Shown: in pieces, positions 1 to 54,185 of the stretch
How the letters are laid out: every line of letters begins with the position of its first letter
Position numbering within the stretch: position 1 is the stretch's first letter
NCBI GenBank assembly: GCA_023261645.1
Contig: JAHFOO010000006.1
Coordinates: 1-54,185 of the forward strand
Origin: Candidatus Moraniibacteriota bacterium
Lineage (GTDB): Bacteria; Patescibacteriota; Minisyncoccia; Moranbacterales; UBA1568
Reading direction: 5' to 3'
Length of the DNA: 54,185 nucleotides
Notes under the pieces: model-generated
The model's database searches: none
The model's input: only the letters and a program-made list of their open reading frames with translations
Told to the model about the DNA's origin: nothing
Program-made: the position numbers and the translations under genes

Positions 1-330
1 GACCACAACAGGGTACTGACTTCCCTCAGTTCAAACACGGTCATTCAAAAGCTTGAATTGAATATGCTTCGGGAGTTCGTGCTTTTATTCCAAAAAATGG
101 AACGTGAAGTACGTCATACGATATCGCACATATCACTTGTGAAATGGCGTGATGAAAACTTCAGGAATGAATTGGGTCAGATGGCAAGCGACGATGATAC
201 TGTATATATGATGCTTGTAGTGGCGAAAATGCTCTCGAGAAGCGGACGGAAACACATCGCTGAACAGATCTCTGACCAGCTTATGTGCGGACACAAACAC
301 AAAAAAGCATCGTATGAGCAGATGGCATGA
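1..330 (+). CDS. C-terminal part of an unidentified protein; frame is open from the window edge
   Basis: Frame 1 is open from base 1 (DHNRVLTSLSSNTVIQKLELNMLREF...) through the stop at 330; an intrinsic terminator follows at 368-399. Confidence 0.5.
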   Translation, partial: DHNRVLTSLSSNTVIQKLELNMLREFVLLFQKMEREVRHTISHISLVKWRDENFRNELGQMASDDDTVYMMLVVAKMLSRSGRKHIAEQISDQLMCGHKHKKASYEQMA

Positions 331-367
331 CTCTCTACTCACACGTGACATCCGTCACAAAGAAACT

Positions 368-399
368 CCGGCAATACCTCTTGGTATCGCCGGTTTTTT
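368..399 (+). terminator. Intrinsic terminator
   Basis: CCGGCAATACC-TCTT-GGTATCGCCGG followed by TTTTTT. Confidence 0.8.
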
Positions 400-424
400 C
401 TGTCTGAATGGTGCTCATCGTATA

Positions 425-1963
425 TCATCGACTCCACGTGAAGACATCTATTGCTCCGCGTACCTGATCATTGCTTACTTGCGTAAGATTTTTGACGAGA
501 AACTCTTTCATACCCTTGGCGACATAGTCATAGTCATTATCAGAAAGAATGATCCAACCAGTCTTATACTCTGTCATCAATTTTTCTACCTCTCCTTGTG
601 ATAGGCGTGTCTTGGAAATCTCATCACCGAGATCATACACCGGTACATCGGCACCGGCGAAATAATAATTACGCATATTGCGCGTCACGAGGACATCTGT
701 TGCCAGATGATTCTTTTTGAAATAAGCAAACACTTTTTGATAATTCGGATTGCTCCCGGAGGATGTCTCATGATACGTGTTATTTTCTTCCAAGAAATAG
801 CCGAAGTTCGGCACAACCAGAAGCAATAGACCGAGAGCGATGAAAGATTTCGCTTTCTTTGTCAGGGTAAATTTCTCACGAAGTAGCATCCAGACACCGA
901 AAATCCCTACGGCTGTCAGAATCATCGCGAATGACTCTGCAAAGTAGATGTACTGGGCTCCCATATTGCGTCGCCAGAGCCACACAGCCATCGCAAGCGG
1001 TGCGAGGAGGGAAAGTGTCAGCCACAGCGACTCACGGGTCATATTCTCACGTTTCGCGAGCCACCATGATCCGAAAGAGAGCAACATCACTCCGAGAAAC
1101 GGATGATAGTATTCTCTCAGGATATATTTCACATATCCATAATTGTTATCAAAGAAGATGAGCCCGGCCGCATACGAACGAAAGAATTTTGGAAAGAATG
1201 TTGCGACAACGATGATGGCAAGCACCCCGACAGCGAACAGAATAAAATATTTGTTATAAAGTCCTTTGCCATGTGTGAATTCCTGGAACGCTCTCACTGC
1301 GAGATACGTACCGATGAAGAAAACGAACGTTCCTGCGAGCTGATGTGTCATCAGTGAAAGCACAAGAAATATTCCTGCTAGCACAGCACAACAGATATTC
1401 ACTCCGAATTTCTCCCACAAAGACCTCAGTGCCGTTATTTTTCCGGTGTATGCCCTTTCCAAAGCAAGGAACGCAAGTGTCGAAGTCGCAAGATACATCG
1501 GAAAAAACATCGCATACATACGCAGTGTTCGATCAAATATGATACCGCTCACAGAAACAGCGAAGAGAAATGATGCGATGAGTCCGACTTCCTTCCTTTT
1601 TGTGAAAACAAGCGCTGACCAGAAAATCACACCCATCGAAATTGCTCCCCAGAGCACGCTTATGAGTCGCGCATTTCTCTCTGTCGGCGAGAGAAAATGA
1701 AAAAGCTCCGCCACCTGCCACTTGTAGATGGTGGCTCGCTCGTCACGGGCGACATTCTGGTTCACCTCTGAGGCCTTTTCGAAATTGAAATCCCAAGCCC
1801 TCCACTGCCCCGTCTGCGTGTAGCCATAGGATGAATTGATATCGAGGAATTCATCCGAAACGAAAGAGTTATTGTCGAGATTATACAGACGGAGTCCTGT
1901 CCCGAAGACGATAATCATTGCGAGTATCTGCAGCGTTTGTTTCCAATTCATAGGGTAGAGCAT
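425..1963 (-). CDS. GT39/PMT-like multi-TM glycosyltransferase
   Basis: 512 aa, polytopic; first loop has the canonical DE motif (NSFVSDEFLDINSSYGY) typical of ArnT/PMT-like GT-C enzymes. Confidence 0.65.
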   Translation of the reverse strand: MLYPMNWKQTLQILAMIIVFGTGLRLYNLDNNSFVSDEFLDINSSYGYTQTGQWRAWDFNFEKASEVNQNVARDERATIYKWQVAELFHFLSPTERNARLISVLWGAISMGVIFWSALVFTKRKEVGLIASFLFAVSVSGIIFDRTLRMYAMFFPMYLATSTLAFLALERAYTGKITALRSLWEKFGVNICCAVLAGIFLVLSLMTHQLAGTFVFFIGTYLAVRAFQEFTHGKGLYNKYFILFAVGVLAIIVVATFFPKFFRSYAAGLIFFDNNYGYVKYILREYYHPFLGVMLLSFGSWWLAKRENMTRESLWLTLSLLAPLAMAVWLWRRNMGAQYIYFAESFAMILTAVGIFGVWMLLREKFTLTKKAKSFIALGLLLLVVPNFGYFLEENNTYHETSSGSNPNYQKVFAYFKKNHLATDVLVTRNMRNYYFAGADVPVYDLGDEISKTRLSQGEVEKLMTEYKTGWIILSDNDYDYVAKGMKEFLVKNLTQVSNDQVRGAIDVFTWSR

Positions 1964-2006
1964 TTTAATTATAAGTATTCTCTTTGAAGATATTCAGAGA
2001 GTGAGT

Positions 2007-3635
2007 TCAAGGATTTCTTTTAAGCGTGATTATCGTTACATTGCCGAATGTTTGTGCTTTCTCTGATATGAATCCATCTATGACTTCCGGTATTTTCTTT
2101 TCCGGAGAAATATGCTTCTGTATATAGAAGAACGAATCGTCGGCCGTAATTTTTTCCGGTTTGTATACTTTGCTCACTACTACGCCCTGCTGCTTCGCGA
2201 AATACTCGAGTGGCTTTCCGTACCGGGAGAGATATGCTTTCTTCCCTGCCACATAGATTATTCCGGATCCCTTTGAATTTTCCAAGAAATACTCGCTCAT
2301 CTGCTTCACCTCGCCGAAATAAGCGACATTGTCCGTACTGGCGGTTCCGTTACGAAATGCGACAACAGCATCTCTGATAGTCCATACATTGAAAAAAATG
2401 AGTGTTGCTACGAACAATCCGGCACACAAGATGGAAAACTTATTGTGGATTCTATACAAGAAAAAATGTATCCACAAACCAGCAAGCAGAAACGGTATGA
2501 ACTCGATCGCGATGAAGTATCGTATGGAGAGGGATGAAGAAACAGAGAAAAGAATAAGAAAAATGATGGCGGAGTAGATCGCTACCAGGACAAAAGCACG
2601 TTTTCGTCTCGGATCGACTTCTTTTTTTATAAAGAGCCCAAAAAGTATGAAACCACCCAGAGTGAATATCGTACCGAAAATTGCGATGGCGATTCTCTCG
2701 ATATTGGACCTGATTCCCTTTTTCTCGATCCGGCTCACGAGACCGGTCAGATTGCATTTGTCCCCGCTTCCCAAAGAAGAGACGATGTACGTAGCACCCT
2801 GGATATGGCACAGCACATCATTCGAGAAATCCTCCCCGTAGTTTTTCCCGACACCCTCTGTACTCGATTGTGCGTCCGTAAAGAACGACCGTATATTGGC
2901 ACCATTGTTGTTTATTTCATAGAGAAGTTGTCCTGTGTTTGCAAGGAAAAAGAAGAGGAGTGTCACACAGACACTTTTCCAGATAAAATGCTTCTGTACG
3001 AAAAGATAACCAAGTACCAGGAGCGCGAGCAGTGGCATACTGATGAAAAGTATCGTATGAAGCTGAAAGCCTATTCCCATCGCTACGCCGAGCAACATCG
3101 CCCATCTGAGTTTTTCTTTGGGAGCATTGTCGATGATCGCCAATAAAGCGAAGAAGAATAACAGCGTGAAAAACGGAATGGAGTTCGGATTGAAAGCAAA
3201 CCGTGAATAGGTCACTACGAAAAAAGAGATACTCAAAAGAAATGTCACTGCAAGAGCGATCTTTTCTTCAAAAAACTTCCGGAAGAAAAAATATCCCAGA
3301 ATGATGGTCGCTATGGAAAAAAAGAGGTCAGCATACGCCATTTTTTCCGCAGAGGAACCGAAAATCAATGCAACAGTATATTCAAAATAGTAAAAAATCG
3401 GCCCAAGCTTGAAGAAGGTATTGCCGGCCTGAGGACCCATAAGTGGCCACTGCTTCCCATCGATCATATCTTGTACCAAGAGCGCATCCCGTGCCTGATC
3501 GGGGTTGAAGGTCATCCAATCACGAAATTCGTATGTCCTGAGAAATATACCGACTATCAGAATGGCACCGAAAACCCAGAAGCCAAGTGGCACCTTTTTC
3601 AATCTCTCTCCTATTTTTTTCACTATCGTATTCAT
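2007..3635 (-). CDS. GT39/ArnT-like membrane glycosyltransferase, array paralog 1
   Basis: 542 aa; shared signature GIFLRTYEFRDWMTFNPDQARDALL...LMGPQAGNTFFKLGPIFYYFEY...YSRFAFNPNSIPFF. Confidence 0.65.
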   Translation of the reverse strand: MNTIVKKIGERLKKVPLGFWVFGAILIVGIFLRTYEFRDWMTFNPDQARDALLVQDMIDGKQWPLMGPQAGNTFFKLGPIFYYFEYTVALIFGSSAEKMAYADLFFSIATIILGYFFFRKFFEEKIALAVTFLLSISFFVVTYSRFAFNPNSIPFFTLLFFFALLAIIDNAPKEKLRWAMLLGVAMGIGFQLHTILFISMPLLALLVLGYLFVQKHFIWKSVCVTLLFFFLANTGQLLYEINNNGANIRSFFTDAQSSTEGVGKNYGEDFSNDVLCHIQGATYIVSSLGSGDKCNLTGLVSRIEKKGIRSNIERIAIAIFGTIFTLGGFILFGLFIKKEVDPRRKRAFVLVAIYSAIIFLILFSVSSSLSIRYFIAIEFIPFLLAGLWIHFFLYRIHNKFSILCAGLFVATLIFFNVWTIRDAVVAFRNGTASTDNVAYFGEVKQMSEYFLENSKGSGIIYVAGKKAYLSRYGKPLEYFAKQQGVVVSKVYKPEKITADDSFFYIQKHISPEKKIPEVIDGFISEKAQTFGNVTIITLKRNP

Positions 3636-3645
3636 ACTGTGATGA

Positions 3646-5223
3646 TCAAGGCTTCAAAGAAAATATCGTGAACCTGCCGAATGTGAGATATTCACCCACA
3701 TTCGTCTCTCTGCTCAAAATCTTGTCTCTGCTCTTGCTATTCTCTATAAGGAAGACCGGCACGGACGGATCAGTGTTCTTCTTTTTCTGAACCAGTTTGA
3801 TGCCGGACCTGCTTGTGAAGTATTGCATAGATTTCAAGGCTTTGAAAAGGTATTTGGCATCGCCGTCGACAGCCACTACTTTTGCGTCCGGAGTATGAGT
3901 GATAATAAACGCTGAGGAGAGCTCTACTTCCTTGAGGAGAACGTTGTCCATCCCTGCATCTGAATCCGTGAGATAGGACGCATACGTAGCGAAAGTCTTC
4001 TCGACAGAGAAGATATTCATACCGACAAGAACAATGACGATGCTCCACGCGAGAGCAGATCCGACTCTCGGAAACACCTCTCTTATATACTTCAGCCACA
4101 CACCCAAGAAAACGAACGGGACGAAAAGGGAAACCAGGAAGAATCGCATCGAAATTTCATTCGCCAGAGGAATGAGAAGCAGGAACGTCAGACTCGTAAA
4201 ACAAATAACTATACAGAGGAATGTTTTTTTCGCATACTCCGTTTCCTTCCTATACGAACGAAGTGTCAAGAAAAAACCGCCTACGAACAAAATGAGACCG
4301 GACGCGAAGGCAGGCAGACCATACCCACGTGTGACTGTCTTTGATTCGCAGGTATCGGAGCTATCATAGGAAGACAAGATATACGCACTGCTCTGCGAGA
4401 AACACACGATATTTTTTTCGATATTTTGTATGAGTCCGCTCCCCTTCTTTTCTTTCGTTCCGATACTTTTCAGGAATGCTCCGGAATTTTCTCCGCCTGT
4501 TTTTATTTCACTCACTATCTGAGGAATGTTGAGGAAGATAGCCATACAAAATACGACAACGCCAATTTTCCAGATATTTTTTTTCTGCCTATATAGAAGG
4601 TATCCGAACAGGCATAGTGCCACAGCAGGAAACAAGAGAAACGAGAGTGAATGGAGTTGTATGCCGATCCCGATTGCAACGCCCGGGACCACTGCCCACC
4701 ACTTCCAAGCGTTCTCTTTGGCGATGACAATCTCGTGCAGACTGTACAAAAACAAAAGTGACCAGAACGGGAGTGAATTGGGATTCCAGGCGAAACGCGA
4801 GTACTTTACCACATAAGCAGAAACAGCGAAAATGGCCGTAAGGGAGAGTGCTGTTTTCACGTCGAAATATTTTCGGAGAAAGAAAAAAAGAAGCGGTATG
4901 GAGAGAATGGAAAACAAGAGATCGGGATAGGCCATCTTGTCCGGAGAGTTCCCGAATATCTTCGCAGAGGCGATTTGGAAATAATAAAAGGCAGGACCAA
5001 CCTTGAATTCCGTCCCTCCCGCTTTCGGTCCGAGGAGCGGTATATCCGTCTTCCCATCGATCACATCGCTCGCTATTCCAGCATCTCGCGACTGATCCGC
5101 ATTGAACCGAAGCCAGTCGTGAAAGGTATAAGTGCGGAAAAAAACACCGACACAAAGAAGAACAATAAGCGCCCAGACATGCCAGGAAAATTTTTGACTC
5201 AATACTGAGAAATATTTTTTCAT
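3646..5223 (-). CDS. GT39/ArnT-like membrane glycosyltransferase, array paralog 2
   Basis: 525 aa; GVFFRTYTFHDWLRFNADQSRDAGI...PLLGPKAGGTEFKVGPAFYYFQ...YSRFAWNPNSLPFW. Confidence 0.65.
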   Translation of the reverse strand: MKKYFSVLSQKFSWHVWALIVLLCVGVFFRTYTFHDWLRFNADQSRDAGIASDVIDGKTDIPLLGPKAGGTEFKVGPAFYYFQIASAKIFGNSPDKMAYPDLLFSILSIPLLFFFLRKYFDVKTALSLTAIFAVSAYVVKYSRFAWNPNSLPFWSLLFLYSLHEIVIAKENAWKWWAVVPGVAIGIGIQLHSLSFLLFPAVALCLFGYLLYRQKKNIWKIGVVVFCMAIFLNIPQIVSEIKTGGENSGAFLKSIGTKEKKGSGLIQNIEKNIVCFSQSSAYILSSYDSSDTCESKTVTRGYGLPAFASGLILFVGGFFLTLRSYRKETEYAKKTFLCIVICFTSLTFLLLIPLANEISMRFFLVSLFVPFVFLGVWLKYIREVFPRVGSALAWSIVIVLVGMNIFSVEKTFATYASYLTDSDAGMDNVLLKEVELSSAFIITHTPDAKVVAVDGDAKYLFKALKSMQYFTSRSGIKLVQKKKNTDPSVPVFLIENSKSRDKILSRETNVGEYLTFGRFTIFSLKP

Positions 5224-5229
5224 AACAGA

Positions 5230-6840
5230 TTACTGTTTCTTTAATTGATGTAAACTCATTCTCCCAAAATTCACGCTTTCTATCAACACATAGTGACTGG
5301 TTTCAAATGAATCTCCAGCTTCCAAGGCTTTAGTCATGAAAAAATAATGTCTTTCAGACGTCGGGATGGTTTTTCTCTCGATGTACATTAGTTTGAAATC
5401 CTTTCTTTCTGCCAAATATTTCAACGATTTATAATACGTGGATGCGTACTGAGCTCCACCGAAGAAGATCGCCTCCTTCTCAGGGAAAGATTTCTCAATC
5501 ATATAATCGACTATGCGCTCTGCTTCACCCAAAACGACGAACCCGGAATCCCCCTGTGTACCCGTTGAGAGGTTATGTGCTTGTGCTATGAGCGTGTGAG
5601 CATTCGCCAAAAATAAAAATGCAAACAAGAATATGACAGTAGGAATAAAGAACTTATGTGCAAGCTTTTCTCTCAACCAATCGATCCAGAGTCCGAGGAG
5701 AATAAACGGTATGAATGTCGTATGAATGAAGTATCGCAAAGGAGCATCGCGTGCAACAGAAAAAAGGATACAGAAAGAGAGAAGACTGTAGAAGAGTATC
5801 AACACAAGGAAATACTTACGGCGAAGAATCGTTTCTTTTCGAATACGGACAAGGAGCAATCCATAACCGACAACGGAAAAGAGTATGCTCACGGCAATAC
5901 CGATTACATATACGACATAGAGAAGATGATTTTTTGTCTTTTCCGGATATTTGAGAAGTTTCAAGAAAATGAAGTTTCCCGTATCTCCAAGAGAAGATAG
6001 AATATGAATGTTCGCTTCCGAATGAGAGAGACTGTCCGCCTGCAAATTCTGTATAAATCTATTCACCCCGCTCTGAGACCTATCCGTGGAAGCGACCAAA
6101 AACCGCTGCGCGTTGGCACCGCCCGTTTCCCATTCACTCTTTATCTGTCCGAAGTTGAACGCAAGGGCGACAAAAACTATTATTGCTATTTTCCCGAACA
6201 TTCTCCAGTTCTTCTTCAACAGAAAAAGAAATATCAACGAAGAAAGTACCGGTAGTAAAAGCAGTAAAAGCGTATGAAGCTGTATTCCCACACCGAGAGA
6301 AATTCCCAGAAGGACTATCCACACAGAATGTGTCTTTTCACGATGCTCAAGAAATTTCAACATCGCATACAGATACAACATCACAAAGAAAGGGATGGGA
6401 TTCGGGTTCCAGGCGAAACGCGAGTACTCTATCGTATAGAATGAAATGGCGTAAAGTCCTGTCAAAGCAAGGGATAGATTTTTTTCAAAGTATTTTCTGA
6501 GAAGAAAATAGAAAAGAGGAATTGCCAAAATGGAAAAAAACAAATCGGGGTAAGCAAGAATAGCAACATCACTCCCGAATATCTCTCCCGAAATTATCTG
6601 AAAATAGTAATAGATCGGACCGAGTTTGAAATGCGTATTGCTCGCATCAGCACCCAAGAGCGGCCAAGACGCGGTATTATTCAGAACCTTTTCCACAAGT
6701 ACGGCGTCCCGTGCCTGATCAGATCCGAAATGGAGCCACGTATGAAAATTATAGGTGCGAAGGAAAATCCCTATCGCAACAATCACGAAGATTGTGATCC
6801 ATTCCCACTTCCTTTCTCTAAATTTCTTTCTTATGTTCAT
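5230..6840 (-). CDS. GT39/ArnT-like membrane glycosyltransferase, array paralog 3
   Basis: 536 aa; GIFLRTYNFHTWLHFGSDQARDAVL...PLLGADASNTHFKLGPIYYYFQ...YSRFAWNPNPIPFF. Confidence 0.65.
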   Translation of the reverse strand: MNIRKKFRERKWEWITIFVIVAIGIFLRTYNFHTWLHFGSDQARDAVLVEKVLNNTASWPLLGADASNTHFKLGPIYYYFQIISGEIFGSDVAILAYPDLFFSILAIPLFYFLLRKYFEKNLSLALTGLYAISFYTIEYSRFAWNPNPIPFFVMLYLYAMLKFLEHREKTHSVWIVLLGISLGVGIQLHTLLLLLLPVLSSLIFLFLLKKNWRMFGKIAIIVFVALAFNFGQIKSEWETGGANAQRFLVASTDRSQSGVNRFIQNLQADSLSHSEANIHILSSLGDTGNFIFLKLLKYPEKTKNHLLYVVYVIGIAVSILFSVVGYGLLLVRIRKETILRRKYFLVLILFYSLLSFCILFSVARDAPLRYFIHTTFIPFILLGLWIDWLREKLAHKFFIPTVIFLFAFLFLANAHTLIAQAHNLSTGTQGDSGFVVLGEAERIVDYMIEKSFPEKEAIFFGGAQYASTYYKSLKYLAERKDFKLMYIERKTIPTSERHYFFMTKALEAGDSFETSHYVLIESVNFGRMSLHQLKKQ

Positions 6841-6846
6841 TGCCTC

Positions 6847-8556
6847 TTACTTACGGATCAAATTCCAGACATCTCCCCAATATACCCTGCTGTTTCTTGT
6901 TATTTTCTCGGGCGTAAAAGCTGTCTCTCTGCTATTCTCTTTTACTACGGATGCCTCTGTCATATCCGTAGGATAAAAACGAGTAACCAAAATACCGCCA
7001 GCATCGACAACCGCATCGCGAGTTTCATTCATCATAAATTCCGGTGTAGCTTCATTCGGAAGTGAGATGAAGAAATAACATCCCTTTGGACCGGTCTGGA
7101 AATATTTCTTTTCAGAACCTATGACTGAAAAGAGATTCCTTTGAAGCAATGCGTATTCGATGGAATGATCATATTCCCGGATGCTTTTGGACATAAAGAA
7201 AAAAATAGGGCCTCGTTCTGTGCAAGATGTATTGATTACCTGTGCAACTCTTTCGAAATGTCCCCACGTCAGCCAAAAACTTTTTCCCTTGCTATTCTTT
7301 TCTCCGGTACTCGTCGCTGTTTGCTGTGCATCACTCAATTCAAAAAACCATTTTGTCGTAGCATACGCATTGCTGAACAGAATGATACCGAGACCGAAAA
7401 TCGTCAAGGTCGTAACGAGGCGCGGATAGCATATATTTCTTCGAAGGAATACCAAGATGTATCCGAAATAGAGATATGGCATCATCATAAACGGCAGAGA
7501 GAACCTCGGACGGTCAATTTTAGTTGCCAACGGAATATAGAGCAGAAAATAAACTCCTATCAATATGAGTGTCCACTGCAGAAAATTCCGCTTTGTTCTA
7601 TTTTGTTCGCCACGAAGCAAAAGTATGTTCGCCAGAAACCCAGTTCCGAAGAAAATGCCTGCGAGGAAGATGAGTTTATTTCCTGGATCCACGATACCGA
7701 GCATAATACGTACAGAATATTTCGCAAACATAATCATATCTTGGAAGATGTTTTGGAAAATCCCCTGTGAGGAAGCCTTGCTCGAAATAGCTGAGAAAAA
7801 CAATCGCGTATTCTCTCCGTGTTTGAAATATTCACTGAGGAATACGGGCAGATATACGAGACAGACGCTAGCCAAAAAAATAAGAATGACTTTGTATGAA
7901 AGAACTTTTTTGGCGTCCTTGAGATGAAGCAATACAAAGAGTATCAAAGCGAGAGGAAGACCGAGGAAAGCGCTAAAATGAAGCTGTAAGGCTATGGCAA
8001 GCGATATGCCAGCAACAAAAGCCCACCAGAGTGGTCGTCGTTTTTTGGACTCCATATCCGTATCATAGAGTGCAAGTATCGCATACGAGAAAACGAGCGT
8101 GAAAAAAAGCGTGGAATTGGGATTCCAAGCGAATCTACCGTATTCTATCGCAAGGAAAGAAACGGCGAGCATCCCCGCCATTGCAAGCGACCACAGAGGA
8201 GAGAAATAGCGTCTGGAAAAAAGAAAAAACAATGGAATAGCGAGTATCGAGAAGAAAAGATCCGGATATCCCAACACAGGCGCACTGACACTCTGGAAAA
8301 GGAGCGCTGATATATATTGAAAATCATAAAATATTGGCCCCAGCCGGAGCATCGTCCCTCCGGCCCGCGGACCGAGGAGAGGCAGTGATTCGACCCCTTC
8401 TCTATACACGTTGGAAATCATCGTAGCATCACGGAAAGCATCCCCTTTGAACTGCAGCCATTCATCGAAATGATACACACGAAAAAAAATACCGACCAAA
8501 ATAAGAATAGCCAGAATCCAGATATGTTTCGGAATTGTATTCAAGAAATCCTTCAT
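6847..8556 (-). CDS. GT39/ArnT-like membrane glycosyltransferase, array paralog 4
   Basis: 569 aa; GIFFRVYHFDEWLQFKGDAFRDATM...PLLGPRAGGTMLRLGPIFYDFQY...YGRFAWNPNSTLFF; C-terminus VYWGDVWNLIRK. Confidence 0.62.
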   Translation of the reverse strand: MKDFLNTIPKHIWILAILILVGIFFRVYHFDEWLQFKGDAFRDATMISNVYREGVESLPLLGPRAGGTMLRLGPIFYDFQYISALLFQSVSAPVLGYPDLFFSILAIPLFFLFSRRYFSPLWSLAMAGMLAVSFLAIEYGRFAWNPNSTLFFTLVFSYAILALYDTDMESKKRRPLWWAFVAGISLAIALQLHFSAFLGLPLALILFVLLHLKDAKKVLSYKVILIFLASVCLVYLPVFLSEYFKHGENTRLFFSAISSKASSQGIFQNIFQDMIMFAKYSVRIMLGIVDPGNKLIFLAGIFFGTGFLANILLLRGEQNRTKRNFLQWTLILIGVYFLLYIPLATKIDRPRFSLPFMMMPYLYFGYILVFLRRNICYPRLVTTLTIFGLGIILFSNAYATTKWFFELSDAQQTATSTGEKNSKGKSFWLTWGHFERVAQVINTSCTERGPIFFFMSKSIREYDHSIEYALLQRNLFSVIGSEKKYFQTGPKGCYFFISLPNEATPEFMMNETRDAVVDAGGILVTRFYPTDMTEASVVKENSRETAFTPEKITRNSRVYWGDVWNLIRK

Positions 8557-8604
8557 TATTTGTTGTAAAAAGAGAGAAGCAGGCTATTCTATACAGAAAG
8601 TCTC

Positions 8605-10374
8605 TTACTCTCCCCCATCAATCTGTACCGCATCCCCGCTCTTCGCAATACCGAACACGTCTCCCCAGAAGATTCTATCCGTACTCCCGCCTTTCCGGCT
8701 GAATCGATATTCATCGAATATCTGTCTCTTCGGAAAATTTATTTCGTACACCATCAATTGCCCGAACTGCTTCTGATCCAACACGACGAGATCTTCGCTG
8801 AATTTCTTGGTTACGGGGGCGATGCCATTTTTCGCGGGTGTCACTGCGAAATACTGAGCATTCGGTTCCGCCGTTATCTTCATAGTCATGAAATTGAAAT
8901 CCTTTTCGTGTTTTGAATAGAGCAAGAATTCAATCGGTCTCACATGTTCCGGTTTCACATAATAGAAGAGTGTCGAGCCAGCCTGATGCCGAGCATACAT
9001 CCAGTCAGTCACTCCCTGGAGTTGTCCGAGCGTGACACCGTCTTTGTTTTTCAGAATGAGTGTCCGATCGATTTCAGTAGTTCGCACCTGGGCGCTCGCC
9101 TGTTCCGCGAACCAGAGCGCCGTCCCGCGCATATTGATGGCGAGTACGGCCATCGTGATGAGCGCTGTCGCAACCAGTGCCTTCTTCCCGAATCGCTCTT
9201 CCAAAAACTCATAGAGAAAACCGAGAAGAATGAATGGTACTGCAAAAACGACGATATAGAAACGTGGACGGAGCTGGAAGGCGACGGGAATCGTCAGAAT
9301 AGTGAACACCGTGAACCACAAGAGTATGAGCGCCAGGAAATCTCTGGATTGCTTGTTTTCCATGATCCGGAGCCGATAGAGCACCAAGAGGAGACCGATG
9401 GACATCACGAGTGCCGTCGCTCCGACAGGCAAGACATTCTTTTCCAGATCATTCTTGTAGCAACTCGATGTCGTAAGGAGACAATAATAATTAAGATTCT
9501 CGGTTATATCCTTCTTTATTTTTTCAACCAATGGTCTCTTTTCCCCTTTCGATCCCAAAGCTTCGAAAAAGTTGTGCGTATTTTGACCATTTTTCATCAC
9601 ATCACTGATGATGACTGGGGTATAGAAAACAAGAAATACTCCCAAGGCGATAACAAAGAAGAGAAAAAATTGTTTCAGTGCCGTTTTTTGAAAAAGAGCC
9701 TTCAGACTGTCACGATTCCACACTCGGAGATGGAAGAGAATGAGCAATCCGGAAATACCGAGCAAACTGAAAAATCCGAAGAAATGCAGTTGTGAACCGA
9801 TAGTGATACCCGTGACCCACAAGATCAGCCACCATTTCTTCCACGAAGGACGATCGTCATTCAAAAACCGGAGTAATCCATAGAAACTGAGAATGATGAA
9901 GAACTGCAAGGAATTGGGATTCCAGGCAAAACGAGAATACTGAATAATGAGAAAAGAAAAAGCGTACATCGCCGTGATATACAGAGAATGTCGCCGAGAA
10001 AAATAGAGTCTCAGAAAAAGGAACAGAAGTGGGATGACTGCAATCGAAAAGAACAAATCGGGATACGCGAAGACTGACGGATGAGTGGAGTCGAATATCT
10101 TACCGGAAAGGTATTGGAAATAATAATACACCGGGCCGAGTCGCAACATCCCGTGTTCGAGTTTCACGGCTCCGACCCGCGCACCAAGAAGTGGCAGATA
10201 CTCCGGCCCATTGATGACAGCATTGCTGATAAGAAGAGCATCGCGAGACTGATCCATCTTGAAATACAGCCACTCGTCGAAATGGTAGGCACGTACAAAA
10301 ATGGCTCCCACAATGACGACAAGGAGCGCTATTACCACCCAATGCTTCTTCAAATAATCACCGTATCCGGACAT
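8605..10374 (-). CDS. GT39/ArnT-like membrane glycosyltransferase, array paralog 5
   Basis: 589 aa; AIFVRAYHFDEWLYFKMDQSRDALLI...MLRLGPVYYYFQY...YSRFAWNPNSLQFF; C-terminal IFWGDVFGIAK resembles paralog 4. Confidence 0.65.
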   Translation of the reverse strand: MSGYGDYLKKHWVVIALLVVIVGAIFVRAYHFDEWLYFKMDQSRDALLISNAVINGPEYLPLLGARVGAVKLEHGMLRLGPVYYYFQYLSGKIFDSTHPSVFAYPDLFFSIAVIPLLFLFLRLYFSRRHSLYITAMYAFSFLIIQYSRFAWNPNSLQFFIILSFYGLLRFLNDDRPSWKKWWLILWVTGITIGSQLHFFGFFSLLGISGLLILFHLRVWNRDSLKALFQKTALKQFFLFFVIALGVFLVFYTPVIISDVMKNGQNTHNFFEALGSKGEKRPLVEKIKKDITENLNYYCLLTTSSCYKNDLEKNVLPVGATALVMSIGLLLVLYRLRIMENKQSRDFLALILLWFTVFTILTIPVAFQLRPRFYIVVFAVPFILLGFLYEFLEERFGKKALVATALITMAVLAINMRGTALWFAEQASAQVRTTEIDRTLILKNKDGVTLGQLQGVTDWMYARHQAGSTLFYYVKPEHVRPIEFLLYSKHEKDFNFMTMKITAEPNAQYFAVTPAKNGIAPVTKKFSEDLVVLDQKQFGQLMVYEINFPKRQIFDEYRFSRKGGSTDRIFWGDVFGIAKSGDAVQIDGGE

Positions 10375-10474
10375 ACATATACCGAAAAAATTATCCCGAA
10401 ACTATCATCTGAATATTATCACGAGTAGTACTCTTCGTAAAGCCTAGAATCTCCTTATATTGCCCTTGTTTCCT

Positions 10475-10502
10475 TTGCAAAATACCACATTTCCTGTATT
10501 AT
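10475..10502 (+). promoter_or_regulatory. Putative sigma70-type promoter for the rightward gene cluster
   Basis: TTGCAA - 16 nt - TATTAT in the divergent intergenic region. Confidence 0.45.
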
Positions 10503-10549
10503 GAGACAACAGATGCCGTCAAAAATTCTTTCGTATTCTCGCTCACAGT

Positions 10550-12391
10550 ATGAAAACATCTTTCAAGAGATATTTCGCACCTCTGTTCATCACCATCATC
10601 CTTTTGACCAACCTCGGTTTCGGCCTTTCGCGCCTCGGGAATTATTCCTCCGTCGACGAACCGTATTGGACGTACGGCCGTATTACCAAGTTTTGGAACG
10701 GTGTCAAAGCCCACAAATGGAAGACAACCAGTGTCAACGACAAACCAGGCATAACAGTGGCTATTCTTTCCGGTGCAGGACTCATCAAAATGGATCCTAT
10801 GCCTTACAAAAATCTGCGAGGCGATGTCAAAACAGACTCGCAACTGAAAGACATAAACGACATCAACTTCTATTTCCGTCTGCCGATTTATCTTTTCTGT
10901 ATATTCCTCCTCCCATTTTTTTATATTTTCCTCAAAAAACTTTTCGATGAGACGACAGCGATCATAGCCTTCGCTTTCATCGGTCTCTCCCCCATCCTTC
11001 TCGGTATTTCCCTCATCATCAACCCGGATTCGCTTCTCTGGATATTCCTGCCATTATCACTTCTCTCCTATTTCGTCTTCCAGAAGAATACAGAGAAGAA
11101 ATACCTCTATACGAGCGGACTGCTCCTCGGCCTCTCTCTTCTGACCAAATACGTCTCCAATATTCTCTATATCTTTTTTTTCTTCCTTCCTTTTCTCGAA
11201 TACATCTTTCTCAAAGAAAAACCGGAAATCGTAGCCTATCTGAAAAAATCCCTCAGAGATTATGCGATTATCGTCGGGATTTCAATGCTCACTTTTTTCG
11301 TCCTCTATCCGGCCACCTGGGTCAATCCGAATATACTCCTCGAAGGCACATTTCTCAGCAAAGCCTTCAAAACGACCTGGCCTCTTTTCGTAGGAATCAT
11401 CGCTTTGATCCTCGCGGATATCTTCCTGTTCAGAAGTATTGTCACCACGAAAACCCTCGAATTTTTCTCTCGGAATAAAACGATGCTTCTTCAAACCGTC
11501 TCAATATTGTTCCTCATCGGCATCACATTCGTTCTCCTCAACACCTATACCGATATGTCGATACTCGATACCAACGGAACGATCGCTTCACCCAAAGGTA
11601 CCGGAGAGGGATCGCGTCTCCTCCTTTACGCGGATAGGACGGTCGCAGATATCTATAGTCTCATTTTTGCCATTTCACCACTCGCTTTGTTCTTCCTTGT
11701 CACAGCCCTGGTGCTGATCTGGAAGAAAAAATGGCAAGAATCATATGAAGCGAAAATCGTGTTTTATCTCACACTCTTCATCCTCCTGTATTATCTCGCA
11801 TCGACTGTCAACAATGTCGTCGCCACTGTAAGGTATCAGATCACGCTCTATCCATTCGCCTTCATCATTTCTGCCATCGGTCTCGCACATATCCTTTCGC
11901 TCGAAAAGGTGAAGAGATATCTGCCATCATATATGGCGTACCTACTCATCTTCATCATCGGAACAATCAGCCTCATCGGTGTCAAACCATTTTATTTCGC
12001 CTACACATCTCTGCTTCTTCCGGAAAAATATTTCGTCAATCTCAAAGATATGGGCGACGGAAGCTTCGAAGCAGGAGCATATCTGAACAGTCTCCCAGAA
12101 CCGGAGAAACTCATCGTGTGGTCCGACAAAGGGGCGGTCTGCGCGGTCTTCAAGGGAAAATGTATCATCGGATTTACTGACAAGCGCGTCAAAGGAGTCA
12201 ATTTCGATTATGTCGTCGTGTCTTCCGGACGCAGATCACGCACTCTCAAGATGTCCGGAAATGCACATACACCGATAGATTTCAAAACGTCCTATGCTTC
12301 GGAAGACACTGATTTCAAAGTCACTTTCGGCGGTCGTCCGAATAATTACGTGAAAGTCTTCTCGATCGATACAGTCACCAAAAAACCCTGA
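10550..12391 (+). CDS. GT39/PMT-like membrane protein
   Basis: 613 aa polytopic; first loop SSVDEPYWTYGRITKFW with acidic DE; stop overlaps the next start (TGATG). Confidence 0.6.
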   Translation: MKTSFKRYFAPLFITIILLTNLGFGLSRLGNYSSVDEPYWTYGRITKFWNGVKAHKWKTTSVNDKPGITVAILSGAGLIKMDPMPYKNLRGDVKTDSQLKDINDINFYFRLPIYLFCIFLLPFFYIFLKKLFDETTAIIAFAFIGLSPILLGISLIINPDSLLWIFLPLSLLSYFVFQKNTEKKYLYTSGLLLGLSLLTKYVSNILYIFFFFLPFLEYIFLKEKPEIVAYLKKSLRDYAIIVGISMLTFFVLYPATWVNPNILLEGTFLSKAFKTTWPLFVGIIALILADIFLFRSIVTTKTLEFFSRNKTMLLQTVSILFLIGITFVLLNTYTDMSILDTNGTIASPKGTGEGSRLLLYADRTVADIYSLIFAISPLALFFLVTALVLIWKKKWQESYEAKIVFYLTLFILLYYLASTVNNVVATVRYQITLYPFAFIISAIGLAHILSLEKVKRYLPSYMAYLLIFIIGTISLIGVKPFYFAYTSLLLPEKYFVNLKDMGDGSFEAGAYLNSLPEPEKLIVWSDKGAVCAVFKGKCIIGFTDKRVKGVNFDYVVVSSGRRSRTLKMSGNAHTPIDFKTSYASEDTDFKVTFGGRPNNYVKVFSIDTVTKKP

Positions 12392-14079
12392 TGGAATTCC
12401 TCTCTCCGATACGGAAAAAATTCGAGGATCGCTTCCCTTCAAAAAAATGGAGGTTATTTTTATTTTTTATCGTCGTTTTTTTCGTCATCATCGGAATATA
12501 TTCTTTTACCAAGACGTCCTTCGATACGATATCTTCTTCGGATATTTTTCTGAAGAAGCAAGTTCTGCAGACGAAAGAAGCTCCAGTCATCCACTATCCC
12601 TCCCAAGAAATATCGATTGAAACCCCTTTCGCGGACACGACGCTCGTCATCAATGAGCCTGTCTTCCCGGATCGCGTCTGTTCCATCGATGACTATGGAG
12701 CGGTAGCAGGCGGAAAAACGATGAATACGCTGGCATTCAAAAAAGCTATCGATGCCTGCTCTGCTTTGGGTGGAGGAAAAATCGATGTTCCTGCGGGAAT
12801 ATGGCTCTCAGGACCGATCCATCTCACAAACAATATAGACCTCAATATCGAACGAGGCGCCACGATCCTTTTCAGTGCCGATCCCGATGATTATCTCCCA
12901 GTTGTCTTTTCGCGGTTCGAAGGTATCGAATACTACAATTATTCCCCTCCGATCTATGCCAAGGATGCGACCAATGTCGCTGTCACCGGACTCGGTACAG
13001 TCGATGGACAAGGAGCGCTAGAGTGGTGGAAGTTCGGCTCAAAATCTATAAACGCACTTTATGCAATGGGTGATGATGATGTGCCGGTGGCAGAAAGAAT
13101 TTTTGGAATAAAGGAGCAGGGACTGCGACCAGCTTTCATCGAATGCGTCAATTGTCACAACGTGCTTATCGAAAATATACGGATCGTCAATGGACCGATG
13201 TGGACCATCCATCCTGTCTATAGCGACAATGTCATCGTACGTGGCGTCGATATTGCCACTGATCCGGGTCCGAGCACCGATGGCGTCGCCGTCGATTCTT
13301 CTTCGAATGTGCTTATCGAAAACTCTACCTTCCGAACCGGTGATGATGCTATCGTCCTCAAGTCAGGCCGAGACAAAGAAGGTATGAGGCTTCATATCCC
13401 GACTGAAAATGTCATCATCCGTAACAATGTCATCAAAGAGGCTCACGGAGCGATCGCCATCGGGAGCGAAATGTCCGGCGATGTGCGTAATGTCTTTGCA
13501 CACGATACCACTGTCAATTCAGTACAATTCGGATTCCGTGTCAAAGCGACAAGAGGACGCGGAGGTATCGTCGAGAATATCTGGATAGAGGATATGCAAA
13601 TGAGAAGCGTGAGCATCGAAGCCATCCAGATAACGACAGACTACGGACTTCCTTTCAAAATCGATAGTACTGCGATACCGCTCTTTCGGAATATTCATCT
13701 GAAAAATATTTCCGCCGAGAAGACCCGTGGAACCATCACCGTCGATGGTCTCCCGGAACTCCCCATAAGCAATGTTTCGTTCGAAAACATAACATTTCTC
13801 GGCACGCGGGGCGGCCCAGAACTCTCCAACGCGGATGACATACGTTTCCAGAACACGAACCTGACATTCAAGTATGATGATCCGCTTTTCTCCATAACAG
13901 ATAGCACCAACATCGATATTCACACTACGCCTTGCCCGCTCTACACCCTTGTTTGCCTTTCTGTCAAAGGAGACAAATCTTCGAATATCAATATTATGGA
14001 CAGCGGTTTTTCCACTGAGAAGAAGAGAATAATCGTGCCCAAAGGCAAAGAGAATGATACTGCACTCTTAATCCGATAA
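12391..14079 (+). CDS. GH28-like (polygalacturonase/right-handed beta-helix) protein with N-terminal TM anchor
   Basis: 562 aa; IDDYGAVAGGKTMNTLAFKKAIDACSALGGGKIDVPAGIWLSGPIHL; PSTDGVAVDSSSNVLIENSTFRTGDDAIVLKSG; AHGAIAIGSEMSG; N-terminal hydrophobic helix. Confidence 0.8.
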   Translation: MEFLSPIRKKFEDRFPSKKWRLFLFFIVVFFVIIGIYSFTKTSFDTISSSDIFLKKQVLQTKEAPVIHYPSQEISIETPFADTTLVINEPVFPDRVCSIDDYGAVAGGKTMNTLAFKKAIDACSALGGGKIDVPAGIWLSGPIHLTNNIDLNIERGATILFSADPDDYLPVVFSRFEGIEYYNYSPPIYAKDATNVAVTGLGTVDGQGALEWWKFGSKSINALYAMGDDDVPVAERIFGIKEQGLRPAFIECVNCHNVLIENIRIVNGPMWTIHPVYSDNVIVRGVDIATDPGPSTDGVAVDSSSNVLIENSTFRTGDDAIVLKSGRDKEGMRLHIPTENVIIRNNVIKEAHGAIAIGSEMSGDVRNVFAHDTTVNSVQFGFRVKATRGRGGIVENIWIEDMQMRSVSIEAIQITTDYGLPFKIDSTAIPLFRNIHLKNISAEKTRGTITVDGLPELPISNVSFENITFLGTRGGPELSNADDIRFQNTNLTFKYDDPLFSITDSTNIDIHTTPCPLYTLVCLSVKGDKSSNINIMDSGFSTEKKRIIVPKGKENDTALLIR

Positions 14080-14088
14080 AAATACGAA

Positions 14089-15813
14089 GTGATGTTCACC
14101 TCTCTCATCACCTTCTACAAAGGAAACAAACGAACAGCCCTTATCTTGACTGCCATCATTCTTATTGGTATTTTTCTCCGTACGTATCATTTTTCAGATT
14201 GGTTGCTTTTCGAGATAGACCAGTCATACGACACGCGCATCGTTTCAGAAGCCATCGATAACGGTATCAGCAATCTTCCACTTCTCGGCCCTACCGCCGG
14301 AGGAGGCAGGGCGCTCCGCCTCGGTCCGGCTTTTTATTATATGGAGTATGTGAGCGCTCTCGTCTTCGGCAATACGCCTACCGGTCACGCGATGTTGGTT
14401 CTCATCTTTTCCATTCTCGCCATCCCGCTCTTCTTTTTCTTCATCCGGAGATATTTCAGTACGTCATTATCACTTGCACTCGTCGCTATTTTTTCGATGT
14501 CGGTATATCTGGTACTCTACGGACGTTTTTCGTGGAGTCCGAATGTCCTGCCATTTCTCACTCTCTTGTCTTTCTATGCCCTTTTACGCGCCGTTTCCGA
14601 GACCGAAAACAATCGTGCAAGATGGTTTCTCATCGCCATCGCAACCATCGCTCTCACCTCGCAGATTCACTTCAATGCCTTCTTCACCGTTCCTGTCATC
14701 ACGATTCTTTTCTTGCTCTATAAACGGCCGAGATTTGATTGGAAAACCTGGGTTATAGCATTCGGCATCGTCACTCTCATCTACTCTCCGATGATACTTT
14801 CCGATATCAGTACGAATGGAGAAAATATCAGTTTCTTCTTGAAGAAAATATCCAAACCAAGCAGTCCGCTCAGAAAATTCTTCCATAAATCAGTCGTAGA
14901 TCTGCAGTACACCGCATCAGGATACTTCTTCGTCAATTCCGGTATAGACCGTATCAGTGGTGGCCGTATCAAAGGAAATGGTTTCCAAAACGATGCCGAC
15001 CTGCCCTGGCGCATACTGGCTATCATTCTTTTCTTCGCACAAGTACTCATCCTTATGCGAAATATCGTGAAAGAGAAAATAAAGAACAAAAAAGATTTCC
15101 TCGTTTTGACACTTTTGTGGGTAGGCGTCCCTTTCGCATATTTTTATTCTCTCATTTCGAGCAATTTCCAAATTTACCCGAGATTCTATCTTCTTATCGC
15201 ACCGGTCGCCATAGTCCTGCTTGGTCTCTTCCTGGAAAAGATACAACCGAGAGAAAATACTCATCAACGGATATTTCTCATCGGCACCCTTTTTATTTTT
15301 CTCCTCCCGAGTCTGACAAGAATAGAGAACCATTTCCTCCAACTGAATGACCCGACACGAAACGATGTTGCTACAGAAACCGAAGATATTTTCCCGAATG
15401 ATAAACGTCTGACGCTCCAAGAACAACTCGCTATTACCGATTATCTCGTATCGAAGCAGGCAATGAATCATTACCCTATCTATATCAGCACCTATCACGA
15501 GTATGACCCAATATTTTGGTATCATCTGAACAAACGAGGCATACCCTATTTCGACTCTATCAGTTATGATACCCTCTATGCAGAAGGAAACTATTTTCTG
15601 ATTCAGTACCCGACAGACGGTACGCGTGGTACAGAAAAAGCCTTCAATATCGTGGAAGAGAAGAAATTCAGTACGCTGACCGTCTATACCCTCGCTCCTG
15701 ACGATGGCAAGATACGCGTACTGCCAGCAGGCGTACGAAACCGAGAAAAATCAGAACAAACCGTGCAGATACAACAACTGAAAACTTGGAAAAGCTTGCT
15801 TGACGAAAAATAG
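14089..15813 (+). CDS. GT39/ArnT-like membrane glycosyltransferase, sixth paralog
   Basis: 574 aa; GIFLRTYHFSDWLLFEIDQSYDTRIV...PLLGPTAGGGRALRLGPAFYYMEY...YGRFSWSPNVLPFL. Start GTG 14089 or ATG 14092. Confidence 0.65.
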   Translation: MMFTSLITFYKGNKRTALILTAIILIGIFLRTYHFSDWLLFEIDQSYDTRIVSEAIDNGISNLPLLGPTAGGGRALRLGPAFYYMEYVSALVFGNTPTGHAMLVLIFSILAIPLFFFFIRRYFSTSLSLALVAIFSMSVYLVLYGRFSWSPNVLPFLTLLSFYALLRAVSETENNRARWFLIAIATIALTSQIHFNAFFTVPVITILFLLYKRPRFDWKTWVIAFGIVTLIYSPMILSDISTNGENISFFLKKISKPSSPLRKFFHKSVVDLQYTASGYFFVNSGIDRISGGRIKGNGFQNDADLPWRILAIILFFAQVLILMRNIVKEKIKNKKDFLVLTLLWVGVPFAYFYSLISSNFQIYPRFYLLIAPVAIVLLGLFLEKIQPRENTHQRIFLIGTLFIFLLPSLTRIENHFLQLNDPTRNDVATETEDIFPNDKRLTLQEQLAITDYLVSKQAMNHYPIYISTYHEYDPIFWYHLNKRGIPYFDSISYDTLYAEGNYFLIQYPTDGTRGTEKAFNIVEEKKFSTLTVYTLAPDDGKIRVLPAGVRNREKSEQTVQIQQLKTWKSLLDEK

Positions 15814-15828
15814 TTTTTGTGATATAAT
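15800..15828 (+). promoter_or_regulatory. Near-consensus extended -10 promoter
   Basis: TTGACG - 17 nt - TATAAT, with TGA directly before the -10 (TGnTATAAT). Confidence 0.75.
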
Positions 15829-15852
15829 TGTCAGTTCACATAGGAAGTATTT

Positions 15853-15867
15853 TGCTCTTTAACAATC
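15853..15867 (+). promoter_or_regulatory. boxA-like antitermination element in a leader
   Basis: TGCTCTTTAACAATC matches the E. coli-type rrn boxA core (TGCTCTTTAACA). Confidence 0.45.
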
Positions 15868-15883
15868 AACCAAGGAGAGAGAA

Positions 15884-16357
15884 ATGACACAGGTAGCTAC
15901 GACAGAAAATGAACTCGGGGCATTCCCGAGTGACAAATTCCTCCGATTGCTCACTGACATCTACGCGAGCAACAAGAAAAATATGAAAAGATGGTCTCCT
16001 CATCGTCATCTGAACAATCTCCGACCAAAAGTGGAAGAAGCCATTCTGTCGGCCATCCGTTCAGCAATCCACAGCACCAAATGTGCCAGTCCTTCTCGAC
16101 TAACGAACATTCCGTTATCGGAGGATGATAGCGACACCTTCACGAGATGGTTCGCCATTCATCTCGTTAAAGCATTGACACCCATCACCGGAACAATCAT
16201 CGGTGGCAAGGAAGATGGAGTGCTGATGTTCCTGTATCAAGAACTGTCTCCGATCGGCATACGTCAAGAAGTGACTGACGGACACTACGCCTTTGCCTAT
16301 ATGAATGGGCAGTATATGGTTCGTCTGCAAACGCACCGCTCCCCGACTGGGAAGTGA
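15884..16357 (+). CDS. Orphan hypothetical protein, 157 aa
   Basis: AAGGAGAG ribosome-binding site just upstream of ATG, own promoter and own terminator; no family recognised. Confidence 0.75.
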   Translation: MTQVATTENELGAFPSDKFLRLLTDIYASNKKNMKRWSPHRHLNNLRPKVEEAILSAIRSAIHSTKCASPSRLTNIPLSEDDSDTFTRWFAIHLVKALTPITGTIIGGKEDGVLMFLYQELSPIGIRQEVTDGHYAFAYMNGQYMVRLQTHRSPTGK

Positions 16358-16400
16358 AGTCTCCAAGCAACTTCATCGAAAGTTGCTCTTTGTTCAAAAA

Positions 16401-16437
16401 AGCCCGAAGAAACCTATCCAGGATTCCTCGGGCTTTT
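16401..16437 (+). terminator. Intrinsic terminator
   Basis: AGCCCGAAGAA ... TTCCTCGGGCT followed by TTT. Confidence 0.8.
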
Positions 16438-16452
16438 CATTTCAAAAAAATT

Positions 16453-17382
16453 TTATTCTTTTTCACGACTTGCGAGATAGTGTGGCAGAGCGATGAAAGA
16501 AAGCAACATCTGAATAAAACGAGAAAGAAGCGCCACAGTCACCGCTGTTTCGATATTTATGCCTATCAGACTGAAAAAGGTGATGTATGCCCATTCTTTG
16601 ATACCGATGTTATTGATCGAGAGTGGTACCGATGAAACGATGGCGACGAGGAACATCACACTCGCGAAAGGAATGATAGATACATCGCTCCCCAATGCGT
16701 GAAACAGCGTGAAGTTCGAGAGCACGAGTCCGACAAAAATGAACAGCGTTGACCAGAGGCTCGTACGAAGCCAGATATGTTTTTTCGTGTAGAAAATGAT
16801 CTCTTCGAGAAAGCGACGCAACTTGAAAAATGGCAGACGCGCCACCAACCGATGGAACCATTGCTTGCAATACACATACGTGATGATGAGATCGACGACA
16901 AAGAAAACGATGAGCACACCGTACGTAATCGCAAGCGATGGACTCTCTTTGATAAAAGGAAACAGTACCGGACTGGAGAGCAAAGAGAGGAGCGCTATCG
17001 TCCACAGTCCGATAAATCGGTCAAAAACAACCGTCGAGAATGAAGCTGCCTTGGCTTCAGATTTCTCGGCCAGCCAGAGCGCACGATAGGTATCCCCTCC
17101 GATGGTCGATGGCAGGAAGTTGTTGATAAACGATCCGGTGAGATATGCGAAGAAAGCTTCTTTCAAGGAGAATGTCAGTCCTTTGAAGCGAGCGATAATC
17201 TGCCACTTTTTGGCAGAGATGAGATTACCCGATAATTGAAATACGATATACAGAAAAAGGAGCGGCCACGAGACCTCCGTCAGTTTTGCGAGCACACTTC
17301 CCCAGTCGACACGCTCAATGAGCCAGAATATCAGTCCGACAGTCACGATGATTTTCAGCGCCAACAGCAGTGCCTTTTTCAT
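16453..17382 (-). CDS. Flippase-like / lysylphosphatidylglycerol synthase TM-region (UPF0104) protein
   Basis: 309 aa polytopic; AKKWQIIARFKGLTFSLKEAFFAYLTGSFINNFLPSTIGGDTYRALWLAEKS. Confidence 0.75.
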   Translation of the reverse strand: MKKALLLALKIIVTVGLIFWLIERVDWGSVLAKLTEVSWPLLFLYIVFQLSGNLISAKKWQIIARFKGLTFSLKEAFFAYLTGSFINNFLPSTIGGDTYRALWLAEKSEAKAASFSTVVFDRFIGLWTIALLSLLSSPVLFPFIKESPSLAITYGVLIVFFVVDLIITYVYCKQWFHRLVARLPFFKLRRFLEEIIFYTKKHIWLRTSLWSTLFIFVGLVLSNFTLFHALGSDVSIIPFASVMFLVAIVSSVPLSINNIGIKEWAYITFFSLIGINIETAVTVALLSRFIQMLLSFIALPHYLASREKE

Positions 17383-18540
17383 TTATTTCTTTACTATTTT
17401 TTGATACAAACCATAGTAGGACAAAGCGACATTTTTCCAGCTCATTTTTTCAGCACGAGCTCTGCTCACCTCACCGAATCGTTTGCGGAGATCGGCATCT
17501 GCTATGAGCTTTTCCAATTTCTCTGCCAAATCTTCCGGTGATTTCTGATCGACATAGAATCCATTCTCTCCATCACCCACCAATTCTTCCGTCCCTCCTG
17601 TCACCGTCGCGACGATAGGCATACCTGATGCCAGAGCTTCGAGCATCGTATTGCTCATTCCTTCGTTCAGCGATGGCAGACAGAAAATATCAGCCATTTG
17701 ATAATGCCTGGCGAGATTCTCGTGCGCCACCAGTCCGAAGAATTTCACCTTGCTTTCGATACCGAGCTCACGAGTCAATTGTTTCAGTGATACTGTGGCA
17801 TCCCCTTCTCCTGCGATCCAGAGTTCGATTTTCCGATTCGTATCTGTCACGAGCAGAAGTCTCATTGCTTCGATCAGATAGTTGATACCCTTACGCGTCG
17901 TCAGTCGAGAAACACACAGGATGCGAACATAACCATCGATTTCTTTCTCTCCCGAAGGCTTGAATTCTGCTATATCGATACCATTGGGAATGATAGCAAT
18001 TTCTTGTGTAGGATTGGTCTTGAGAGCCAGTATACGCAGTCCAGAGCTGTTTGATACAACATTTGAGGCACGAGCCCATATCGTACGCGTCAGTGGTCGT
18101 AGGAGCGAATAGAGCAGTGTGAAACGCTCGCTGTATCCTGGCACATCGGCTCCACGGAGAGACACGATGTACGGTATGTGGTATTTCTTCGACAATCGCA
18201 TCGCCATATACCCGCACGGCACGGTGAAAAAAGCATGGATGGCATCAAATGTTCCTTTTTTGAGGAGTATGTCTGCGAAACGATACCCTCGCCACGCATA
18301 GGTGAGCAGGTCTTTTTCTGATTGATGGTGCTGGTTTTTCCCATCTTTTCCTATCGGTATCGAATGCACGTTGATATTTTTTCCCACAGAGAAGTGATGT
18401 TCCTCGGCATCAGCAGATGATGTCACGAGATGTACCTCAAGCTCAGCAATATGTGAATATTCTTTGAGCAAATAAGCGGTAGCGTTCCCTGCCCCACCAC
18501 CGAGTGGAGGATATTCGTAGTTTAAGAATAGTATCTTCAT
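17383..18540 (-). CDS. GT4 family glycosyltransferase
   Basis: MKILFLNYEYPPLGGGAGNAT; IPNGID; CVSRLTTRKGINYLIEA; CLPSLNEGMSNTMLEALASGMPIVAT. Start moved from 18558 to the ATG at 18540. Confidence 0.9.
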   Translation of the reverse strand: MKILFLNYEYPPLGGGAGNATAYLLKEYSHIAELEVHLVTSSADAEEHHFSVGKNINVHSIPIGKDGKNQHHQSEKDLLTYAWRGYRFADILLKKGTFDAIHAFFTVPCGYMAMRLSKKYHIPYIVSLRGADVPGYSERFTLLYSLLRPLTRTIWARASNVVSNSSGLRILALKTNPTQEIAIIPNGIDIAEFKPSGEKEIDGYVRILCVSRLTTRKGINYLIEAMRLLLVTDTNRKIELWIAGEGDATVSLKQLTRELGIESKVKFFGLVAHENLARHYQMADIFCLPSLNEGMSNTMLEALASGMPIVATVTGGTEELVGDGENGFYVDQKSPEDLAEKLEKLIADADLRKRFGEVSRARAEKMSWKNVALSYYGLYQKIVKK

Positions 18541-18579
18541 AATAGATAGAATCACCAATAACCAGATAATAACGCTCTA

Positions 18580-18607
18580 TTGACTTTTCCTGTAAAAAGA
18601 GTACACT
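18580..18607 (+). promoter_or_regulatory. Putative promoter of a short non-coding transcript
   Basis: TTGACT - 16 nt - TACACT; CCTGTA/TACAGG inverted repeat flanks the -10. Confidence 0.5.
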
Positions 18608-18613
18608 ACAGGT

Positions 18614-18669
18614 ATCACTATGAATTAGACCCTGATAGGACCCGTGCCTATTGGGGGCTTTTTCTTTTT
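18614..18669 (+). ncRNA. Candidate short RNA ending in an intrinsic terminator
   Basis: Promoter at 18580-18607; hairpin CCCTGATAGG-ACCCGTG-CCTATTGGGG at 18630-18656 then GCTTTTTCTTTTT. Transcript start is estimated. Confidence 0.4.
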
Positions 18670-18696
18670 ATCTCCTCTGCAAAATATTTCTTATCC

Positions 18697-20007
18697 CTAA
18701 ACTCCGATAGCGAAGTAAGTGAATCCGGAGGCTTCGGCTTCGGAACGTTCGAGGACGTTGCGTCCATCGTAGATAGTATTGCCTTTCATCAATTTTTTCA
18801 TATTCTTGTAGTCCACCACGCGGAATTCATCCCACTCGGTAGCGATCACCAGAACATCCGCACCTTTCAGAGCATCTGTGGCTTTCTTGGTATAGGTGAG
18901 ATTTTTGTGCGTGAGCACTTTCTCGGTATTAGGCATAGCGACAGGATCGAATGTCCGTACTTTACACCCTTCTTCGAGAAACAGCTTGATGTTCTCGATA
19001 CCAGGCGCTTCGCGGATATCATCAGTGCGCGGTTTGAAGGCCAGTCCCCATACGGCGATCGTTTTATCTTTCAATTTCTTTCCAAAAATCTCCTGCAGTT
19101 TGACGAAAGGCTTGATACGCTGAGCGACATTCACATCATTCACGGTTTCGATGATTTGAAATTGAGAATTGTATTCACGTCCGGTTTCGAGGAAAGCCTT
19201 CACATCTTTCGGGAAACACGATCCGCCATAACCGATACCGGCATAGAGGAAACGCTCTCCAATACGCGAATCATATCCGAGTCCTTTGGCGATTTCTTTC
19301 ACATTGCCACCGGCGACATCGCAGAAATTCGCCACCTCATTGATGAACGTAATCTTCATAGCGAGGAAGGCATTGGCTGCGTATTTGATGATTTCTGCAC
19401 TACGCACATCCGTAAACAGGATCGGACGACCATTGCGGGCGATCGGGCGATAGATCTGCTCCATCATTTTTCGAGCCTTCTCTGATTTCGTTCCGATGAC
19501 GACACGATCAGGATTGAGAAAATCTTTCACAGCCGCACCTTCACGGAGAAATTCAGGATTCGATACGACCTCGAAAGGATACTTGCCATTGGAAACCTGC
19601 TTGATAATTTCTTCTACTTTCTCAGCCGTACCGACCGGCACGGTCGATTTATCGACGAACAATTTGAATCCGTTCAGGTGTTTCCCGAATGTTTCAGCCA
19701 CTGCAAAGACGTATTGCAAATCAGCTTGACCGGTCACCTTGTCTTCCGGAGTACCGACCGCCATAAACACCACTTCGGATTCTTGTATAGCTTTCTTCAG
19801 ATCCGAGGTGAATGAGAGACGACCTTCTTCGACGTTGCGTTTCACGATTTCTTCGAGGCCGATTTCATAGATCGGAATGCCACCTTTCTTCAAGATCGCA
19901 ATCTTTTTCTTGTCGATATCCGCACAGATCACTTCGTGACTGCTCTCTGCGAGACACGCACCTGATACGAGTCCGACATACCCCGTTCCCAGAAAAGTAA
20001 CTTTCAT
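18697..20007 (-). CDS. ugd: UDP-glucose 6-dehydrogenase
   Basis: 436 aa; MKVTFLGTGYVGLVSGACLAESSHEVICADID; YAGIGYGGSCFPKDVKAF; WGLAFKPRTDDIREAP. Confidence 0.95.
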   Translation of the reverse strand: MKVTFLGTGYVGLVSGACLAESSHEVICADIDKKKIAILKKGGIPIYEIGLEEIVKRNVEEGRLSFTSDLKKAIQESEVVFMAVGTPEDKVTGQADLQYVFAVAETFGKHLNGFKLFVDKSTVPVGTAEKVEEIIKQVSNGKYPFEVVSNPEFLREGAAVKDFLNPDRVVIGTKSEKARKMMEQIYRPIARNGRPILFTDVRSAEIIKYAANAFLAMKITFINEVANFCDVAGGNVKEIAKGLGYDSRIGERFLYAGIGYGGSCFPKDVKAFLETGREYNSQFQIIETVNDVNVAQRIKPFVKLQEIFGKKLKDKTIAVWGLAFKPRTDDIREAPGIENIKLFLEEGCKVRTFDPVAMPNTEKVLTHKNLTYTKKATDALKGADVLVIATEWDEFRVVDYKNMKKLMKGNTIYDGRNVLERSEAEASGFTYFAIGV

Positions 20008-20017
20008 ACATTAAAAT

Positions 20018-20045
20018 CAGTTAACATTTAACAACTAACAATTAA
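20018..20045. repeat. Four phased heptads CAGTTAA CATTTAA CAACTAA CAATTAA
   Basis: Perfect 7-bp register, pattern CANNTAA, just upstream of ugd. Confidence 0.75.
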
Positions 20046-20058
20046 CATAAAACACAAT

Positions 20059-20430
20059 TTATTTTTTTGAACTATCTTCGGCTATTCGTTCTTTTACCTT
20101 CTGAATTCTTTTCCATAACATAGCTCCTATCTCGTCTGTTAACAACATGAGTATTTCATAATCTTTTTTTGATATATATCTTTCACGAGTACAGAAGAAC
20201 AATATATATTTTGTTTCTTTCAGAGAACCGTAGGAAATTTGTAAAAAATTCTTCAGTTCTTTATTTCCTGTTCGTGCGAAACCTTCGATATAATTCAGAA
20301 CAACAGACAATGAGGCTCTTCTAATTTGTGAAGTGAGTCCGTATATTTCATCTTTAGGAAAAGTTTTTGTTACAGAATACACACCCTGCGCGAGTTTATC
20401 CATTTTTTCCTTCAAAATATCCTTCTCCAT
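20059..20430 (-). CDS. Four-helix bundle protein (23S rRNA intervening-sequence/S23 family)
   Basis: MEKDILKEKMDKLAQGVYSVTKTFPKDEIYGLTSQIRRASLSVVLNYIEGFAR. Start trimmed from 20484 to the ATG at 20430 because the upstream part is repeat sequence. Confidence 0.85.
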   Translation of the reverse strand: MEKDILKEKMDKLAQGVYSVTKTFPKDEIYGLTSQIRRASLSVVLNYIEGFARTGNKELKNFLQISYGSLKETKYILFFCTRERYISKKDYEILMLLTDEIGAMLWKRIQKVKERIAEDSSKK

Positions 20431-20434
20431 GTTT

Positions 20435-20464
20435 GTATTCCGTTGACTGTTATTTGTTGTCTGT
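20435..20464. repeat. 30-bp direct repeat, copy 1 (contains TTGACTG TTATTTG TTGTCTG heptads)
   Basis: gtattccgttgactgttatttgttgtctgt, identical to 20512-20541. Confidence 0.85.
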
Positions 20465-20511
20465 CTTTGCCTTCTCTTCTTCATTAACTGTTATCTGCTT
20501 TGTTGTTCTTC

Positions 20512-20541
20512 GTATTCCGTTGACTGTTATTTGTTGTCTGT
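20512..20541. repeat. 30-bp direct repeat, copy 2; overlaps the 3' end of the GT2 gene
   Basis: Identical to 20435-20464; the heptads continue with TTATCTG to 20547. Confidence 0.85.
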
Positions 20542-21471
20542 TATCTGTCGTATGGTGTAGTTCATCCTACTGCGGCCCTGATAGTAGCTTCGCACCACCA
20601 TATCAGCGAGCAAACCGGAAATGAAGAGTTGTACGCCGATGAGCAGGAAGAAGATACCGACGAGTGGCCAGATACGCTGTGCCAATGCTTCGTGAAAAAC
20701 GATTTTTTCTATGAGCATCCAAATGAGGATGGCAGTACCGGTCGAGAACAGAAGTACGCCACCACCGCCGAACAGATGAAGCGGACGATACGAATACTTC
20801 CGCCAAAACCAGATAGACATCATATCGACGAGTCCTTTCATACCACGCTTCCAGTTGTATTTGGTCACACCGTGAAGACGAGGATGATGGGAGACTTTTA
20901 CCTCTGCCACACGGAAGCCATCCATTTCAAGAATAGCCGGGATGAAACGATGCATTTCTCCGAAGAGGTCCACGCCATCGAAACATTCACGACGATAGGC
21001 CTTCAGACTGCATCCCGAATCGTGTATCGTGTCTCGGATGAGAATCTTGCGGAGGAAATTGGCGATACGGGAAGGGATTTTCTTGCTCCACGGATCCTGA
21101 CGATTGAAACGCCATCCGGATACCACGTCATAGCCCTCGTCTATTTTTTCCAGAAGCAAAGGAATATCAGCCGGGTCATTCTGCAGGTCACCATCGAGCG
21201 TGATGATGATTTCTCCTACGGCGGATTTGAATCCGGCATCAAATGCAGCCGTCTGACCGAAGTTCTTGCGGAACACGATGAGTTTCAGTGGCGAAAGTGT
21301 TCGGGCGATTTCTACCGTCTTGTCCTTGGAACCATCATCGATGAAAATGATTTCAAATGATTTCCCGATCTTGCTCACTGCTTCGAATATCTTCTGATGT
21401 AGTTCTGCGACATTCCCCTCTTCGTTATAGAGTGGGACAACAACCGATAAATACACTTGATTTTCTTGCAT
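20527..21471 (-). CDS. GT2 family glycosyltransferase (GtrB/ArnC/DPM-like) with C-terminal TM helices
   Basis: 314 aa; LSVVVPLYNEEGNVAELHQ; IIFIDDGSKDKTVEI; ITLDGDLQNDPADIP; RDTIHDSGCSLKAYRRE. Confidence 0.92.
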   Translation of the reverse strand: MQENQVYLSVVVPLYNEEGNVAELHQKIFEAVSKIGKSFEIIFIDDGSKDKTVEIARTLSPLKLIVFRKNFGQTAAFDAGFKSAVGEIIITLDGDLQNDPADIPLLLEKIDEGYDVVSGWRFNRQDPWSKKIPSRIANFLRKILIRDTIHDSGCSLKAYRRECFDGVDLFGEMHRFIPAILEMDGFRVAEVKVSHHPRLHGVTKYNWKRGMKGLVDMMSIWFWRKYSYRPLHLFGGGGVLLFSTGTAILIWMLIEKIVFHEALAQRIWPLVGIFFLLIGVQLFISGLLADMVVRSYYQGRSRMNYTIRQITDNK

Positions 21472-21473
21472 AC

Positions 21474-21749
21474 TTGATAAGTAAAGCAGTTACATACTAC
21501 CCCTCAATAATAGCGAAGAAACCGAGTTTAGGCAATAAACCACTTCAAATTGACACTAGAAAAACAAAGCAGTATAATCCACCTATAAAGATTACTCACT
21601 GCGATATCTGCAAAAAGACAATAAAAAAAGATTCAAAAAGCATACATATAGGTGTAGGCGGTATTTTTTCTAATTCGGTAGAAATCTGCTCTGATTGTGG
21701 TAAACCTGTCTTAAAATTATTAAAGACTAAAAAACTACTAAAAGATTAA
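21474..21749 (+). CDS. Small CxxC...CxxC (zinc-ribbon-like) protein; start uncertain (TTG)
   Basis: ITHCDICKKTIKKDSKSIHIGVGGIFSNSVEICSDCGKPV; no ATG start outside the overlapping GT2 gene. Confidence 0.45.
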   Translation: MISKAVTYYPSIIAKKPSLGNKPLQIDTRKTKQYNPPIKITHCDICKKTIKKDSKSIHIGVGGIFSNSVEICSDCGKPVLKLLKTKKLLKD

Positions 21750-21763
21750 ATATTCTTACAAAT

Positions 21764-22051
21764 ATGAATAAAAATAACTCTACAAAAAAAGAAATAACGC
21801 TAGACGCCTTGGCACTGATGGTAGCCAAAGGGTTTGATAAAATGGATGAAAAAATAGATGGAGGATTTAAAAACGTTAATGGAAGGCTGGATGTGATTGA
21901 AACTGACGTTGCGGTGCTTAAAGACGATGTTGCAATACTAAAGACCGACGTGAAAGATATCAAGGCGAATCTGAATAAAAAAGTTGATAAAATCGATCAC
22001 AATACGCTCACCTATCGTGTTGAAAAACTCGAGAAGAATTTCGCTCAGTGA
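21764..22051 (+). CDS. Small coiled-coil protein with heptad repeats
   Basis: 95 aa; DVAVLKDDVAILKTDVKDIKANL pattern. Confidence 0.7.
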   Translation: MNKNNSTKKEITLDALALMVAKGFDKMDEKIDGGFKNVNGRLDVIETDVAVLKDDVAILKTDVKDIKANLNKKVDKIDHNTLTYRVEKLEKNFAQ

Positions 22052-22070
22052 GAAAATCAAAATTCACAAG

Positions 22071-22092
22071 AACCGGTATCCAGCCGGTTTTA
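22071..22092 (+). terminator. Probable intrinsic terminator
   Basis: AACCGG-TATCCAG-CCGGTT followed by TTAT. Confidence 0.5.
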
Positions 22093-22100
22093 TACTAAAT

Positions 22101-22850
22101 ATGAAACACTCGGTTCTTATCATCCAGTTCCGCACCGATGCTTCGGCGGTTCACGAACAGACCTGCCTTCCGGACAAATTCATCAGATCGAATTCGGACG
22201 ATATCACATTTCATTTTCTCAATGCATTCGATGCATCTTCAAGTTGGAACAAAGATCCGCAACATCTCCTCGATGGATACGACAGTGTCATTCTCGGAGG
22301 ATCATCGGAATTCTATTTCGGTGGCAATGTCGATAGGAAACGAGAGACGATTCACCAGGCGATGATCGATCGGATCCGTCCACTCATCACCTATATCATC
22401 GACAATGATTTTCCGACGCTTGGTATCTGTTTCGGACATCAGATGCTCGGATATTTCCTCGGTGCACGAGTACTCGACGACCCTGAGCAGGCTGAGTTTG
22501 GCTCGTTCCCAGTCAATCTGTCCGAGGATGGCAGACGAGACCCCCTCTTTCACGATATTCCTGACAGCTTCGTCTCATTTCTTATGCATCGAGACAGTGT
22601 GGCATCACTCCCCGAAAAATGTGTTCTCTTGGCACACAGCTTGAAATGCGGAATCGGATCGTTCCGTCACAAGAACAATATCTACGGCGTACAGTTCCAC
22701 CCCGAACTGGAGAAAGACGAAGTATGTTTCCGTGCCACCCTCCACCCCGAATACGCGGGCGGATCTCTCGAAACATTTCTGGAAACGCTCCAACCCTCCG
22801 ATCACGCACCGAAAATACTCGCCAATTTCCTCAGAAAAAGTATGTGTTGA
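22101..22850 (+). CDS. Class-I glutamine amidotransferase (GMP synthase glutaminase-like)
   Basis: LGICFGHQMLGYFLGA and YGVQFHPELEKDEV (Cys/His/Glu triad). Start trimmed to the ATG at 22101. Confidence 0.88.
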   Translation: MKHSVLIIQFRTDASAVHEQTCLPDKFIRSNSDDITFHFLNAFDASSSWNKDPQHLLDGYDSVILGGSSEFYFGGNVDRKRETIHQAMIDRIRPLITYIIDNDFPTLGICFGHQMLGYFLGARVLDDPEQAEFGSFPVNLSEDGRRDPLFHDIPDSFVSFLMHRDSVASLPEKCVLLAHSLKCGIGSFRHKNNIYGVQFHPELEKDEVCFRATLHPEYAGGSLETFLETLQPSDHAPKILANFLRKSMC

Positions 22851-22857
22851 TGAACGC
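22780..22857. repeat. Gene-3'-end direct repeat, copy 1 (in situ end of the amidotransferase gene)
   Basis: tggaaacgctccaaccctccgatcacgcaccgaaaatactcgccaatttcctcagaaAaagtAtgtgttgatgaaCGc; 4 differences from copies 2 and 3. Confidence 0.95.
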
Positions 22858-22897
22858 TTTTTTTAATTTCCCTATTTGAATGAGGAGGTCTGTCTAT

Positions 22898-23695
22898 TTA
22901 TCTTTCAAAACTCTTCAAATATTCAGGAAGCTTCAAAATCCATTTCGCTTGTTCCGGGTAGAACAAGAATCTTTCGACATCTTTCACTGCTTGTGCCAGA
23001 TCGCTCTTCTCTGCCTGATTCTTCAAAAATTCAATCAACTCCTGACGATTACCGATCTCCAATTTCTTTTCTTTGAAAATTTCATAATTCGGCTCCAGAT
23101 CCCTCTGACTCAAAAACCACACAAGATCATAGAAATCACGCCCCTTCTGATAAGGACGGAAAATAATAGCCACTACTTTCTGAGCGAACAGCGTATCGAG
23201 AGAATTGACCACCATCGGAAAGCGTTCATTGAAACTATCAGAAAACCTCGTCTCCGTATGAATGTTTTTATAGGGATTGAAATCGATTTCAAATTTGATC
23301 AGAATCTTTTCATTCCCCTGAACGTTCAGACCGAACTCCTGCAAAACATTCTTAAATCGAAAGAAAATAATATGGATATTTTCGGTTGTTTTCGTCCGCG
23401 CGTCAACTTGAAATCCCTGTAATTCGAGTTGATTCTTGACAGTAGTCATCAAGTCTTCGATATTGAACCCTTCTTTCTTTATCAGATCAAAATCCAAATC
23501 TTCAGAGAAACGATTGATCCCGTATGCGAAACGGAGGCAGGTGCCACCGAGGAATGAGAGACTGTCATTGAACGAGCTGAGAGAGAGTGCCTTGAGAATC
23601 TGGGTTTGCAAATACTCCAACAAGATATTCCGATCTTGCCATGGGATATTTCTCTCCTCTGCATATTTCTTGAAAAAATCTTTATTTGGCAACAT
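22898..23695 (-). CDS. AbiEii/AbiGii-type nucleotidyltransferase toxin
   Basis: 265 aa; LSFLGGTCLRFAYGINRFSEDLDFDLI, characteristic GGT...RFSEDLDF motif. Confidence 0.88.
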   Translation of the reverse strand: MLPNKDFFKKYAEERNIPWQDRNILLEYLQTQILKALSLSSFNDSLSFLGGTCLRFAYGINRFSEDLDFDLIKKEGFNIEDLMTTVKNQLELQGFQVDARTKTTENIHIIFFRFKNVLQEFGLNVQGNEKILIKFEIDFNPYKNIHTETRFSDSFNERFPMVVNSLDTLFAQKVVAIIFRPYQKGRDFYDLVWFLSQRDLEPNYEIFKEKKLEIGNRQELIEFLKNQAEKSDLAQAVKDVERFLFYPEQAKWILKLPEYLKSFER

Positions 23696-24305
23696 AGTAC
23701 TTGATGAAATTTTGAGTTAAGAATAACACTTTCTTATTCTGGAAAGCTTGAGCGAACAGAGACAACTTTTTTGCATCGAACTTGAATTCTTCATTGAAAC
23801 GATACCCTCGGAATTGCTCCAATTCTCCATTCAAAATATTCCGTTTCAAATAGAAAAAATCTACCATCGCTTTCTCCGGCACAGCCACATTGAAAGAAAT
23901 CTTGCCATTTCTCTTTGTTTCATACCCGCCAAAGGCCTCTTTCTTGATTTTCTGATAACTGAAATTTCCCCGTTTCGTATTGAATTCTTTTGTTTTTCTC
24001 GTTGTTACAGAAGTCACAGTAAATACGGCTTCGGGGATAATTCCATAAAAATTGAGCGCTTTTTCCATACTCACGTATGAGGGATGATACAGTTTGGTCG
24101 CCAAACTCATCGAATCCACTTTCTCCACTTCATCGGCGATAGCATACAGTCCCCTTCGGAGCATAATGAGATGACCCTTATTTACCCAGTTTTTCAGATT
24201 GATAAGCATACTGCTGGTAAATTCATCACCCAGAACAAGCCGTAATTCTTTGGTTTCAAAAAATGGTAATTCTTCAATTTTCTTCTTAAATTCAAAGTAA
24301 TTCAT
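23682..24305 (-). CDS. AbiEi-like antitoxin / transcriptional regulator
   Basis: 207 aa; LINLKNWVNKGHLIMLRRGLYAI; 14-bp overlap with the downstream toxin gene. Confidence 0.8.
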   Translation of the reverse strand: MNYFEFKKKIEELPFFETKELRLVLGDEFTSSMLINLKNWVNKGHLIMLRRGLYAIADEVEKVDSMSLATKLYHPSYVSMEKALNFYGIIPEAVFTVTSVTTRKTKEFNTKRGNFSYQKIKKEAFGGYETKRNGKISFNVAVPEKAMVDFFYLKRNILNGELEQFRGYRFNEEFKFDAKKLSLFAQAFQNKKVLFLTQNFIKYYVAK

Positions 24306-24338
24306 TTCTTTTATTCATATTATTATATCAATAAAAGA

Positions 24339-24367
24339 ATCATACTACAATAATACGGTATTGTCAA
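24339..24367 (-). promoter_or_regulatory. Promoter of the AbiE-like operon
   Basis: Minus strand TTGACA - 17 nt - TATGAT; ACAATA/TATTGT inverted repeat lies in the spacer. Confidence 0.75.
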
Positions 24368-24432
24368 TACACTCATTTTATGGCTTAATATAGACTGATT
24401 ATGGTGTCTCTAATGCAGAATCATTTCTTTTC

Positions 24433-24510
24433 TGGAAACGCTCCAACCCTCCGATCACGCACCGAAAATACTCGCCAATTTCCTCAGAAGAAGTCTGTGT
24501 TGATGAAGAC
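24433..24510. repeat. Gene-3'-end direct repeat, copy 2
   Basis: 78 bp identical to copy 3; followed by seven T, so AAGTCT...AGACTT plus T-run forms a terminator-like hairpin. Confidence 0.95.
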
Positions 24511-24514
24511 TTTT

Positions 24515-24537
24515 TTTGGAAGCCGAGATTCCAAATG
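24515..24537. repeat. 23-bp palindromic end repeat, left copy
   Basis: TTTGGAAGCCGAGATTCCAAATG; matches the right copy except for 4 bases in the centre. Confidence 0.8.
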
Positions 24538-24614
24538 TTAGGTGAGATTTATGGATATGGGCGATATAGAATGATTCCAGTTCCATTCTTTCACAGTTTT
24601 TGAGCCGTTTGCAA

Positions 24615-25742
24615 TCAACCTACAACAAAATCACGATAATTTTCTTTATTGACAAGCTCTACACTACTCTCTGGATATCCAACAGAAAATTCCTTTGGAA
24701 TAGAAAATTTTTCTTTCTTCCATTTAAATTCGAATCCGGAGATAAGACCATTCGCATCTTCGATATAATCAATTTCTTTTCCATTCGTCGTTCTCCAAAA
24801 GTAAGTATTGGCGAAAATACCCTTGTTTGAATTCCTCTTGAGGCGCTCAACAACGAGAAAATTTTCCCACAGTGCTCCTATATCGTTTCGCAATGAAATC
24901 GGGTTAAGATTGTTAATCAAAGCATTGCGCATACCGAGATCGTAGAAGTAAACTTTTCGCTTCTTCTTGAGTTCATTTCTCACATTACGTGAAAACGGTC
25001 CAACACGAAAAACGATGTATGCCTGTTCCAAAATTCGAACATAATTCTCAATTGTCACTTTGTTTACCCCCATCATCTGTGCCAATTCCGTATATGAAAC
25101 TTCACTTCCGATTTGTAAGGCGAGTGCCCGAAGCAACTTCTCAAGAAGTTCTGGATTGCGAATATCTTGATACATCAATACATCTTTGTAAGAATAACTC
25201 GTGGCAAGTTCTCGCACTCGTGTTTCACGATCATTATCGAATATAATCCCTGGATACATGCCATATACCATCCACTGCTCAAGCAATCGATCTATTTCAA
25301 GAGAAGAATATACAGAAAGCATTTCTTCAATAGAAAATGGGTATAAATAAAACTCATTCTTTCTTCCGGTAAGTGGTTCGGATATTTTCCCAGATAGTTC
25401 AAAGGAAGACGATCCCGTAGCAATAATTTGCATTTCCGGAAAGTTATCCACAAAAAGTTTCAATGTCAACCCTATATTCTCTACTCTTTGAGCTTCATCT
25501 ATGACGATAAGTTTTCGAGAACCGATAAACGCTTTCAATTCGGTTGATGTCTTATTTGTCAAAGCCTCCCTTACATCAGATTCATCACAATTTAGATATA
25601 TCGAATCACTTTCGAATTTTTGAAGAATCTCTTTTACAAGAGTAGTTTTCCCTACCTGCCGAGCACCGTAAATAACTACTATTTTCCCCTTAAAAAGGGA
25701 CGCTAAAACAGTATCATAAATAGCTCTTTTCACTAGGTTCAT
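24615..25742 (-). CDS. AAA_14/DUF4143 ATPase
   Basis: 375 aa; Walker A IYGARQVGKTTLVKEI, Walker B KLIVIDEAQRVENIG; C-terminal FLVVERLKR...TYFWRTTNGKEIDYIE. Confidence 0.9.
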   Translation of the reverse strand: MNLVKRAIYDTVLASLFKGKIVVIYGARQVGKTTLVKEILQKFESDSIYLNCDESDVREALTNKTSTELKAFIGSRKLIVIDEAQRVENIGLTLKLFVDNFPEMQIIATGSSSFELSGKISEPLTGRKNEFYLYPFSIEEMLSVYSSLEIDRLLEQWMVYGMYPGIIFDNDRETRVRELATSYSYKDVLMYQDIRNPELLEKLLRALALQIGSEVSYTELAQMMGVNKVTIENYVRILEQAYIVFRVGPFSRNVRNELKKKRKVYFYDLGMRNALINNLNPISLRNDIGALWENFLVVERLKRNSNKGIFANTYFWRTTNGKEIDYIEDANGLISGFEFKWKKEKFSIPKEFSVGYPESSVELVNKENYRDFVVG

Positions 25743-25769
25743 AATAATTTACGTTAATATAGTGACTCA

Positions 25770-25798
25770 AATATATACTATTCAGGCTATTATGTCAA
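25770..25798 (-). promoter_or_regulatory. Promoter of the AAA_14 ATPase gene
   Basis: Minus strand TTGACA - 17 nt - TATATT. Confidence 0.7.
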
Positions 25799-25857
25799 TA
25801 AATACTGGCACAGAAGTGTGAACTTTACTACTTATAAGCCATTTCTTATAACTTCGA

Positions 25858-25880
25858 TTTGGAAGCCTTGCTTCCAAATG
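25858..25880. repeat. 23-bp palindromic end repeat, right copy
   Basis: TTTGGAAGCCTTGCTTCCAAATG; perfect 9-bp stem TTTGGAAGC/GCTTCCAAA. Confidence 0.8.
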
Positions 25881-25881
25881 A

Positions 25882-25959
25882 TGGAAACGCTCCAACCCTC
25901 CGATCACGCACCGAAAATACTCGCCAATTTCCTCAGAAGAAGTCTGTGTTGATGAAGAC
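25882..25959. repeat. Gene-3'-end direct repeat, copy 3
   Basis: 78 bp identical to copy 2. Confidence 0.95.
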
Positions 25960-26009
25960 CTCCTTTGATGTTACGATAGAAGAGTACTATCTCTATCGAG
26001 CTCTTTTTT

Positions 26010-26693
26010 ATGCCTCAAACAACCTGGATAGTCATCCCCGCCTACAATGAAGGTACCATCATACAGAGTGTGATTGCCGAAATTCGTAGTGCCGGTTATG
26101 AAAATATCATTATTGTCGATGATGGCAGTACCGATGATACCTATGAGAAAGCCAAAGAAATTCCTGGGATAGTCGTACTCAAACATCTCATCAATCGTGG
26201 CAAAGGCGCTGCAACAAAAACAGGCATCGAGGCAGCAAAACTCTTCGATGCTCATATCATTGTCACTCTCGACGGTGACGGCCAACATAGTCCAAGCGAT
26301 ATCGCTCGACTGATAGAACCTATACAGCAGAATCACTGCGACGTCGTTTTGGGCACCCGTCTCAAAAACCCCATTGGAATGCCCTGGTACAAAATACTCG
26401 CCAATCATATCGGAAACGCCATCACCTGGTACTTCTACGGTCTCTGGGTTTCGGATAGTCAATCAGGATTTCGAGCCTATTCTCGCCACGCTTCCGAACT
26501 TATTAATACAAGAACCGATCGTTATGAGTACGACAGCGAAGTCATTCGTGAAATTTACGTTTATAAGCTAAAATATAGAGAGGTTCCTATAGAAGTACGC
26601 TATACTGAATACTCGATGGGAAAAGTCCAGAAACAGGGTTTTATAAATGGCCTGAAGACATTCTACAAAATCATTTGGAATCTCCTCTCATAA
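26010..26693 (+). CDS. GT2 family glycosyltransferase (DPM1-like)
   Basis: 227 aa; TTWIVIPAYNEGTIIQSVI; IIIVDDGSTDDTYEKA; VTLDGDGQHSPSDI; DSQSGFRAYSR. Confidence 0.92.
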   Translation: MPQTTWIVIPAYNEGTIIQSVIAEIRSAGYENIIIVDDGSTDDTYEKAKEIPGIVVLKHLINRGKGAATKTGIEAAKLFDAHIIVTLDGDGQHSPSDIARLIEPIQQNHCDVVLGTRLKNPIGMPWYKILANHIGNAITWYFYGLWVSDSQSGFRAYSRHASELINTRTDRYEYDSEVIREIYVYKLKYREVPIEVRYTEYSMGKVQKQGFINGLKTFYKIIWNLLS

Positions 26694-26734
26694 CTTCCGT
26701 TTTTTATTGTATGGTAACCGTCAATTAAAATCAT

Positions 26735-27088
26735 ATGCCTCTTCATCTCTACCAAATCGTCATTCTTGCCATAGCCTTTTTTATGCTCTATCAAGGCATC
26801 GGAAGATATTTCAAACATCAGAGTGGTCAGTCTTTCTTAAAATTTGCTACACGCATCATTGTCTGGGGCGGTATGGCAGTAGTTGTTGCCTTCCCAGATA
26901 TTAGCAATATGATTGCCGGCATCATCGGCATCGAAGGCAATATCAATGCCGTTATCCTCGCCGGTTTTCTCCTCGTCTTCCTGATGATTTTCAAACTCCT
27001 CTCTGCTATTGAACACCTCGAACAACAGATTTCTATTGTCACACGCGATCGTGCGCTCTCAGATATTCAAAAGGAACAAAAGAACTGA
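26735..27088 (+). CDS. DUF2304-like small membrane protein
   Basis: 117 aa, three hydrophobic segments then EHLEQQISIVTRDRALSD; follows a DPM1-like GT2, a common arrangement. Confidence 0.7.
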   Translation: MPLHLYQIVILAIAFFMLYQGIGRYFKHQSGQSFLKFATRIIVWGGMAVVVAFPDISNMIAGIIGIEGNINAVILAGFLLVFLMIFKLLSAIEHLEQQISIVTRDRALSDIQKEQKN

Positions 27089-27094
27089 TAAATT

Positions 27095-29170
27095 ATGCCT
27101 TGGATTCTCAAAACAAATTTTGTTGTGCTTTTTCTCTTTGGTGCTGTTTTTTTCCTTCCACTTGATACTTTCACAGTGACAAGAGTCGCTCGATCTCTCA
27201 TAGAACTTTTTTATATTTTTTTCCTCCCAGGAATAAATTTAACATTCCTTATTCAATATTTTTTGAAAAAAAAGTTTTCTCTTCTTGAATTCACAAATGT
27301 TTCTCTTGTTTGCTCCCTCTTTCTTATCCCTCTTTTTCTCACACTTGAGTATACAAAATTCAGGATTCTCACACCAACACTTCCATTTATTAATGCTTTA
27401 CTGATATTTATTCTTACCGCTGGAGTTTTCTTTTTCTATAAAAAAAATACTCATGAAAATATTTTAGAAACTCCAATAAATAAAGAAGTTTTCCTTAAAA
27501 CATTCTTTACAAAAGATTTTGTCTTACCATTTATCTTCTACGTTACAATCATCATAAGTATTATTACAGCCTTTTATCCGCTTCCAGACCTCGATCCATA
27601 TTATTGGATAACGCTGTATAGAACACAGATTCAGAACGGATCCATAACACTCTTAAGTGAACCGCGTCCACTTTTTTCCTCATTAACATATATCTTCACC
27701 CAGGGAGCTCATATCGATTTCTATGCCTACTTCAAATATCTTCTACCGAGTTTTCTTTTATTTCTCCTCTCCCCTTCGGCATTACTTGCTCAGAAATTTT
27801 CACACCCATTACAGAAAATCATTATTTTTTTCTTTCCTTTTGCAAGTGGTATTACACTTATCTTCATCACACTCCCTATCCCTCAGGCCATCGCCAGTAT
27901 AGGATTGTTCTTCTTCTTTGTTTTCCTCACCTATTCGCTCATCGCCAAAGACGCTTTCTTCTATTTTCTTGGCGGTATCGTTCTGTTCTTCGGCTTTTCC
28001 TACCACGAGGCACTCGCTATTCCACTGGCTCTTTGGATTCTCTTTTCTCTCTGGGACTACCGTCAGATCATTTTTCAAAAAACAAAAGAAGACAGACTCA
28101 TCGCATTACTTCTTCTCTTCATCGCACTTCCTTATCTCTACAGTCCTTTACAGTTCATCATTTCTCGTATCACTTCACTTACACCATCTCTCTGGAATGC
28201 TCACCCGAACTTCCTCTTCCCAGAGTACTATGTCAATATCGATGGCAACCAGATGGGCTGGGGTGATTTCTATGGTGTTGCCAAATATTATCTCTTCTAT
28301 ATCGGACCACCCCTCCTGATCACCTTTCTCGGTATACTTATCTTCATCAAAAATAAAGTTGTTCAATCATTTCTCTTTTCTCGAGAAGGAAAGGTACTTA
28401 CAAGTATATTTCTTGTTTTCTTCATTATCGCAGAAATCCTTCCACGTCTTACGGGAATCGCACTCCTTCCAGATCGATCCTGGGTATTTGCAGGGACGAT
28501 AGCTCTCTTCTTTCTGATTCCTCTTTTCTCGATTCCTCTCGGGAAAAATCGATTCTTTCTCTGGCTTATTATTCTAGGATTTACTGCCAATATCAGTGCG
28601 GCAGTCTATATCAATACGCTCAAAAAATATATGATCACAGGAGAACAGATCATTTCTACTGAATGGATCCAGACAAACCTCCCTCAGAACCGAGTCATTC
28701 TCACCGTCGAGAGCGGACGTCTCCTCAGATTTTTCTCAGGATCATCGGTCGTCAGTGTCAAAGATCCGAACTTCTTATTCGATGAAGAAATATTCGAAAA
28801 AGAGTTCAGGAACCAAGAAGATCCATTTTCAGAAACAGATCAGAAAAAAAACATCCTCTCACTTCAGACAGCCGTTGGAAATATCGATACCCAAAATGTC
28901 GCTTCAAATATAGAGGGGGTACGAAATATCCTCGACCAGATAGAATTAGCAGAACAAGCTAAGAATGCAAAAGAAAAAATACTGAAAGAAAACAGAACGT
29001 ATTATATCTACTATGCCGCTCCCAGTCAGAAGAACCCTTATGTCGATCGTCCGTATATGAAGAAATTCGAGAACAAAGAAGATCAGATCATCTTCAATCA
29101 ATTTCCTGACCGATTCAAACTCATCTATTCCAACACAGAAGAGAAAATATTCATCTGGAAAATTTTATGA
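27095..29170 (+). CDS. Large polytopic membrane protein (GT-C or Wzy-like candidate)
   Basis: 691 aa; multi-TM with an extracytoplasmic loop containing PLPDLDPYYWITLYRTQIQNG. Confidence 0.55.
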   Translation: MPWILKTNFVVLFLFGAVFFLPLDTFTVTRVARSLIELFYIFFLPGINLTFLIQYFLKKKFSLLEFTNVSLVCSLFLIPLFLTLEYTKFRILTPTLPFINALLIFILTAGVFFFYKKNTHENILETPINKEVFLKTFFTKDFVLPFIFYVTIIISIITAFYPLPDLDPYYWITLYRTQIQNGSITLLSEPRPLFSSLTYIFTQGAHIDFYAYFKYLLPSFLLFLLSPSALLAQKFSHPLQKIIIFFFPFASGITLIFITLPIPQAIASIGLFFFFVFLTYSLIAKDAFFYFLGGIVLFFGFSYHEALAIPLALWILFSLWDYRQIIFQKTKEDRLIALLLLFIALPYLYSPLQFIISRITSLTPSLWNAHPNFLFPEYYVNIDGNQMGWGDFYGVAKYYLFYIGPPLLITFLGILIFIKNKVVQSFLFSREGKVLTSIFLVFFIIAEILPRLTGIALLPDRSWVFAGTIALFFLIPLFSIPLGKNRFFLWLIILGFTANISAAVYINTLKKYMITGEQIISTEWIQTNLPQNRVILTVESGRLLRFFSGSSVVSVKDPNFLFDEEIFEKEFRNQEDPFSETDQKKNILSLQTAVGNIDTQNVASNIEGVRNILDQIELAEQAKNAKEKILKENRTYYIYYAAPSQKNPYVDRPYMKKFENKEDQIIFNQFPDRFKLIYSNTEEKIFIWKIL

Positions 29171-30327
29171 AACTCCTCGTCTTCTCACCATTCTATCCAC
29201 CGCATATCGGTGGACTCGAAAGCCATAGTGATGAATTCAACAAACATCTTTCACAACGAGATGTGATTATTTCTGTTTTCACTCCACGTCTTCCTCAAGA
29301 TGCTCCGGAAAATGAAACTATTCACAATAACGTCACAATAATACGCTTCCATGCTTTCGAACCGATACATAATTATCCGATGCCGAAATTCTGGCTCGCA
29401 GATTTTTGGCGACAGTGGCACTCTCTTTCTCTTGAGAACTATGATATCGTCATTTCCCGCACCCGATTTTTCTTCCCCTCTTTGATGGCGCTCTGGTATT
29501 CACACAAACACCACATTCCACTTCTCCACATCGAGCACGGCTCCGACTTCGCTCGATTCAACGAAAGTATGAAGACCATATTTGCCAAATTCTACGATTG
29601 GACATTCGGACGTCTCATTCTTCAATCAGCCGATTGTGTCATTGGTAATTCCTATGCTTCAGCTGATTTTGTACGAAAACTTTCCGGAAGAAATGATTGT
29701 AATGTGATTTATCGCGGGACAAATACAGAAAAAATAGAAAATATTGAATTGAACCATGAACTACAAGAAAAATATCGAGACAAAACTATCATCGCTTTTA
29801 TCGGACGATTGATTGATGGCAAAGGGACGCACGATCTCATCACCGCTATCGCTCAATTAAAAAGAAACGATATTATCACCTTCATCATCGGTGGTGGTCC
29901 AGAAGAAGCGAGACTGAAAAAAATGGCATCGGAATATCACCTTGATGACCAGATCATTTTTTTCGGTAATTTTCCATTCAATGAAGCCATCAGTATTCTC
30001 AAGACTGCCGATATCGTCGTCAATCCGAGCTATACTGAAGGGCTTCCGACATCCGTCACTGAATCAGCACTTTGTCAAAAAGCCATCATTGCCACCAACG
30101 TCGGAGGAACACCGGAAGTCATTTCCGGAAATGGCGATGGGTATCTCATCGAACCGAAAAATATCGAACAACTGAAAAAAAAACTCTCTGACTTGATCGA
30201 TCATCCAGAAAAACGCCTGCTCTTCGGCCAAAATGCCTATCAAGAGGTGAGAAATAAATTTTCTTGGGATTATGCAATGAATCAATACCTTGAAATTTTC
30301 TCCAAACTCCTCGATAATAAGAAATAA
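29167..30327 (+). CDS. GT4 family glycosyltransferase
   Basis: KLLVFSPFYPPHIGGLESH; FIGRLIDGKGTHDLI; VNPSYTEGLPTSVTESALCQKAIIATNVGGTPEVI. Confidence 0.92.
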   Translation: MKLLVFSPFYPPHIGGLESHSDEFNKHLSQRDVIISVFTPRLPQDAPENETIHNNVTIIRFHAFEPIHNYPMPKFWLADFWRQWHSLSLENYDIVISRTRFFFPSLMALWYSHKHHIPLLHIEHGSDFARFNESMKTIFAKFYDWTFGRLILQSADCVIGNSYASADFVRKLSGRNDCNVIYRGTNTEKIENIELNHELQEKYRDKTIIAFIGRLIDGKGTHDLITAIAQLKRNDIITFIIGGGPEEARLKKMASEYHLDDQIIFFGNFPFNEAISILKTADIVVNPSYTEGLPTSVTESALCQKAIIATNVGGTPEVISGNGDGYLIEPKNIEQLKKKLSDLIDHPEKRLLFGQNAYQEVRNKFSWDYAMNQYLEIFSKLLDNKK

Positions 30328-30375
30328 CGTACTTTTTTGATTTCTTTTTGTTAATTGTTATCTCTTGACTGTCCT

Positions 30376-32268
30376 ATGTGTGGAATAGCTGGTAAAATCT
30401 CATTCAACCAAAAAGACATATCATCTCAAGAAATTGAGACGATGAGTGATGTCATCAAACACCGTGGTCCGGATGATAGCGGCACATATATTTCTCCAGA
30501 CAAGAAAGTAGGTCTCGGCCACAGAAGGCTCTCGATCATCGATCTCTCTCCGCTCGGACATCAACCGATGCGATACAAAGACCGTTACGAAATTGTATTC
30601 AATGGAGAAATCTACAATTTCCAAGAAAAGCGTGAGATGCTCGAAAAGGATGGCTATGTATTCGCTTCCCACTCTGATACCGAAGTCATTCTTGCTCTCT
30701 ATGACAAGTATGGAAAAGAATGCGTACAACATCTGAGAGGTATGTTCGCCTTTGCCATCTATGATGAGAAAGAACAAAGCATCTTCTGTGTGAGAGACCG
30801 AGTCGGCAAGAAACCATTCAAATACTATATCGATGACAACGTCTTTCTCTTCTCCTCAGAGCTCAAAGCTATCCTGACACAGCCCGAATACCACAAAGAG
30901 CCTGATTACATCGCTATACACCATTACTTGACGCTTCAGTACGTTCCTGCCCCACTGACAGGCTTCGTCGGTATCAAGAAGCTCCAGCCAGCTCATTATC
31001 TGTATATTGACCTCAAAACTAAGAAGGTAGAAAAAGAACGCTACTGGAAACTTGATTATGGAAAGAAGCTCGATCTTTCAGAAGAAGAATGGAAGAAACG
31101 TATCATTGATAAACTCGAAGAATCAGTCAAACTTCGGATGATTTCCGATGTTCCTATCGGCGCGTTCCTTTCTGGTGGGATTGATTCCAGTGCTGTAGTA
31201 GCTCTCATGGCCAAGAACTCCAAAACTCCGATAAAAACATTTTCGATAGGTTTTGAAGAAGAAAAATTCAATGAACTCAAATATGCGAAAATAATCGCGG
31301 AGAAATTCAAAACGGATCATACAGAATTCATTGTGAAACCTGATGCTATTCATCTCCTCCCGATGCTCGTCAGGCAGTATGAGGAACCGTATGCTGATTC
31401 TAGCGCCCTCCCTACCTATTACGTTGCCAAACTCACTCGCGAGCACGTCACCGTGGCGCTCAATGGCGATGGCGGAGATGAAAACTTCGCTGGCTATAGC
31501 CGATACAGCGCATTTCAAATTTCTACGCTACTCGACCGCCTTGACTTCCTCAATCGTCTCATCGGAAGACCACTCACTGGATTCCTCGCCAAGAATATCC
31601 GTACGACATTTTTCGACCGTCTCTACCGTTTTTCGAAAAGCCTCTCCGATGATTATCGTAGACGCTATCTCTCCTATACCGCCTACTTCACCAATGAACA
31701 GAAATCCGAACTCTACACCGATGAATTCAAACGAAAAATTCAGGATCAGGACACCTACGATATCATCGCTCAAGAATTCAAAAAGTCAGGATCAAAGAAC
31801 CGAACAGAGCAAGCAGTCTATGCCGATTTTATGACGTATCTTCCAGATGATCTCTTGACCAAGGTGGATATAGACACTATGGCAGTGTCTCTTGAAGGAC
31901 GCTCTCCTTTCTTAGATCATGAATTTTTGGAACTCACCGCACAAATACCATTTCACTTGAAACTCAAGGGTCTCAATAACAAAAAGTATATTCTCAAAGA
32001 ATCCCTTCGTGGCATCATCCCGGATGAGGTGATGTTCCGACCAAAGATGGGATTTACTGCTCCGATAGATAGATGGTTCTGCACTGAACTCAAAGATTAT
32101 ACAAGAGAAAAACTTCTCGATGGTCGTCTCGTAAAAGATGGTCTTTTCAAGAAAGAATACATCCAGCATATCCTCGATCAACACTGTAATACGAATATAA
32201 ACTTTTCACCTCACATTTGGGCACTTCTTACCCTCGAACTCTGGTTTGAGGAATACTTTCCGGCATGA
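30376..32268 (+). CDS. asnB: Asparagine synthase (glutamine-hydrolysing) family protein
   Basis: MCGIAGKISFNQ (N-terminal Cys nucleophile); GAFLSGGIDSSAVVALMA; LNGDGGDENFAGYSRY. Start trimmed to the ATG at 30376. Confidence 0.92.
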   Translation: MCGIAGKISFNQKDISSQEIETMSDVIKHRGPDDSGTYISPDKKVGLGHRRLSIIDLSPLGHQPMRYKDRYEIVFNGEIYNFQEKREMLEKDGYVFASHSDTEVILALYDKYGKECVQHLRGMFAFAIYDEKEQSIFCVRDRVGKKPFKYYIDDNVFLFSSELKAILTQPEYHKEPDYIAIHHYLTLQYVPAPLTGFVGIKKLQPAHYLYIDLKTKKVEKERYWKLDYGKKLDLSEEEWKKRIIDKLEESVKLRMISDVPIGAFLSGGIDSSAVVALMAKNSKTPIKTFSIGFEEEKFNELKYAKIIAEKFKTDHTEFIVKPDAIHLLPMLVRQYEEPYADSSALPTYYVAKLTREHVTVALNGDGGDENFAGYSRYSAFQISTLLDRLDFLNRLIGRPLTGFLAKNIRTTFFDRLYRFSKSLSDDYRRRYLSYTAYFTNEQKSELYTDEFKRKIQDQDTYDIIAQEFKKSGSKNRTEQAVYADFMTYLPDDLLTKVDIDTMAVSLEGRSPFLDHEFLELTAQIPFHLKLKGLNNKKYILKESLRGIIPDEVMFRPKMGFTAPIDRWFCTELKDYTREKLLDGRLVKDGLFKKEYIQHILDQHCNTNINFSPHIWALLTLELWFEEYFPA

Positions 32269-32303
32269 TATAATAATTAAATTAATCAATAAATTTAGAA
32301 ACC

Positions 32304-33392
32304 ATGCGACGAAATCATCTCTCGTATCTCTCTGATCCAGTCTCAAATAATCCGTTTGATATTACCGTCTTCGAAGAAGCGGAATCGCACGTAATTTCCG
32401 GCCTCGTCACAACAGTAGATTCCTGGTACCCAATCATAAACGGTATCCCTAGAATACTCATAGACGAGCTGAAGACAAACATCCTCCAAACTCATCAAGA
32501 CTTTTTCAAAACTTGGAAAGAAAAATTACCCGAAAATATTCACGCTGAGTGGCAGAAAGCTATCGATAATATTCCTGATCTTGATGTCTTCGTCAAACAC
32601 CAGAAGAAAACAGCTGAAAGTTTCGCCTACGAATGGAAGTATATCTATAAAGAAAATAACTACGAGAAAAGCAATTTCTTTCATTTTCTCTCACCATTTT
32701 TAAAAGAAGAAGATTTGAGAGGAAAAAAGACACTCGATATCGGATGTGGATCCGGACGCTTCACGAAGTGGGCAGGACTCTCAGAAACTGAGGTTTCATT
32801 TGGAACAGATCTTGGAGAAACTGTTGGAGTCGCCTATGAGATGACCAAAGATATTCCGAACATTTGTGTTGTCCAGGCCGACATCTATCATATGCCGTTT
32901 ACTGATACTTTCGATATTGCCTATTCGATCGGGGTACTCCACCATCTTCCCAAACCGCAAGACGGATTCTCCCGTCTTCCGAAAACTCTCAGGGCAGGCG
33001 GAAAGATGCTTATTTGGGTTTACAACAGACGGAACAATGCTCGTGCCCTCTATTTCTATGAACCGCTTCGTGATTTCTTGAAAAAACTCCCTAAGCCAAT
33101 TCTCTTCAAACTTTGCTACATTCCTGGATTTATTGTTCATCTCATCAATCTTTTCGGGAAACTCCTCAAGATGATGGGATTCAAATCACTCGCTACAAAA
33201 CTCCCCTTCGCTTACTATGCCAATTTCTCTTTCAATATGAAGCTCAATGATGCCTTTGATGTTCTTGCAACACCAAAGAGCAATTACTACTACGTAGAGG
33301 AAATAAGAAAATGGTTTACCGATGCTTCTCTGAAAAATATTGATGCCTACGAACATCCAGAAGCCGGTATCACTTGCATTGGAACGGAATAA
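32304..33392 (+). CDS. SAM-dependent methyltransferase
   Basis: KTLDIGCGSGRFTKW; DIAYSIGVLHHLPKPQDGF; LRAGGKMLIWVYN. Confidence 0.88.
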   Translation: MRRNHLSYLSDPVSNNPFDITVFEEAESHVISGLVTTVDSWYPIINGIPRILIDELKTNILQTHQDFFKTWKEKLPENIHAEWQKAIDNIPDLDVFVKHQKKTAESFAYEWKYIYKENNYEKSNFFHFLSPFLKEEDLRGKKTLDIGCGSGRFTKWAGLSETEVSFGTDLGETVGVAYEMTKDIPNICVVQADIYHMPFTDTFDIAYSIGVLHHLPKPQDGFSRLPKTLRAGGKMLIWVYNRRNNARALYFYEPLRDFLKKLPKPILFKLCYIPGFIVHLINLFGKLLKMMGFKSLATKLPFAYYANFSFNMKLNDAFDVLATPKSNYYYVEEIRKWFTDASLKNIDAYEHPEAGITCIGTE

Positions 33393-33421
33393 GGATTTTT
33401 TTTGTTTAGCAGAAGACATGT

Positions 33422-34561
33422 ATGAGCCAAAAGAAAAGAATTCTTCATATTATCCAATCCCTTGGTAATGGTGGGTGCGAGAATATGCTTCTTCGAACAC
33501 TTCCTCTCCTCGATGATTTTGAGCATAAAATTATCACTCTGAAAGAACTCGGCGACCTTGCCTCAAAATTTGTTTCTGTCGGTATTGCAGTGGAAACTAT
33601 TCATTGTGACGGACTCCTTGATATTTCTGGTATTTTTCGTCTTCGTAAAATCGTCACAAAAGGAAATCCTGATATCATTCTCACATATCTCTTCCATGCT
33701 GATGTACTTGGTCGCCTCGCACTCCATAATGCGACCAAAGCGACCATCATTCCCTTTCTCCGCACCACATACAATCATCCGAAGTATCTTATCGCCCGTA
33801 TCCTCGAATGGCTCACCAAACCGATCGTCAATCGATACCTCGCCAATTCTGAGGCGGTCAAAGATTTTTATGTTAAAAATATCGGCATACACCAAGAAAA
33901 AATCACCGTCATTCCCAATGGCATCGACGTGGAATATTTTGATTCCATCAAACCAAATTTAGAACTCAGAAAATCCATTGGGATTCATCCAAATGATTTT
34001 GTCATCATCTGTGTTTCCAATCTTCATATTAATAAAGGTCATAAATATCTCTTGGAAGCTTTTGAGAAATTACATACAAGTAACAATGAAACAGCAAAAA
34101 CCATTCAACCATTTAATTTCAGACTCCTCCTTGTTGGTGATGGTCCTGAAAAAGAAAATCTACAAAATCAAAGCAAAAACTATCAAAGCAAAAAAAATAT
34201 TTTATTTCTTGGAAAAAGAACTGACGTTCCTCAACTTCTCAGGATATCCAATCTCTTCATCCTCCCCACCCTCTTTGAAGGACAATCAAATGCTCTTATG
34301 GAAGCTATGGCATCAGGACTACCTATTATCACTACTGATATTCCAGAAAATAAAGTTCTTATAGAAAATGAAAAAACAGGACTGCTTGTTCCTATAAAAA
34401 ATTCAAAGATACTATTAGAAGGAATGCTTTCTTTAATAAAAAATGATAATCTAAGAATGACTATGGGGCAGTCCTCACAAAAATCTATCAAGGAAAATTT
34501 CAATCTCAAGAAAACAACTTCCTTATTTTCTGATTTCTTAAGTAATAGTTTAAAAAAATGA
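33422..34561 (+). CDS. GT4 family glycosyltransferase
   Basis: LHIIQSLGNGGCENMLLRTLP; VIPNGIDVEYFDS; FILPTLFEGQSNALMEAMASGLPIITT. Confidence 0.92.
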   Translation: MSQKKRILHIIQSLGNGGCENMLLRTLPLLDDFEHKIITLKELGDLASKFVSVGIAVETIHCDGLLDISGIFRLRKIVTKGNPDIILTYLFHADVLGRLALHNATKATIIPFLRTTYNHPKYLIARILEWLTKPIVNRYLANSEAVKDFYVKNIGIHQEKITVIPNGIDVEYFDSIKPNLELRKSIGIHPNDFVIICVSNLHINKGHKYLLEAFEKLHTSNNETAKTIQPFNFRLLLVGDGPEKENLQNQSKNYQSKKNILFLGKRTDVPQLLRISNLFILPTLFEGQSNALMEAMASGLPIITTDIPENKVLIENEKTGLLVPIKNSKILLEGMLSLIKNDNLRMTMGQSSQKSIKENFNLKKTTSLFSDFLSNSLKK

Positions 34562-35295
34562 AATTTCCTAAACTTCAATATCTTTTTCGCTTAGACGATA
34601 TCTGCCCAACAATGAATTGGGATAATTTTTTCAAACTTCAAATCATCTTCGAAAAATATAATATTAAACCAATACTTGGGGTTATTCCAAATAATCAAGA
34701 TACGCAATTAAATATAGATCTTCCACGAGAAGATTTCTGGCAAATAATCCGTGATTTACATCAAAAAGGATGGATAATTGCCCAACATGGCTATCAACAT
34801 AAATATGTTACCAATAAATCCGGTATCATTAGACTCAATAAATATAGTGAATTTACTGGCCTCTCCTATAATGAACAATTCAAAAAAATAAAAAATGGAA
34901 TGACCATCTTAGAAGAAAAAATAGGAGAAAGGCCAGTCTGGTGGATGGCCCCTGCTCATAATTTTGATAAAAATACTTGCAAGGTACTCAAAAAATTGAA
35001 TTTTAAATACATAACTGACGGCATCGCGCTATTCCCATTCAAGAAATATGAATTATATTGGATTCCTCAACAAATCTGGAGGCCACAGAAAAAATCATTT
35101 GGCACATGGACAATCTGCATTCACCCGAATAGCGTTGACAATAATTTTATCAGACAATTAGATTTTTTTATAGCTAATAATATTGAATTTTTAAATAGAG
35201 TAGACTTGACTCCAAAAAAAAGTGTTCTCAATTTACTCTTTACTTTTTACTGGTATGGAAAAGAATATTTCTATAAATTTCTTAAAAATATTTGA
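34558..35295 (+). CDS. DUF2334/polysaccharide deacetylase-like protein
   Basis: LQYLFRLDDICPTMNWDNF; ILGVIPNNQD; GWIIAQHGYQHKYVT; ATGA overlap with the preceding gene. Confidence 0.8.
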   Translation: MKFPKLQYLFRLDDICPTMNWDNFFKLQIIFEKYNIKPILGVIPNNQDTQLNIDLPREDFWQIIRDLHQKGWIIAQHGYQHKYVTNKSGIIRLNKYSEFTGLSYNEQFKKIKNGMTILEEKIGERPVWWMAPAHNFDKNTCKVLKKLNFKYITDGIALFPFKKYELYWIPQQIWRPQKKSFGTWTICIHPNSVDNNFIRQLDFFIANNIEFLNRVDLTPKKSVLNLLFTFYWYGKEYFYKFLKNI

Positions 35296-36055
35296 CCCCT
35301 CTCATCAAAGCAAGAAGCTTCAATATTGGGTTATTTATTCTGTAGTAATGGACACTATCAACTAACTCTTGAGTAAAGTTAAGTTTATACTGTGTTATTT
35401 TAAATTTATCATCATTTTTATCAGTACATATTTGACCAAAGTCAAACATTTGGTAGTTATTCTCAACTCCATATTTACAAATTTCGAAGATGAGTCTCCT
35501 CGAAGAGTTGCTAACAGTTTTTAGAAACTCTTTATCTCCATTGTTTAACCGTTTGGAACAAATTATGTTTGCTCTAAGTATTTTTCCATTATCATAACAG
35601 AGCACAGCAGAAACGATTTCTTTTTTATAGTATGCTAAAAATAGTTTTGAATGATTCCTTAAGTTGTTTAGTGAAGGGATCTTATTTAATCTTTTTTTTG
35701 TATTTTCAAAATTTCTGTACAATTCATAAAACCCTTCGAAATTAGAGGAATCATTTTCGAAAAATAAATCCTTGTTCTCTGTTGTTTTATTTATCTCGTT
35801 TCGAGTTGTTTTATTAAATTTACCAAAAATATCCTCTAGATTATTGTTGAAGTAAATAACGGGTGTCTTATACAAAACTTTAAAAAATCGATGAGTATCT
35901 AAATTTTTCAAATTTACAAAATGTAATTGCGAAAAATCTTTAGACAGAAAAGGATCCTGCAAAATATAGTTGGCGAACGAAAAGCCTGCTCTTTTTTCAA
36001 TAAATCTTATCATATTAATTATTTGTTTAGTTCCAAAATAAAATTTTACCGTCAA
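35282..36055 (-). CDS. FemAB/GNAT-like acyltransferase
   Basis: 257 aa; GKFNKTTRNEINKTTE; LFLAYYKKEIVSAVLCYDNGKI; YQMFDFGQI. Confidence 0.6.
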   Translation of the reverse strand: MTVKFYFGTKQIINMIRFIEKRAGFSFANYILQDPFLSKDFSQLHFVNLKNLDTHRFFKVLYKTPVIYFNNNLEDIFGKFNKTTRNEINKTTENKDLFFENDSSNFEGFYELYRNFENTKKRLNKIPSLNNLRNHSKLFLAYYKKEIVSAVLCYDNGKILRANIICSKRLNNGDKEFLKTVSNSSRRLIFEICKYGVENNYQMFDFGQICTDKNDDKFKITQYKLNFTQELVDSVHYYRINNPILKLLALMRGVKYF

Positions 36056-37026
36056 TTTCTATCTCGAACGAGAGCTCTAAAAAAACCTTTCTTATAATTC
36101 TCGGCAACGACTGATGGTGAAAAATTAGCCTTAACCCAAATAGCTATTAATTCAGAGTCTTTATCTGATTGTTTTTCTGCTTCAAGGAGAGCTTCAGCAA
36201 TTGCTACTGGATCGTTTTTCACTGTTTGTCCTGGTATAGCCTCTGATGAACCATGATATCCCTCCACTACCACACAAGGAAGCTTCAGCAATTCTGCTTC
36301 AAGAATACTTCGTCCAAGAGTGTCTAAATTTGAATAATGAAGATAGATACGAGATCTGCAATAATATGTATGCATATCTTCAACATTGGTCAGAATTTTA
36401 ACACGAGGTTCATCTATATATAATTTTTCAAAAACTTTTCGATAAGGTCCATCTTTCCCGATTATTAAAAAAGTGTAACGCTCAGGAAGGTTCGCAAGAA
36501 TTGGTCTCAGATTAAGAAGAGGAAAACATTTGTGACGATATTTAAAACTAGTAACTGTGATAATCTGATGACCTGTAGACGGCTGAGAACAAGGTTGTAG
36601 AGGAGTATAAGAGAGATAAGGAATAGTAATTTCTCTTTTCTTTAAAAAAGGAAATTTTTTTAGATATTCTTCTTTTGTAAAGATAGATAAAGGAAAGAGA
36701 TGATCAGTATAGTGCAAACCGAGCCAAAGTATTGAAAAAGAAGCCCATCGAAGAAGAGTAGGCATTTCTTGATACTCAACCCATGCAAGCCCATTGAGCG
36801 TAATCGTGTAGCGTATTCTAAAACAAAACTTTGCAATAAGACATACCAATAAACCAGCCTGCGGATTAGAAGTGTGAACAAGATCAAACTGTTGCAGGTA
36901 CCAAGCGTCTCGGAATATTGAACGGCGGCGCTGTTGTGAGGTAACCAAAAAATCATTAGCCAATTGATTAACAATCATCTCTGAAACATCATATCTATCA
37001 TTGTATATACACAAACGAGCTTTCAT
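36052..37026 (-). CDS. GT4-like glycosyltransferase
   Basis: ARLCIYNDRYDVSEMIV; IITVTSFKYRHKCFPLL; YLHYSNLDTLGRSILEAELLKLPCVV. Confidence 0.75.
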   Translation of the reverse strand: MKARLCIYNDRYDVSEMIVNQLANDFLVTSQQRRRSIFRDAWYLQQFDLVHTSNPQAGLLVCLIAKFCFRIRYTITLNGLAWVEYQEMPTLLRWASFSILWLGLHYTDHLFPLSIFTKEEYLKKFPFLKKREITIPYLSYTPLQPCSQPSTGHQIITVTSFKYRHKCFPLLNLRPILANLPERYTFLIIGKDGPYRKVFEKLYIDEPRVKILTNVEDMHTYYCRSRIYLHYSNLDTLGRSILEAELLKLPCVVVEGYHGSSEAIPGQTVKNDPVAIAEALLEAEKQSDKDSELIAIWVKANFSPSVVAENYKKGFFRALVRDRN

Positions 37027-37059
37027 AAATAACAGTTAGTAAAAAATACTCGATGGAAA

Positions 37060-37911
37060 TTATTTGCTATGTATTTCACTGTGTTTTTCCTTTTTAGCCA
37101 CTAACAATCTGGTATCGTCACAACGCTGTTTATATTCATCATACAAAGTTTTTGGACAATGTTTTATAAATAATAAGTAGTCTCTCTCTAAGAGAATTTT
37201 CATACTATTCTTATCCAGTGTTTCCGTTAATTTATCCCATTCAATATGATCATCCTGGAACACATGAATATCTCCTTCCGATCTAAATTTTGGATTTATC
37301 AGCGCCTTGAATGCATCTATCCAATACGATAACAGAAACAAATGTCTAACTCTTTCAAACTTTGTTTTTTTTAAAATTTCCAAATCAAGCAATGCTTTGT
37401 ATTTCTTATAATCATCACTTTGTTCCCATATATTTGGAGACGATTCATGATCAATGAACAAAATTCCACCAGGTTTCAAAACGCGGGTAAGCTCCTTAAC
37501 AAGAGATAGATAATCAGGGATATGATGCAAGACAGAGTATGTCGCGATAAAATCAAATGTATCATTTTTAACATTCGATAAATCTTTCCCATTTAATGGA
37601 AGAAAGGAAAGTTTATCGAAAAATTGTTTAGCATATTTATATCTAACTAGCTCTAAAAATTTTTTTGAAACATCCGCTGCAGTAACATGCATCCCGACTC
37701 GTAACAAATGCTGCGTTAAATTTCCAGCACCACAACCAAAATCTAAAGCAGTTATTTCTTTCGACCCGGTCTCAATTTCTTCGAAGGATTCTTCGATACA
37801 AGCTTTCAATCTTGCTTGTTCTGTATCGTTATATATTTCTATATGTTCTTTTTCATATTTCTGAGAAATTTTATCGTGTGCCTTTATATTATAATGGAGC
37901 TGTTCATTCAT
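37060..37911 (-). CDS. Class-I SAM-dependent methyltransferase
   Basis: TALDFGCGAGNLTQHLL; FDFIATYSVLHHIPDY; VLKPGGILFIDHE. Confidence 0.9.
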   Translation of the reverse strand: MNEQLHYNIKAHDKISQKYEKEHIEIYNDTEQARLKACIEESFEEIETGSKEITALDFGCGAGNLTQHLLRVGMHVTAADVSKKFLELVRYKYAKQFFDKLSFLPLNGKDLSNVKNDTFDFIATYSVLHHIPDYLSLVKELTRVLKPGGILFIDHESSPNIWEQSDDYKKYKALLDLEILKKTKFERVRHLFLLSYWIDAFKALINPKFRSEGDIHVFQDDHIEWDKLTETLDKNSMKILLERDYLLFIKHCPKTLYDEYKQRCDDTRLLVAKKEKHSEIHSK

Positions 37912-37973
37912 AAAAAATAAATATATATTAAAACACGAGCACTTAAAGCGAAAAAATATTCGTATTCGCTCAA

Positions 37974-38594
37974 TTAAATTCTTAAACTTGTAAGACTATT
38001 CGAGTACAGGTAAATTTTATTGCCCCACTCATCTGGAAAGTCACTGATTATATTGAACCCATTGTTCACAATTACGTTGTGACAAATAGGGTTATTATAT
38101 ATGATAAATATTTCTTTATCTAGATTCTGGGAAGCTAATTTTATTTTTTCAATAACCCTCAACATGACCTGACAAGGAAAGGGGTTATAAAAATAGAAAA
38201 AATTACACTCTTCATATTTGTCAAAATCAGTTGCATCGCAAGCAAATATTTTTACACGACCCTCTTTCAGTTTCTTGAAGTTATTCACAGCACTTTCTGC
38301 AATTTTTTCAGACGCTTCCATTCCATCGACTCTGCCAAATGAAAATTTAAGCATGGTTCTCATTGCACTTCCTTTCCCGCAACCAACATCAATTATAGAA
38401 TCTTTTTCGGTAATATCAATTCTCTTCAAAATATCGAATAAATATTTCCCACCAGAAGGAGACGACCTATAGAAAAATCTTGGATCCAACCCCACTTCTT
38501 CAGATGAAATTATAGATGAAAAATCTAATCCCATTAATTTTTCTAGTATAATTTTTATAAAATTATACAAATCTCTTAGTTTAAATCTTTTCAT
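37974..38594 (-). CDS. Class-I SAM-dependent methyltransferase
   Basis: DSIIDVGCGKGSAMRTML; CNFFYFYNPFPCQVM. Confidence 0.8.
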   Translation of the reverse strand: MKRFKLRDLYNFIKIILEKLMGLDFSSIISSEEVGLDPRFFYRSSPSGGKYLFDILKRIDITEKDSIIDVGCGKGSAMRTMLKFSFGRVDGMEASEKIAESAVNNFKKLKEGRVKIFACDATDFDKYEECNFFYFYNPFPCQVMLRVIEKIKLASQNLDKEIFIIYNNPICHNVIVNNGFNIISDFPDEWGNKIYLYSNSLTSLRI

Positions 38595-39879
38595 ACTCGT
38601 ATTTTAACAGAGTGGCTCTGATATGATAAATCAATACAATTTGGAGCAGAATTTGTACAAAAACATATACGCCTATGTTTTTCGAAACAAGAAGCGACAA
38701 AAGAGAACAACTCGTAAATATTCCAACCATAAAAATTGATTTCCTAATGTGATTTATATTGAGGAAACTTACAAAAATTGAAAACATATATCCGAAAAAA
38801 GCACTCATTGAGAATAGAATAATATAATCATATCGAATAGAATACGCAGAACCAAAAAATAAAAATAAAATGAATGTACTAAAACTGATAAAAATTACCC
38901 AGATTGGGGAATAAAATATAAATAATTTCGTTAACTTCCGAACAATTTCAAGCATCGATTCTTCATTCTTGATAACAGATGGCCAAAATACATTCATGAA
39001 TATACCTCCAATTTCTGAAACAAAAAGATGTGATGATGCATAATATGCACCATAATAACCAAGCACTTCAAATCCAAGAAGCTTCCCGATAACAAGTTTA
39101 TCGCTGACGAGAACCACGCCAATAAATGACATAATCAAAAGATGTCGATTATATTCATAAAATATTTTCTTCAATATCGAGAAATCAAATTTCGAAAAAT
39201 ACTGTCTTAACACCAAAAAAGAAAATGAGATAAAAAACACCCCGCCGAACATAAAAGAAAGTATATATGAAGATGCAACTTGCCGCTGATATATTAGAAC
39301 AATCGCAATAAAGCTAGATAGAACAAATCCGGCATCTAATATCCTATATATACTTTGTTTTTTATACTCATGAAATGCACGGAGAAAACCGTTAACTAAG
39401 GTTTTAAGAGAAATGACAATCGCAAAAAGAATTCCAAAAATGAAAAGATTTTCAGGAACAGGAATGCCCATTAAGAAGAATCTATGCCAAATAAGTAAAA
39501 GTATTGTCACTATACACTGCATAAAAAGTACGACAAAAAATGTTGTCGTAAATATTTTTTTTTCGGAATTAGAAAATTTTTTATCCGAAAGATATCTCAC
39601 ACTTGAAATATCCATACCGAAAAGATAAAGTATGGACAATATTGTTGCGAAAGAAAGGACTGCATTGTATTTTCCATATTCTTCTGGTCCAAGTAAACGT
39701 CCAGCGAGAATAGTAACAACAAACATAAGCCATGCTGCAATTATTCCACCAAAAAATGACCAGGAAAGATGATTCAAAAAATTTCGCATTTCTTCCCCCA
39801 TTTCATGTCCAAAAATACGGAGATGGACGATCTCCGCAATTCGAAACAATTTCTGCTTTATTCCTACTGATGAAATCAT
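38581..39879 (-). CDS. Polysaccharide flippase (Wzx/MOP family)
   Basis: 432 aa, about 12 TM; AGRLLGPEEYGKYNAVLSFATIL; VLVSDKLVIGKLLGFEVLGYYGAYYASSHLF. Confidence 0.9.
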   Translation of the reverse strand: MISSVGIKQKLFRIAEIVHLRIFGHEMGEEMRNFLNHLSWSFFGGIIAAWLMFVVTILAGRLLGPEEYGKYNAVLSFATILSILYLFGMDISSVRYLSDKKFSNSEKKIFTTTFFVVLFMQCIVTILLLIWHRFFLMGIPVPENLFIFGILFAIVISLKTLVNGFLRAFHEYKKQSIYRILDAGFVLSSFIAIVLIYQRQVASSYILSFMFGGVFFISFSFLVLRQYFSKFDFSILKKIFYEYNRHLLIMSFIGVVLVSDKLVIGKLLGFEVLGYYGAYYASSHLFVSEIGGIFMNVFWPSVIKNEESMLEIVRKLTKLFIFYSPIWVIFISFSTFILFLFFGSAYSIRYDYIILFSMSAFFGYMFSIFVSFLNINHIRKSIFMVGIFTSCSLLSLLVSKNIGVYVFVQILLQIVLIYHIRATLLKYEYEKI

Positions 39880-39979
39880 AAAAAAAGGCTTTTTATAGCC
39901 ATTCTATTATACGCCAATTCTTTGTTTTTTCCAAGTAACGCTTTAACACATCATTTTTTGAATGTGATATACTGAAAAT

Positions 39980-41476
39980 ATGGAAAATAACCGATTCTTA
40001 GCTGTTTTGGATGATCAGAAATTCGTTTTAGCTCTCATTCTCATCGTCTTTTTATTCAAAGGCATTTTTTTAAGCGTTCTTTTTCCGTTTTTCCAAGGAC
40101 CCGATGAACAACTTCACTATGCCACTATCCAACAGCGTGCTGAACCAAGGGAGAAGACTTGGCCGATAGAGAAAGGGAAAGATGGTGCTAATGGCATCGA
40201 TATTTCTACCTATCATTTCTCAGAAGAGACTATCCGATCAGCTCAAGCGACACAATTCGATGACGTGAAGTTTCAAAAAGAAAATACTCAGGAATTTTCT
40301 CAGTCTGCCGTCGGGTTGAATGAGAATGAGATTATCAATAATAACTGGAAAAGATACATAGATATCTCTCCATCAAATACCTCCGGGACGGTATCTTTCT
40401 ATTATTCTCTTGGAGCAAAAGTCGAACAAATACTCTCTGATCAATCTATCTTGACACGCCTCTTCTCGGTACGTTTTCTTTCGGTTGTTATGGGAGCACT
40501 TGTTGTCTTGCTAGCATATCTCACTGCACAAAAAATTGGATTTTCAAAACAAAATAGTCTTATCATTTCTGCTCTTGTCGCTTTTCAACCGATGTTTTCG
40601 GCCTCTGCTTCACAGGTGAACATCGATATTGCACTGATTCTCGCATTTTCATTCTACATTTATGCAGCCGTTTCCTTGCTCCATGATGGGATACATTGGA
40701 AAGATATCATACTTTTGATTCTTTCTTTGCCTCTTGCGTTTTATTCCAAAGGACCCGGTATTGTCTTGTTCGCAATCACACCGTTCCTTCTCAGCTATCT
40801 GATTTATAAACGATTCAATATTTCGTTGAAAAAGTTTTCCCTGTATGTAGGTATTGCGATATTTGTACTCATTGCCTTTATTATTCTCTCTGTTCCGAAA
40901 AGCTATTTCGTCAGTATCACAAATTTCAATGCAACCTCGAAATTCGATTCCCCGATCATATCCCTGACGAAATATACTGATAAGACTATCAATACGACCT
41001 CCATTCTCCGTACAGAAAAATCCTATTGGGGCAATTTCGGCTGGCTCGACACTCCTCTGTCTGGCAATATCATACAAGGTATCTGGACACTGGAAATCAT
41101 AGCGTTATTAGGCATTACGTTGTTCTTCGTTCCGAAAAGATTTCTCGAAAAAATAAGAATGGGGACGGAAAAGAATTATCTGCCTGAAAAAAAATATATT
41201 ATATTCTTTTTCAGCATTATGATGGCGCTTCAACTCGCTATACGTTTCTTTGATTGGCGTATATTTGATGCCTATGAACAAATCCTCATAGGACAACCAG
41301 GACGCTATTTCCTCCCTACCATCATTCCTCATATCATAGTTATGATAGTCGGTTTGGGCTTTTTCACTCGAAACAAGAAACAATTCGACATTCTCATCAA
41401 AACACTGCTTGTTTTGATGGTATTGCTCTCTCTCTATGCGGTGATTGATATAATTATCCCCCGTTATTATCTCTGA
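39980..41476 (+). CDS. DUF2142-like membrane protein
   Basis: 498 aa; FPFFQGPDEQLHYATIQQRAEP near the N-terminus, polytopic. Confidence 0.7.
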   Translation: MENNRFLAVLDDQKFVLALILIVFLFKGIFLSVLFPFFQGPDEQLHYATIQQRAEPREKTWPIEKGKDGANGIDISTYHFSEETIRSAQATQFDDVKFQKENTQEFSQSAVGLNENEIINNNWKRYIDISPSNTSGTVSFYYSLGAKVEQILSDQSILTRLFSVRFLSVVMGALVVLLAYLTAQKIGFSKQNSLIISALVAFQPMFSASASQVNIDIALILAFSFYIYAAVSLLHDGIHWKDIILLILSLPLAFYSKGPGIVLFAITPFLLSYLIYKRFNISLKKFSLYVGIAIFVLIAFIILSVPKSYFVSITNFNATSKFDSPIISLTKYTDKTINTTSILRTEKSYWGNFGWLDTPLSGNIIQGIWTLEIIALLGITLFFVPKRFLEKIRMGTEKNYLPEKKYIIFFFSIMMALQLAIRFFDWRIFDAYEQILIGQPGRYFLPTIIPHIIVMIVGLGFFTRNKKQFDILIKTLLVLMVLLSLYAVIDIIIPRYYL

Positions 41477-41480
41477 TTGT

Positions 41481-42197
41481 ATGTTACATTTTGACTGGAA
41501 GAAAATGAAGAATGAAAAAATATGGATCCTTGCTCTTTTCGTATGTGGATTATTCTGGATTTTTGGTTCATTCTTCGTCAATTTGAGTTTTCCTGATTCC
41601 AGCTATAACTTCCCAGGAAAGACATATCAAGTGAAACTTGATTCAGGGAAACCAGTTACACAAACATTCACTGCGAAAGAAAACGATCTTAACCAGATAA
41701 AAATCGTTCTTGGCAATTCAAGTCTCCAACTTGGAGAAAAAATCGTTTTCGAACTCGCTGATGCTACTTGCGAGAAGACGCTTGCACAGGGCACGTATCA
41801 TTTTTATGATATGTCCCCTTTTATCTATTATCATTTCACGTTTCCTGCCCTTTCTGATTCACTTGGACAAACATACTGTTTCAAGGTGACGTATTATTCA
41901 CCAATCAATCGCAAGGGTGACCGTCCGTACCTCGGCGCAAGCGAAGGAGAACAGTTTCTCGGTTGGTCATATACCAATGCAGGAAACCCTCTCATATACG
42001 AAAATAGGACACTTCAGATGCGGCCTGCCTACGGCACCGGAAGTTTCTTCGGCGACCTCGAACAGTTGAATAATCGACTATCACAATATAAGCCGGGATT
42101 CCTCAAAGGAACGGGTCTTACTCTGATATTTTCTCTCTTCTTTATCGGTACTATAGCGCTTGTCTATTTACTCGTTTTCAAAAAAGAAGAAAAATAA
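41481..42197 (+). CDS. Membrane protein with extracytoplasmic beta-rich domain between two TM helices
   Basis: 238 aa; YQVKLDSGKPVTQTFTAKENDLNQIKIVLGN between N- and C-terminal hydrophobic helices. Confidence 0.65.
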   Translation: MLHFDWKKMKNEKIWILALFVCGLFWIFGSFFVNLSFPDSSYNFPGKTYQVKLDSGKPVTQTFTAKENDLNQIKIVLGNSSLQLGEKIVFELADATCEKTLAQGTYHFYDMSPFIYYHFTFPALSDSLGQTYCFKVTYYSPINRKGDRPYLGASEGEQFLGWSYTNAGNPLIYENRTLQMRPAYGTGSFFGDLEQLNNRLSQYKPGFLKGTGLTLIFSLFFIGTIALVYLLVFKKEEK

Positions 42198-42218
42198 TCG
42201 AAAAAATTTGAAGAAATT

Positions 42219-42247
42219 AAAAGCCATTCCTATCCAGAATGGCTTTT
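42219..42247. terminator. Bidirectional intrinsic terminator between convergent genes
   Basis: AAAAGCCATTC-CTATCCA-GAATGGCTTTT. Confidence 0.8.
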
Positions 42248-42264
42248 CTAAAATCCCAGACTTG

Positions 42265-42927
42265 TTACTTCTGAATGACAATAGTAAATCCGTTCCCTAC
42301 TTTATCATCAACGTTCTGAACCTCGACGATATTCCATCCGAGATATTTTACTATCTCTACCATATCCTCGGTAATCCAGACAGAATAATGGTCATCTGGA
42401 TTCGGATTCCTCGCAATGCGTCCTTCATAACAATCAATGAGCTCTTGAAGCTTTGTTCGTTCTCGTCCTTTATCAAAAGTTCTTTCTTTATGAGGGACAA
42501 TCGTGAAGATATATCCTCCCTTACGAATGAGCCTATACCATTCTTTCAGCGCTTTGATTGGATCTGGGAAATGTTCGATGACATGTGCGCTCAGAACGAA
42601 GTCCTGACTTCCATCAGGGAGCGGAATATTGTCACCAGGAGCGACGATATCTACTTTCAATGATTGCCCCGTGAATTTTTTCTCAAGTTTTTTGTATTGA
42701 TTCTCTTCGGCAGTATAGTCAACATTTTTGGTATCGAGTCCAAATGGATTATGGATAGATCCACCTATTTCAAGCCCCTGCAATCCATCGAGATATTTAT
42801 GTGCGAGTTTGCTCTCTAGGAATTTGATATGCAGAAGTTGCTTCACCTCATTATAAAAAAGAAACACTCCTTTTGGAATATATTTCTTTATCTTGGCGAT
42901 ATAAAAATCACGGAAAACGAAGTTCAT
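42265..42927 (-). CDS. SAM-dependent methyltransferase
   Basis: GLEIGGSIHNPFGLDTKNVDYT; DFVLSAHVIEHFPDPIKALKEWYRLIRKGGYIFTIVPH. Confidence 0.88.
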   Translation of the reverse strand: MNFVFRDFYIAKIKKYIPKGVFLFYNEVKQLLHIKFLESKLAHKYLDGLQGLEIGGSIHNPFGLDTKNVDYTAEENQYKKLEKKFTGQSLKVDIVAPGDNIPLPDGSQDFVLSAHVIEHFPDPIKALKEWYRLIRKGGYIFTIVPHKERTFDKGRERTKLQELIDCYEGRIARNPNPDDHYSVWITEDMVEIVKYLGWNIVEVQNVDDKVGNGFTIVIQK

Positions 42928-43043
42928 ACTTTATATTTTCTCTATCTTTTGAAATCTGTTTTGGCAAGCACCCAAATCAGCTCGCGATAGTTTTCGTGCG
43001 CTCTCACCATAATATCCCTATTATACCACACCTTCGCCTTCGC

Positions 43044-44093
43044 CTAAAAATAATTTTCCACAGCAAATTCGAATTGATCTACGAATATTTTTTTAAACAT
43101 CGAGGCGTTGTTTTTTTCATAGAAAAGTAGTACAGCTTTCTTGTATTCACTTTCATCCACACTCCGATAGGAGAGCGGGCAATAATTATACGCCAATAAA
43201 ATTGCATTTCCAACGAGCCTAGCCGTTCTCTTGTTCCCATCCTCAAATGGTTGAATATAAGAAAGAAGCAAAACAAAAACAAGCGATTTCCAAAGTGGAT
43301 GAGAAATACCGTCTATGGTTTTTATCATCTGTTCCATAGCTTCTCTTACTTGAAATTCGTTATCAAGTGGACGGTAAACAGTTCCTGTTATTCCAACGAT
43401 ATTCTTTCGCAAACCTCTCGTAACACCAAGCCCTTCGATAAGAATCGCGTGGACATCCTCAATATTTCGGAGTGATAGCGCCTCAAACATCAAAGCATTT
43501 TCATGGATGTATTCAATCGCTCGTTTATGATTGATAAGCATTATCGCTTCCTCTTTTTTGTGTCCCTCTGCCTCTTTTCTTTGGCGAAGAAGAATTTCTG
43601 TATCAATAAGCGAGTATGTATTCCCTTCTATCTGAGAAGATTTCCAACTCAGTTCGATCGTGAGGCGTTCAAATTCTTTACGAAGAGCTGTCGGACTAAG
43701 GGCGGACACTCTTTTTCGATACTCATCATTGATCGTATCCAGTTGCAAAAATTCTTGTGTAGAAAAAAGATATTCCATACTTTTGAAAATATCTTGCTGA
43801 AATGATTTTTTTGTATTTGTCCTCTGATCAGGAGATTTTTCAAAGTATGCTTTTGAATCAATAGGAGACAATAACGTACCCTTCGGAGTAATCTCATACA
43901 CAACCGATCGTCCGAGACCTTTTTTTTGAACAAAGTCATTCTTCAGAAGGACTTCTATATCCCGAATAACTGTCATTCGAGAAATATCAATACCTAATGA
44001 TACGGCTAAATATTCACGGATACTCTGTGTTTGAACATTCGTATTATTATCAATAAAATTTAATATGAGTGCTTGTCTAGATGACATTTCCAT
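43044..44093 (-). CDS. Fic-domain protein with N-terminal winged-HTH and inhibitory motif
   Basis: 349 aa; IQPFEDGNKRTARLVGN (Fic motif with Q in the His position); SSQIEGN matches (S/T)xxxE(G/N); N-terminal HTH. Confidence 0.88.
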   Translation of the reverse strand: MEMSSRQALILNFIDNNTNVQTQSIREYLAVSLGIDISRMTVIRDIEVLLKNDFVQKKGLGRSVVYEITPKGTLLSPIDSKAYFEKSPDQRTNTKKSFQQDIFKSMEYLFSTQEFLQLDTINDEYRKRVSALSPTALRKEFERLTIELSWKSSQIEGNTYSLIDTEILLRQRKEAEGHKKEEAIMLINHKRAIEYIHENALMFEALSLRNIEDVHAILIEGLGVTRGLRKNIVGITGTVYRPLDNEFQVREAMEQMIKTIDGISHPLWKSLVFVLLLSYIQPFEDGNKRTARLVGNAILLAYNYCPLSYRSVDESEYKKAVLLFYEKNNASMFKKIFVDQFEFAVENYF

Positions 44094-44102
44094 TTTTTTA
44101 TT

Positions 44103-44150
44103 GTAACATTTTAATGTGTTAATCGTAACATTTTGTTACAATTAAATCAA
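44103..44150 (-). promoter_or_regulatory. Promoter/operator of the Fic-HTH gene
   Basis: Minus strand TTGATT - 17 nt - TACGAT; palindrome GTAACA-TTT-TGTTAC (44125-44139) overlaps the -10; second imperfect site GTAACA...TGTTAA at 44103-44122. Confidence 0.6.
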
Positions 44151-44194
44151 CTTTTTGAGACAATAACCGGATATAATGGCTTAATTAAGCAATT

Positions 44195-45196
44195 TTAGTT
44201 TTTATACCCATTGGGGTGGCCGGTATACCATTTGCGGAGGCTTTCAATGCTCTCGGCAAGTGATTTTTCCGGTTGGAAATTCAGGGTTGTTTTGGCTTTG
44301 GTCGGGTCGGCATAGATCCAAGCGTATTCCCCTTTTCTTGATTCGGCCTGCGATTTCTCCATCGTCGTGCCGAATATTTTCTCTACCTCGGAGACGATTT
44401 CTTTCACCGAATAGCCGTGACCGTTCCCCAGGTTGAATATATCTGATGTGCCACCATTTCGGAGGTATTCGTAACCGAGGAAATGGGCTCGTGCGAGATC
44501 TTCCACATCGATATAATCCCGGATGGGCGTACGATCAGGTGTCTCCACATCACCGCAAGTATAGGCGAATGGTTCGATATTCATTGCACCACGCACAGCA
44601 TTCTGGAGGAGGAGCTGGGACGGACGTTTGCTATCACCGATCAGTCCATCTGCAGATGCTCCGCATACGTTGAAATAACGGAATATCACGTATCGGAAAC
44701 TCTGTTCTTCACCATACTGCCGAATGAGATTTTCAGCGGTCAATTTCGATTCACCGTATGGGTTCACCGGATGAAGAGGATGATGTTCGTCGACAGGAAG
44801 CGTCTGCGCCTCACCGTAGACAGCACAGGTTGAAGAGAAAATAATGTTCTTCACACCGGCTCCATTCATCGCCTCAAGCAAATTTCTCGTGCCCTCGACG
44901 TTGTTCGTCATATAACGTTCCGGTTGTTCGACAGACTCATTGACGAGGCAGAGGGCTGCGAAATGAAGCACGGTGTCGATATCATATTTCTCGAAAACCT
45001 TTTTCACATCTGCAAGGTTCAGGAGATCGACTTCTTCGAATGATATATCTCCAATCTGCGAAAGAATCTCTATCGGTTCACGATATCCTCGTGAGAAATT
45101 ATCGAGCACGACGACAGAAAAACCCTTCTCGAGAAAGAGTTTCGCCGCATGACTCCCGATATATCCCCCACCCCCCGTAATCAGTATTTTCTTCAT
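44195..45196 (-). CDS. galE: UDP-glucose 4-epimerase
   Basis: MKKILITGGGGYIGSHAAKLFLEKGF; FSSTCAVYG; NPYGESKL. Start trimmed to the ATG at 45196. Confidence 0.93.
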   Translation of the reverse strand: MKKILITGGGGYIGSHAAKLFLEKGFSVVVLDNFSRGYREPIEILSQIGDISFEEVDLLNLADVKKVFEKYDIDTVLHFAALCLVNESVEQPERYMTNNVEGTRNLLEAMNGAGVKNIIFSSTCAVYGEAQTLPVDEHHPLHPVNPYGESKLTAENLIRQYGEEQSFRYVIFRYFNVCGASADGLIGDSKRPSQLLLQNAVRGAMNIEPFAYTCGDVETPDRTPIRDYIDVEDLARAHFLGYEYLRNGGTSDIFNLGNGHGYSVKEIVSEVEKIFGTTMEKSQAESRKGEYAWIYADPTKAKTTLNFQPEKSLAESIESLRKWYTGHPNGYKN

Positions 45197-45236
45197 AGCA
45201 AAAATCATACAGGAAATAAATCTGCCATCTTTTTTT

Positions 45237-45581
45237 CTACATCTCGGCTTTGTGGAGTGCCCAGTGTGTAATCATACCGATAACGGAGAGAACGAGCGCT
45301 CCGAGCACTGCAGCGAGGAATCCGTGGACTTCGAAGCCTTTGATCATCCCTCCAAGGAGCCAAAGGAGAAATCCATTGATGATAAATGTGAATATTCCGA
45401 ATGTCAGAAGATTGATAGGCAGAGTGAGGACCAAGAGAATCGGTTTGATTGTCACGTTCACTATGCCCCACAGCACGGCCAATATGAGAGCTGTCCCGAA
45501 ACCTTTCACGCTGATTCCCGCCACGATGTATGGGAGAACGAGAAATGCCACCGCACTAGCCAACCACTTGATGAGAAGCAT
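45237..45581 (-). CDS. Phage holin family 4-like membrane protein (PF04020-type)
   Basis: 114 aa; LWGIVNVTIKPILLVLTLPINLLTFGIFTFIINGFLLWLLG. Confidence 0.8.
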   Translation of the reverse strand: MLLIKWLASAVAFLVLPYIVAGISVKGFGTALILAVLWGIVNVTIKPILLVLTLPINLLTFGIFTFIINGFLLWLLGGMIKGFEVHGFLAAVLGALVLSVIGMITHWALHKAEM

Positions 45582-45645
45582 AATATTTTCGTTACAATTT
45601 ACCTCTCCAGTATAGCACTTTTTTTACCGAAAATCTGATTACCTA

Positions 45646-46047
45646 TTATTTCGTTCGTCTATAAGCGAAGATGATTCTAACAAGTGACGTGATTATAAAG
45701 ATAGCGTACAGAACGAAAAGGATGGCAAAAGAGAAAGCTCCCTGAGCCACTCCACCGAAACCACTCTGTTGATGACTTGCGTTGAGAAAATAAGTAACGA
45801 TGATGATAATCGGCACAAAGAATCGTGCAAATCGCCACCAGGCCTGAAATACTTCATCTCGCATTTTGTAGGTAATGAGCGAGAAAAAGAAAACAGGCAA
45901 AAAAGACAAAAAAAGAAAAAATATCTGACCAAAAAAATCATCATCACGCACTCTACACCATGATGAATGACAGATTGAACCAGAGACAAAAATTCCCACA
46001 AAATAAATTAAATAAATCAATGACGCTAAAAATACTATCTTCTTCAT
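45646..46047 (-). CDS. Hypothetical membrane protein
   Basis: 133 aa with four hydrophobic segments. Confidence 0.55.
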   Translation of the reverse strand: MKKIVFLASLIYLIYFVGIFVSGSICHSSWCRVRDDDFFGQIFFLFLSFLPVFFFSLITYKMRDEVFQAWWRFARFFVPIIIIVTYFLNASHQQSGFGGVAQGAFSFAILFVLYAIFIITSLVRIIFAYRRTK

Positions 46048-46056
46048 ATCTATATT

Positions 46057-49000
46057 TCAATAATTAATTTTCATACTCCCTCTCTCTGTCATTATACTCG
46101 GAATTATCATTCCTGATAGCTTCACCCGGGTGGAGCGATGCCTAATATCATCATTCTCATCGGAAATGAGTTCTCTCGGTTTCTCTGTTATCCACGTCTC
46201 GTTTTTCTTGAAAAAATACTCTGATTCAAGATTCATTGTCGGTATTCTCAACTGAGCATCGAGCTTTGCATATTTTCCACGCCAATCTTTCTGCCATTCA
46301 TACTGCATACTCGCATCTTTCGCCTCTACACTGATGCCATCATACGAAAGAGATTGGAGAATATACTTGAGATGATTTTTCTCATTTTCTTTTTCTTCAA
46401 AGACTATGACCGTCGTATGTCCTGCAAGATCGGTGAGAGTCGTGGTAAGAAGAGTCCTCTTCTCTCTGCCATTCTTCTCTCGCTTGTCATCGCGATTGAA
46501 CTGAGAAAAGAATGAATACCAATGTTTCTCCTCCGACACAGATTCAGTGTCTTGTATTATAGATTCCACGCTTACTACTGAAACAGATTGTCCGAGATTG
46601 TCAACGCCGGTGATTTCAAGTTTCTGTATTGTCGAATTGAAAACAATTTTTGCTTCTGGTGCTGTCTTATCTATCTTGATCGTTTCTGTTTTTACTTCTT
46701 CCTTATTCCCCTGTTTATCAGTAGAAAAATATTGAACAGTTGTTGTGCCTTCATTTGAGAGAACGAGAGGATCGATATAAGTATTCCAACTCGTGCCATC
46801 ATCAAAAGAATATTCTGTCTTCTCGATACCGCTCCCATTTGTTTCGTCTTGTGCAGTCAGTGTTACCGTCACATCGCTCGTATGCCAGTCATTGGTTCCC
46901 TGCGTACCTGAAGGAGCAATAGTGGTCACAGGAGGCGTGATATCGAACACTACTCGTTCACCAGGTTTGGGCTCGAGAGAGAAATCAGTCGCACCGTCAC
47001 CATCATAATCCACCACAAGCGGTGAAGCGCCAGCTATGGTACCGTCGGCAAATGTCATCGTTACCGTGGTATCAGGAGAAGTCGGGATAGCGGAGAAGGT
47101 TGTTGTTTCGGTAATATCATCACCTGTCACTTCTTGTACTTCAAGTGTAAACGAGCCTACAGATTGTCCATCCAGCACTATTGTTGGATCACTCCCTGCG
47201 GGGACAGAAATATATTGCACTTCGCCGAAACGACGATACTCCGCATCTGGATAAGCATCATCCTCTGCGCTGATAATATTGCCCTGACTATCGTGAGCAG
47301 AGAGAGCAAGAGGTGAGTGGAGATAATAGCGGAGACGTTTTTCTGAAGATGCCGGAGGCTCAGAATCTGAAACAAAATCTGGCAACGCTGTCGATATTCC
47401 TATGAGAATACTATTTTTAATGAAACTACGTAGCTCGGAAACTTCGAGGATATCTGCATGTTTCCTTTCTAGTGTTGAAGGCGTGTCATAACTCGCTAAA
47501 TCCACCCAATATCGTTTCGCATTCACCACACTCGTACTTATTGCCAAAGCACTCGGAGCGACGACTGTGCCATCACCATCAACGACAAGCTCTGGAGTAT
47601 ATTCGAGTTTCGGTACGCGCGAGGAGCAGATCTTTCCTGCTTCGTGGAGACATTCTTCCCCTGTCCAATACTTGATCGTTCCGAGAGTATCCTCTCCGAA
47701 ACCGGCTATCTGATATACGGCAATCGATGATGGGATAACCGAATCATCCAGCGTTTGATGTACATTATCGCTACTCGACAATAATCCAGAATTCACCATA
47801 CTTGGACTGACGATATCAGAAGAATCAGCTGTAACCTTTCCTGTATTATCCAAAAGAAAACTCTTGAGTTCAGTTGACGTATCGACTTTGTTCCCATAAT
47901 TATCAATAAACGGCTGAGTGAGGGTTCCATCTTCAAAAGTAATGACCGGCGTATCGACACCGCTTCCTTCGCCTGAAAAATATGAATCTGATGGTAAAAG
48001 ATTGTATGCACTCGGCATATTCTGTGCCAGTGCACGTGCTGTCCTCGGAGCAAGTGCGAAAGGCAACCAATTCACAGGAAGTCCCTGGTCATAACCATGG
48101 AGTATGGCACCGATAGCTTGCGGTGTTCCTGATTGTGGCACTGCTACGAAAACAATTTTATCGATAAGCTGTTCTGCTTCCGCACCCAGCTTGTTCACCA
48201 GTGCTTTGGCCACCAATCCACCATTGGAATGCGCAATAAGTGTGACCTTGCCAGATTTCGATGAACTCGCGAGACGACGCAACTCCTCTATGATATATGG
48301 TGTATCTGTAGAATGAGTATAAGAAACATTGTCTCCAGTTTTTGTGCCACTATTCAATGTGTCATCCAAAGAAAGGCGCCAATCATACGGCATAGCGACA
48401 TAATCTGCTATGAGGCCATCAACATTCTTCCATTTATCCAGATCTGCAAGAAACGATTTGTAGATATTCCCTTTAATTGGAATATAGGCGTTATCAAGCA
48501 CATCTTTTGTATAAATATCGTCTCGGATACTCTTCCCATTTTCATCGAGATACAGTTTCTCGGCGTCTGCATCGCTACTCGGTTCCCAAACTTTTTTATC
48601 AGCGGTATAGAGTCGGCTCGATTCGATTCCTGGTAAAAACAAAACGTTCGAATAGCAATTCTCGGTACAAGAAACATCGTCAAAATTCGGTTCAGTTTCA
48701 AGCCATGGTCGGAAGATAACCCCATCTCCCATAACACTATTCCCCTGTCCCTGTAAATTTGCCTTCTGTGGATCAGAATGGTAAAAATAAGGACCTGTTA
48801 CATCACCCCACCAATTATTTGATGCATCAACTGACATACTGCCTCGTATTCCTGATAAGAAAGCCTGTATTCCTCTTCCATTATTTATTATTGAGCTGTT
48901 GCTTATTTTCGGTATACGACTTGATATCGAAGTTGCAACTTCTAAACCAATGTTATTATCAGATAAAACAAGCGATCTCAGAAGTGGGATCGTATCTCTG

Positions 49001-49533
49001 ATGTAAATTCCCGATCTAGAGTGTTTAATTTCGGTATTCTCTATACTAACCAATCCTTGATAAGTGACACTGGGACTATAATTCATATAAGAAAAACCTA
49101 TACTTGCATAAAGGATACTTACATACTTTATTTTTACAATATTCGCAGTATTGTATATCCCAATCGATCCCCATTGTCCTCTCAAAATACCTTGATAACA
49201 GAATGGATATCCATAATTCTGCGTATTTCCACCGTAGTCATTGTCGCAAACAGAGGTAAAAATAATTTTCTCTGACGGTGTTCCGATAGCAGTAAATGTG
49301 TTCTGAAGAGCAAGTGATACTCCTGTATTTTTGAATTTAACAATTGTTCCAGGTTCTATAGTTAGCGGGGCGGTAACATAAATAGTATTCAAAACAATGT
49401 AAGGACTTCCTGTCTTATTCCAAACAGTCTGGGTTGTAATGTTGCTTTGTATTTCTGTGAATGCTTGAGCAGAGTAATTACAAAAAAATACGCCGGCAAA
49501 AATTATCATTCCAAAAAATAATTTTCTCAACAT
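46057..49533 (-). CDS. Secreted multidomain protein: beta-helix, LCAT-like alpha/beta hydrolase, Ig/OmpL47-like C-terminal domains
   Basis: Signal peptide MLRKLFFGMIIFAGVFFCNYSAQAF; VLFLPGIESSRLY, DYVAMPYDWRLS, LIAHSNGGLVAKAL; YSFDDGTSWNTYIDPLVLSNEGTTTVQYFSTDKQGN. Start trimmed to 49533. Confidence 0.8.
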   Translation of the reverse strand: MLRKLFFGMIIFAGVFFCNYSAQAFTEIQSNITTQTVWNKTGSPYIVLNTIYVTAPLTIEPGTIVKFKNTGVSLALQNTFTAIGTPSEKIIFTSVCDNDYGGNTQNYGYPFCYQGILRGQWGSIGIYNTANIVKIKYVSILYASIGFSYMNYSPSVTYQGLVSIENTEIKHSRSGIYIRDTIPLLRSLVLSDNNIGLEVATSISSRIPKISNSSIINNGRGIQAFLSGIRGSMSVDASNNWWGDVTGPYFYHSDPQKANLQGQGNSVMGDGVIFRPWLETEPNFDDVSCTENCYSNVLFLPGIESSRLYTADKKVWEPSSDADAEKLYLDENGKSIRDDIYTKDVLDNAYIPIKGNIYKSFLADLDKWKNVDGLIADYVAMPYDWRLSLDDTLNSGTKTGDNVSYTHSTDTPYIIEELRRLASSSKSGKVTLIAHSNGGLVAKALVNKLGAEAEQLIDKIVFVAVPQSGTPQAIGAILHGYDQGLPVNWLPFALAPRTARALAQNMPSAYNLLPSDSYFSGEGSGVDTPVITFEDGTLTQPFIDNYGNKVDTSTELKSFLLDNTGKVTADSSDIVSPSMVNSGLLSSSDNVHQTLDDSVIPSSIAVYQIAGFGEDTLGTIKYWTGEECLHEAGKICSSRVPKLEYTPELVVDGDGTVVAPSALAISTSVVNAKRYWVDLASYDTPSTLERKHADILEVSELRSFIKNSILIGISTALPDFVSDSEPPASSEKRLRYYLHSPLALSAHDSQGNIISAEDDAYPDAEYRRFGEVQYISVPAGSDPTIVLDGQSVGSFTLEVQEVTGDDITETTTFSAIPTSPDTTVTMTFADGTIAGASPLVVDYDGDGATDFSLEPKPGERVVFDITPPVTTIAPSGTQGTNDWHTSDVTVTLTAQDETNGSGIEKTEYSFDDGTSWNTYIDPLVLSNEGTTTVQYFSTDKQGNKEEVKTETIKIDKTAPEAKIVFNSTIQKLEITGVDNLGQSVSVVSVESIIQDTESVSEEKHWYSFFSQFNRDDKREKNGREKRTLLTTTLTDLAGHTTVIVFEEKENEKNHLKYILQSLSYDGISVEAKDASMQYEWQKDWRGKYAKLDAQLRIPTMNLESEYFFKKNETWITEKPRELISDENDDIRHRSTRVKLSGMIIPSIMTERGSMKINY

Positions 49534-49763
49534 ATTTTCTTCGTTAAAAATTATTACAAAAAAACACACACAACATTCCGTCGCGTTTCTTTTGGATATT
49601 CTTACTTAGAAGTCGAGCTTCTGAGTAGTCTTTGTATTACTACATATAGTATATCAAAATGGAAGAGAAAAAACAGATTTTGTGTCAACTGTCGAAGAAA
49701 AGCGAATAGAGAGTTCACTTCGAAGTTCGACTTATCAGTGAAAATAGGAGCTGAGGAGACAAA

Positions 49764-49797
49764 AAACTCCCTTTGAAAATCAGAAGGAGTCTTTTTT
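49764..49797. terminator. Intrinsic terminator, usable on either strand
   Basis: ACTCC ... GGAGT flanked by A-run and TTTTTT, downstream of the minus-strand sugar transferase. Confidence 0.65.
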
Positions 49798-49815
49798 GAT
49801 GGCTTTATTCGGCTA

Positions 49816-51240
49816 TTACTTGCCATTCTTACGGCGACGAAGGAGTGCTCCTGCAGTTTTGAGACAGATGATGATGTCGAGCCAGAGCGACCAATTTTCG
49901 ATATAGAAAACATCCAGATGATATTCATCTTCAAAGGCGAGATCGGAGCGTCCAGAAATCTGTGCCATACCGGTCATACCCGGCTTGATGGTGAGCAGAC
50001 GACGATGATACTCGGAATAACGAGCCACTTCGCGCTCCTGATGCGGACGCGGACCGACGAGACTCATACTGCCTTCGATGACATTGAAGAACTGTGGTAA
50101 TTCATCAAGTGAATAGCGTTCGATGAAGGCACCGATTTTCATCTTGCGAGGATCATCCTTGATCTTATAGAGAACGCCACCTTCGCGTGCATTGTGTTCT
50201 TCGATGAGTTTCTTCTCGAATTCGAGCGCTTCTTCTAGATGTGGATTTTCCTTGGTGATGCAATATTTCCATAACATATAGCGGAATTTGTAGACGAAGA
50301 ATTTCTCACCATTCTCTCCAATACGTTCATTTCGATAAATGATCGGACCATTCGGATCCTCAAGCTTGATGAGAAGTGCAATCACGATCATCAGCGGAGA
50401 GAAAAGTACTGCCAAGAAAAAACCTGCCACGAAATCATACATCCGTTTCAAGACGCGTCCCCAACCATCAAGCGGGGTATGCTGGAATTCTATCGTCGGC
50501 TCCCCGTTCCAAATCTGCATCGTGAAACGTGTCGTCTGAATCGATGTCGGGAAAAAACGATAGAGAATGTTGTTGATCTGGCAATAATCGAACAGTTTCG
50601 CTTGTTCATCGTCCGTCATCGAAGAATCACCGATGATGATTTCATCGATACCTTTCATCTCGCGAATTTCTCTGATATGAGTGATGCTCGCATCGGCGAT
50701 CTGGTCTATGACGCGATAACCGAGCGCCTTATCTCTGATCAGGAGAGAACGCATACTCCTCATCTTATCATTGAACCCTATCAGAAGAACACGATGAATA
50801 CCGATTTCTTTGTTCACCAAGAGCCACTTCTGAACACGCTGGATGAAGTAACGCGCCACGACCACATAAAAAACCGCCAAGAGCCATCCGATGATGATGA
50901 CGAAACGTGAAGAAAACCATTCTCGATTCAAAAAAACGGCGATAATGAGTACGATAAGTCCGAAAGTGATCGCTTTCAACACTCCATAGGCTTCCTGCCA
51001 GAAACGACGTGTGACACGCATCCGATACAATCCTTCGATAGCCAGAATAACAAGGAAGAAAGGAGCGACCATAAATGCAAAACTGAGGTAATCATAAAAC
51101 GTCAGATCAAATACGCGAGAAACATACCCTTCCAGCATCGGCATCCTGCGGAGATAATACGCTGTGATGGCAGCCAAAACAATCATCGAAAAATCGACGG
51201 GGACTTGGATAGAACTGAAAAATATTTCTGAACGTTTCAC
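49816..51240 (-). CDS. Exopolysaccharide polyprenyl glycosylphosphotransferase (WbaP/WcaJ type)
   Basis: 474 aa; KRMYDFVAGFFLAVLFSPLMIVIALLIKLEDPNGPIIYRNERIGENGEKFFVYKFRYM; SLDELPQFFNVIEGSMSLVGPRPHQEREV; KPGMTGMAQISGRSDL. Confidence 0.95.
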   Translation of the reverse strand: MKRSEIFFSSIQVPVDFSMIVLAAITAYYLRRMPMLEGYVSRVFDLTFYDYLSFAFMVAPFFLVILAIEGLYRMRVTRRFWQEAYGVLKAITFGLIVLIIAVFLNREWFSSRFVIIIGWLLAVFYVVVARYFIQRVQKWLLVNKEIGIHRVLLIGFNDKMRSMRSLLIRDKALGYRVIDQIADASITHIREIREMKGIDEIIIGDSSMTDDEQAKLFDYCQINNILYRFFPTSIQTTRFTMQIWNGEPTIEFQHTPLDGWGRVLKRMYDFVAGFFLAVLFSPLMIVIALLIKLEDPNGPIIYRNERIGENGEKFFVYKFRYMLWKYCITKENPHLEEALEFEKKLIEEHNAREGGVLYKIKDDPRKMKIGAFIERYSLDELPQFFNVIEGSMSLVGPRPHQEREVARYSEYHRRLLTIKPGMTGMAQISGRSDLAFEDEYHLDVFYIENWSLWLDIIICLKTAGALLRRRKNGK

Positions 51241-51281
51241 TTCGTTGAAATCAGTGGATTATATTTTCTCATTCTTTTTCA

Positions 51282-51623
51282 AAACAGACCTATAAGCCGG
51301 ATCCTGTTCCTCTCTTGCGAAAGGTGATCATCATTTCTCTTGTTCGTATGTTACCATACGAATCTTTGCGGTTCTTCCCGATTGCTCGAGACACGACCTT
51401 GCACTCAAGTAAGGATTTAGCTGTTGCACCCCCTACGTTACCGTAAGGACTGAACCTTTGCAGGTCCTCTCCTTCCTTTCGAAAGAAGACATCTCTGTTC
51501 GCACCTCGCGCCTCACGGCGTATGGGAGTTACCCATTACTTGCTGCTAACCGAAATTAGCGAGTGTCCGGACTTTCCTCACTCCGCTTCCGAAGAAGCGG
51601 TCGCGCGATAATCCAATCTGTTC
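51282..51623 (-). ncRNA. rnpB: RNase P RNA, bacterial A-type
   Basis: Minus strand contains GGAGTGAGGAAAGTCCGGAC, a GGTAA loop (CTTACGGTAACGTAGGG) and AGAGGAACAGGATCCGGCTTATAGG; ends pair as P1 (AACAGATT/GGTCTGTT). Confidence 0.93.
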
Positions 51624-51646
51624 TGAAAAAGAACGGGAAACAACCT

Positions 51647-51675
51647 ATTATAGCACAAAATGACGTTCCAAGCAA
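51647..51675 (-). promoter_or_regulatory. rnpB promoter
   Basis: Minus strand TTGCTT - 17 nt - TATAAT. Confidence 0.7.
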
Positions 51676-51690
51676 GTACGAAACGTCATT
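51659..51690 (-). terminator. pheT terminator
   Basis: AATGACGTT ... AACGTCATT then TTG on the minus strand; the pheT stop codon lies in the stem. Confidence 0.6.
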
Positions 51691-54025
51691 AGAGCTTCAA
51701 CCGAGCCTCAAATCGCTCATCAGCGAGAGCGACAATTCGGTCAAATATACCCTCTATCTCTTCACCTGAAAGTGTCCGATCATCTGCGCCAAAAGAAAGG
51801 TGGAATGCCAAACTCTTTTCTTCACCCTGTTCATAGATATCGAAAAGTTCAAAGTGTCTCAAAAGCGGGGCTCCCGACTCAAGAAGTAACTGCTCAAATT
51901 CGCCCACGGTCACCTTGTGAGGAAAGGTGAGAGAGATATCACGGACAGCGTACGGAAATTTCGGAAGCGGTTGTGCTTCCACGGCGGATGCGAAGGAGGA
52001 CGACAAATCTTTCGCAGAAAAGAGGGCACAGGCGATACGTCTCTTCACACCGAATTTTGCAAGAACACGCGGAGAAATTTCTCCGATCGTACCGATGACG
52101 TTCCCATCTGAAATGATATGTGCTGAACGACTTGGATGCCAGAGAGTTTCTTTCTGCGCCACCGCTTGGAAGGAAATGTTCCTCTGGTGGGTGAAGTCGA
52201 GTAGCGACACTACTTTTCCTTTCAAGAGTGCGAATGGGTTTTCATTTTTCGCATCAGCCACTACCAGTGTCAATTGTTTTTCTTCATTGACGAAGGTTTT
52301 TTCATCTCGCGTATAGGCACTTCCGTATTCGAAGTATCGAAATGAATCAAAATAACGGAGATTGTCTTTGGCTTTTATGAGCGCCGTGAGAAGCACTGAC
52401 GGGCGGAGAAGTGAAAGCTCCGGACTAAGAGGATTGATGAGGGTAAGATGATTCTTGAGATCGAGAGAATATTTCTCCGCATCAGACGTACCATAAAACG
52501 AATAGGTCATCATTTCATCGAAACCGGCCGACGAGAGATATTCTTTCATTTTCCGTTCAAATCGTTTCGCCTGATTCTCTTCGGGAAGAGACAACTCGAA
52601 TGTCGGTGCCGTAACGGGAATATTCTCATATCCGAACGTCCGACCGATTTCTTCCACCAAATTCCATTCATCTTCGAGATCTATCCGTCTTGTCGGAACA
52701 GTTATGACAAATGATTCTTTCTCTGCCTGTACATCACAACCGAATGCCTCGAGACAGGACCGAATGAAATCTTTCTCAATCGGAACCCCGAGCATCCTTT
52801 CAGTGAGGCCATACGGGAGGACAATCGTTTTCGGTTCAAGTGGTGATGGATAGACATCGGTAAAACCAACCACTGTAGCCCCACAGTACTCTCTGAACAA
52901 TTTCGCAGAAAGAGCAAACGTATCTGATGAGATGTGAGCATCCAGCCCTCTTTCATATCGATAAGATGCATCCGTAGAGAGATTGTGGCGGACACGTGTC
53001 CGTCTCACGGAGACCGCATCAAAAATAGCAATTTCGAGGAATACCCGTGTCGTTTTCTCTGTTATTGCTGAATACATACCACCCATCACACCGGCAAGAG
53101 CGAGAGCTTTCTTCTCATCAGCGATGACGAGGTCTTCGATATCAAGACTGATCATATCACCGGAGAGCAGTTGTAACTGTTCCCCTGTCTTCGCCTGACG
53201 GATGATGACCTTTCCCTCTATCATATCCGCATCGAAAGCGTGCATCGGCTGACCATATTCCAAAAGAAAAAAATTGGTGATGTCTACCGGCGCACTGATC
53301 GAACGTACATCATTTCGGAGAAGAAAAGATTGAAGTGAAAGCGGTGATGTCCCCTGCTGTACATTTTCAAACAAAAATCCTGCGTAACGAGAACATTTTT
53401 CGGATGCTATTTCTATCTCGATAGGATTCTTCGGATATTTGTCGAGTGGTTCATTTTCAAAGGAAAGATTTCGTCCTTCAAGAGCTCCGATCTCTCTGGC
53501 AAGTCCTCGATACGACAATGCATCCGCACCGCGATCCGGGAGAATTTTGAGATCAAGGATAAAATCTGAGAGGCCGGAATACTCTGCAAATGATGTCCCG
53601 ATAGGCGCATCATCCGGAAGGACTAGGATGCCCTCGTGCTTTTCTCCGAATCCAAGTTCCCTCTCTGACCAGATCATCCCCTGTGATGCTTCTCCACGGA
53701 TTTCAGTCTCTTGTATCTCGACATTTCCAGGGAGTTTCGCACCAGGAAGAGCGACGACCACTTTCTGTCCTTTGTCGACATTCGGCGCTCCACAGACGAT
53801 CTGACGAACCATATCGCCGGTGTCCACCCGAGTTACTTTGAGTTTATCAGCATTCGGATGCTTCTCCGCTTCCAGTACCAATCCGATTACAACACTCTCC
53901 AAACTATGTTTGAACGACTCTACTCCCTCCACTTCGAAAGCGCGCGTGAGGAATAACTTCGAAAGTTCCTCTGCGGATTTTTTCGTTCCCGATAATTCGA
54001 CCAATTTGTTGTAACTATACCGCAT
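51689..54025 (-). CDS. pheT: Phenylalanine--tRNA ligase beta subunit
   Basis: 778 aa; tRNA-binding domain EKHPNADKLKVTRVDTGD...IVCGAPNV; B5-type DLEDEWNLVEEIGRTFGYENIP; C-terminal anticodon-binding-like domain. Confidence 0.95.
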   Translation of the reverse strand: MRYSYNKLVELSGTKKSAEELSKLFLTRAFEVEGVESFKHSLESVVIGLVLEAEKHPNADKLKVTRVDTGDMVRQIVCGAPNVDKGQKVVVALPGAKLPGNVEIQETEIRGEASQGMIWSERELGFGEKHEGILVLPDDAPIGTSFAEYSGLSDFILDLKILPDRGADALSYRGLAREIGALEGRNLSFENEPLDKYPKNPIEIEIASEKCSRYAGFLFENVQQGTSPLSLQSFLLRNDVRSISAPVDITNFFLLEYGQPMHAFDADMIEGKVIIRQAKTGEQLQLLSGDMISLDIEDLVIADEKKALALAGVMGGMYSAITEKTTRVFLEIAIFDAVSVRRTRVRHNLSTDASYRYERGLDAHISSDTFALSAKLFREYCGATVVGFTDVYPSPLEPKTIVLPYGLTERMLGVPIEKDFIRSCLEAFGCDVQAEKESFVITVPTRRIDLEDEWNLVEEIGRTFGYENIPVTAPTFELSLPEENQAKRFERKMKEYLSSAGFDEMMTYSFYGTSDAEKYSLDLKNHLTLINPLSPELSLLRPSVLLTALIKAKDNLRYFDSFRYFEYGSAYTRDEKTFVNEEKQLTLVVADAKNENPFALLKGKVVSLLDFTHQRNISFQAVAQKETLWHPSRSAHIISDGNVIGTIGEISPRVLAKFGVKRRIACALFSAKDLSSSFASAVEAQPLPKFPYAVRDISLTFPHKVTVGEFEQLLLESGAPLLRHFELFDIYEQGEEKSLAFHLSFGADDRTLSGEEIEGIFDRIVALADERFEARLKL

Positions 54026-54031
54026 AAATTT

Positions 54032-54059
54032 CTAATACCTAATATCTAATTTCTCATCA
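54032..54059. repeat. Phased heptads CTAATAC CTAATAT CTAATTT CTCATCA in the pheS-pheT gap
   Basis: 7-bp register; minus strand reads AAATTAG ATATTAG GTATTAG. Confidence 0.65.
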
Positions 54060-54185
54060 AAACTGTCGGATAAAACGGAGGTCACCACTCATAAACGATC
54101 GGATGTCGGTAATTTTGTATTTCATCATAGCCAGACGTGTCGTTCCGAAGCCCCAGGCAAATCCCTGATATACTCCTCGTTTATA
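54057..54185 (-). CDS. pheS: Phenylalanine--tRNA ligase alpha subunit, C-terminal fragment (truncated by the window edge)
   Basis: Minus strand translates ...[42 protein letters not shown]. Confidence 0.92.

Follow-up and report, generated by a model that had tools for sequence, protein, structure and literature searches.

Duplicated gene ends around toxin-antitoxin and defence-like genes in a Moranbacterales genome and its relatives: probable gene capture by insertion-duplication

Introduction

DNA homologous to the E. coli chromosome at only one of its ends was circularised there and integrated by a single crossover, leaving target-end duplications of 109-950 bp (PMC3240628, which also cites homology-facilitated illegitimate recombination, HFIR, in Acinetobacter, S. 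pneumoniae and P. stutzeri). In such integration, one homologous arm carries foreign DNA and the target end is partly duplicated around the insert. The process is known from laboratory transformation or conjugation. Serial insertion on the 3' side also displaces older 3' ends downstream in T6SS effector/immunity arrays, for which an HFIR-like mechanism was proposed (Kirchberger 2017, PMC5361080), and in orphan Rhs ends; in these systems the variable toxin is formed by the gene end. In the mitochondria of Allomyces and Glomus, mobile-ORF insertions driven by homing endonucleases bring a foreign in-frame C-terminus together with an ORF into several unrelated genes and displace the native C-terminus (PMC3630166). 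Integrative elements and islands at the 3' ends of genes or tRNAs re-create the gene end and are flanked by direct repeats, but they carry an integrase gene and go to a single specific site. Integron gene cassettes form cargo arrays parted by similar repeats.

We analysed a stretch of 54,185 nucleotides (the window; contig JAHFOO010000006.1) from a Candidatus Moraniibacteriota bacterium, in which three copies of one gene end alternate with cargo genes. This anatomy resembles that known experimentally in E. coli (PMC3240628), but here it would be the product of a natural and recurrent process, and the repeats, at the ends of housekeeping genes, measure 33-143 bp across sites as against the longer duplications in E. 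coli. Unlike in the T6SS and Rhs systems, we see a conserved end and unrelated passenger genes, apparently of toxin-antitoxin or defence-like type. No endonuclease is common to the sites, in contrast to the mitochondrial insertions.

Results

The array lies at the end of a glutamine amidotransferase (GATase) gene, between two glycosyltransferase genes. Its features are as follows.

20527..21471, minus strand: glycosyltransferase GT2a, left flank, syntenic marker kept in relatives
22101..22850, plus strand: host gene, glutamine amidotransferase class I (GATase), 249 aa (PF00117, 3.7e-20)
22780..22857, plus strand: R1, in-situ gene end, tail FLRKSMC* (repeat comparison)
22898..23695, minus strand: cargo 1, AbiEii toxin-type nucleotidyltransferase (PF08843, 1.8e-28; PADLOC AbiEii, 5.2e-53)
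23682..24305, minus strand: cargo 1, AbiEi antitoxin-type regulator (PADLOC AbiEi, 7.2e-52; Pfam AbiEi_4, 3.8e-4, under the cut-off)
24433..24510, plus strand: R2, displaced gene end, tail FLRRSLC* (repeat comparison)
24515..24537, no strand: short hairpin TTTGGAAGCCGAGATTCCAAATG, left edge of cargo 2
24615..25742, minus strand: cargo 2, AAA_14/DUF4143 ATPase (AAA_14, 2.7e-33; DUF4143, 1.2e-42), PADLOC candidate PDC-S01 (2.5e-153)
25858..25880, no strand: short hairpin TTTGGAAGCCTTGCTTCCAAATG, right edge of cargo 2
25882..25959, plus strand: R3, distal gene end, same sequence as R2 (repeat comparison)
26010..26693, plus strand: glycosyltransferase GT2b, right flank, syntenic marker kept in relatives (PF00535)

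Each of the three direct copies is 78 bp long and consists of the last 71 bp of the GATase gene, with its stop codon at 22848-22850, plus 7 bp beyond; the spacings are 1653 and 1449 bp. As a first-pass annotation had stated, R2 and R3 show no mismatch across the 78 bp and R1 differs from both at four positions. Every mismatch is within the last 21 bp, and only two codons differ, both non-synonymously. Self-BLAST E-values of about 1e-28 to 1e-33 exclude chance. R2 and R3 begin on the same base despite their different cargoes. The copies stop abruptly and their left flanks are unrelated, for which reason we rejected the competing explanation named by the annotation, a whole-gene tandem duplication followed by decay. 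The repeat occurs in the whole 840-kb genome only as these three copies and is absent from all 27 other family genomes. The GATase gene itself is missing from the orthologous locus in congeners; elsewhere in the genus it has no more than weak matches, the relatives in genome_contigs and in the genus are all distant, and IMG/VR has none. Neither an empty GATase site (IMG/VR, genome_contigs, genus) nor a donor genome for the array was found.

All three cargo genes are reversed relative to the GATase gene. The AbiEi and AbiEii reading frames overlap by 14 bp and form a predicted toxin-antitoxin pair in one operon, and the AAA_14/DUF4143 gene is present in 49 of the 387 genomes of the class. The predicted cargo of both inserts is of toxin-antitoxin or defence-like type. 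The earlier description of the site as a hot-spot is right. Neither insert contains a Phage_integrase or Resolvase match, again as annotated. The genome encodes one tyrosine recombinase (an Xer-type match, C4:89565) and one serine recombinase (547 aa, C10:53204), both on contigs other than that of the window, and no further match to these families. An integron cassette array was rejected: the repeats are host gene ends whose attC-like folding is no better than that of shuffles (DNA fold z = -0.54), and there is no IntI-type integrase near the array, the single Xer-type match being on another contig.

The interval between GT2a and GT2b is variable among relatives, which supports the idea that DNA was inserted at a gene end and that every insertion added one more copy of it. 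G010 and G007 have an epimerase gene in this interval and G003 an epimerase gene plus a Bro-N gene, and in G023 it measures about 250 bp. In G003 the epimerase gene end is duplicated around the Bro-N gene, and both ends are in frame with stops and have different tails.

The same anatomy recurs at unrelated genes with unrelated repeats. In the genome of the window, the 3' end of a histidine kinase (HK) gene is present three times and encloses two cargoes, one radical-SAM/peptidase-like and the other Bro-N. At this one orthologous site, relatives have alternative cargo or an empty site. G010 and G008 carry other cargo with duplicates of their own (129 bp, 93% identity in G010; 105 and 108 bp, 83% and 81% in G008), and in thirteen family genomes the response regulator directly follows the HK gene. 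The HK joints are scattered over about 56 bp. G010 also has a 51-bp repeat at an hss-like end, with copies identical to each other, a 57-bp repeat at the rnhB end, and four copies of an amidase end around Fic-type and other genes, with joints that vary, as they do at HK; the terminators behind glgC and behind the rRNA operon are likewise duplicated. Most copies are in-frame gene ends with their own stop, and the tails differ yet are intact at HK, epimerase and amidase.

A mirrored case was found in G023, where a homologue of the AAA_14 cargo is flanked by the duplicated 5' end of pilD. The DNA shared between this cargo and that of the window ends at the gene and its promoter, so that the conserved element ends of a DDE/IS-type transposon are lacking. 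Other 5'-end duplications, in the genome of the window and in G010, were discarded, as most of them proved to be paralogues or else tandem or dispersed repeats. At locus L265, an AAA_14 gene is flanked by genes whose 3' ends resemble each other, an ambiguous arrangement that we left out of the count. A control scan of 0.99 Mb (79 loci of bacteria and archaea, most of them unrelated) gave a single 3'-end match, which turned out to be a palindromic intergenic repeat, and 0.42 Mb of G024, from another genus, gave no clear case of gene-end duplication.

The first-pass annotation regarded the GATase repeat as an attachment site. The inserts would then be small integrative elements that have the gene end for their att site and are moved by a site-specific recombinase acting in trans, be it Xer, the large serine recombinase or some other enzyme. 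Integrative elements typically re-create the gene end, the genome does encode a tyrosine and a large serine recombinase, and R2 and R3 are identical with a common left edge. However, the repeats of nine host ends are unrelated, with common words no longer than chance (no shared motif above 7-12 bp words). Since repeat sequences, lengths and joints differ between sites, and the HK joints even from event to event, no single recombinase site fits; across all hosts there is no constant att site, though at GATase taken by itself both joints coincide. The direct repeats expected of ICE, IME or PICI-like elements are present, but no integrase lies within the inserts of the window. A recombinase-like inverted repeat in R is at chance level (65% of shuffles are as good), the ends of the cargo are not conserved, and the pilD case also speaks against the gene 3' end as the attachment site. 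We consider a recombinase in trans rather unlikely.

Alternatively, a cargo-encoded nuclease might cut the gene end and the element bring a replacement end, as in the fungal-mitochondrial mobile ORFs, whose C-terminal duplication downstream of the ORF at several genes is the closest published anatomy (PMC3630166). Among the cargoes of all sites, however, most belong to types other than nucleases (Fic, Bro-N, M16 peptidase, radical SAM, NUDIX, AbiE), and one AAA_14 family occupies two unrelated sites. DUF4143 is placed in the PD-(D/E)XK nuclease clan, a point for homing, to which we nevertheless give little probability.

Divergence between copies is coding-constrained at several sites. All eight differences between the rnhB copies are synonymous (neutral simulation, P = 5e-5). 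Third codon positions hold 20 of the 25 differences pooled from three G010 hosts (p = 2e-6) and 60 of 105 over all repeat pairs (p = 5e-7). Such differences, together with in-frame ends that have their own stop, make many displaced ends look like alleles rather than decayed duplicates. For the view that the copies are alleles we rely on these other loci, since in the window just two codons differ between copies and neither change is silent.

These data bear on a duplication made in situ during insertion, by a very long and variable target-site duplication or by slippage, with the copies diverging later. The repeats belong to the site and not to the cargo, and the identity of R2 with R3 and of the hss copies would be expected shortly after duplication. 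Displaced copies that diverge under coding constraint and possess different, intact tails suit imported alleles better, and we found no transposase that makes duplications of this length; in-situ duplication is improbable. It is hardly credible that the repeats are an assembly artefact or represent the template and variable repeats of a diversity-generating retroelement at the 3' ends of genes. A repeat pair of similar kind does adjoin a reverse transcriptase at a neighbouring locus of a relative (G005, L178), and all genomes here are probably metagenome-assembled. We rejected the retroelement, since the differences between copies are not adenine-directed; they are mostly synonymous, and no reverse transcriptase lies near R in the window. 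The pattern is seen in independent assemblies, where every copy shows flanks and sequence variants of its own, which argues against an artefact.

Discussion

The GATase locus is probably the product of insertion-duplication, a recombinase-independent capture of genes at a gene end. DNA arriving from a relative would bring a foreign cargo gene with an allele of the host gene's end beside it and could be integrated via this short homology, either through a single RecA-type crossover after circularisation or by HFIR. The host gene would stay complete, with a resident or hybrid end, and be followed by the cargo. Further downstream there would remain a second gene-end copy that begins at the end-joining point, with the old end displaced. 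Repeated events would build arrays of the form R1-cargo-R2-cargo-R3. In this account we infer the pathway of recombination, the donor, uptake of the DNA by competence and selection for the cargo; ComEC is encoded in the genome.

The locus has the hallmarks of insertion-duplication or HFIR products: one end homologous to the host gene, a partly duplicated host end and an intact host gene. The recurrence of the pattern at unrelated genes in related species suggests capture by partial-homology recombination and not by a dedicated mobile element. Several observations speak against insertion-duplication. The end-joining point varies at HK and amidase but is the same for R2 and R3 despite their different cargoes, a coincidence that random end-joining would rarely produce. 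The negative searches for a donor genome and for an empty GATase site count against it as well. Several congeners have cargo behind HK with no detectable repeat, and HK R1 and R3 of the genome of the window show no third-position excess.

A bolder and doubtful extension is that these lineages have a dedicated recombinase-free capture route. Any gene end could then serve as a docking point, and defence or toxin genes would hitch-hike between strains together with a functional version of the end of the adjacent gene. Insertion would never cost a gene, and an array would be a dated stack of insertions.

Insertion-duplication would be a route, visible in sequence, by which very small genomes could acquire toxin-antitoxin or defence genes without integrases or transposases, and it would tie natural gene arrays to HFIR and single-crossover integration in the laboratory. 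The order of events would be preserved in the displaced ends, and in-frame duplicated gene ends may provide a simple signature for spotting such insertions elsewhere.

The amidotransferase gene end and its interval

We found the 3' end of the glutamine amidotransferase class I (GATase) gene three times in the window, around two inserts:

22780-22857: R1, GATase 3' end, tail FLRKSMC (stop)
Between R1 and R2, minus strand: insert 1, AbiEi/AbiEii pair
24433-24510: R2, 78-bp copy, tail FLRRSLC (stop)
Between R2 and R3, minus strand: insert 2, AAA_14/DUF4143 ATPase, matching PADLOC candidate PDC-S01 at 2.5e-153
25882-25959: R3, 78-bp copy, same sequence as R2

The repeat coordinates in the first-pass annotation were exact, and sequence comparison bore out the identity of R2 and R3, the four differing positions in R1 and the reverse orientation of both modules. 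As it had also noted, no recombinase gene was recognised within either insert. The search of this genome and its relatives that it had proposed recovered three copies in the 840-kb own genome (a whole-genome search), all of them in the window, and none among the 27 other family genomes searched. The differences in R1 (n=4) all fall in its last 21 bp, with two codon differences and no third-position or synonymous signal. Elsewhere in the window (3151-9968), an 88-nt motif occurs five times, 60-70% alike and spaced by about 1.6-1.8 kb; these copies probably represent tandem paralogous genes.

The interval lies between two divergently transcribed glycosyltransferase genes (GT2a, left; GT2b, right), and its content varies among relatives: a sugar epimerase gene in G010 and G007, an epimerase and a Bro-N gene in G003, and just about 250 bp in G023. 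The GATase gene is missing from congeners and is thus itself also accessory, and no empty GATase site was found among the relatives. Its closest full-length relative is found in Candidatus Azambacteria, which together with ComEC and the small size of the own genome suggests that the latter belongs to Patescibacteria. In G003, two copies of the epimerase end enclose the Bro-N gene; they are in frame, both with stops, and differ in their tails (ISEHDKK versus IQKK). Together with the GATase case, this indicates that such an event happened twice at the interval, with different host genes. An 86-bp stretch beside GT2a (window 21547-21631) lies beside GT2b in G003 (L171:5802-5887, 88%), marking separate insertion points within the same interval. 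A 23S rRNA-intervening-sequence/bAvd-like protein gene (20059-20484) adjoins GT2a, and a similar gene is found near GT2a in G023. Beside GT2a in another congener (L178, G005 C6), a 120-bp repeat pair (1654-1773/2131-2250) and a reverse transcriptase gene (2588-3655) likely constitute a diversity-generating retroelement.

Recurrence at other gene ends

Near direct repeats were looked for at gene ends across the complete own genome, in 0.87 Mb of G010 (a congener) and in 0.42 Mb of G024. A histidine kinase of the own genome has its end repeated twice, around radical-SAM/peptidase-like cargo and Bro-N cargo:

C5:22502-24241: histidine kinase
about C5:19769-19911: copy of its 3' end
about C5:18640-18733: copy of its 3' end

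The end of the orthologous kinase is duplicated around an unrelated 5.5-kb cargo in G010 (129 bp, 93%), and twice in G008 (105 and 108 bp, 83% and 81%), with a peptidase-like and a HepT-type gene as cargoes. In 13 family genomes, a response regulator directly follows the kinase, representing empty sites. The repeat was undetected in four congeners with other genes behind the kinase (G011, G001, G009 and G003), and in G007 a second kinase occupies that position.

In G010, the ends of an hss-like gene (51 bp, copies identical) and of rnhB (57 bp) are also duplicated, an amidase end is found four times, enclosing Fic-type genes among others, and terminators are duplicated behind glgC and behind the rRNA operon, a site whose empty counterpart is seen in the own genome. 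The own genome and G010 together give six coding hosts and three terminator cases, which are small counts. By comparison, control loci totalling 0.99 Mb yielded no confirmed case, and the scanned 0.42 Mb of G024 no clear one. All genomes used are probably metagenome assemblies.

Over all sites, the cargo comprises AbiE, AAA_14/DUF4143 (PDC-S01), Bro-N (PDC-S13), Fic (PDC-S04), HepT, NUDIX, radical SAM and peptidase genes. Toxin-antitoxin and defence-like genes seem, by eye, to be enriched in it; PDC-S01, PDC-S13 and PDC-S04 are PADLOC candidates, a status that is no proof of defence.

In L265 (G328 C36), two genes whose C-terminal swivelling-type ends resemble each other flank an AAA_14 homologue, and a third, orphan end is located upstream; this may be a related array. 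Two copies of a 174-bp sequence in the own genome (C8:47044-47217 and 47762-47935, 97% alike) stand ahead of nusG and rplK; the sequence is absent at both places in G010. Several dispersed 150-220 bp repeat families (for example, C3:25954, C4:65701, C4:112874 and C10:33428; C1:9573, C3:54500, C2:12684 and C4:75007) are possibly MITE-like or non-coding RNA. Some 2.4 kb from the end of its contig, a 547-aa serine recombinase (C10:53204-53653, L222) adjoins a RepA-like ATPase and may be part of a separate integrated element.

Nature of the copies and of the site

Judged by their sequences, the copies do not appear to be decaying fragments. The majority remain in frame and carry a stop of their own, and the tails often differ. 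For rnhB, 8/8 differences are synonymous (neutral probability 5e-5 in a simulation). Third codon positions hold 20/25 differences in three G010 hosts (p = 2e-6) and 60/105 over all pairs (p = 5e-7; the kinase pairs are not fully independent). Such an excess would be expected of distinct functional alleles at the proximal and displaced positions, and would be hard to obtain from duplicates diverging by neutral decay. Two exceptions show no sign of coding constraint: the own kinase (R1 versus R3) and the pair of codon differences at the GATase end.

Repeats of different hosts share words at chance level only. In G023, the AAA_14 cargo (protein 77% identical) sits at a different locus and has another repeat at its sides, 85 bp from the 5' end of pilD; the intact pilD follows downstream. 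At the DNA level, the two AAA_14 inserts are alike only in the gene and its promoter. The repeat therefore belongs to the site, and the ends of the cargo are not conserved. Insertion can use a 3' or a 5' end, provided that one intact gene remains. The earlier reading is supported in part: insertions that each re-create a gene end are borne out, but the repeat as an attachment site for a recombinase is not supported, since repeats at different genes are unrelated and 33 to 143 bp long and joints shift (scattered across about 56 bp at the kinase).

Probable mechanism

The mechanism is probably insertion-duplication mediated by short homology. When only one end of a DNA molecule was homologous to the target, E. 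coli was found to circularise it and integrate it via a RecA-dependent single crossover, which left 109-950 bp duplications of the target end (PMC3240628). To explain sequential displacement in the T6SS arrays of Vibrio, Kirchberger et al. put forward a process like homology-facilitated illegitimate recombination (PMC5361080). Natural competence has been demonstrated in Saccharibacteria (PMC10633639), and the own genome encodes ComEC. A crossover inside the repeat would fit the bunching of differences in R1, although four are few. R2 and R3 have the same left edge, which random joining does not explain. Excision of a repeat-plus-cargo circle from a sibling, followed by re-integration, could produce this edge. 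A site-specific recombinase acting on the gene end would also yield it, and this alternative keeps weight for that reason. Taking insertion-duplication as the preferred reading, we infer a natural and recurrent process that acts at the ends of housekeeping genes, brings in defence-like passengers and would be a variant of a known one.
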